Part shown: piece after piece, positions 1 to 29,672 of the stretch
Layout: each line of letters starts with the position of its first letter
Numbering within the stretch: position 1 is the stretch's first letter
IMG/VR virus record: IMGVR_UViG_3300048930_000354
Span: 1-29,672 of that record
DNA: 29,672 nt
Direction: 5' to 3' (one strand)
Source: a virus
The notes under the pieces: generated by a model
Told to the model about the DNA's origin: nothing
Seen by the model: only the letters and a program-made list of their open reading frames with translations
Database searches by the model: none
Translations under genes and position numbers: made by a program

Positions 1-22
1 CCCTACCCTCTCGACTCCATCC

Positions 23-118
23 CCCCTCCCTACCCTCTCACCTTCACACATGCAGACTCTTGCATATGTCCCCCTCCCTACCATCTCACCTTCACACATG
101 CAGACTCTTGCATATGTC
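23..118. repeat. 48-bp tandem direct repeat, two full copies
   Basis: Copies at 23-70 and 71-118 differ by one base (position 34 C, position 82 A). Each unit is pyrimidine-rich in its first half and ends with an interrupted palindrome, ATGCA-GACTCT-TGCAT. Positions 1-20 resemble the beginning of a degenerate preceding unit, so the array may extend beyond the left edge. No protein is supported here. Iteron-like spacing is compatible with a replication or regulatory region, but that is inference. Confidence 0.85.
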
Positions 119-120
119 CA

Positions 121-170
121 CCCCACGGGGGGGGGGGTTGATCGCTTCGTCCCGATCCGACCCCACGGGG
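121..170. repeat. Paired CCCCACGGGG motif with an 11-G run
   Basis: The near-palindrome CCCCACGGGG occurs at 121-130 and 161-170. The first copy runs into an uninterrupted 11-G tract (127-137). Between them lies a GATC-containing segment. The G run is a place where sequencing or assembly length errors are likely, so its exact length should be treated with caution. Confidence 0.75.
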
Positions 171-175
171 TGCTA

Positions 176-203
176 TTGACACCCAACCTCCAGTCTCTAC
201 AAA
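176..203 (+). promoter_or_regulatory. Possible rightward sigma70-like promoter
   Basis: TTGACA at 176-181 is followed after 16 bases by TACAAA at 198-203 (4 of 6 to the -10 consensus). Transcription would run right, antisense to the leftward gene at 330-1028, and no + strand gene follows. It could make an antisense or replication-priming RNA, or be a chance match in this AT-rich stretch. Confidence 0.3.
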
Positions 204-204
204 T

Positions 205-276
205 TTTTATGAAAACCTTAGATCTCACCTATCTGAAACCAAACACCAGTGCGTAGTAAATTTTATGAAAACCTTA
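205..276. repeat. 16-bp direct repeat pair, 56 bp apart
   Basis: TTTTATGAAAACCTTA is present at 205-220 and again at 261-276. The core TTTTATGA recurs at 295-302. The segment is AT-rich in contrast to the C/G-rich repeats to its left. Confidence 0.8.
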
Positions 277-297
277 TAGTGGGGATATGGTAACTTT

Positions 298-330
298 TAT
301 GAGAGGGTTATGAGAGGGTTATGAGAGGGT
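298..330. repeat. 11-bp tandem repeat, three copies
   Basis: TTATGAGAGGG is repeated perfectly three times (298-308, 309-319, 320-330) and followed by a partial TTATGGGG. The last copy touches the stop codon of the leftward gene at 330-1028, so the array sits at the 3' end of that transcription unit. Confidence 0.9.
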
Positions 331-1028
331 TATGGGGCTACAACTTTGATGTATTCTGGAGGTGTGATAGTGTAGGGGATGCTTCTGGCTTGTTCTTCTG
401 TTACCAAGAATCGCTCTAGGGGTATAAGAGTGTGTTTGTCTTCTGTTGGATGTTTCTCTGTGAAGTGATTGGTGATGATTCTTTGGATCTCTTCTATGCG
501 GTGTTCGAGTGCTTGAGTATAGTTGGCTGGTTCGAGGATCTTGGTGATCTCTTGTTGTGTTTTGTTTGGGAAGAGTTGGAGGTAATAGATAGGTTTCCAT
601 GTACCGTTTGAGTGGTTGATGGTGTTATACATACCTTTTGAGATCCCAAAGTCTGAGGCTACCATACAGGAGCGGGTGATCTCTCCTAGTGCGTTGTATG
701 CGAGAAGGAAGCCGAGTTGTCTTTCTCCTACTTTTTCATCATCCAAGAATTGCGTATAGTAGAGGTGAGAGGCAAGAGGGTTGTGTCCGTGTTTTGTGAG
801 AAGTCTCGCAGCAAGAAGGGCGTAGGTGTAGTAGATGGCTTTGATGTGGGGATCTGGTGATGCGTATGGAGACTCAAGGAGATTTGGGTATGATCTGTTG
901 TTGATGTCTTTTTGTTGGTAGGCAAGAAGCTGTATGGCTTCTTGTTGTTGGTATTGGATTTCGTCGAGGTTGTCGATAAGGGAGTTAAGTGCGGCGGGTG
1001 TGAGGTTGAGGTTCTTTGCGTTTTGCAT
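330..1028 (-). CDS. Hypothetical protein, 232 aa
   Basis: I do not recognise the family. The protein is soluble-looking, rich in Leu, Asn, Gln and Tyr, starts MQNAKNLNLTPAALNSL and has a Gln-rich helical stretch near residues 25-40. The middle (about residues 100-130) contains Gly/Ala-rich helical sequence around GFLLAYNALGEITRSCMV. There is no signal peptide or membrane segment. The start is ATG preceded by AAAGGAAACAAACCAACC, a Shine-Dalgarno with an unusually long A/C-rich spacer shared with the next genes upstream. It is the last gene of the leftward unit that appears to begin at the promoter at 1784-1812, and its stop lies in the 11-bp tandem repeats. Confidence 0.75.
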   Translation of the reverse strand: MQNAKNLNLTPAALNSLIDNLDEIQYQQQEAIQLLAYQQKDINNRSYPNLLESPYASPDPHIKAIYYTYALLAARLLTKHGHNPLASHLYYTQFLDDEKVGERQLGFLLAYNALGEITRSCMVASDFGISKGMYNTINHSNGTWKPIYYLQLFPNKTQQEITKILEPANYTQALEHRIEEIQRIITNHFTEKHPTEDKHTLIPLERFLVTEEQARSIPYTITPPEYIKVVAP

Positions 1029-1053
1029 GGTTGGTTTGTTTCCTTTATTCGTA

Positions 1054-1275
1054 TCAAAGGTCTTCTACGTTTCGAGAGAAGACGACTTCGCTGCACTCAA
1101 TATACTTTCCATTTGTAGAAATCAGTATCCATCGGCCCATGAAATTATAGTCAAATGCGATGTACCACTCGTTTTTGTCAGTTTTGATACTGTAGAGTGG
1201 AGCATCCTTCGGTGGGATGCCACGGATAGCGTTTTCATTTTCGATGATCTTCTCGTATTTTGTTGGATGTGTCAT
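1054..1275 (-). CDS. Small hypothetical protein, 73 aa
   Basis: Unrecognised small protein with aromatic and charged residues (WYIAFDYNFMGRWILIST in the middle), probably a compact beta-rich fold. The start is supported by AAGGAT upstream of ATG. It lies 20 bases after the Cys-rich small gene and 25 bases before the 232-residue gene in the same leftward unit. No signal peptide or TM segment. Confidence 0.65.
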   Translation of the reverse strand: MTHPTKYEKIIENENAIRGIPPKDAPLYSIKTDKNEWYIAFDYNFMGRWILISTNGKYIECSEVVFSRNVEDL

Positions 1276-1295
1276 TGGCTTTGTATCCTTATGGC

Positions 1296-1517
1296 TCAGT
1301 TTGGGTTAAAGTATTCACCGCGCTTGTGCTTTCCTGTGCTGGAGATAAAACACTTCATCACGTTTGGGGCGGCTTTGTCGGAGTGCTTGTATAGACATTG
1401 GATATGATCATGGCAAGCGATCTCGTCGTAAGTCTGTCCACCATCTGTTGATAGCACACGCTCGTAGCAAGAGCGGCTATTACAAAAGAGGCAGGTATCT
1501 TTTCTTTTTCTTTTCAT
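1296..1517 (-). CDS. Small Cys/His-rich protein, putative zinc binder, 73 aa
   Basis: The N-terminus is strongly basic (MKRKRKDT) and is followed by CLFCNSRSCYE, then CHDHIQCLYKH, then a later MKCF. The spacing of CxxC-x4-C and CxDHxxC suggests a small zinc-binding module, but it matches no family I can name with confidence. ATG is preceded by AAGGAAACAAAACC, the same leader style as its neighbours. Role unknown; a nucleic-acid-binding or host-takeover protein is plausible from the basic tail and metal-binding pattern (inference). Confidence 0.65.
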   Translation of the reverse strand: MKRKRKDTCLFCNSRSCYERVLSTDGGQTYDEIACHDHIQCLYKHSDKAAPNVMKCFISSTGKHKRGEYFNPN

Positions 1518-1529
1518 GGTTTTGTTTCC

Positions 1530-1748
1530 TTATGGTTTGAAGAGGGCATCTTCGAGGTGTTGTTGCTCTTGCTTGAGGTTATCTTCTTTTTGCTTCTGGT
1601 ATGTTTTGAGTAGTGCGATAAGTTGAGACCTTTGTGTATGTCTGTTTTCTTTGGCGAGGTTCATGTAGATGTCTATCAGATCAGGTATATTTTTGCTTCG
1701 GTATTCGTGGTAGATTTTTGCGAGGTAGTTTAGGCTTTGGTTTGACAT
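1530..1748 (-). CDS. Small helical hypothetical protein, 72 aa
   Basis: Almost entirely alpha-helical by composition: Leu, Lys, Gln, Glu and Tyr with few Gly or Pro, ending in a Glu/Gln-rich amphipathic helix. No TM segment or known motif. It is the first gene after the promoter at 1784-1812. AGAGGG lies nine bases before ATG. Confidence 0.65.
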   Translation of the reverse strand: MSNQSLNYLAKIYHEYRSKNIPDLIDIYMNLAKENRHTQRSQLIALLKTYQKQKEDNLKQEQQHLEDALFKP

Positions 1749-1783
1749 GGTGTGTTCCCTCTTGTGTATGTTTGCCTTCTTAT

Positions 1784-1812
1784 TTACTACACAAGAATAG
1801 AGAAGATGTCAA
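1784..1812 (-). promoter_or_regulatory. Leftward promoter, TTGACA-N17-TAGTAA
   Basis: Reading the - strand, a perfect -35 TTGACA (1812-1807) is followed after 17 bases by TAGTAA (1789-1784). The bases before the -10 (GTG) and the ATAA after it are shared with the promoters at 5196-5224 and 12946-12974. It lies in the 88-base gap upstream of the 72-residue gene. Confidence 0.65.
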
Positions 1813-1836
1813 TGGGGAAGTGTGGTGGGTGTGTAT

Positions 1837-2349
1837 TTATTCTACCTTGGAGAGATTGATCGTGTTGTTGTCTTTGTCGTAAAAGGCGTAGTCTGGGCCG
1901 TCATGTACGTTCTCCTCAGAGAATCTGGACATATCTTGGTCTCCCCCTGCATCTAGGAACCAAGCGACGAAGGCATCTTTTTGGGCTTCTGTCTCGAAGG
2001 TGAAGGTGAGGGTATGCTTGGGTGTCTCTGGTGAGGATACAGGTGGTGCGCCAGTCATACGGGCTTCACCAAGAACGCAAGCCTCGCCTGTGGGGTACTT
2101 GTTTGTCTGTTCTTGTTCTTCAATCCAAGGGCCGATCACGTCCATATCGTGAAGACGTGGATCGGTCTCGTCTGTAGAGAATTTACCCTCTCTATCGCAG
2201 ACATAGCCTTCACCCGCTGATCCCCCCAAATTGAAGGGTACACCGTGACCACCAGAGATCACACGGAAAAACCAGCCATTCCTCCACGATTCTTGACACA
2301 CAACCTTGCTACCATTCTCGGTAGTGTATTCTTTTCCGAGTTCAAACAT
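1837..2349 (-). CDS. Hypothetical protein, 170 aa
   Basis: Unrecognised acidic soluble protein. The N-terminal half (about residues 1-60) looks beta-rich, with GKEYTTENGSKVVCQESW. After a Pro-rich linker near residues 100-112 (GAPPVSSPETPK) the C-terminal part contains TFTFETEAQKDAFVAWFLDA, which reads like a small ferredoxin-like alpha/beta domain. The start has AAGGAG eleven bases upstream. It is the last gene of the unit headed by the promoter at 5196-5224. Confidence 0.75.
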   Translation of the reverse strand: MFELGKEYTTENGSKVVCQESWRNGWFFRVISGGHGVPFNLGGSAGEGYVCDREGKFSTDETDPRLHDMDVIGPWIEEQEQTNKYPTGEACVLGEARMTGAPPVSSPETPKHTLTFTFETEAQKDAFVAWFLDAGGDQDMSRFSEENVHDGPDYAFYDKDNNTINLSKVE

Positions 2350-2354
2350 CTTCT

Positions 2355-2618
2355 TTACTCCTTTTCGGTTTTAGTGGCTTCGATTGAAGATGCAAGAGAA
2401 TTCTGTAGAGTGTCGTTATTCTCGTACTTTGCACAGAAGGCGATCCACCAGTCACGGATCTTTGTTGCATCTTCTACTGAGATGAAAAGTTCGGAAGTAC
2501 CCCAATCGTCCCTTATTGAGACGCAAGCCTGTTTATCGGGCGGGTAATCTTCAAGACGAAGATTTTCATCTTCGTTCACTTGGCACTCAACTTTCAGTTT
2601 TTCGAGTTGCTTATCCAT
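2355..2618 (-). CDS. Hypothetical protein, 87 aa
   Basis: Unrecognised. A short N-terminal charged helix (MDKQLEKLKVECQVNEDENL) is followed by KQACVSIRDDWGTSELFISVEDATKIRDWW, which looks like a small alpha/beta module. ATG follows AAAAGGAGACTATC, a strong ribosome binding site. It precedes the 170-residue gene by five bases and is probably co-translated with it. Confidence 0.7.
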   Translation of the reverse strand: MDKQLEKLKVECQVNEDENLRLEDYPPDKQACVSIRDDWGTSELFISVEDATKIRDWWIAFCAKYENNDTLQNSLASSIEATKTEKE

Positions 2619-2630
2619 GATAGTCTCCTT

Positions 2631-2795
2631 TTAGTTTGTCAGATAATGATAGCCAATACGCAGAGGGCCGCACACCGCAAGAATAGCGGTAAAGAATACG
2701 GTGTTATAGGTCACACCAAAAATAACAAGGAATGGTAGGATCAACCATGACACAAGGGCAACATAGAAAATCAGGTTGTCTAGTTTGTTTATCAT
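2631..2795 (-). CDS. Small two-TM membrane protein, 54 aa
   Basis: Translation of the - strand from ATG at 2795 gives 54 residues ending HYLTN. Two hydrophobic stretches are visible (about residues 8-28, LIFYVALVSWLILPFLVIFG, and 33-46), separated by a short polar turn, which predicts a small integral membrane protein. GGAG lies ten bases upstream of the start. The first 92 bases overlap, in another frame, the 3' end of the gene at 2704-3006. Function unknown; superinfection-exclusion or holin-type roles are possible but unsupported. Confidence 0.6.
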   Translation of the reverse strand: MINKLDNLIFYVALVSWLILPFLVIFGVTYNTVFFTAILAVCGPLRIGYHYLTN

Positions 2796-3006
2796 TGGCT
2801 TGCTTCTCCACTTCGATCCACCGCATCATACAGCGCCGCTTTGCGCGTTCATGGTTATAGCCTTCATCACGCTGTTCTTGGAGACAGGCATCCCTCCATT
2901 TCGTTTTCTGTTTGTAGTCGTAGGCGATAGTTACGACGACTGCACCGAAGACCAGAACCACAAAAATCATAAACCAAAGCACGTAATTAGCCGCATTAGT
3001 CTGCAC
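2704..3006 (-). CDS. Single-TM membrane protein, 100 aa, GTG start
   Basis: Starts with GTG after AAGGAGAAAGATC. An N-terminal TM helix (about residues 8-29, LWFMIFVVLVFGAVVVTIAY) is followed by a strongly charged, probably helical segment (residues 31-70) and a Cys-rich end (FLCCPCVM, CYFWCDL). The Cys-rich tail is the part that overlaps the two-TM gene at 2631-2795, so its composition may be constrained by that second frame. The TM-plus-coil layout resembles an inner-membrane spanin, but it lies far from the lysis genes and the overlapping product is not a lipoprotein. Function unknown. Confidence 0.6.
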   Translation of the reverse strand: MQTNAANYVLWFMIFVVLVFGAVVVTIAYDYKQKTKWRDACLQEQRDEGYNHERAKRRCMMRWIEVEKQANDKQTRQPDFLCCPCVMVDPTIPCYFWCDL

Positions 3007-3019
3007 GATCTTTCTCCTT

Positions 3020-3484
3020 TTACCCTTGAAATAGGGCTTCCTCGTAGTGTGAGAAGGCCGCTGGTAGTTGTTTCTCGATCATCTTTTGCCTATGTTCGGC
3101 CACTGTCTCTTTCAGAATATCGATCTCGCAGTGCAAAAGAAGCATACTGCGGTAGAGTTCATCGTGTTTTATGTTACGTCTTCGGTTTTTTCCGTCATAC
3201 TCAGGAAAGACAGGTTCGGTGCATAGGTAAGCGCCAGTCGTCCCCGTTGTGCAAAAGGAGACGGACTTGACCTCTGGCTCGTCGCTCTTGTATTGAAAGG
3301 CGGCTACAACCTCGTAGCAGCGATATTTATTATGGAAACGCTTAGGACGCTTCGTGTAGAGCCTTACGGTTGCCACCCACTGCGTAAGATACTTATATCG
3401 TATGCGTGTGTGGTCAAAGGTTTGCTTTATGCGTCCAGAAGGTGTATTGACTTCAATCGTTATAGGGTTAAAGGTTGCTTGCAT
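3020..3484 (-). CDS. Hypothetical protein, 154 aa
   Basis: Unrecognised basic protein. The N-terminal two thirds are beta-rich (MQATFNPITIEVNTPSGRI, then strands with Arg, Lys and Tyr), and residues about 105-150 form a probable alpha-helical hairpin. No catalytic motif or membrane segment is visible. The start is supported by GAGGATG upstream and overlaps the end of the preceding gene by 17 bases. Confidence 0.7.
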   Translation of the reverse strand: MQATFNPITIEVNTPSGRIKQTFDHTRIRYKYLTQWVATVRLYTKRPKRFHNKYRCYEVVAAFQYKSDEPEVKSVSFCTTGTTGAYLCTEPVFPEYDGKNRRRNIKHDELYRSMLLLHCEIDILKETVAEHRQKMIEKQLPAAFSHYEEALFQG

Positions 3485-3833
3485 TATTTACATCCTCAAG
3501 CGTAGGTGGGTTGAGATGCAGCCCTTTAGATCCATAGGCAAGGATCATCCACTCGGTATCAAAGAAAGCCTCAAACACTGTCTTATTTTTAGGGTTGTAT
3601 CGAAAGAAGTACCCAGAGACGATCAGGTCAGGTAGCGCCCCAGAGAAAAGTTGTAGCGGTACGCGGCTCTTTGCAAAAGCCATCACGTTATGCCCCCACG
3701 AAGCGCCAATACCTGCGTGTGCGAGAACAGATATGGTTGATCCGTTGTGGGTGATCTTCTCGTAGGAGTTTGCACCATCTACCTTCTTTGCGGTGAGCGG
3801 AACCTTTACCGCAGACCATACCATACTTTTCAT
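3468..3833 (-). CDS. Hypothetical protein, 121 aa
   Basis: Unrecognised. Composition suggests a compact alpha/beta or beta-sandwich protein with Gly-rich turns (AHAGIGASWGHNVMAF) and an aromatic core (VSGYFFRYNPKNKTVFEAFF). ATG follows AAAGGTAAAGTCT. Its last 17 bases overlap the next gene in a different frame. Confidence 0.7.
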   Translation of the reverse strand: MKSMVWSAVKVPLTAKKVDGANSYEKITHNGSTISVLAHAGIGASWGHNVMAFAKSRVPLQLFSGALPDLIVSGYFFRYNPKNKTVFEAFFDTEWMILAYGSKGLHLNPPTLEDVNNASNL

Positions 3834-3845
3834 AGACTTTACCTT

Positions 3846-3965
3846 TCAGTCGTAAATATCGTCACTTGAATCTTCATCGGCCAAAAATAGTACACCAACA
3901 AAGCCAACAAACCCAAGCATCACAACAAATGAGATTAGGAATAGTAACTTCAACAGAATCTCCAT
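3846..3965 (-). CDS. Single-TM micropeptide, 39 aa
   Basis: The ATG at 3965 follows GGGAGGTGGTA, one of the strongest ribosome binding sites in the window, so I prefer this start to an upstream in-frame ATG at 4037 that lacks one and would overlap the 33-residue gene. The product is nearly all one hydrophobic helix (residues 3-28) followed by an acidic cytoplasmic-type tail, DEDSSDDIYD. Its start codon shares one base with the stop of the upstream micropeptide (TAATG), which implies translational coupling. Function unknown. Confidence 0.65.
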   Translation of the reverse strand: MEILLKLLFLISFVVMLGFVGFVGVLFLADEDSSDDIYD

Positions 3966-4066
3966 TACCACCTCCCATACAAAGCACCGAGCGCCCAACC
4001 AATAGCAACACCAAGAGAGAAGGCTACACAGAGGCAAAGGATCACTTCGCTTGGAGTGGATGGCAT
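3965..4066 (-). CDS. Single-TM micropeptide, 33 aa
   Basis: ATG at 4066 follows AAGGAACATC. The 33 residues run from MPSTPSEVILC to LYGRW and contain one TM helix with small-residue GxxxG-like spacing (GVAIGWALGALYG), a pattern often seen in oligomerising TM helices. The start lies within the 3' end of the receiver-like gene, and its TAA overlaps the next start by one base. The two micropeptides may form a pair in the membrane (inference). Confidence 0.6.
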   Translation of the reverse strand: MPSTPSEVILCLCVAFSLGVAIGWALGALYGRW

Positions 4067-4515
4067 GATGTTCCTTTGCCTTCGAGGAAGGGTGCGGCTA
4101 CGTTCTCGAACCAGAATTCATAGTGGTGTGAGAATGTGAGTTGGGTCGCACAGGTAGTAAGAAGGGCGTTGGGGTGGATTTCCTTGAACCGATCAACCCA
4201 AGACTTCATTTGGACAGCCTTGAAGGCGTTTCCTGAGTGAAGTATAACGTGACCTTGAGGTTTGACTTCTGGAAGGTTCTCTTCCCACAAAGAGAGAAGG
4301 TCAAAGCCTGTTTCTCCTGCATGGAGTTGGTGATCGAGGCACAGGACATCGAAAGATGTTTCCTTCATAGCCGCAAGTGCTTCCTCTACGGTCTCGCACT
4401 CTAGGTGGGCGCAGTTGTAGCCTTGTATAGCGAGGATACGAGACAGATTCACCTCGATCAGATCGTGTTTTGAGCGGTTATCGTCAAGGATAAGGATATT
4501 GAGTACATGGGACAT
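4042..4515 (-). CDS. Receiver-like protein, probable cyclic-phosphate-processing receiver (cREC) type, 157 aa
   Basis: The fold reads like a response-regulator receiver: ILILDDNR at residues 7-14 gives the paired acidic residues of strand 1, FDVLCLDHQL at 55-64 ends strand 3 with Asp61, and GHVILHSGN at 88-96 is strand 4. LDH after strand 3, HSxN after strand 4 and a Met-containing following helix (KAVQMKSW) are features I associate with the cyclic-phosphate-processing receiver family rather than with phosphorelay regulators. The classical Lys after strand 5 is not evident. There is no output domain. ATG follows AAAGGAGAAAAGCCT. In phages such a protein could act on nucleotide-derived cyclic signals, but this is inference from family resemblance; an ordinary degenerate receiver is the alternative. 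Confidence 0.55.
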   Translation of the reverse strand: MSHVLNILILDDNRSKHDLIEVNLSRILAIQGYNCAHLECETVEEALAAMKETSFDVLCLDHQLHAGETGFDLLSLWEENLPEVKPQGHVILHSGNAFKAVQMKSWVDRFKEIHPNALLTTCATQLTFSHHYEFWFENVAAPFLEGKGTSCHPLQAK

Positions 4516-4541
4516 AGGCTTTTCTCCTTTGGGGTGTTGGA

Positions 4542-5141
4542 TTAGATCAACCAGTGGGCGTCGATCTGGTCTTTTGCGAGTTTGAAAAGAGGGAGATTGG
4601 TTACTTCATTCCAGTCTGTCAGAAGGGCACGATCTTTGATCTTGCGGAGAAGGCTACAGCAGTTTAGGGTATTCGATCCCACAAAACGACACAGACGATC
4701 ACGGTAGAGATACCAAGGCGGAACCATATCGTTACCAAGAATCAAGAAAGCAAGGGCTTCAAGAGCCACAGAGTCGAGCGCAACCGTAAGGAAGTGGATA
4801 AGAGGTTCTTGAGGCGCAGAGCCTTTGATAAGAAATCTCCGTTCCCATTGGTCTTGAAGTCGAGCCATCTCACCCGATTGTATCTGCAAGATCGTTTGCA
4901 TTTCCAACTTTGTGATGTCAGTAACCCAATCACACCACATACCATCGTGTGTATCTTTGTATTGTGGGGTAGTGAATCGGTTGATAGATTTCAAGTGCTT
5001 GGATGTCTTCTCACCAAGAAGCAGACCGAGTGCAAGGTTGATCGCACAATCGTATTCCGAGGTCTCAGGCTTGAAGAATTGCTGGACGGGTTCATTTGGG
5101 TTGTACTGTTTCCAGAGACTGAGGTTGTTTTGGAATTTCAT
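4542..5141 (-). CDS. Hypothetical protein, 199 aa
   Basis: Unrecognised, mostly alpha-helical soluble protein with many Trp, Leu and charged residues. The first 45 residues contain a helix-forming AINLALGLLLGEKTSKHL; residues about 115-140 form a second hydrophobic helical segment (LTVALDSVALEALAFLIL) that could be a buried helix rather than a TM span. It is the first gene after the promoter at 5196-5224. ATG follows GAAAGGGTAAAACC. Confidence 0.7.
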   Translation of the reverse strand: MKFQNNLSLWKQYNPNEPVQQFFKPETSEYDCAINLALGLLLGEKTSKHLKSINRFTTPQYKDTHDGMWCDWVTDITKLEMQTILQIQSGEMARLQDQWERRFLIKGSAPQEPLIHFLTVALDSVALEALAFLILGNDMVPPWYLYRDRLCRFVGSNTLNCCSLLRKIKDRALLTDWNEVTNLPLFKLAKDQIDAHWLI

Positions 5142-5165
5142 GGTTTTACCCTTTCTTGGTTAGTG

Positions 5166-5180
5166 TGATCTTCTTGATCA
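5166..5180. promoter_or_regulatory. Inverted repeat TGATC-N5-GATCA downstream of a promoter
   Basis: A perfect 5-bp dyad separated by TTCTT lies about 10-20 bases downstream of the start site expected from the promoter at 5196-5224. It could be an operator or a 5' leader hairpin. Both arms contain GATC, the expected target of the Dam-type enzyme in this window. Confidence 0.35.
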
Positions 5181-5195
5181 CCGAGGATGTTTTAT

Positions 5196-5224
5196 GTTCT
5201 ACACCAAGAAAGAGATCCTGTCAA
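5196..5224 (-). promoter_or_regulatory. Leftward promoter, TTGACA-N17-TAGAAC
   Basis: On the - strand TTGACA (5224-5219) and TAGAAC (5201-5196) are separated by 17 bases. GTGTAG and the following ATAA are shared with the promoter at 1784-1812. It lies in the 91-base gap before the 199-residue gene and probably drives genes down to 1837. Confidence 0.7.
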
Positions 5225-5232
5225 CAACTTTT

Positions 5233-5922
5233 TTACACAATAGGTTGGATAGAGATCTCGCCTCGGTGTTCACATAGGGCCGCTACGATAGCGCGGATGT
5301 AGTCTTTACCCTCTTCGTTGATACCGACAAGGGCAAAAGAGATAATCGGGTGGGTATGAAAGCAGAAGATCACTCGTAGGTTCTTCTCTTTTGGTTGTTT
5401 GAACTGGCGTAGGATGGTGTAGATACGTCTAGCGTGGGTGTTTTCGAGGAAGTACGACATATAGGCTTTACGTTGGGCGGCGAGATTGCAGAAGTGGTAG
5501 GCAGTAAAGTATTCGGGTTTGGAGTACACCATATCATCGGTTACGGTGATATAGCACTTAGATGTACCAAGAGCGTCTTTCATAGCCGCGTAGAATGACT
5601 CAAAGCCTCCTTTAAGGGGCGAATCTACCAGAATTGTGCGTGATGCGCGGTTGGCTTGGATATGAGCCATACGTTCGCGGATCTTGTTGTCGGTGTAGAT
5701 CGGGCTAACGATATTTCTTACATCCAAGAAGCCATCATAACCGACAAACTGATCGTCCATCTCAAAGGCAACAACTGTAGTGCGATCTGCCATATAGCAG
5801 GTATCATTGTGGAAGTGAACCTCGGAGACCTTACCAGAGATCGGTAAGGTTGGGAGTAGCTTGCGTACCTTTTCGATATTCGCAAGGGTCTTCTCTGTTG
5901 CGTATCGGTATTGCACCATCAT
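5233..5922 (-). CDS. Hypothetical protein, 229 aa
   Basis: Unrecognised soluble protein, apparently alpha/beta. Strand-like segments include VVAFEMDDQFVGYDGF, CYITVTDDMVYSKPEY and LRVIFCFHTHPIISFALVGI; the HTH is not accompanied by other catalytic signatures I can name. The first two codons are both ATG; the ATGA overlap with the preceding gene favours translational coupling at 5922. It closes the unit that starts at the promoter at 9392-9420. The gap after it (5142-5232) carries the next promoter. Confidence 0.7.
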   Translation of the reverse strand: MMVQYRYATEKTLANIEKVRKLLPTLPISGKVSEVHFHNDTCYMADRTTVVAFEMDDQFVGYDGFLDVRNIVSPIYTDNKIRERMAHIQANRASRTILVDSPLKGGFESFYAAMKDALGTSKCYITVTDDMVYSKPEYFTAYHFCNLAAQRKAYMSYFLENTHARRIYTILRQFKQPKEKNLRVIFCFHTHPIISFALVGINEEGKDYIRAIVAALCEHRGEISIQPIV

Positions 5923-6122
5923 GCCAACCCCTCCATTTCGATGATCTTGTAGGTTATATGTTGCATACCCTCAGTAAGATCCTTCTCCATCACCTCGTAC
6001 CCCTTGTAGGAGAGATGCCAGTAGGTGTGTGTATAGTAGTGTGTGCTGATCTTCGCGTGGTATTTGACTTCCACAGTATATGTTTGACCTTTGATCTCAA
6101 CGGGTATCGTTGTTGGTATCAT
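5919..6122 (-). CDS. Small hypothetical protein, 67 aa
   Basis: Beta-rich small protein with repeated Tyr and Thr (GQTYTVEVKYHAKIST, then THYYTHTYWHLSYKGYEVM). I chose ATG at 6122 because GAAGGAAAAAAG precedes it at good spacing; an in-frame ATG at 6158 with a GGAG nine bases upstream is possible and would lengthen the overlap with the previous gene. Ends in an ATGA overlap with the next gene. Function unknown. Confidence 0.6.
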   Translation of the reverse strand: MIPTTIPVEIKGQTYTVEVKYHAKISTHYYTHTYWHLSYKGYEVMEKDLTEGMQHITYKIIEMEGLA

Positions 6123-6312
6123 CTTTTTTCCTTCTTGTGCTTGTGGCAACCCAAACATCTACAAGGTCTCCGCCAAAACCCTCGCTTGTGGTGACAATTG
6201 GGGGTGCAGTGTAGAGTGGAGACCATGTTTTTACAATGGCTAGGGCTTGTGTGTAGGTGATTTTTCGAGAAATACGCAGGTCGTAGAGTGGAGGTGGGGG
6301 TGTAGATGTCAT
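6097..6312 (-). CDS. Small hypothetical protein, 71 aa
   Basis: Unrecognised. Starts MTSTPPPPLYDLRISRKIT and ends in a basic, Asp/Asn-rich tail (RRKKDDTNNDTR). No Shine-Dalgarno is visible before the ATG; instead the start overlaps the previous stop as ATGA, so translation is probably by coupling. Confidence 0.55.
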   Translation of the reverse strand: MTSTPPPPLYDLRISRKITYTQALAIVKTWSPLYTAPPIVTTSEGFGGDLVDVWVATSTRRKKDDTNNDTR

Positions 6313-6530
6313 GGTTTGGTTGTGTTTTGTGTCGGGTTACTTTGGCCCCAAGCGTAGGATACACCTTTTAGGGCAGTAGAGATTGCGATTGGCATATCAA
6401 TCTGGAAGTTCTTGCCGTACTTTTTGAAGTATTTTGGTGAGAAGATCATAGTGTCAGCCCAATCTGGACGCGGGATCTCTGAGAGTTTTGGTTTGTCTGC
6501 ATGGTCGCCTTCTTTTCCTTTGTAGATCAT
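6309..6530 (-). CDS. Small hypothetical protein, 73 aa
   Basis: Unrecognised, basic, with KLSEIPRPDWADTMIF in the N-terminal part and a Thr/Asn-rich end. AAGGATACACAATA precedes ATG, and the ATG shares one base with the stop of the upstream gene (TAATG). Confidence 0.6.
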   Translation of the reverse strand: MIYKGKEGDHADKPKLSEIPRPDWADTMIFSPKYFKKYGKNFQIDMPIAISTALKGVSYAWGQSNPTQNTTKP

Positions 6531-6814
6531 TATTGTGTATCCTTCTTGATAAGATGAAGACCTCGGATAGCTGCACGAGATCTCTGTACGATAGATGGTA
6601 GGTGTTCAAAAGCCTTTGGTGTGTATCCGATCTCTTCGGTATGTTGGATCAAAGCATCTGCAAACTCGCGTACAATTCTTCGTAGTTCTTCTGCTTCGGC
6701 TTCTGCGGTAGCCAGAGACTCGTTTAGTTTGACGTTCTCTCTTTGAAGATCTACCGCTTGTAGTAGAACAGTATTCTCAAACTCTTCAAAGTCGATTTCT
6801 GGTATAAATGTCAT
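6530..6814 (-). CDS. Coiled-coil hypothetical protein, 94 aa
   Basis: The first 60 residues form a clear amphipathic coiled coil with regular Leu/Ile/Val spacing and a Glu/Ala-rich middle (TAEAEAEELRRIVREFADAL). No membrane segment. GAAAGGCTAAACC precedes ATG. Probably an oligomeric partner protein; no family recognised. Confidence 0.65.
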   Translation of the reverse strand: MTFIPEIDFEEFENTVLLQAVDLQRENVKLNESLATAEAEAEELRRIVREFADALIQHTEEIGYTPKAFEHLPSIVQRSRAAIRGLHLIKKDTQ

Positions 6815-6817
6815 GGT

Positions 6818-7180
6818 TTAGCCTTTCTCGACAAATAGAATATAGACGGGCTTGTCTAATTCTCGCATACACTGAATCATGTGGGCTGTGCCTCTGCTTT
6901 TTCCATCCCATATCGCAATAAGGGCATCCGCAAAACGAGACATCTTGCGGTTACGGATAAAACCTGCGGCATGTTGTCCGTATTGTTGCCAGTAGGCGGG
7001 GAATTTGTGGATCTGCTCGTTTGTGAAGCCGTTTTGTTCGGCCCAAGCGATTGCACAGGTGTCGATACCTTTTGCCTTCCCTGATACTACGGCTGTGATA
7101 TTGAACTCGGATGCCTTTACAGCGGCATCTACAAGGCTAATATCATTTATCCAGCGTGATCCTGCAATAATCACTTTCAT
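6818..7180 (-). CDS. SLOG-family protein (YspA/DUF2493-like), 120 aa
   Basis: MKVIIAGSR at the N-terminus is the first Rossmann strand and Gly loop. VVSGKAKGIDTCAIAWAEQ (about residues 31-49) matches the SGxAxGxDxxAxxWA signature of YspA/DUF2493 SLOG proteins, followed by FPAYW, the RNRKM region, and IAIWDGKSRGTAHMI, which match the second half of the fold. The length is typical of phage members. SLOG domains bind or process nucleotide-related ligands; the substrate of this family is not established. Its ATG overlaps the dCMP deaminase stop (ATGA) and also has GAGGTGGAAG upstream, tying it to nucleotide metabolism by context. Confidence 0.8.
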   Translation of the reverse strand: MKVIIAGSRWINDISLVDAAVKASEFNITAVVSGKAKGIDTCAIAWAEQNGFTNEQIHKFPAYWQQYGQHAAGFIRNRKMSRFADALIAIWDGKSRGTAHMIQCMRELDKPVYILFVEKG

Positions 7181-7653
7181 CTTCCACCTCTAGGGTCTTT
7201 TGGCCCCTCTACAAAGGCAATTTCAACCCTGTGATCTTGTAAGTAAGATACACCGTTCTCACCAAAAAATCCACCATCCACAACGAAAACCTTGGTGATA
7301 CCCGCGTGGTGTATCAGCTTTGCACACATAAGGCAAGGCTCACCTGTCACGAATAGCCAAGTTCCGCGTGTAGGTGTACCAAAATCTGCGGCGTTACAGA
7401 TCACATTCATCTCTGCGTGGTGGCATCCGACCTCGACCTGAGTACCAGACGTTATCTTCTTGGTGTCTCGTAGGCAACAGTCACCACCGCAGAGTTCTCC
7501 GCCTTTACGGGGAGGGCCGTTGTAACCCTCACCTATGATCTGATTGCGTTCTGGATCGAGAAGTAATGCCCCAAACTTACGGCGAGAGCAAGAAGAGAGT
7601 TGAGATAGGGCAAGGCACTGTGCGATCCGCACGTCTATATGCTTTTGCTTCAT
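7177..7653 (-). CDS. Deoxycytidylate (dCMP) deaminase, 158 aa
   Basis: Zinc-dependent deaminase converting dCMP to dUMP, the precursor of dTMP, in the cytoplasm. The catalytic HAE (residues 79-81 in GCHHAEMN) and the PCLMC motif (106-110) provide the zinc ligands and proton-shuttling Glu. GYNGPPRKG (43-51) matches the conserved substrate-loop region of phage and ComEB-type enzymes. Length is that of the family. I chose ATG at 7653, which overlaps the previous stop as ATGA, rather than the in-frame start at 7710, whose extra residues only shadow the neighbouring gene. Together with the dNMP kinase at 11909-12514 it suggests phage control of pyrimidine dNTP supply; no thymidylate synthase is seen in the window. 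Confidence 0.92.
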   Translation of the reverse strand: MKQKHIDVRIAQCLALSQLSSCSRRKFGALLLDPERNQIIGEGYNGPPRKGGELCGGDCCLRDTKKITSGTQVEVGCHHAEMNVICNAADFGTPTRGTWLFVTGEPCLMCAKLIHHAGITKVFVVDGGFFGENGVSYLQDHRVEIAFVEGPKDPRGGR

Positions 7654-8075
7654 ACGTCCATGTCTTCTGTTGCGGGTTTGAACTCCGAACAATAGAACGG
7701 CTGTGGGCATTGTCCGATCTTAGTCTTGTCGTTGAAGCAGCGTAGTACACCCGTGAAGGCGTGAGAGTATTGACAGGTAGAGCAGTCCTTTCGAGTATTC
7801 ACAAAGGCTGCGTGATGGATGGGTATCACCTTGTCAGGCTTAACAAGATCAAAGTCTTCCGACTCCAAGATGAAGGAGAGTTCGTCAAGGATCTCGTCGT
7901 AGCAAGATCTCACGATTCTTGCACCTTCTGGGATGTTACTTGCCAAGATCTCTATGAATCTTGCGAATTGGATAGCATGTGTAGTGCAAACAAGCACTTT
8001 CCAACGCCTCTCTTCACCGCTGTAGTTTGTAGCACCTGCAAGCGTGATGGTCTTTTCAGAATGGAGACTTTGCAT
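7650..8075 (-). CDS. Hypothetical Cys-rich protein, 141 aa
   Basis: ATG at 8075 has AGGAGAAGAACGCC upstream; earlier in-frame codons lie over the previous gene and were not used. The N-terminal 75 residues look like an alpha/beta domain (ERRWKVLVCTTHAIQFARF). The C-terminal part has CSTCQYSHAF, a later CF, GQC and YCSEF, so five or six Cys that could bind zinc or an Fe-S cluster. I do not recognise the family. It lies between a MazG-like gene and the dCMP deaminase and overlaps both. Confidence 0.65.
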   Translation of the reverse strand: MQSLHSEKTITLAGATNYSGEERRWKVLVCTTHAIQFARFIEILASNIPEGARIVRSCYDEILDELSFILESEDFDLVKPDKVIPIHHAAFVNTRKDCSTCQYSHAFTGVLRCFNDKTKIGQCPQPFYCSEFKPATEDMDV

Positions 8076-8454
8076 TGGCGTTCTTCTCCTGATCTTTGGC
8101 TTTCTGCCAGTATTCCAGTTCCTCTTGCATGGTCTTGTATTCGTCAGAGAAGATGTGTGGCTTTCTGTGGCGGTACTTATGGAGGATACGGTTACCCAAG
8201 ATGAAATTGGCGTCGTATCCGAGGTCAATATAGTGCATGGTCAGACCAAGAGCCTGAGAGAGAACGTCATTCAACTCGGCAAAAAGTAGGTCAGGCTCGT
8301 TTGTGTCGAGCAATTCTTGGGCTTCTTTGGCAATAAAGATCCTTCTTGCTTCGGATGATTGGGCCTTTGACCACTCGGAGTTCTGGTTATCAAGAAACAT
8401 AACATCCACGGCATCGCAAATTGCGCGTTTTACCTTTTCTATTTCTCGGTTCAT
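8056..8454 (-). CDS. MazG/all-alpha NTP pyrophosphohydrolase-like protein (tentative), 132 aa
   Basis: All-alpha sequence whose centre, FIAKEAQELLD then LFAELNDVLSQALGL, resembles the ExxE...ExxD arrangement by which MazG-type enzymes coordinate Mg2+ to hydrolyse (d)NTPs to monophosphates. The first Glu of the usual EExxE is Lys here, so activity is uncertain and the assignment rests on pattern and gene context (deaminase, SLOG, kinase nearby). ATG at 8454 has AAGG at good spacing; a GTG two codons upstream overlaps the preceding stop (GTGA) and is an alternative start. Confidence 0.45.
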   Translation of the reverse strand: MNREIEKVKRAICDAVDVMFLDNQNSEWSKAQSSEARRIFIAKEAQELLDTNEPDLLFAELNDVLSQALGLTMHYIDLGYDANFILGNRILHKYRHRKPHIFSDEYKTMQEELEYWQKAKDQEKNANAKSPF

Positions 8455-8456
8455 CG

Positions 8457-8912
8457 TCACACCTTGAAGAACGTAGCATAGATTGAGACTAAGACCATGA
8501 AGAAGATAGCGACGTATAGGCCAAGATCGAGGTAGGAGATGTAGAATTCCTCTTGATCTGTCTCTATTTCAGCGAGAAGGTCTGTGGTTTCTGTCCAGAA
8601 GGCTTGTTGTCTCTCTTCGTCGATCTTGTTGAGAGCGAGAAGTTCTGTAGCAGATTTCATAAGCATATCTGCACAGTCTTCGGCTTCTTGTAGGTTGTCG
8701 TCGTTGAGGTGCTGTTGGATAAGCCGCAAGTGCTGGTATCCAAGGTATGCGGTATGCTTTGATGCCGCAATGAATGTGAAGATGGTCTGCACTTCTTTTT
8801 CATCAAACATCTCAGCGAACGTCAGAGTTGGCAGGTCATTGTCCTGTTCGGTATCCAATTCCAAGTTATCGAAGTTCTCTTCTTGGTATTGCTCTTGTTT
8901 ATAGCGAGACAT
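8457..8912 (-). CDS. C-terminally anchored membrane protein, 151 aa
   Basis: A charged N-terminus with an acidic stretch (about residues 10-35) is followed by a long helical region (residues 40-125) and a single C-terminal TM helix (about 130-149, LGLYVAIFFMVLVSIYATFF). There is no signal peptide, so it is probably tail-anchored with most of the protein in the cytoplasm. The start at 8912 lacks a good Shine-Dalgarno and lies inside the end of the previous gene, implying coupling; an in-frame TTG at 8942 is less likely. Function unknown. Confidence 0.65.
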   Translation of the reverse strand: MSRYKQEQYQEENFDNLELDTEQDNDLPTLTFAEMFDEKEVQTIFTFIAASKHTAYLGYQHLRLIQQHLNDDNLQEAEDCADMLMKSATELLALNKIDEERQQAFWTETTDLLAEIETDQEEFYISYLDLGLYVAIFFMVLVSIYATFFKV

Positions 8913-9210
8913 CTTGTTGTACTTTCTTGTATGTGCGCTCAAAGGCTTCTATAGCGCGTTTTGGTGTGGGGTAACAGCTAGGGTAGGCTGTCCTTATCAA
9001 GCCGTCTCTATAGGCAACTACACACCTTCCTCGTGTAGTCTGTACGATGTGGATAGCGGTCTTCTTGCAACGAGCAAAACCTGTCTTGATTGATCCATCT
9101 CTGATCTGCGTGAGAAGATCTTCATACTCTTCTGGCGTAAGATCTAAAGACCAACGCTCTCTTAGTCGATCTCTTGTGTGTTGATAGGCAGCTTTGTATT
9201 CATCTGTCAT
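8899..9210 (-). CDS. Hypothetical protein, 103 aa
   Basis: Soluble basic protein. An N-terminal helical part with LRERWSLDLTPEEYEDLL is followed by a beta-hairpin-like core (HIVQTTRGRCVVAYRDGLIRTAYP) and a final helix. Unrecognised. ATG at 9210 is preceded by TTGGAGAAGACC and overlaps the end of the small membrane gene by 11 bases. Confidence 0.65.
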   Translation of the reverse strand: MTDEYKAAYQHTRDRLRERWSLDLTPEEYEDLLTQIRDGSIKTGFARCKKTAIHIVQTTRGRCVVAYRDGLIRTAYPSCYPTPKRAIEAFERTYKKVQQDVSL

Positions 9211-9379
9211 GGTCTTCTCCAAACAGAAGATTCACCCAAACAGCATAGATGTAACACGAACCAAAGATAACGAGAGCCTTGTTACCTGTATGCAAACCGT
9301 AGCCTAGAGAGAGTGCAGGTAGAACCATATCGATCAACAAAGGTAGGACATCTAACAAGAGAAACCGTATTATTCCCAT
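9200..9379 (-). CDS. Small two-TM membrane protein, 59 aa
   Basis: Two hydrophobic helices (about residues 5-27 and 35-53) joined by a short polar loop with GLHTGNK, and an acidic-basic tail GEDHDR. The ATG at 9379 has GGAG ten bases upstream; farther upstream codons overlap the promoter and were rejected. It heads the unit driven from 9392-9420. If transcription starts where the promoter predicts, the mRNA would begin downstream of that GGAG, so the gene may be read as a nearly leaderless message. Function unknown. Confidence 0.6.
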   Translation of the reverse strand: MGIIRFLLLDVLPLLIDMVLPALSLGYGLHTGNKALVIFGSCYIYAVWVNLLFGEDHDR

Positions 9380-9391
9380 CGTCTGTACTCC

Positions 9392-9420
9392 ATAGTACAA
9401 GGTGGACGTTCGGATGTCAA
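9392..9420 (-). promoter_or_regulatory. Leftward promoter, TTGACA-N17-TACTAT
   Basis: On the - strand TTGACA (9420-9415) and TACTAT (9397-9392) are spaced by 17 bases. It occupies the 61-base gap between the divergent metallopeptidase gene and the 59-residue membrane gene. The expected start site is about 9383-9387. Confidence 0.6.
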
Positions 9421-9440
9421 TCTTTTTTTGGGAGGATACC

Positions 9441-10118
9441 ATGCGTAGAACGGATAATTTCTACTTGGAAGCAATACAGAGACTTTACAACATATCCAAC
9501 GAGATCTTTGGTGTGGGTACATTTCAGATGAAGGGTCAAGGCTGGTGGAGTAGGGCTGTGTGCTGGTGGGCTTCTTTCTTGAGGTGGGTGGTGACGCTTG
9601 GCCGAGAGTGGGACTACAAGACGAGGCTTGTCTGTACCTTTGGTGTAGTATATGTTCCAGAAGACTTCTCAACCTATGACCCTCGCACACAATATGCTGC
9701 GCTTCTCCATGAAGCCGCCCACCTCTCTGAATACTACTACGGAGATCCTGACCTTCTGTTTTCTGGTAGCATCAAAAGCCTACCACCCAAGACGAGTCGG
9801 TGGTACAGGCTTTTGTTTCTGTTGAAGTATATCTTATATCCCCTACCCATTTGTATCTCAAAATTTAGGGCAAGCGTGGAATATAACGGTTATTTGCAAA
9901 ATGTAAGAGTTTTGAGAGACTTTCACCATTATACACCTGCACAGTTCAAAGCGTGGTTTATCTCTACCTTCTGCTCTGCAAGCTATGGTTGGATGATGCC
10001 TCGAAGTGATGCAGAAGCGATGTTTGAGAGGATGGATAAGCAGGTATTAGAAGAGTCTTGGTTCGAGGATTGGGAGGATCGTTTGTTTCTCTACTCTTGT
10101 CTCAGAGAGAAGATCTGA
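9441..10118 (+). CDS. HExxH metallopeptidase-like protein, 225 aa
   Basis: The motif LLHEAAHLSEYYYG (residues 88-101) carries the HExxH zinc-binding signature with His90, Glu91 and His94. A Glu in RASVEYNGY (Glu147) is a plausible third ligand on a downstream helix, as in gluzincins. A hydrophobic segment at about 124-140 might contact a membrane. ATG at 9441 follows GGGAGGATACC; the upstream in-frame ATG at 9402 has no such site. This is the only rightward gene in the leftward block and it ends 28 bases inside the convergent phosphoesterase gene. Target protein unknown; a virion- or host-directed protease is plausible. Confidence 0.65.
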   Translation: MRRTDNFYLEAIQRLYNISNEIFGVGTFQMKGQGWWSRAVCWWASFLRWVVTLGREWDYKTRLVCTFGVVYVPEDFSTYDPRTQYAALLHEAAHLSEYYYGDPDLLFSGSIKSLPPKTSRWYRLLFLLKYILYPLPICISKFRASVEYNGYLQNVRVLRDFHHYTPAQFKAWFISTFCSASYGWMMPRSDAEAMFERMDKQVLEESWFEDWEDRLFLYSCLREKI

Positions 10119-10867
10119 TTCTCGAACAAGAAGCGGTAGTCTTCGATGTGGATAGGGTTGACGTAGCACTTGTCTCCTACCTTTTTGATGTGGCAGAAGC
10201 CTTGTTGCCAGTTTGCGGGGCCAGCTAGTTTATAGTGAGGGTTTAGACTACACATACACCCGTTGATCCAGACCTTGATCGTTCGTGTGAGATCGGTTTT
10301 TGCCATCATCTGCATGTTGTGTTTGTGGTTGAAGATCCCCGATACACCCCAACGGTCAAGGTACGCAGAAGCCGAGTGCTTACTTGCAATATCACCGTGC
10401 CAAATATGTATATCCCCATATACATCAAACTCTTTATAGGGCTTGTACGACACGTTGTATTCTCTAAGGTTGAGTAGGACTTCTGTAGAGAAGGCCCGTA
10501 GTTTGGTAATCTCTGGTTGTTTTTCTGCATACAACTTCAAGCGTACATCGTGGTTTCCATCCATGAAGTAGATATGCGCGTTTGGACAGGCGGATCTCAG
10601 TGACTTTATGAATTCTTCCCACAGTTCGATCTCTTCTTGGAGTTGATGGATCTTTAGCGGTGTTTTGTGATACTTGGAGAGAGAGTAGCAGTCGAGAATG
10701 TCACCGTTTAGAAAGATGTGCTTTGGTTGTGTGGTCTTGCAGAAGTAGATAAACAGTTTGACAGCCTTTGGATCGTGATCTCCAAAGTGAAAATCCCCCG
10801 CGACTACGGCTTCCTCTGGTCGTACTGTAGATCTAGCCCCTCTTAGCCCCTTAATATGCAAAGACAT
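10091..10867 (-). CDS. Calcineurin-like metallophosphoesterase, 258 aa
   Basis: Binuclear metallophosphoesterase motifs occur in order: AGDFHFGD (residues 23-30, GDxH), LNGDILD (53-59, GDxxD), MDGNHD (101-106, GNHD), IWHGD (154-158) and NHKH (179-182). These supply the usual two-metal site for hydrolysis of phosphomonoesters or phosphodiesters. The length is typical of a stand-alone domain. The substrate cannot be read from sequence; nucleic acid, nucleotide or cyclic nucleotide are all possible for this superfamily. ATG directly follows the stop of the 43-residue gene (TAGATG). Its 3' end overlaps the convergent metallopeptidase gene. Confidence 0.85.
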   Translation of the reverse strand: MSLHIKGLRGARSTVRPEEAVVAGDFHFGDHDPKAVKLFIYFCKTTQPKHIFLNGDILDCYSLSKYHKTPLKIHQLQEEIELWEEFIKSLRSACPNAHIYFMDGNHDVRLKLYAEKQPEITKLRAFSTEVLLNLREYNVSYKPYKEFDVYGDIHIWHGDIASKHSASAYLDRWGVSGIFNHKHNMQMMAKTDLTRTIKVWINGCMCSLNPHYKLAGPANWQQGFCHIKKVGDKCYVNPIHIEDYRFLFENQIFSLRQE

Positions 10868-10999
10868 CTACTCCCCCAATCGGATACCGCAGAGAGCCGC
10901 ACCTGCGATGTAAAGAGATGCCCCCGTCTTTTTGAGTCCTATTGAGTATAGGACTTCGGCTACAGGGTGTATGGCCACATAAAACAAAGTATGCTTCAT
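10868..10999 (-). CDS. Small hypothetical protein, 43 aa
   Basis: Translation from ATG at 10999 gives MKHTLFYVAIHPVAEVL onward to IRLGE. The middle is hydrophobic and Ala/Gly-rich (GASLYIAGAALCGI) and may be a weak TM helix. The start is in an ATGA overlap with the upstream gene and has GGAG ten bases upstream; the stop directly abuts the phosphoesterase start. Tight packing on both sides is the main support. Confidence 0.55.
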   Translation of the reverse strand: MKHTLFYVAIHPVAEVLYSIGLKKTGASLYIAGAALCGIRLGE

Positions 11000-11112
11000 C
11001 TTAGATACTCCGCAGGTATGACAGTTGGTAGGCTTTTATAGTCCTTGTAGAAACCGCAAACAAAGCGACGACCACGGGGAGTAAGACGATACCAGTACGA
11101 GATCTTCTTCAT
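10996..11112 (-). CDS. Small basic protein, 38 aa
   Basis: ATG at 11112 follows GGAGAAAAAGCA and overlaps the Dam stop (ATGA). The product MKKISYWYRLTPRGRRFV... is very basic and aromatic and ends PAEYLR with an ATGA overlap into the next small gene. Its N-terminus recalls short winged-helix fragments (LTPRGRRF), but it is too short to assign. Confidence 0.55.
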   Translation of the reverse strand: MKKISYWYRLTPRGRRFVCGFYKDYKSLPTVIPAEYLR

Positions 11113-11912
11113 TGCTTTTTCTCCTTTGTTTGTCCGTTTATGGCTTTTCGCAAAAGACCTTCGGCGTGTTCAATCGCTGTACGGTCGATCTTTCTATGTC
11201 CACGCTTTGCTGCTTCTACGCGGCAAGCGGATATATGGTCGTGGATCTCTTTCGTAGCGGTGTCTAGTTGTATGTTGTGGGCCAACATGACGCATCCGTA
11301 TGGTTGCCACAAGCCCACTACGATACGCGGATCAATCTCTCCGAAGATTGTGAGCATCTGACCCTGTAGTGGGCTGTCTTGCTCTTTCATTGTACGGCCG
11401 TCAATGAATTTGATACGCTTTGTGAGAAATACAGCCGCAGAACAAAGGTCGAGAGCCTTGCGACACCAGACGGTCTCTGTGGCCGTATTGGTGATCATGG
11501 TGAGTGTCTTTACATCACCTCGAACGATCTCTGTGTGGATCTTCTCCACTACGCGAGTCATTGTAGGTGTATCGTAGGGTGGATTGATCCAGACGTTACC
11601 AAACCAAGACTTCGAGAGACCATCTTGGTCTTTGGTGTAGAAATTCTCTGCACCTACAAGACCGTTAGCCTGTTCGGATGTCATAGGATCGAGATCGATA
11701 GTTCCGCCGTACATGGCCCGTACATTCTCTGTGATCCAAGCGGGAGTGTACCACTCCGTAAAGCCTGTGTTTTGCTTTACCTTCGCCTTACGCTTCTCTT
11801 TTGGGGTAAGCGGTTCTTCTTCTTTTAATGTAGGCACAAAAGACAGATCCATCTGGTTGACAGCCTCTTCGATCTCAATCAGAGCAATGGCTGTGTTTTT
11901 TCGATCTGTCAT
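11109..11912 (-). CDS. dam: Phage Dam-type DNA N6-adenine methyltransferase, 267 aa
   Basis: Transfers methyl from S-adenosylmethionine to adenine N6 in DNA. The phage Dam family pattern is clear: EWYTP (53-57), TIDLDPMTSEQAN (71-83), ENFYT (89-93) and WINPPYD (108-114), where NPPY is the catalytic motif IV. A Lys/Glu-rich N-terminal extension (about residues 25-48) precedes the domain, and the C-terminus is helical and basic. Start and stop are in ATGA overlaps with the kinase and the small basic gene; AAGGGA precedes the ATG. The known specificity of relatives is GATC, and GATC is visibly abundant in this window, so self-modification is likely (inference). Confidence 0.88.
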   Translation of the reverse strand: MTDRKNTAIALIEIEEAVNQMDLSFVPTLKEEEPLTPKEKRKAKVKQNTGFTEWYTPAWITENVRAMYGGTIDLDPMTSEQANGLVGAENFYTKDQDGLSKSWFGNVWINPPYDTPTMTRVVEKIHTEIVRGDVKTLTMITNTATETVWCRKALDLCSAAVFLTKRIKFIDGRTMKEQDSPLQGQMLTIFGEIDPRIVVGLWQPYGCVMLAHNIQLDTATKEIHDHISACRVEAAKRGHRKIDRTAIEHAEGLLRKAINGQTKEKKQ

Positions 11913-12514
11913 AGTGTTTCCCTTGTAACGAGAGGCTTGATGCGGTCACTTTCGAGAACAAAGCGGAGAGTTTGTTCCTTGTCCCAATTTGCATTAGGGA
12001 TAGCAAGGAAATTTGCGTGGTGTGCATATTTATCCCAGATCTCAAAGCGCCCCCGTTCGGATGGGTGGTTTGGATCTCTTTTTGTCTCTTTGCTACCTTC
12101 ACGTTCAATCCACAGTATCCTTGTGCGATACTGTAGGTGGTTCATAAAGAAGTCTGCTTCTGCAAGTGTACGACAATCGGAAACGATGAAGGTGTTATTT
12201 TGCATTTTCTGGCAGGACTGATGGGCAATACGACACCAGACATCTTTACCAAAGATAGGGTGAACAGCGTCGGTTCCGAGTTGTTGCAGGATCTCTCCCA
12301 CTGTCATGTTCGCGGCAGGGATAAACTTGTTCTTACCTTCATGGGTACTGCACCACTCAGGCGGAAAATCGAACATAACAGGGGCCATACCTTTTAGCGG
12401 TGCAGCGAAAGCGATTCTACGGCTATCTTCTATGTAATAGCACAAGAAGTCTGCAAGCGTATCTTTACCAGATCCCATTGCACCGCAGACCAGTATCATG
12501 TTCTTCTTTTTCAT
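11909..12514 (-). CDS. Deoxynucleoside monophosphate kinase (T4 gp1-like P-loop kinase), 201 aa
   Basis: Phosphorylates dNMPs to dNDPs. CGAMGSGKDTLADFL holds the Walker A loop (residues 11-19), APLKGMAP (38-45) and TVGEILQQLGTDAVHPIFGK (71-90) match the LQxxGTxxxRxxFGxDxW region of phage dNMP kinases, and FIVSDCRTLAEA (109-120) matches the Asp-x-Arg NEA motif. The expected Arg after GTD is His here (DAVHPIFG), a minor deviation. The start has only a weak Shine-Dalgarno (GGAT) five bases after the upstream stop. It works naturally with the dCMP deaminase in supplying dNTP precursors. Confidence 0.85.
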   Translation of the reverse strand: MKKKNMILVCGAMGSGKDTLADFLCYYIEDSRRIAFAAPLKGMAPVMFDFPPEWCSTHEGKNKFIPAANMTVGEILQQLGTDAVHPIFGKDVWCRIAHQSCQKMQNNTFIVSDCRTLAEADFFMNHLQYRTRILWIEREGSKETKRDPNHPSERGRFEIWDKYAHHANFLAIPNANWDKEQTLRFVLESDRIKPLVTRETL

Positions 12515-12519
12515 GTGCG

Positions 12520-12900
12520 TTATCCGAGGATCTTGAGTGTATTGCGACGGACAACGATCTGATCGTTGAAGGCGGTAAGTAGTTCTCGTGTCACCTTGAC
12601 AGCAGCGTGTGTGACAGGATCGGGGGTCTTCTCGAATCGCTTACAGTACATTTCTGCCATCTCAAGCCAATCAGCACAAAGATCGACGTGGATCAACTTC
12701 ATCTTGTACCGACCAGATGCGACCTTATGCAGTTCATCGGTGATTTGTTCGTACAGGGTGTCGAGTTGAAGTGTCCAGTTCTTTGCAATAACTTGTTTTT
12801 CGAGTTCTGCGGTCTCTTTGATGAAGAAGCGTGAGAGGGCATCCACGTCAGATGCTTTTGGGAGAAGTGCGCTCAGGTCATATTTCTTCATGGTTTTCAT
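12520..12900 (-). CDS. Hypothetical helical protein, 126 aa
   Basis: Unrecognised, almost entirely alpha-helical, without signal peptide or TM helix. Helical runs include DALSRFFIKETAELEKQVI and CADWLEMAEMYCKRFEK. AAGGAGATTGAG precedes the ATG at 12900. First gene of the unit headed by the promoter at 12946-12974, upstream of the dNMP kinase and Dam genes. Confidence 0.7.
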   Translation of the reverse strand: MKTMKKYDLSALLPKASDVDALSRFFIKETAELEKQVIAKNWTLQLDTLYEQITDELHKVASGRYKMKLIHVDLCADWLEMAEMYCKRFEKTPDPVTHAAVKVTRELLTAFNDQIVVRRNTLKILG

Positions 12901-12945
12901 CTCAATCTCCTTTGTGTCTTCAAGCCAACATCGGCTTATGTCTTA

Positions 12946-12974
12946 TGGTTACACTAAGAAGATAGAGGTGTCAA
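12946..12974 (-). promoter_or_regulatory. Leftward promoter, TTGACA-N17-TAACCA
   Basis: A perfect TTGACA (12974-12969) precedes GTGTAACCATAAG. With 17-base spacing the -10 is TAACCA, a weak match, but GTGTA-n-ATAA is shared with the promoters at 1784 and 5196. A short dyad, AAGCC-N6-GGCTT (12922-12937), lies just downstream of the predicted start. It is in the 74-base gap before the 126-residue gene. Confidence 0.55.
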
Positions 12975-13250
12975 CTACTTTTTGAAAAAAAGCATGACCA
13001 CGCCTACCACGATAGCCCCCACAAAGGAAGATCCGAGGGCCACAGGTAGCCAAATGATCTTGTCGCTCCACTTGTTCTCACCCTTGATCACAGCCAGATC
13101 CGTATCAAGGCGACGAACATCCACCTCGATCTTGTTGACTTGCCGTGTCAAATGCCGAACATCGCTATGGATCTGTTGGAGCATTGCGATTGTATAGGTC
13201 TGAGGATCGAGATCTCGGAAATTATCAAGCGGTGAATTCGTATCGCTCAC
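12975..13250 (-). CDS. XhlA-like coiled-coil, tail-anchored membrane protein, 91 aa
   Basis: Starts at GTG 13250, in a GTGA overlap with the previous gene and with GGGGGTGG upstream. Residues about 23-58 form a coiled coil (heptads through QQIHSDVRHLTRQVNKIE), followed by one C-terminal TM helix (65-89) and a KK end. This is the layout of XhlA-type haemolysin/holin-accessory proteins. Its place behind the endolysin, holin candidate and spanin-like genes supports a lysis role, but sequence identity to XhlA cannot be asserted. Confidence 0.5.
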   Translation of the reverse strand: MSDTNSPLDNFRDLDPQTYTIAMLQQIHSDVRHLTRQVNKIEVDVRRLDTDLAVIKGENKWSDKIIWLPVALGSSFVGAIVVGVVMLFFKK

Positions 13251-13585
13251 TTTACCACCCCCACAACGATCATACCGATAATACCTGCGGCTACAGCTAC
13301 ACCTAAAAGTACCCAAGGAAGAGGCGATCTTGCTTTTTGCAAATCCTGCTCAAGAGACTTTCGCTTTAAGATCTCCCTTGCCAGATCGTTGTCTCGTTTT
13401 TTCTTGCATGTGTCGAGATCTGTATTGAGGTTAGAAATGATCTTCTTGCGTTCTGCGGTCTTCTTACGCATAGCGGCGATCTCTTCTCTTGAGAAGCAGA
13501 TGTCACGAACATCTTTAGCGTACGCGATAGGCGACCACACAAGGAGAAGAGAGAGTGTAAGGCATACCCAAGCCTGTCTAATCAT
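13247..13585 (-). CDS. Secreted/tail-anchored coiled-coil protein, possible spanin component, 112 aa
   Basis: A classical Sec signal sequence (residues 1-23, ending SPIAYA before KD) is followed by a basic coiled coil (33-86) and a C-terminal TM helix (90-111). Cleavage at AYA would leave a periplasmic coiled coil held in the inner membrane by its C-terminus. This resembles a unimolecular spanin except that there is no lipobox Cys for outer-membrane attachment. GGGAGGTGTTGA precedes ATG; the start overlaps the end of the TM protein upstream by eight bases. Role inferred from position in the lysis cassette. Confidence 0.55.
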   Translation of the reverse strand: MIRQAWVCLTLSLLLVWSPIAYAKDVRDICFSREEIAAMRKKTAERKKIISNLNTDLDTCKKKRDNDLAREILKRKSLEQDLQKARSPLPWVLLGVAVAAGIIGMIVVGVVK

Positions 13586-13907
13586 TCAACACCTCCCTTA
13601 GTGTGTCTTTGCGTAGTTGCTCAGGCGGTACAGTGTGCGTGTCTTTGTCGATCTTCTGGATCTGCTCTTGGTAAGTCTTCTCGTGCTGAGTCTTCTCTTG
13701 TACGGCTTCTTTTTCGATCTCTGCTTCTTGTTTGAGGTGTTGGAGATCGAGATCCGCAGATGGTACAGACTGAGATCGCTTGAATAGTAGCAGAGGGGCC
13801 ACAATCAAAAGGAGAAGGATCGTAAGTCCACCCAAGATCCAACGCCAGTTGGAACCAGCCTTGACCCAATTTACAATACGGCTGTAGAGTGCAAAGAATG
13901 TTTGCAT
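13578..13907 (-). CDS. N-terminally anchored coiled-coil protein, candidate inner-membrane spanin (Rz-like), 109 aa
   Basis: One N-terminal TM helix (about residues 23-42, GGLTILLLLIVAPLLLF in its core) is followed by a charged coiled coil (50-90) and a Pro-containing C-terminus. This is the topology of Rz-type i-spanins. No Rz1-like lipoprotein ORF with a lipobox is nested in or downstream of it. It may instead pair with the signal-peptide protein at 13247-13585. Assignment rests on topology and context only. Confidence 0.5.
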   Translation of the reverse strand: MQTFFALYSRIVNWVKAGSNWRWILGGLTILLLLIVAPLLLFKRSQSVPSADLDLQHLKQEAEIEKEAVQEKTQHEKTYQEQIQKIDKDTHTVPPEQLRKDTLREVLND

Positions 13908-13916
13908 GTGAGTCTC

Positions 13917-14234
13917 CTATACGGGCATACTATCGGGGTTTTTAGGGGGAGGCGGTGCGGTATTTACGGGGATGTTTTGCGTAGGTTGCTTGAAGGCGGA
14001 AACGACACTACGGACTTGACCACCACCATAGCAGGTGACAGACGCCCCGATAAAGTAGGACGCAGAAGTCCAGATAAAAGTAGCAAAGGCTTTGTCCTTC
14101 AAGAACATCCCCAAAGCAAAGACGGTGAGAAGGATACCGATCAGACCAAAGGTGAAACCAGCCCAACGCATCGAAGAGTGATATTGGTGTTCATCCTTGT
14201 GGATCTCGATCAGGATGTTTCGTTTCTCTTCCAT
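13917..14234 (-). CDS. Two-TM membrane protein, holin candidate, 105 aa
   Basis: Starts at ATG 14234 right behind the endolysin stop, with GGAGG six bases upstream; the upstream in-frame TTG is part of that site. A charged N-terminus (MEEKRNILIEIHKDEH) precedes two TM helices (about 25-45 and 52-74) and a Pro-rich hydrophilic C-terminus (NTAPPPPKNPDSMPV). Two TM segments next to an endolysin fits a class II or related holin, but the family is not recognised. Confidence 0.5.
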   Translation of the reverse strand: MEEKRNILIEIHKDEHQYHSSMRWAGFTFGLIGILLTVFALGMFLKDKAFATFIWTSASYFIGASVTCYGGGQVRSVVSAFKQPTQNIPVNTAPPPPKNPDSMPV

Positions 14235-14236
14235 AC

Positions 14237-14770
14237 TTACCTCCAAAAACTGTCATGGAGTCGAGCGGCAAAGACTTCATACAATTGGTCTTGGCCCCAG
14301 ACTCGTTTGATACCTGTACCTATTTCGTGTGTCGAACTTGCAGACCATTCCATCCAAGATCCGTCTAGTTCACCCGCAAATACAAAGGAGTGACCCGAAC
14401 CATCATTGCGCCAGATCTGCACAAAGTCACCTTGTTGAAGGCTTGTTGTGGGTACGAACTCACCAAGACCGTATTCAACGATCCCCTGTGGTAACCCACC
14501 ACCGCGTCCACCGTTCTGTCCACCCCAACACCATGCCCACTTACGGAGGTCTTCAATCTGGTGTTTGTTGAGTTCTCCTTCCTTCTCAAATAGCCGCAAG
14601 AGTTCGACAAGAAGCCAAAAGGTAGCACCTGAGCAATGCACAAGCCCGTTGGACTTACGCAAGACCTCTTCCCCCCAAACAACATCTTTAGGGATACCAT
14701 TTGATTCTGATTTCGTACTGTACCTTGTGGCGGGTAGGTCTTTGATGATCTCTAAGATAATCTCCCACAT
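14237..14770 (-). CDS. NlpC/P60-like cysteine peptidase/amidase, probable endolysin, 177 aa
   Basis: GLVHCSGATFWLL (residues 42-54) has the Cys46-Ser-Gly nucleophile signature of NlpC/P60 and related amidases. GDFVQIWRNDGSGHSFVFAG (114-133) supplies His127 on the following beta strand, and residues around 141 (MEWSAS) are in the place of the third, polar catalytic residue. A Trp/Gly-rich segment (residues 77-100) lies between. It probably cleaves peptidoglycan peptides at lysis. GGAAGGCATC precedes the ATG. It is followed closely by the holin candidate and spanin-like genes. No signal peptide, so export would depend on a holin. Confidence 0.65.
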   Translation of the reverse strand: MWEIILEIIKDLPATRYSTKSESNGIPKDVVWGEEVLRKSNGLVHCSGATFWLLVELLRLFEKEGELNKHQIEDLRKWAWCWGGQNGGRGGGLPQGIVEYGLGEFVPTTSLQQGDFVQIWRNDGSGHSFVFAGELDGSWMEWSASSTHEIGTGIKRVWGQDQLYEVFAARLHDSFWR

Positions 14771-14791
14771 GATGCCTTCCGAGGTGGTTAG

Positions 14792-15016
14792 ATGACTTTT
14801 GAAAAGCCAGTTAAGATTGAAGGTTTGCTACAGTATGACTCTGAGGGCTTTCGTTATGCCTTCTCTGCTATCAAAGCGTATAGAGAGGAAAGACCTGCCG
14901 AAATGCGAGGTAAAGATAGGGCTTTACCCTATGAGATACCTACGGCTCCAAGCATCTACCGTAACGTGATTGTGTACGAAACTGCAAGTCTCCTAGTTGT
15001 AGAGTTTTTACCGTAG
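14792..15016 (+). CDS. Hypothetical protein, 74 aa, first rightward gene
   Basis: Unrecognised alpha/beta small protein (FRYAFSAIKAYREERPAEM, then VIVYETASLLVVEFLP). GAGGTGGTTAG precedes ATG. Only 21 bases separate it from the divergent endolysin gene, so any promoter for the rightward operon must lie within the endolysin 5' region or the leftward one within this gene; I found no convincing -35/-10 pair in either. Confidence 0.65.
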   Translation: MTFEKPVKIEGLLQYDSEGFRYAFSAIKAYREERPAEMRGKDRALPYEIPTAPSIYRNVIVYETASLLVVEFLP

Positions 15017-15025
15017 AGGTGTGAA

Positions 15026-15310
15026 ATGGCAAAGAGTGATCTTGTTCGTCGTGTGAAGGATCGGTACAGAGAAGATGTGTCATACCACGAAGCGGAAGAG
15101 ATGCTACACACGGTATTGGATGCGGTACGCGATGAAATGGTGGCGAGAGGTGAGGTGTTCTTACCACAGATCGGTAAGTTGCAGATCCAGAACTCGAAGC
15201 CAAGAGAGATCGAGGGTATTGATGGTCGTGTGGAGATTGTAGAGATGCGTAAGAAGGTGTACTTCAAACCATCTCAGAAGATCAAGAAGTATGTGAATGG
15301 TGGCAGATGA
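15026..15310 (+). CDS. HU/IHF-like DNA-binding protein, 94 aa
   Basis: The order and length match histone-like proteins: an N-terminal helical dimerisation part (KSDLVRRVKDRYREDVSY with following HTVLDAVRDEMVARGEV), then GEVFLPQIGKLQIQ (about residues 42-55) corresponding to the GxxFxxPGxG-type turn and strand, a basic arm region, and KVYFKPSQKIKKYVNG at the end, matching the FKPSKxLKxxVN terminus. The arm is shorter than in bacterial HU and lacks the usual RNPxTG, reading KPREIEGIDG instead. Possible roles are packaging or replication architecture near the adjacent repeat region. Ends in an ATGA overlap with the next gene. Confidence 0.75.
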   Translation: MAKSDLVRRVKDRYREDVSYHEAEEMLHTVLDAVRDEMVARGEVFLPQIGKLQIQNSKPREIEGIDGRVEIVEMRKKVYFKPSQKIKKYVNGGR

Positions 15311-16134
15311 AAGCAGAGCAATACTACTCAGAGAAGAGGCGTTCGTTTTTGGAGGGCGGTCGTGTGTTAATCTGGTTCTCTTGTGGTGTGACTTCGGCTG
15401 TTGCGGCTAAGATTGCGTCTGACAAGTACAAGGATACAAAGACAGTAGAGGTTCTGTATTGTGATACAGGCGGCGAGCATCCTTCCAACAGAATCTTTCT
15501 CAAGGACGTAGAGAAGTGGTTGGGTATCAAGATAAGAGTCTTGAAGAATAAAAGGTACAAAGATCACTTCGATCTATTCCAAAAGAAGAAGCACCTCAAC
15601 AGAGGCGGTATCGTGTTATGCACACAAGAACTCAAGAAGAGTCTAAGGCAAAAGTATGAAGACCCTGTAAGAGATATTCAGATTTTTGGATTCGATACGT
15701 CGGAAGTTTCACGCCTACAAAGGTTCCGAGACGCTAACGAAGAAGTCTATGTAGAGACTCCACTTATTGAAACTGGTCTCACAAAAAATGACTGCTTGGC
15801 TATAGTACAAAGCGTAGGGTTGAGATTACCAATAACCTACTTTCCTCAGAAGAGTGGCGCACCATATAAACACGCAAACTGCTTAGGGTGTGTAAGAGGA
15901 AGTGCTAAGTATTGGTCAAAGATTCGCATAGACTTCCCAAAAGTCTTTCACAAGATGGCAAAGATTGAGCAGGAAGTTGGGGACAAGATTGTAAAGTACA
16001 AAGGACAATGGACTGCGCTTTATGATCTACCTTTGGAAGTAGAAGACGACGATCCAGACTACAACTTTGAGTGTTCTATTCTGTGTGGAGACTTCTTATC
16101 TTCTATAGAAGGAGAAAACAAAGGTGGAGAATAA
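15307..16134 (+). CDS. PAPS-reductase-family PP-loop protein, 275 aa
   Basis: Adenine-nucleotide alpha-hydrolase of the phosphoadenosine phosphosulfate reductase / DndC-like group. VLIWFSCGVTSAVAAKI (residues 20-36) is the PP-loop, with Cys where SGGxTS usually has Gly. VEVLYCDTGGEHPSN (47-61) is the second conserved strand, and NCLGCVRG (about 191-198) is a CxxC that could bind iron-sulfur or disulfide. Phage members are widespread and of unclear role: sulfur activation, base or DNA modification, or restriction evasion. Located between the HU-like gene and the repeat region, directly upstream of the terminase. Confidence 0.8.
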   Translation: MKAEQYYSEKRRSFLEGGRVLIWFSCGVTSAVAAKIASDKYKDTKTVEVLYCDTGGEHPSNRIFLKDVEKWLGIKIRVLKNKRYKDHFDLFQKKKHLNRGGIVLCTQELKKSLRQKYEDPVRDIQIFGFDTSEVSRLQRFRDANEEVYVETPLIETGLTKNDCLAIVQSVGLRLPITYFPQKSGAPYKHANCLGCVRGSAKYWSKIRIDFPKVFHKMAKIEQEVGDKIVKYKGQWTALYDLPLEVEDDDPDYNFECSILCGDFLSSIEGENKGGE

Positions 16135-16207
16135 CAGGAACAATCTTACTGTTAGGATGATCAGGTTCAGTATAAGATGTGAAGCCGAGATTTAGAGGCT
16201 AAAACCT

Positions 16208-16349
16208 GATCCACGACTGAACACATTAGCAGTAGATCCATGTCTCCTTACTCTACCAAGGTCTTGAGGTGCGCCACACTCCCCTTAATGATCCTATAGA
16301 GAGGGTGGATCACGGAAAAACAGAATCTTGTAAGAAAATGGACTACTGA
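16208..16349 (+). repeat. Long repeat copy A (142 bases)
   Basis: Begins GATCCACGACTGAAC and ends GGACTACTGA. About nine in ten bases match copy B. An invariant 25-base block (16287-16311) contains CCTATAGAGAGGGTGGATC. CCACACTCCCC upstream of it can pair imperfectly with GAGAGGGTGG, giving a hairpin around ATGATCC. CAGTAG near 16230 can pair with CTACTG near its end. Confidence 0.85.
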
Positions 16350-16377
16350 ACTAACTAGCATCTGTGGGGTTGTGTTT

Positions 16378-16406
16378 TTGGTATGACAAAAATGTCTCAG
16401 TATAAC
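16378..16406 (+). promoter_or_regulatory. Possible promoter just before repeat copy B
   Basis: TTGGTA (16378-16383) and TATAAC (16401-16406) are separated by 17 bases. The start site would fall at about 16413, at the beginning of copy B. GACA-AAAA-TGTC forms a small dyad between the hexamers. TCAGTATAA also precedes copy A, but without a -35 match. This is weak evidence that copy B is transcribed as its own RNA. Confidence 0.3.
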
Positions 16407-16408
16407 CC

Positions 16409-16549
16409 GATCCACGACTGAACAGATTAGCAGGAGATCAAGATCTACTTACTCTACCAAGGTCTTGATGTGCGCCACCCTCCACTTAATGATCCTATAG
16501 AGAGGGTGGATCGCAAAAAACAAGATCCTGTAAGAAAATGGACTACTGA
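16409..16549 (+). repeat. Long repeat copy B (141 bases)
   Basis: Starts with the same 15 bases as copy A. Its perfect inverse lies at 16557-16571, so the 163-base interval 16409-16571 could fold into one closed stem-loop as RNA. Inside, CCACCCTC pairs perfectly with GAGGGTGG around the invariant block (16488-16512). Confidence 0.85.
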
Positions 16550-16556
16550 TGCTTTT

Positions 16557-16571
16557 GTTCAGTCGTGGATC
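16557..16571 (-). repeat. Inverted copy of the 15-base repeat end (closes copy B)
   Basis: GTTCAGTCGTGGATC is the exact reverse complement of the first 15 bases of copies A and B. Confidence 0.9.
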
Positions 16572-16612
16572 GCAGCGATAGGTGGTATAGGCTATGAGGC
16601 AAGATACGACGA

Positions 16613-16752
16613 GATCCACGACTGAATAGGTTATCAGTAGATTCATATCTCCTTACTCTACCAAGGTCATGCGATGCTCCACCATCCCTATAATGATCCT
16701 ATAGAGAGGGTGGATCGTGACAAAACAGAATCTTGTAGGAATATGGACTACA
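16613..16752 (+). repeat. Long repeat copy C (about 140 bases, most diverged)
   Basis: Starts GATCCACGACTGAAT and shares the invariant block (16692-16716) and TTACTCTACCAAGGTC with A and B, but has more substitutions. Its internal hairpin is the best of the three: CCACCATCCCTATA and TATAGAGAGGGTGG pair at 12 of 14 positions around ATGATCC. Inverse segments at 16755-16775 and 16802-16816 make 16613-16816 a long interrupted palindrome. Confidence 0.8.
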
Positions 16753-16754
16753 AA

Positions 16755-16775
16755 CCTCAAGACCTTGGTAGAGTA
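16755..16775 (-). repeat. Inverted copy of the internal repeat segment
   Basis: These 21 bases (starting CCTCAAGACCTTGG) are the exact reverse complement of the segment beginning TACTCTACC in copy A (16249-16269) and nearly so of the corresponding part of copy C, with which they could pair. Confidence 0.85.
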
Positions 16776-16801
16776 GGTCGAAACACTACCGCTGAGATTC
16801 T

Positions 16802-16816
16802 GTTCAGTCGTGGATC
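16802..16816 (-). repeat. Inverted copy of the 15-base repeat end (closes copy C)
   Basis: GTTCAGTCGTGGATC again, the reverse complement of the repeat start, 51 bases before the terminase ATG. Confidence 0.9.
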
Positions 16817-16824
16817 TATAAATA
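16817..16824 (+). promoter_or_regulatory. TATAAATA, possible late-type promoter element
   Basis: This octamer equals the T4 late promoter -10 sequence and immediately follows the last inverted repeat, 43 bases before the terminase start. There is no sigma70 -35 at the right distance. No gp55-like sigma factor is in the window, so the T4-type reading is only suggestive. Confidence 0.3.
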
Positions 16825-16867
16825 CGTTCAGTACACTACGCGCACCCCCAAAACGAAAGGACATACA

Positions 16868-18304
16868 ATGACTCAACTCCACAACATGATCTCCGAACAC
16901 GGAAGACCAAGAGACCCCACGGCAAAAGACTACATTCAGATCACTAAACAACTCCACGATCTGATTCGATACAAAGTCCTTGTCGAGAACAATGTAGAGG
17001 TTCTGGCTGAGTTCGTTCTTGGCTACAAACCCAAGCCCTTTCACCGTGAGTTTATGCGATGGCAAAACGGATGCAAAGAGGGTATGCTTTTGGCTTGGCG
17101 TGGTTCTGCAAAAACGACCTACTGCACTATCACACGTTGCATCTTCGAGATCATCAAAAACCCCAACATAAGAATCCTCTTGGCCGCAGCTTCTTCTGCC
17201 CAAGGCGAGAACTTCATCCGAGGTATCAAAAGTCACCTCGAATCTAACCCTAAACTCAGAGAGATCTTTGGTGACTACACCACAAATGCCCCCCTCTGGA
17301 CTACCTCAGCTTTCACCGTCAACAGAAGATCATCTCACGCCCCAGAACCGACACTTATGGCTGTAGGCGCAGGTACAGCACTGCCCTCTCGACACTACGA
17401 CCTGATCATCTGTGACGACCTTGTTATCTCTGACAATGCGGCTACAGAGGGCCAAAGAAAGAAGATCGTGGACTACTACTACTCTACCCTTCTCCCCACA
17501 CTTGATCCCAAGGAAGGGCGCATCTGGGTACTTGGTACGCGGTGGCATGATCAAGACATCTATGGTTGGCTTCAAAAAGAGGATTACAAGGACTCAACTT
17601 TCATTATGAGTGTCTTGGACGAAGATGATCGTTCGCGGTGGGAAGAACAGTTTCCCACGGACAAGATGCTACGCATCCGTAGGGCCAATATAAACGCCTT
17701 TGAGATGCAGTATATGTGTAGGTCTGGGATAGGCTCTGCGGGTGTCTTTACAGAGCCTATGTTTGAGTATGTAGATGTGGTTCCGAGTGAGGGTATGAAC
17801 TATTGGATGGGGATTGACTTTGCGGTGGGTCAGAAGGAACACAACGACTTCTTTTCTATCTCTGTTATCGCCACAAACAAGATCACAAAAGAGGTGTATC
17901 TGATCGAGGCTATCAAGAAGAAGATCCCATTCCCTGAGCAGATTGATACTATCCGATCTGTGCTACAAAGATACCCCCAGATCATACGAGTTGTCGCAGA
18001 GGCAAACGGTCAGCAAATGGGTCTTCTCCAACAGATCAAGAAGGACATTCCTGAGATCCCTTTGCTACCCAAGTTCAACCAACTTGACAAGACAGTCAAG
18101 GCGCAGCACGTTACCTTGCTTCTCAGTTCACGTCCATTGAAGGTTATGCGGGATCAGCACGAGTTCGTAAGGCTCTTGTTGGGTTTTCCAAACATCCACG
18201 GTTCAAAGGACGTATTCGACTCGTTTGAGATTGCCTATAGCGTATCCCTCAAGGGTGCGCGAAAAGAGAGATCTACTGAATCCGCCTTGGATACTTTGAT
18301 ATAG
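16868..18304 (+). CDS. terL: Terminase large subunit, 478 aa
   Basis: DNA-packaging ATPase and nuclease acting at the portal. Walker A is AWRGSAKTT (residues 76-84), Walker B is LIICDD (179-184) with the catalytic acidic residue following, and the coupling motif LGTRWHDQD is at 222-230. The RNase H-like nuclease has acidic residues in MGIDFAVG (Asp317), VVAEANG (Glu378) and KDVFDSFE (Asp448/Asp451). Length and motif order are those of a complete TerL. AAAGGACATACA precedes the ATG. No small terminase subunit is recognisable upstream, where the repeat region lies instead. Confidence 0.95.
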   Translation: MTQLHNMISEHGRPRDPTAKDYIQITKQLHDLIRYKVLVENNVEVLAEFVLGYKPKPFHREFMRWQNGCKEGMLLAWRGSAKTTYCTITRCIFEIIKNPNIRILLAAASSAQGENFIRGIKSHLESNPKLREIFGDYTTNAPLWTTSAFTVNRRSSHAPEPTLMAVGAGTALPSRHYDLIICDDLVISDNAATEGQRKKIVDYYYSTLLPTLDPKEGRIWVLGTRWHDQDIYGWLQKEDYKDSTFIMSVLDEDDRSRWEEQFPTDKMLRIRRANINAFEMQYMCRSGIGSAGVFTEPMFEYVDVVPSEGMNYWMGIDFAVGQKEHNDFFSISVIATNKITKEVYLIEAIKKKIPFPEQIDTIRSVLQRYPQIIRVVAEANGQQMGLLQQIKKDIPEIPLLPKFNQLDKTVKAQHVTLLLSSRPLKVMRDQHEFVRLLLGFPNIHGSKDVFDSFEIAYSVSLKGARKERSTESALDTLI

Positions 18305-18315
18305 GAGACACAAAG

Positions 18316-18618
18316 ATGTCATCTTCCGTTGGTGTACGCCGATATTCTACTGTGGTCACGGCCACAAACGCATCCTTAACTGTCAATTGTGGTTTCCGTC
18401 CTGTCTCTGTCCGTGTGCAGAACAACAGCAATCAAGTGATGGCCGAGTGGTCGGATAACTTGGCTGATGCTTATGCCTACAAGACGGTTGCAGACGGCAC
18501 ACGATCCGCTGTTACTTCGGCGGGTATCACGCCTACCTCTACAGGCTTCACGCTTGGCGCTTTGGCTGACGTGAACGATACTACGACTGAATCTCTGCAT
18601 GTGGAGGCTTGGGGTTAA
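18316..18618 (+). CDS. Small beta-rich virion protein, 100 aa
   Basis: Sequence is Ser/Thr/Val/Ala-rich with alternating strand pattern: VTATNASLTVNCGFRPVSV, GTRSAVTSAGITPTSTGFTL, then LGALADVND. The GF-x-P-x-x-V, GT, GI and GF turns are typical of small virion beta-sandwich proteins encoded next to terminase or portal genes. Probably a head decoration or accessory protein; exact role unknown. AGGAGACACAAAG precedes ATG. Confidence 0.6.
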   Translation: MSSSVGVRRYSTVVTATNASLTVNCGFRPVSVRVQNNSNQVMAEWSDNLADAYAYKTVADGTRSAVTSAGITPTSTGFTLGALADVNDTTTESLHVEAWG

Positions 18619-18941
18619 TGCCTATCGTCAAAACAAACTTTGGGGTAGGTGGTAGCGGTTTATCCGCTGGTCACGCTAACCCTGACAGCCTCGCCGATGT
18701 TCTCCGTGGTCTTGTGGACGACATCTCTGGGCGTACACCTGCGACTCTTGCAGAAGATAGTGCTACGTTCACAGAGGTCGTTTCCGCTGACGCTACAGAC
18801 CCCGCTTCGGCTCAGACTTTGGTGAACGAACTGAAAGCCTCTTACAATGCAGACATGGCCCTTGTTGTAGCCCTTCTCAACGAGATCAAAGGCGCACTCA
18901 ATACCGCATCTGCAACCTCGGCCACAGTCACCAAAGGCTAA
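18618..18941 (+). CDS. Small Ala-rich virion-associated protein, 107 aa
   Basis: ATG at 18618 shares one base with the preceding stop (TAATG) and has GGAGG upstream. A Gly-rich N-terminus (FGVGGSGLSAGHANPDSL) is followed by two helices; the second, ELKASYNADMALVVALLNEI, resembles the C-terminal helix of small phage head proteins. Probably functions with the preceding small protein. No assignment beyond virion context. Confidence 0.55.
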   Translation: MPIVKTNFGVGGSGLSAGHANPDSLADVLRGLVDDISGRTPATLAEDSATFTEVVSADATDPASAQTLVNELKASYNADMALVVALLNEIKGALNTASATSATVTKG

Positions 18942-18967
18942 CCCCACCATAACCCCGCAGGTGATAC

Positions 18968-20572
18968 ATGACATCTAGCGCAGAAAATCCATCTATTGAA
19001 CTGGACTACAAGACCAAGGATGGTCAGATAAGACAGGTACGCGCTACGGTTGTCGAGTACGATCCGCCCAAGAGAAAACTCAAAAAGGAAGGTGTGGCGT
19101 CCGACGATGATAAGGGCGTCACACACGACCTGCAAGACCAACAGATCTATCCACCCTATAATCTCCAAGTCCTAGCCAGACTCCCAGAGTATTCGACAGA
19201 ACTTCACCAAAACATCGAAGCGATGGTCACGAATACTACAGGCTTTGGGTGGCAGATCAAACTACAAACGATCCCAGAAGAAACTATCGAAAAGTACAAA
19301 GACGAGATCGAAGACGAATACAACCGCCTTATGGAGTTCTTCGAGTCGATTCATCCGTCTATGGACTTTACGGAGATCCGTAACCGACAACTTGCAGACA
19401 AGCACACTCTGGGTAACGGATACCTCGAACTGATCCATGACCGTAACGGTAACCTCACCGCCGTTTCTCACGTTCGAGGGCAGTTTATCTACCTGCTACG
19501 CAAAGATCTCACACCTACGCCTGTTCGTGTACCCTATATCCGCAAACGAGACTTCCAGATCGACTACCGCGTCCACTATTACTGCTTTCGTCGATATGTA
19601 CTAGACGCTTTGGATGGTAAGCCGATCTACTTCAAAGAAGTGGGCGATCCTCGTCAGATGGATAAGTGGACAGGAAAGTATGCAGGAGAGGGTGAGACTA
19701 TCCCCTTTGAAGACCAAGCAACAGAACTGATCCACTCTTACATCTACAATGCAGCTTCCGCTTATGGTGTACCACATTGGATCGGGGCATCTGTGGCAAT
19801 TGCAGGTAGCCGAGAAGCAGAAGAGATCAACTTCAACTCTATCTCTAACAACATGGTTCCGTCCATGTTTGTACTTGTCGAGAACGGCGCACTCACAGAT
19901 AAGAGCATCCAACGCCTAAAGCAGTATGTAGAGAAGAGGGCGGCATCCAACAAGAACAGGTCTTCATTCATCATCCTTGAGGGTGAGCCTATGAACGAGG
20001 GCGGCCTTGATACATCCAAGATGTCCATCAAACTCGAACCTCTACAGGCTGTCCAACAAAACGACGAACTCTACCAACAGTATGACAAGAACAACGCAGA
20101 GAAGATTAGAAACTCCCTGCGTATCGCTTCTATCTATCTAGGTAAGGGTGAAGGCTTAAACAAGGCAACAGCAACGGTTATCAAGGCAACAGGTGACGAA
20201 CAAGTCTTCGCCCCAGAACGAGTAACAGAAGATGCGAAGATCAACCGACACATTATGTTACGACTTGGTGCGCGTTTCCACTACTTCGAGTCAAACCACC
20301 CCAACATCACAGACGACTTTGAGTTGATCCGCATGATGGAGATGGCCGAGAGATCGGGTGGTATGACACCAAGACGCGCAGATCGTATCGTTACAGACGT
20401 GTTTGGCAAGAAGATCGGGCCAATGCCTAAAGAGATCCCCTTGGATGTACCTTACAGCCTAACATTTGCCTTTGCTCAGCGTTATGATAACAGCGGAAAG
20501 CCTGATCCCGCAGACTCGGCAGGTCGTACAGCCCCGCCAACACCAGAAATGGATAACGACGATGACGACTAA
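18968..20572 (+). CDS. Portal protein, 534 aa
   Basis: Forms the dodecameric ring at one head vertex through which DNA passes. Position after TerL, length near 500 residues and typical segments support this: an N-terminal IEAMVTNTTGFGWQIKL (about 79-95), the stem/wing region with HTLGNGYLELIHDRNGNL (145-162), YGVPHWIGASVAI (about 261-273), and a C-terminal KATGDEQVFAPER followed by a Met-rich helix. It most resembles the PBSX-type portal group. The C-terminus ends in Asp-rich NDDDDD-like sequence. AGGTGATAC precedes ATG. Confidence 0.9.
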   Translation: MTSSAENPSIELDYKTKDGQIRQVRATVVEYDPPKRKLKKEGVASDDDKGVTHDLQDQQIYPPYNLQVLARLPEYSTELHQNIEAMVTNTTGFGWQIKLQTIPEETIEKYKDEIEDEYNRLMEFFESIHPSMDFTEIRNRQLADKHTLGNGYLELIHDRNGNLTAVSHVRGQFIYLLRKDLTPTPVRVPYIRKRDFQIDYRVHYYCFRRYVLDALDGKPIYFKEVGDPRQMDKWTGKYAGEGETIPFEDQATELIHSYIYNAASAYGVPHWIGASVAIAGSREAEEINFNSISNNMVPSMFVLVENGALTDKSIQRLKQYVEKRAASNKNRSSFIILEGEPMNEGGLDTSKMSIKLEPLQAVQQNDELYQQYDKNNAEKIRNSLRIASIYLGKGEGLNKATATVIKATGDEQVFAPERVTEDAKINRHIMLRLGARFHYFESNHPNITDDFELIRMMEMAERSGGMTPRRADRIVTDVFGKKIGPMPKEIPLDVPYSLTFAFAQRYDNSGKPDPADSAGRTAPPTPEMDNDDDD

Positions 20573-20924
20573 AAAGAAAGATCTCGTGCAGATCGCCAAG
20601 ATGTTTGACTTGCAAGAGAACGAGAGTGTAACCGATCTCTGCCGCAAGATCTACAAGGCGATCTATGCCTACCTTTCCAAGAAGTCCATGTGGAATTGCG
20701 ACGTGTTTGCTATCTACATGGATAACGTGATCCTTCGAGACTACAACGAGGGGTGTTGGTATAAAGTAGAGTACACGAGAGAAGGCGAAGAGATTGTGAT
20801 GGGTGAACACGCCGAAGTTGAGATCCGCTTTGTGCCAAAGGGTAACGTAGCAATGTCCGACCAAGCCTCTTCGTCTGTTGAACGTCACACCCTCAAGCCA
20901 AACTTGTTTGAAGGTGTATTGTAA
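20562..20924 (+). CDS. Hypothetical small head-operon protein, 120 aa
   Basis: ATG at 20562 lies inside the portal 3' end (11-base overlap); earlier in-frame codons cover the portal and were rejected. A basic N-terminus with helices (KKKDLVQIAKMFDLQENE) precedes a strand-rich middle (CDVFAIYMDNVILRDYNEG). No known motif. A position between portal and protease suggests a head-assembly accessory. Confidence 0.6.
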   Translation: MTTKKKDLVQIAKMFDLQENESVTDLCRKIYKAIYAYLSKKSMWNCDVFAIYMDNVILRDYNEGCWYKVEYTREGEEIVMGEHAEVEIRFVPKGNVAMSDQASSSVERHTLKPNLFEGVL

Positions 20925-20934
20925 AGAGGTCACG

Positions 20935-21585
20935 ATGCTTATCTCACCAGAAATCCTAGCCAAGATGCAACACGAAGAGGTTATACACCTACATAACCTC
21001 TTACACGACGCTCACCATCTTGAGGATGCGAGCCTACAGTTACACCTATCTCTACACCAAGAGATTGCAAAGCGAGGTCTAATGGTCACACAGGACGACC
21101 AAGATCATCACGTCGCAAAACTGGCTTGTAGTGCAGGTTTGGATGCTGATTCAGTTTCTTCTATGGGACTACCTTCTGTCTCTTTTGTAGAGAATGAAGT
21201 TACGCTCTGCCCCATCGAAAAAGCGGAGACAGACAAAGAAGAGAGAATGGTGTACGGGATCGCCTTGGAGCCTAACGAGGTTGATTCATACAAACACACC
21301 GTTACAAAAGAAGAGATCCGCCAAGCCGCGCACAAATACCTATCCTACAATCAGATCCGTATGGTTGGACACGAGCGCGTAGCAAACTCTAAGATCACAC
21401 TCCTTGAGTCTTATATTGCACCAGTTGACCTTACGATTAACGGGCAGAATATCAAAGAGGGATCTTGGGTTGTGGCGATGAAGATCCATGACGAAGAGAT
21501 CTGGAAGCAAGTGAAGAGTGGGAAACTAACAGGCTACTCAATCGGTGGTTGGGCTGCTTTGGAAAAGGTGGGAGGTGATAAGTGA
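20935..21585 (+). CDS. XkdF-like prohead serine protease, 216 aa
   Basis: Head-maturation protease. After a His-rich N-terminal helix (residues 12-47), the XkdF domain runs from about 103 to 208: MVYGIALEPNEVDSYKHTV, EIRQAAHKYL, MVGHER (His146), LESYIAPVDL, IKEGSWVVAMKI and GKLTGYSIGG (Ser202). His146 and Ser202 are the likely catalytic pair. ATG at 20935 follows AAAGAGGTCACG. It ends in a GTGA overlap with the large downstream protein, which appears to be its assembly partner. Confidence 0.8.
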   Translation: MLISPEILAKMQHEEVIHLHNLLHDAHHLEDASLQLHLSLHQEIAKRGLMVTQDDQDHHVAKLACSAGLDADSVSSMGLPSVSFVENEVTLCPIEKAETDKEERMVYGIALEPNEVDSYKHTVTKEEIRQAAHKYLSYNQIRMVGHERVANSKITLLESYIAPVDLTINGQNIKEGSWVVAMKIHDEEIWKQVKSGKLTGYSIGGWAALEKVGGDK

Positions 21586-23111
21586 CACAACCTATTGAAC
21601 TGAAAGACGCGCCTATCCTATCTGATGGATCTCCTGCACCTGTTGGGGCCGAGGCTGAATTGCAAAACTTGGATGTTGAGGAACTTTCTCTTGTTGGAAG
21701 ACCTGCCATCAAGCGCAAATTCATCATCTTCAAAGAGGATGGTACAACAGAGTTAGAAGAGACTGAGGTATCCGTAGATCGCCTTTCTTTGGAAGAGGAA
21801 ACGGACGCTCTTTACCTCAAATACTCTGACGGTGTTGTCGTTGAGATTGGATACCAAGACTATATCCAACTACTTGATCAAGCCATCGAAGACAACGAAG
21901 AGATTGTTGACCTCGCTATCTCTTTGGCGGATAGCCTTGAGAACTTTAATGTAGAGTACGATGGGAACCAAGGCTGTGTAACCAAGTCCGAGTTGATCGG
22001 ACACGCTAAATACAACCTTACTCTTGCCGCTGATGGTGAAGAGGTGAGTATGGAGTCGTACACACCAACAGCCTCTATGAAGAAAGCGGCCCAACGCGGT
22101 TTGGATTGGCGTAGAGATTTTGGACGTGGTGGGACAGCCGTAGGCATCGCTAGGGCTAGGGATATTGTCAACGGTAAAGACCTATCAGAATCTACCGTCA
22201 AGCGTATGTACTCGTTCTTTGCACGACATGAAGTGGACAAGCAAGCCCAAGGCTTTAATGCAGGTGAAGAGGGTTTTCCTAGCAATGGTCGTATTGCATG
22301 GGAATTGTGGTCTGGTGATTCAGGTTACGCTTGGAGTAAGAGGATCGCCGCTCGTCTGCGTAAGTCTGAAAAAGAGATCACACCTGAGCAAAAGTCCAAC
22401 GTCTATAGCGCATATATGGCTTTAATGCAAGCCGCAGATGCGTCTGACGAGGTATATGAAAGCGTGGCTATCAAAAAGGGTTCCGTACTCTCAGAAACAC
22501 TCAAACGTCTAATCGACAAGAAGGCTAAGAGTCGCGCTGATCGCGGTGAGATTGTCCGTCAAATGGCTGAGAAGGCGGGGATCTCTGTTCAAGCCGTTTA
22601 TGATATTATGAAACAGAAGATCGACTGCCCACCTCTCAAACGTCTGGCGGCTTTTGCTTCTGTTCTTGGTGTTGATGAATCTATCCTTAGATCCGCATCC
22701 CGAAGGGATGGTTGCAAACTTGACAAATCGGAGAATACTGAAATGAAAGACAAGATCCTTTTCGACAAAGAAAAGCAAGCCATCCTAAAAGAGATTGCCC
22801 TTGAGGATGGTACGACCAAAACAGAAGAAGTGGAAGCCTCCCCCGAACTGTTGACCCTTCTCAAAGAAGCGTCCCAACCGAAAGAGCAAGCACCTGTGGC
22901 TCCTGTTCAACAACAGGAAGCACCCGCCCCTCAAAAAACCGATCCGCTTCTCGAAGAACTCCGTAAGCAGATCCAAGACTCCACCAAGCATATCAGCGAC
23001 TTGCAAGCCCAAGTCAAGAAGTTGGAGTCTGCGGCTCCTGCATCCAATGGCAAAGAGCCTGAGCAAGCACCTGTGCAAAAAAGCAAAAGCCTTTGGGATA
23101 ACGTACTCTAA
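21582..23111 (+). CDS. Multidomain scaffold-like head protein with embedded helix-turn-helix, 509 aa, GTG start
   Basis: Starts at GTG after GGGAGGTGATAA. Four parts are visible. Residues 30-55 (VEELSLVGRPAIKRKFIIF) match the N-terminal SLVxxPAxxxxF element usual in XkdF proteins. Residues about 165-262 (KKAAQRGLDWRRDFGRGGT to LWSGDSGYAWSKR) match an uncharacterised domain common in phage head proteases. Residues about 320-372 (RGEIVRQMAEKAGISVQAVY through VLGVDESIL) form a Cro/C1-type HTH. Residues 395-509 contain a Pro/Gln/Ala-rich linker and coiled coil typical of scaffolds. Probably guides capsid assembly; the HTH role is unknown. Confidence 0.65.
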   Translation: MTQPIELKDAPILSDGSPAPVGAEAELQNLDVEELSLVGRPAIKRKFIIFKEDGTTELEETEVSVDRLSLEEETDALYLKYSDGVVVEIGYQDYIQLLDQAIEDNEEIVDLAISLADSLENFNVEYDGNQGCVTKSELIGHAKYNLTLAADGEEVSMESYTPTASMKKAAQRGLDWRRDFGRGGTAVGIARARDIVNGKDLSESTVKRMYSFFARHEVDKQAQGFNAGEEGFPSNGRIAWELWSGDSGYAWSKRIAARLRKSEKEITPEQKSNVYSAYMALMQAADASDEVYESVAIKKGSVLSETLKRLIDKKAKSRADRGEIVRQMAEKAGISVQAVYDIMKQKIDCPPLKRLAAFASVLGVDESILRSASRRDGCKLDKSENTEMKDKILFDKEKQAILKEIALEDGTTKTEEVEASPELLTLLKEASQPKEQAPVAPVQQQEAPAPQKTDPLLEELRKQIQDSTKHISDLQAQVKKLESAAPASNGKEPEQAPVQKSKSLWDNVL

Positions 23112-23136
23112 GTCATAGATCATGGAGACACATAGC

Positions 23137-24336
23137 ATGTCCACGAATCAAGAGTTTCTACAAAAAGCAGCCATTACCACGGATGCCATTGCTTCCGCTG
23201 GTAAGTTGAATCCCGAACAGGCTCAAAAGTTCGTGGATTACGTCTTCGATCAAACGAGCCTTGCTTCCCTCGCAAGTGTGCGTAAAGTCACATTCCGTAA
23301 CGAGACTTGGGAAGTTGACAAGATCTCCGTTGCTGACCGTGTAGCCGTTCCCCATACCGAAGCAGGTGATCCTCTCGTCCGTAACGGTGTCACTCACTCC
23401 AAGGTCTCCTTGACACCCAAAGCGATTATGTGTCCTTTTGAGATCGGTGATCTCTACAAGCAACACAACATCGCAGGTGATAGCGTTGAAGATCACGTTA
23501 TCCGTATGATGGCTCGACAAGTTGCCAACAACCTCGAACAACTCTACTGGTATGGTGACACTACCGCACCTGCTATCTCTCTCGAAGACTGGCCCTCTGG
23601 TGGTTCCGCTTCTCTCTACCGTAAGGATACCTACTACGGCTTGATCGACGGTCTCTTGAAACAGGCTGAGTCGGGTAACGTCTATGACGCCGCCAACGGT
23701 GACTTTGATCACCAAGTCGTCTCGAAGATGATCCTCAAGATGCCCACCAAGTTCCGTAAGATGCGTAACGATATGCGTATGATGATCCCTTGGGATCTCG
23801 ACCAAGCATACCGCGAAAGCATCTCTACCCGCGCAACTGCAACTGGTGATGCTGCTCTTGCTGGTAACTCGGAGATGGTTGCATTTGGTGTCCCCTTCAC
23901 ACCTTGCCAATTGCTTGAGTCCAACCCCATCAAGGTCGAACACGTCACCTTGACAGGTACAACTCCTGTCAACCTCTCGTACACCAACATCTCTGACGTG
24001 GTTGTCACTCCTACCACTATCAGTACATCGGGTATCACACCTTATGTTCTGACGACCGACTACACCGTCAACACCACTACGGGCGTCATTACTCGTGCAG
24101 GTGCAGGTGGTATCTCCAGTGGTGCTACCGTCAAAGTGACCTATCGTACTTCCGCCCGTGCTTTGCTCACCAAGCCCCAGAATATCATCATCGGTATCGG
24201 CTTGGATGTCTCCATCGAAAAAGACCGTAACATCTACAAGCGCATGAACGAATACGCGATCCACGTCCAAACGGACATCCGCTTTGAAGAGGTGACCGCT
24301 GTTGTCAACGGCAAGAACATCAAGATCCCTAGCTAA
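23137..24336 (+). CDS. Major capsid protein (HK97-type fold), 399 aa
   Basis: Follows portal, protease and scaffold in the canonical order. FRNETWEVDKISVADRV near residues 53-69 and the helix around ARQVANNLEQLYWYGD (126-141) correspond to the E-loop/spine regions of HK97-type capsids; the final LTKPQNIIIGIGLDVSIEKD (344-363) and YAIHVQTDIRFE (373-384) are a typical capsid P-domain end. Between residues about 266 and 338 there is a Thr-rich beta domain (with DYTVNTTTGVITRAGAGG) absent from a minimal fold, probably surface-exposed. I chose ATG at 23137, with GGAG ten bases upstream. Followed by a strong terminator. Confidence 0.9.
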   Translation: MSTNQEFLQKAAITTDAIASAGKLNPEQAQKFVDYVFDQTSLASLASVRKVTFRNETWEVDKISVADRVAVPHTEAGDPLVRNGVTHSKVSLTPKAIMCPFEIGDLYKQHNIAGDSVEDHVIRMMARQVANNLEQLYWYGDTTAPAISLEDWPSGGSASLYRKDTYYGLIDGLLKQAESGNVYDAANGDFDHQVVSKMILKMPTKFRKMRNDMRMMIPWDLDQAYRESISTRATATGDAALAGNSEMVAFGVPFTPCQLLESNPIKVEHVTLTGTTPVNLSYTNISDVVVTPTTISTSGITPYVLTTDYTVNTTTGVITRAGAGGISSGATVKVTYRTSARALLTKPQNIIIGIGLDVSIEKDRNIYKRMNEYAIHVQTDIRFEEVTAVVNGKNIKIPS

Positions 24337-24362
24337 TCATCACCACCCATCCTGACCTAAGC

Positions 24363-24398
24363 AAAGGGTAGTGGGGTTCCATCCCTGCTACCCTTTTT
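24363..24398 (+). terminator. Rho-independent terminator after the capsid gene
   Basis: AAAGGGTAG (24363-24371) pairs perfectly with CTACCCTTT (24388-24396), with GGG/CCC extending the stem inside, followed by TTTTT. Its position behind the capsid gene would lower transcription of downstream genes relative to the capsid. Confidence 0.9.
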
Positions 24399-24414
24399 GC
24401 TTATAGAGGTTATC

Positions 24415-24774
24415 ATGTACCTTGCAAAATACAAAGGACGCGCAGCGTCCTACACTATCGTAGGCTTTACCTTCAAGATGGGTTCGTCTCGCCAAATCTC
24501 CTTGTCTAACCCAAGCGAGAAGTACCTGTACGAACTCCTAGTCAATAACCCAGACTTTGAGTTGGAAGACCTCACCTTGGCCCAAGAGCCAACCGTGGAC
24601 GCGCATACGCCTATTGAAACGGAACCTGAGACTACCCCAAGCGATCTAGGCAACGAAGATGCTATGCCCCAAGAAGATAGCGAAGATGTCCTAGACGGCG
24701 TGGATCTGTTCCCTTTGAAGCAAACAGAACAACCCCAACAACAAAAAGCCTCGTCTAAGCGTGGAAAACGCTAA
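24415..24774 (+). CDS. Hypothetical protein with acidic disordered tail, 119 aa
   Basis: ATG at 24415 follows AGAGGTTATC and lies 17 bases after the terminator. Residues 1-55 are a small folded part (MYLAKYKGRAASYTIVGFTF, then an LYELLVNNPDFEL helix); residues 60-119 are Glu/Asp/Pro/Thr-rich and end in QQQKASSKRGKR. The layout fits a minor head-completion or scaffolding accessory. Not recognised. Confidence 0.6.
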   Translation: MYLAKYKGRAASYTIVGFTFKMGSSRQISLSNPSEKYLYELLVNNPDFELEDLTLAQEPTVDAHTPIETEPETTPSDLGNEDAMPQEDSEDVLDGVDLFPLKQTEQPQQQKASSKRGKR

Positions 24775-24789
24775 CAAGGGAGGCGTACG

Positions 24790-25149
24790 ATGGCTGATCT
24801 CAATGTCCAAAAACTAGGTCTCACTCAGCATAGTATGGGCGAAGACAGTACAGATGATATTTCAGAGACCTTTACCGTCTCCGAGTGTGTGTTAGATGGT
24901 ATCTTCTTTCAGAAACCTGCAACATCGGATCTGACTATCACGCTGTTGAATCCTCAGATTGATCCTGATCGTACTAGCGGCACAATTGCCCTAGTATCTA
25001 GCCTTGCTGCGGATGCCGAGACGAGTGGATTTCGAGCCTCAAAGATCCCGATCTTTGAAGGTGCAACGATAACCGTTGTTACAACAGGGGCCGTTAGCGG
25101 TACAAAGCGTGTAGACTTCGCTTTTCGCCTTGTTCGTCAGGGGGCTTAG
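24790..25149 (+). CDS. Small beta-rich virion protein, 119 aa
   Basis: GGGAGGCGTACG precedes ATG. Strand-rich and Ser/Thr-rich (GIFFQKPATSDLTITLLNP, ATITVVTTGAVSGTKRVDF), without signal or TM segment, ending FAFRLVRQGA. Stop directly abuts the next start (TAGATG). Probably a virion decoration or head-adjacent structural protein; no family recognised. Confidence 0.6.
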   Translation: MADLNVQKLGLTQHSMGEDSTDDISETFTVSECVLDGIFFQKPATSDLTITLLNPQIDPDRTSGTIALVSSLAADAETSGFRASKIPIFEGATITVVTTGAVSGTKRVDFAFRLVRQGA

Positions 25150-25839
25150 ATGGCAGCACAAGATATTTCTAACGGTCGCCCTCTGCTTGAAGCAAAGACA
25201 GCGAAAGTACCGAATTGGCTGGATTTTGGTGCTTTGGCCTACTGGCCGCTACAAGAAGAAAGTGCCTTCTACTTAGATGAAGGCTCTGAGATGTGGGATA
25301 TAACCTACACCGCAATGAATCGGCGTACGCACGACCTTCTATCTGGCGTCCATCTAAAACAAGCCGCAGCCGCTTTTGGGACGGGGACGTATGCAGATGC
25401 TCGTATTGTGTCCGAAATGTCTCTCGCGATCTTATTCAGAAGTGAGTCCGTTGCCGCTCTAGGTGGTATTTTCTGCTATACCACAAACGCCACAACCGAC
25501 GCGCTCTGGGGTATCGGATGTAATGCCTCTGTTCAACCAACTTTTTTTGATAAGAGACACGGTGGGGCTGTGATCCCCACAACGCTCTTTATGAGCGCAC
25601 ACGCTCAAACTCGCCTGATCGTTGCGACACGTTCGGCTACAGGTGTAGTGAAAATCTACGATGACGGCGCGTTGGTTAGGACTACAGGTGCTGTTGCTGC
25701 GCCTTCTGTGCTAGGTACAGAAGTGATCGCCGTTGGTGGTCGAAATATGTTCTCACATGCAGGTCTTTGGAATTCAGAGTTATCTGAGGCTACAGTCAAA
25801 AGTATGACACGTTATGTCAAGCCTTGGCTTTCGCTCTAA
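25150..25839 (+). CDS. LamG/concanavalin-like virion protein, 229 aa
   Basis: The pattern YWPLQEESAFYLDEG (residues 31-45), LAILFRSESVAALGGIF (92-108), RLIVATRSATGVVKIYDDGA (155-174) and GGRNMFSHAGLWNSEL (196-211) matches the jelly-roll of LamG/ConA-like domains often displayed on phage virions, where they bind carbohydrate or stabilise the shell. GGGGGCTTAG precedes the ATG. A surface decoration or host-adhesion role is inferred. Confidence 0.6.
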   Translation: MAAQDISNGRPLLEAKTAKVPNWLDFGALAYWPLQEESAFYLDEGSEMWDITYTAMNRRTHDLLSGVHLKQAAAAFGTGTYADARIVSEMSLAILFRSESVAALGGIFCYTTNATTDALWGIGCNASVQPTFFDKRHGGAVIPTTLFMSAHAQTRLIVATRSATGVVKIYDDGALVRTTGAVAAPSVLGTEVIAVGGRNMFSHAGLWNSELSEATVKSMTRYVKPWLSL

Positions 25840-25863
25840 CACGAATAAAAACAGGAGAGTATT

Positions 25864-26151
25864 ATGGCTTTCGAGCAATTTTTACCGCAACCGCCCAATT
25901 ACAGCCTGACAGAATCTACAAATTTTTTCATGGATCTGTTTGGCACAAACACTCCGCCTCTTGTCGAGCCTTCCTCCGCAGCCGAAGAAGGCGATGCCTG
26001 TATCATCCGTAACCGACCCTCGGCAATTACTCGTGTGGACTCTGTTTCTCGCCGAGGGAAGGTTACAAAGATCCACCACTACCTCTACCTTTCCCCTCCT
26101 GACGAGTTTGGCCGTCAATACATCACGCCAGAGAGCGGCGTACTTTCCTAA
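25864..26151 (+). CDS. Small virion-operon protein, 95 aa
   Basis: AGGAGAGTATT precedes ATG. An N-terminal aromatic/Pro-rich part (MAFEQFLPQPPNYSL) precedes a strand-rich end (KIHHYLYLSPPDEFG, RQYITPESGVLS). It has the same general layout as the next gene, so the two may be distant paralogues. Function unknown. Confidence 0.6.
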   Translation: MAFEQFLPQPPNYSLTESTNFFMDLFGTNTPPLVEPSSAAEEGDACIIRNRPSAITRVDSVSRRGKVTKIHHYLYLSPPDEFGRQYITPESGVLS

Positions 26152-26166
26152 TCCTCGGAGGCAATT

Positions 26167-26451
26167 ATGCCCTTCCAAGAAATCCTCGGAACCAAGCCTA
26201 AACAGAGCCTTTGGATGGATGCCTACGGTATTGAAATGCCGCTGGTAACGTCCATCGAAGAAGCCTATCCTGACGGGCCTTTTGTTTGTGAGGGTAAAGA
26301 GTGTATCCTTATTCGCCGATTCTCCGTTACAGCCAAGCGGCGGATCGGTACTGCGTTGGCAGATGAACAGGTTGAATACTACCACTACCTGACCACAGAA
26401 GACGGCGTAGTCGTTGAGGTTAGATCTCCGTCTGCAAGGTTGTTACCATGA
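26167..26451 (+). CDS. Small virion-operon protein, 94 aa
   Basis: TCGGAGGCAATT precedes ATG. Strand-rich small protein: FVCEGKECILIRRFSVTAK in the middle and VEYYHYLTTEDGVVVEVRS near the end, the latter reminiscent of HHYLYLSPPDEFG in the preceding protein. Ends in ATGA overlap with a 49-residue gene. Function unknown. Confidence 0.6.
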   Translation: MPFQEILGTKPKQSLWMDAYGIEMPLVTSIEEAYPDGPFVCEGKECILIRRFSVTAKRRIGTALADEQVEYYHYLTTEDGVVVEVRSPSARLLP

Positions 26452-26597
26452 GAAAATTATACAGAAACCGTTTCGTACACAATGTCATTGGGCATCCACT
26501 GATGGAGATCTTTCATCTTTGTGGTCTTGAGCGTTTGAGCGAATTTGTCCACGAGGTAACTCTACCTTCTACTTGGAAGGATTGGAAAGGCTTGTAA
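26448..26597 (+). CDS. Conserved small phage protein, 49 aa
   Basis: ATG at 26448 overlaps the preceding stop (ATGA). The product begins MRKLYRNRFVHNVIGHPLME and continues IFHLCGLERLSEFVHEVTLP. The RNRFVHNxIxHPLxEI pattern is one I recognise from short conserved phage proteins of unknown function, which supports it as a real gene. It ends nine bases before the connector start. Function unknown. Confidence 0.7.
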   Translation: MRKLYRNRFVHNVIGHPLMEIFHLCGLERLSEFVHEVTLPSTWKDWKGL

Positions 26598-26605
26598 GGT
26601 GCAGT

Positions 26606-27346
26606 ATGGGTGCGTATGTATCGGTATCTGAGGTCAGAGCAGAGGGCGCACCCGCATCATACTTGGATGCGAGGATCGAGGCTCGTATTGCAAAGTGGGA
26701 AAAGATCGTAGAGCGTCTGACCCGCAACATCTTCAAAGTCGTTGACATCGGAGAGATCACGGTAGATGGAAACAACTACCATGTACTTCACTTCAATGTA
26801 CCGATTGTTGACGTAGAGTACATCAAGATCAACAACGAAACTGCGGAACTGGACTCTAGCCTCTATACAGTATTCAACGGTAAAACATCACCCGCAGATG
26901 ATCGCTATAACCCTCGGATCGAACTCAAGCGCCGTAACGCATCTATCTTTACCGCTACGAGATCTATGTTTGCGAAGGGGTATGATCAGGTGATCAAGGC
27001 GCGTTGGGGGTATGTTGATCCTGATCCACTTCTGCCGAACACCTACATCACACCACCCCAGATCAAAGACGTGATCATCCAATGCGTCCTACTTGATCTT
27101 GATAACTACTGGACAAAGGGTATGGGTGGTGGTTCCTCTTCTGTAGCATCACCGATCCGACGTGAACGTACAGATATGCACGAGATCGAGTACCAACAAA
27201 CGCAAGCATCACAGATCACTTGGTCAAACTTACCCAAGAACATCTATGACGAACTGATGCTGTTTCGCGCACCTATCGCTATCGGTGTCCCTGATACTCG
27301 CCACTTTGTTGAAACCGAGGGTGGTTTCTATGTGTTGGGGTACTAG
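26606..27346 (+). CDS. Head-tail connector/adaptor protein, 246 aa
   Basis: The N-terminal part YVSVSEVRAEGAPASYLDAR then IAKWEKIVERLTRNIF (residues about 4-45) is the helical core characteristic of head-completion adaptors (gp6/Ad1-like) that dock below the portal. A beta-rich insertion follows (YHVLHFNVPIVDVEYIKIN), then a C-terminal helix with IIQCVLLDLDNYW and a final MLFRAP segment. AAGGTGCAGT precedes ATG at 26606. Its place between capsid genes and neck/tail-completion genes agrees. Confidence 0.75.
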   Translation: MGAYVSVSEVRAEGAPASYLDARIEARIAKWEKIVERLTRNIFKVVDIGEITVDGNNYHVLHFNVPIVDVEYIKINNETAELDSSLYTVFNGKTSPADDRYNPRIELKRRNASIFTATRSMFAKGYDQVIKARWGYVDPDPLLPNTYITPPQIKDVIIQCVLLDLDNYWTKGMGGGSSSVASPIRRERTDMHEIEYQQTQASQITWSNLPKNIYDELMLFRAPIAIGVPDTRHFVETEGGFYVLGY

Positions 27347-27348
27347 TC

Positions 27349-27762
27349 ATGCCAAGACCTCGTTTGTTGCACCCTATACTCTGCAAGGTTGAGCAGATTG
27401 ACCACGATAATACCTTACTAGAGGATGCCTTCTTAAAGTCTTCTATTGGGCCTGTTGGACGCGCTACAGCCTTTACGGTGTATGGTCAAGTAGAAGAGGC
27501 GGGGGCAAAGAAGGCTACGATGCTAGAGGGCGGGATCGCACTTCAATATGATGGTTACGTTCTCTTCCGCCTTGAGGATCTTGAGACCGCAGGTGCTACC
27601 TTACAAGCAGGAGATCGTATCTCTGAGATAGGTGAGGGTACAAGACTACGCGCTGTGGATCTCTATATCGTATCCGTTCAACATGGTGGCCACTACCAAA
27701 CATACACGGGCGCAACGCTTATCAAAGCCTTCTACCAAGATCGTCACCCTGCGAGGTTGTAG
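27349..27762 (+). CDS. Head closure/neck protein (probable), 137 aa
   Basis: Two bases after the connector gene. MPRPRLLHPILCKVEQID begins the protein, and GDRISEIGEGTRLRAVDLYI followed by IKAFYQDRHPARL ends it, a beta-rich layout like head-tail joining or closure proteins that follow the adaptor in this operon order. Assignment is by gene order and composition. Confidence 0.55.
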   Translation: MPRPRLLHPILCKVEQIDHDNTLLEDAFLKSSIGPVGRATAFTVYGQVEEAGAKKATMLEGGIALQYDGYVLFRLEDLETAGATLQAGDRISEIGEGTRLRAVDLYIVSVQHGGHYQTYTGATLIKAFYQDRHPARL

Positions 27763-27764
27763 CC

Positions 27765-28367
27765 ATGCCCAAAGCCAGACTAGAACTCTTCGATTTCCAA
27801 GAAGTCTCCGATATGTTGAAGTGGAGAAATGTACGCTCTGGCTTAAAGATCCACGTTGCAAGGGCTAACTCGAAGATTGGAAGTATTGCTCGAAAGGCTT
27901 TGCGTGAGTTTATGCGTAGTGGGGCCGCTACACGCAAGAACAAAGCACTCACGATCATTTTGAAGGGTAATAACAAACCACTCTTTCATACAGGTCAAAT
28001 GGCAGGTTCTCTCCAAAAGAAACGAGAGAGTTGGCATACAATGAGGGTCGGTTTCGTAGATGATAAGCAAGTGATTGATCCACACACCAACCGCCCAAAG
28101 TCTCTTATCAAGATAGCAACAGGCTTGCATGAGGGTTATACTATCACCGTAACACCTCAGATGCGAGCGTGGTTTCACCACATGGCAAACAAGAATCGCA
28201 AAGTGAAGCCGCTGAAACCGAGCACAACAAAGATCACAGTACGCCCTAGACCATTTCTTCTTGCTGTTTTAGAACAAAGTCTTGTCAAGCAGTATCATAC
28301 CTTGTATTCTGATGCTGTGGCTAAGGCTTTACTGCATAAAACAAAACACCGTGGAGCCAAGCCATGA
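27765..28367 (+). CDS. Tail-completion / virion morphogenesis protein, 200 aa
   Basis: A basic helical N-terminus with SIARKALREFMRSGAATRK is followed by FHTGQMAGSLQKKR (about 74-87), ATGLHEGYTITVTPQMRAW (about 118-136) and a final VRPRPFLLAVLEQSL (about 160-174). The S-x-RxG, GLHEG and RPFL elements match the virion morphogenesis / HK97 gp10-like tail-completion group. GAGGTTGTAGCC precedes ATG, and the stop overlaps the next start as ATGA. Confidence 0.7.
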   Translation: MPKARLELFDFQEVSDMLKWRNVRSGLKIHVARANSKIGSIARKALREFMRSGAATRKNKALTIILKGNNKPLFHTGQMAGSLQKKRESWHTMRVGFVDDKQVIDPHTNRPKSLIKIATGLHEGYTITVTPQMRAWFHHMANKNRKVKPLKPSTTKITVRPRPFLLAVLEQSLVKQYHTLYSDAVAKALLHKTKHRGAKP

Positions 28368-29599
28368 CACAGCGACTTGTTCACGAGTTTCTTTTCACAG
28401 AAGCACAAAGGTCTGGCTTGGTCTTTAGCGATGCAACAAAGATCCGACTCAATAGCCTTACCAACCAGATCGAGTTGAAGCCTACAGGAAAGGAAGCCCG
28501 TACAGGTCGAAACCTCTACCCAACGGAGGCAAACCTGTATGTCAAGACTGCGCCCTTCACACCTCGATCTGTCAAAAAGTGGTTTGGTTTTAGTGCTGTA
28601 CCTCGCCCTACGCTACAGCCAGATCAAACGTCTGTTGGTTATCGTCTCAATAATGGCTCCAGTGACTACTATTGGGATGGTGCAGCTTGGGTGGTGGCAG
28701 GATCTAGCAATTGGAATACTGAGCAAGTTGTGGTTGCCAACATTGATACTTTTCCTGCGACGAGCAAACAAATTGCCGTTGTGGTGAACCTCAAAACAGA
28801 CGATCAGTACGTCACACCCGCGATCTCTGCAATAGATCTTGGTTTCGAGGCTGAGATTGACTATATCCGATCTGTTCTAAGCGCCCTTATTGAATCTTTG
28901 AGAGATAACCTACGTTATGATCTACGTCTTGCTGTGGCGGGGAATGGGACGACGACTGTAACGCTTCCAGCGTATGATACAGCTTACGATATTGTTGGTG
29001 TTGATGCTGTCTATAACATGACAGATGATGCGGGGATGCACACTAACATCGCTTCTTCTTTCAACCCCGCAACAAGGGTACTGACACTCACAACAAGCCC
29101 AAGTAGTGCCAAGACCTTGCTTGTACGTCTAATCGGTCGCCCATCTGTGCAGTTGAGTAATCCAAGCCAAGACTGGCGCGAGGTGATGGCTTTCCCCTCT
29201 ATAACCATTGACAACCTGACCACTGTTGGGGCGCAAGTGTATGGTGAGCAGTTCGTCAAGAATATCGCAACAGGTACGGCGTCATATCGTTATATGCCAA
29301 TACGCCTACATATTCGTATGGATCTCTTGGCCGAGGCTGAGTCAAATGATACTGAGTTACATCTTTGGGAGGGTCTTTGGGCCTTCTTTCGACAAACGCC
29401 GCTCTTGCATTGGAAGGACTTGGATAAGCGAATCTTACTGAGGTTGGTAACGGATGGAGCCTATAATCAATCCTCTAACCTCAGAGATTCGTATAGGACA
29501 ACGATGACTTGCATCTTGGAGAATATCTATCTATGGCTTGACGCCGAACAATCCAAGCCTCTCGTGTTGACTGTGAATACGACGTTGGATAGGAGATAA
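28364..29599 (+). CDS. Large virion structural protein, probable neck/tail terminator fusion, 411 aa
   Basis: Starts in an ATGA overlap with the tail-completion gene. Residues 1-150 form a beta-rich, Thr/Ser-containing domain (SVGYRLNNGSSDYYWDGAAW, KQIAVVVNLKTDDQYV), residues 155-275 a second beta domain joined by the helix IDYIRSVLSALIESLRDNL, and residues about 280-411 look like a tail-terminator-type domain (RYMPIRLHIRMDLLAEAESN, then LHLWEGLWAFFRQTPLL). Gene order before the sheath favours a tail-terminator or neck role for the C-terminal part. The domain split is inference. Confidence 0.5.
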   Translation: MTQRLVHEFLFTEAQRSGLVFSDATKIRLNSLTNQIELKPTGKEARTGRNLYPTEANLYVKTAPFTPRSVKKWFGFSAVPRPTLQPDQTSVGYRLNNGSSDYYWDGAAWVVAGSSNWNTEQVVVANIDTFPATSKQIAVVVNLKTDDQYVTPAISAIDLGFEAEIDYIRSVLSALIESLRDNLRYDLRLAVAGNGTTTVTLPAYDTAYDIVGVDAVYNMTDDAGMHTNIASSFNPATRVLTLTTSPSSAKTLLVRLIGRPSVQLSNPSQDWREVMAFPSITIDNLTTVGAQVYGEQFVKNIATGTASYRYMPIRLHIRMDLLAEAESNDTELHLWEGLWAFFRQTPLLHWKDLDKRILLRLVTDGAYNQSSNLRDSYRTTMTCILENIYLWLDAEQSKPLVLTVNTTLDRR

Positions 29600-29601
29600 G
29601 A

Positions 29602-29672
29602 ATGTCCACACTATATTTTGGGCCTGTCAACGATGCGGGTGTAACCGTCCGTGAGAAGGCTGCACAACCTAC
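29602..29672 (+). CDS. Tail protein, possibly sheath, truncated by window edge
   Basis: ATG at 29602 follows AGGAGATAAGA. Only 23 complete codons are present: MSTLYFGPVNDAGVTVREKA and a few more. AGVTVREK resembles the GVYxxE start of contractile tail sheath proteins, and the position after connector and tail-completion genes fits, but the fragment is too short to be sure. Confidence 0.45.
   Translation, partial: MSTLYFGPVNDAGVTVREKAAQP

Follow-up and report, generated by a model that had tools for sequence, protein, structure and literature searches.

A repeated non-coding element before the terminase gene

What is the repeated DNA that lies directly before the terminase large subunit (TerL) gene of this virus, and what does it do? 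The window, which here means the whole stretch of 29,672 nt that was analyzed (IMG/VR record IMGVR_UViG_3300048930_000354), contains a 733-bp non-coding locus between a PAPS-reductase-like accessory (moron) gene and TerL (Table 1). Three element copies of 139 nt (A, B, and C) were found in this locus, with start-to-start distances of 201 and 204 nt, and ungapped identities to copy A were 79% for B and 86% for C. This agrees with the first-pass annotation, which had described three copies of about 140 nt with a period of about 200 nt.

Next, we compared the inverted repeats of the locus. As shown in Table 1, the common start GATCCACGACTGAA recurs inverted after both B and C, and the inverse of TACTCTACCAAGGTC lies in the tail of C, indicating that B and C are closed palindromic units. 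The closing repeats were exact, as had been claimed. The first 16 nt of copy A are identical (100%) to the inverted 16556-16571, and 16613-16626 of copy C (14 nt) match 16558-16571 inverted; copy C is also closed by a 60-nt inverted pair of 73% identity (16612-16671 and 16758-16817). The inverse TTACTCTACCAAGGTC in the C tail is an addition to the earlier description, and a related tail, GACCTTGGTAGAGTAAGGTGAAACAG, follows copy D, which lies at another locus (see below). The right-end inverse of M2 was present only on B and C and absent from A, D, E, and F; thus, terminal inverted repeats on every copy, as in a MITE or insertion sequence, were not seen. The joined genome has 24 non-coding gaps that are 140 bp or longer; inverted pairs of at least 12 bp occurred in exactly the four that bear the element (53, 34, 7, and 1 pairs) and in none of the other 20. 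The repeat and palindrome structure is, therefore, far beyond chance.

Table 1. Positions of the element copies, their blocks, and associated features. Positions are those of the window unless the partner contig (IMGVR_UViG_3300048930_000318) is named.
Feature	Position	Strand	Basis or remark
PAPS-reductase-like accessory (moron) gene, upstream of locus	15307..16134	+	phrog_424, E 5e-47
Whole non-coding element locus, 733 bp	16135..16867	.	between PAPS-reductase-like gene and TerL
Element copy A	16208..16349	+	137.9 bits, sequence-only model
Element copy B	16409..16548	+	132 bits, sequence-only model
Element copy C	16613..16753	+	131 bits, sequence-only model
Block M2, GATCCACGACTGAA, 14 nt	16208..16221 (A), 16409-16422 (B), 16613-16626 (C)	+	invariant in six full copies
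Block M1, TACTCTACCAAGGTC, 15 nt	16249..16263 (A), 16450-16464 (B), 16654-16668 (C)	+	invariant in six full copies
Block M3, TAATGATCCTATAGAGAGGGTGGATC, 26 nt	16286..16311 (A), 16487-16512 (B), 16691-16716 (C)	+	invariant in six full copies
Inverse of M2 closing copy B	16556..16572	-	17 nt, 100%, paired with 16408-16424
Inverse of M1 in copy C tail, followed shortly by GAAAC	16758..16776	-	inverse copy of TTACTCTACCAAGGTC
Inverse of M2 closing copy C	16802..16816	-	inverted-repeat comparison
TerL gene, downstream of locus	16868..18304	+	phrog_38, E 7e-70
127-bp overlap with end of partner contig, reversed	29546..29672	.	exact match
Element copy D	partner 4168-4028	-	sequence-only model
Element copy E	partner 25068-24927	-	sequence-only model
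Element copy F	partner 54488-54347	-	sequence-only model
Promoter cassette copies	window 5138-5229 (-); partner 22868-22958; partner about 41979-42075		

The element is dispersed over four loci of one genome

An exact scan of IMG/VR with GATCCTATAGAGAGGGTGGATC matched a single contig, IMGVR_UViG_3300048930_000318 (61,621 bp), at three separate places. Its end, reversed, overlaps the end of the window, as fragments that derive from the same assembly graph should do. In the relative G006 (80,032 bp), homologues of the structural genes of the window are followed, from the tail sheath on, by homologues of the partner contig in the same order, so the gene order runs across the join, indicating that the join is sound. 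The joined sequence of 91,166 bp, both outer ends of which are unassembled, is the genome of a ~91-kb myophage, a bacterial virus.

The sequence-only model found six full copies (A to F), one three-quarter copy, and several fragments in these 91 kb, all at four intergenic loci. The element is, therefore, dispersed rather than triplicated locally, and the first-pass annotation is extended by copies at three further loci. In the window orientation, the locus centers lie at 16.5, 36.7, 66.4, and 87.1 kb, with gaps of 20.2, 29.6, and 20.7 kb, plus 20.6 kb if the ends join. Such a minimum gap has a post hoc chance probability of 0.0014 for a circular and 0.012 for a linear genome. In this order, the first locus precedes TerL; the second separates a P2 gpU-like tail gene from its neighbor, also a tail gene, mid-way in the tail operon; the third occupies the gap between a helicase and a clamp-like gene; and the fourth precedes a 232-aa gene with a possible HTH. 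All six full copies share one orientation and point to the next gene at all four loci, an arrangement that would also be expected of a leader RNA or a promoter. The two multi-copy loci are situated at or near the two divergent transcription hubs, E at one and A-C within 2 kb of the other. These results are based on one genome with six paralogues and on our own gene calls, part of the 107 predicted genes having been scanned against families.

Invariant blocks within recombining copies

Alignment of A-F gave a mean column identity of 91%. Varying columns were distributed unevenly, with none among the 55 of M2, M1, and M3 together and 37 among the other 84. For the three longest runs without variation (26, 15, and 14 nt), the joint P against random placement was 2.5e-4, the blocks having been defined on the same six paralogues as were used for this statistic. 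The 14-base common start noted previously corresponds to M2 and is invariant in all six full copies. The 25-base block noted previously is likewise invariant, although its length became 26 nt (M3) once the copies from the other loci were added. M2 occurs 8 times in the genome and the M1 core CTCTACCAAGGTC 11 times, each on both strands and exclusively inside element loci; both are also found singly and inverted near full copies, M1 most densely at locus E. The four-gamete test failed for 76 of 120 informative site pairs, indicating that the copies have exchanged sequence by recombination. The AT-richest 60 and 120 bp of the whole genome adjoin copy D, where AT over 60 bp reached 0.77, compared with 0.68 for E, 0.67 for F, and 0.63 for A-C, the latter three being within the range of other gaps.

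Tests for coding and for structured RNA

The statement that no protein is encoded was confirmed: variable columns were spread evenly over codon positions (7/11/10), and the reading frames differed between copies. A minus-strand protein (...HPLYRII...KTLVE-stop in several copies, e.g., 16248-16415) was considered and rejected, since its frames differed, third-position bias was absent, and synonymous sites were frozen. Short identical spaced repeats or tRNAs were not found at the elements, which are, as had been stated, unlike CRISPR arrays, tRNA clusters, and iterons. ARAGORN and Rfam were both negative for a tRNA or D-arm-like RNA, and the elements matched none of the Rfam covariance models.

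Folding had been proposed earlier as a check, and it was borne out for the larger units, with z-scores against shuffles of about −7 for B, about −9 for C, and −8 to −12 for A-C together, but not clearly for A (−0.6 to −2.5). When the six units were folded singly, the lower energy always fell on the strand antisense to the next gene, a difference that was clear for A, E, and F. Covariation was analyzed on six close paralogues, which give little power, and one compensated pair was observed, a value reached in 235 of 500 shuffles. The 3′ arm of the apical hairpin lies within the invariant M3, whereas the opposite 5′ arm varies. One arm is thus frozen while its partner varies, indicating that sequence is kept rather than pairing.

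Occurrence in relatives and databases

Element patterns were searched in 2.9 million viral contigs, where only the partner contig was found, in GTDB genomes and plasmids, where there was no match, and in INPHARED phages, where only a 23-nt match at chance level appeared. TerL and helicase searches retrieved no related phages, and a capsid-protein alignment retrieved 59 related contigs. G006 was the nearest relative found, with identities of 50% for TerL and 53% for MCP and largely the same gene order. The first-pass annotation had held that absence of the repeats from close relatives with this gene order, together with a lack of transcripts, of DNA ends, and of conserved pairing, would speak for passive expansion. 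G006 indeed has no element, which bears this out in part, but its proteins are only ~50% identical, a distance at which non-coding sites are not expected to survive. The helicase, the clamp-like gene, and the element were all undetected in nine relatives (G006 and eight others), although matches to the DNA polymerase, primase-helicase, recombinase, and SbcCD-like genes were present in G006. These comparisons suggest that this lineage has gained both the element and the helicase/clamp pair, but general divergence could also explain the absence.

The distant relative G002 contains an unrelated non-coding tandem array of 130/73-nt units with hairpins (L032, 1415-1870), ~600 bp before TerL, and a 92% copy of it after a tail-fibre-like gene (G002, 52002-52424). 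Its sister contig G003 (L031) is without that array.

The element as a candidate protein-binding site and origin

The repeats are most likely a lineage-specific, recombining, modular near-palindromic cis-acting DNA element that serves as recognition sites for a phage protein. The strict blocks, the modules on either strand, the recombining copies, and the site beside an origin-binding-type helicase gene all fit protein-bound DNA. M1, M2, and M3 would then be the binding sites, and, more tentatively, the protein may be the helicase/initiator of Herpes_ori_bp type that is encoded next to locus E, which is rich in modules. Besides a full copy, this locus contains a partial inverse copy and several loose M1 modules, and it is flanked by divergently transcribed genes for the helicase and the clamp-like protein. 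The helicase (1236 aa) matched phrog_3712 (E 4e-13) and PF02399 (Herpes_ori_bp; 35.4 bits, cut-off 20), with the best stretch limited to residues 475-575, and is distant from known origin binders, its best phage matches being 24-27% over a part. The clamp-like protein (415 aa) showed no Pfam or PHROG match and gave a poor structure model, so the label "clamp" rests on reading the sequence. Promoter-like sequences at locus E, one of them found by a consensus scan, adjoin both flanking genes and point away from the modules. In the joined genome (genes 61-79), the polymerase/helicase and SSB/recombinase blocks occupy opposite strands, unlike in G006, where they share a strand; the divergent boundary at which locus E is situated is a possible inversion breakpoint.

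An origin had been among the guesses of the first-pass annotation, and it is now the leading specific function: we tentatively consider the element a candidate initiator-binding site or replication origin, by analogy with known systems. SPP1 has two similar origins, of which one lies within the initiator gene and the other close to moron genes in the late region; these origins, oriL and oriR, bind gp38 and combine direct repeats with an AT-rich unwinding region (PMC6316719). The loci described here might act similarly, one by the initiator-type gene (locus E) and the others (A-C, D, and F) elsewhere, including the late region, where moron genes are again adjacent. In contrast to SPP1, the units are palindromic, four loci are involved, the binding sites are candidates, and a strong AT-rich region adjoins copies only at D. 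Herpes simplex has several redundant origins (oriS/oriL) with the origin-binding protein OBP (UL9), and oriS is palindromic (PMC12543377). The likeness lies in the several palindromic sites and in a phage helicase of the family for which OBP is the namesake; however, the similarity covers part of the profile, the virus class is another, and the comparison concerns the arrangement of the sites and the helicase. The plasmid-prophage N15 carries dispersed partition sites with short palindromes and a RepA-like helicase. Its scattered inverted-repeat sites and helicase recall the present phage, in which, unlike N15, a ParA/SopB partition pair was not recognized, only a ParB_N-methylase fusion. A more elaborate version, a multi-locus modular palindromic origin system in which four sites ~20-30 kb apart are served by an origin-binding-type helicase like those of herpes and N15 (RepA) and the terminase-locus site might link replication to packaging, seems unlikely. 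Mapping origins from base skew was abandoned; skew and gene strand are confounded, so skew provides no independent support for an origin. To our knowledge, few origins have been mapped among phages that carry a herpes-like origin-binding helicase, and four precise candidate sites with defined invariant blocks make those of such phages directly testable.

Alternatively, the element may be a dispensable mosaic palindrome that is mobile or spreads passively, its hairpin modules being copied into intergenic sites and shuffled by phage recombination. The REP/BIME elements of bacteria are extragenic mosaics whose palindromic modules alternate in orientation (PMC2817692), and the element is likewise a mosaic of palindromic modules in intergenic DNA. 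It differs in having six full copies of 140-200 nt with three strictly invariant blocks, in a phage genome in which a RAYT was not recognized among the scanned genes. We regard this explanation as somewhat unlikely, ranking it close behind the origin because copy F looks like an insertion (it sits in a 316-bp gap where the G006 genes overlap at ATGA) and because an unrelated hairpin-containing array occurs twice in G002 and is absent from its sister. The shared modules and the four-gamete failures also fit. However, the lack of any change in three blocks, next to arms that vary freely, implies either selection or a dedicated enzyme, neither a transposase nor a RAYT was recognized among the scanned part of the 107 predicted genes, all full copies share one orientation, and target duplications were not seen by eye. 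If it did apply, a phage genome would contain a BIME-like element, a case that a limited literature search did not find described.

The remaining explanations are less probable. Control of late units through a promoter, enhancer, or operator, together with a phage sigma factor, would account for copies that point to the next gene; a sigma factor is among the phage proteins (phrog_1740, E 1e-10), other gaps are scarce in the late block, and four of the seven CAGTATA sites in the genome are in element gaps. We nevertheless consider such control improbable, since 140 nt with palindromes far exceeds a promoter, the promoter-like sequences of locus E lie outside the modules, by the flanking genes, and a search upstream of each copy for a promoter yielded only the weak motif GRCAAAAA, without a promoter box. 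A 5′ leader, antitermination RNA, or small RNA family is at least as improbable: the units fold better than shuffles, the orientation is consistent, and M1 in C and D can pair with a downstream inverse M1 in a switch-like manner, but covariation and Rfam gave no support, the invariance follows sequence blocks and not pairing, and lower energy on the antisense strand misfits a leader RNA of the next gene. The earlier suggestion of tandem structured RNAs is accordingly weakened. So is that of a terminase-tied packaging site (pac or cos), which is now very unlikely, since further copies of the same element lie within the tail operon and among replication genes. For it speak the position of A-C next to TerL, the helical protein with a possible HTH after copy D, possibly a small terminase, and the 3-6 GATC per element together with a Dam-family methylase. 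The pac site of phage P1 has a GATC cluster and Dam methylation features. A P1-like pac was rejected here, however, because GATC is common genome-wide (11.4 per kb) and its density in the element is unexceptional. The structure model of the 232-aa HTH-type protein was too poor to use.

Other features of the genome

GATC occurs at 1043 sites in the genome, compared with 355 expected from base composition, and four DNA methylase genes were found (window 11109-11912; partner 31773-32924, 28950-29714, and 12121-13548): one of the Dam family, two N6/N4, and one ParB_N-N6/N4 fusion. The only two TATAAATA octamers of the genome, which resemble T4 late promoters, lie in element gaps (window 16817-16824, right after C, and partner 4190), and their total count is at chance level. 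A ~92-bp promoter cassette, consisting of TTGACA...GTGTAGAACATAAA, a GTGATC...GATCAC stem-loop, and an RBS, is present in three copies of 91-96% identity before early-type genes, recalling the promoter-stem-loop cassettes of T4-like phages. The class II ribonucleotide reductase gene (partner 4842-8123, minus strand) has an apparent intein-like insert, with GFKVHNC before NEV, as judged by eye. Two paralogous genes (partner 42072-42719 and 22221-22871) contain internal 18-nt tandem repeats that correspond to hexapeptide-type repeats. Finally, a 48-bp tandem repeat occupies positions 1-117 of the window, at the left contig end, probably the point at which assembly stopped.
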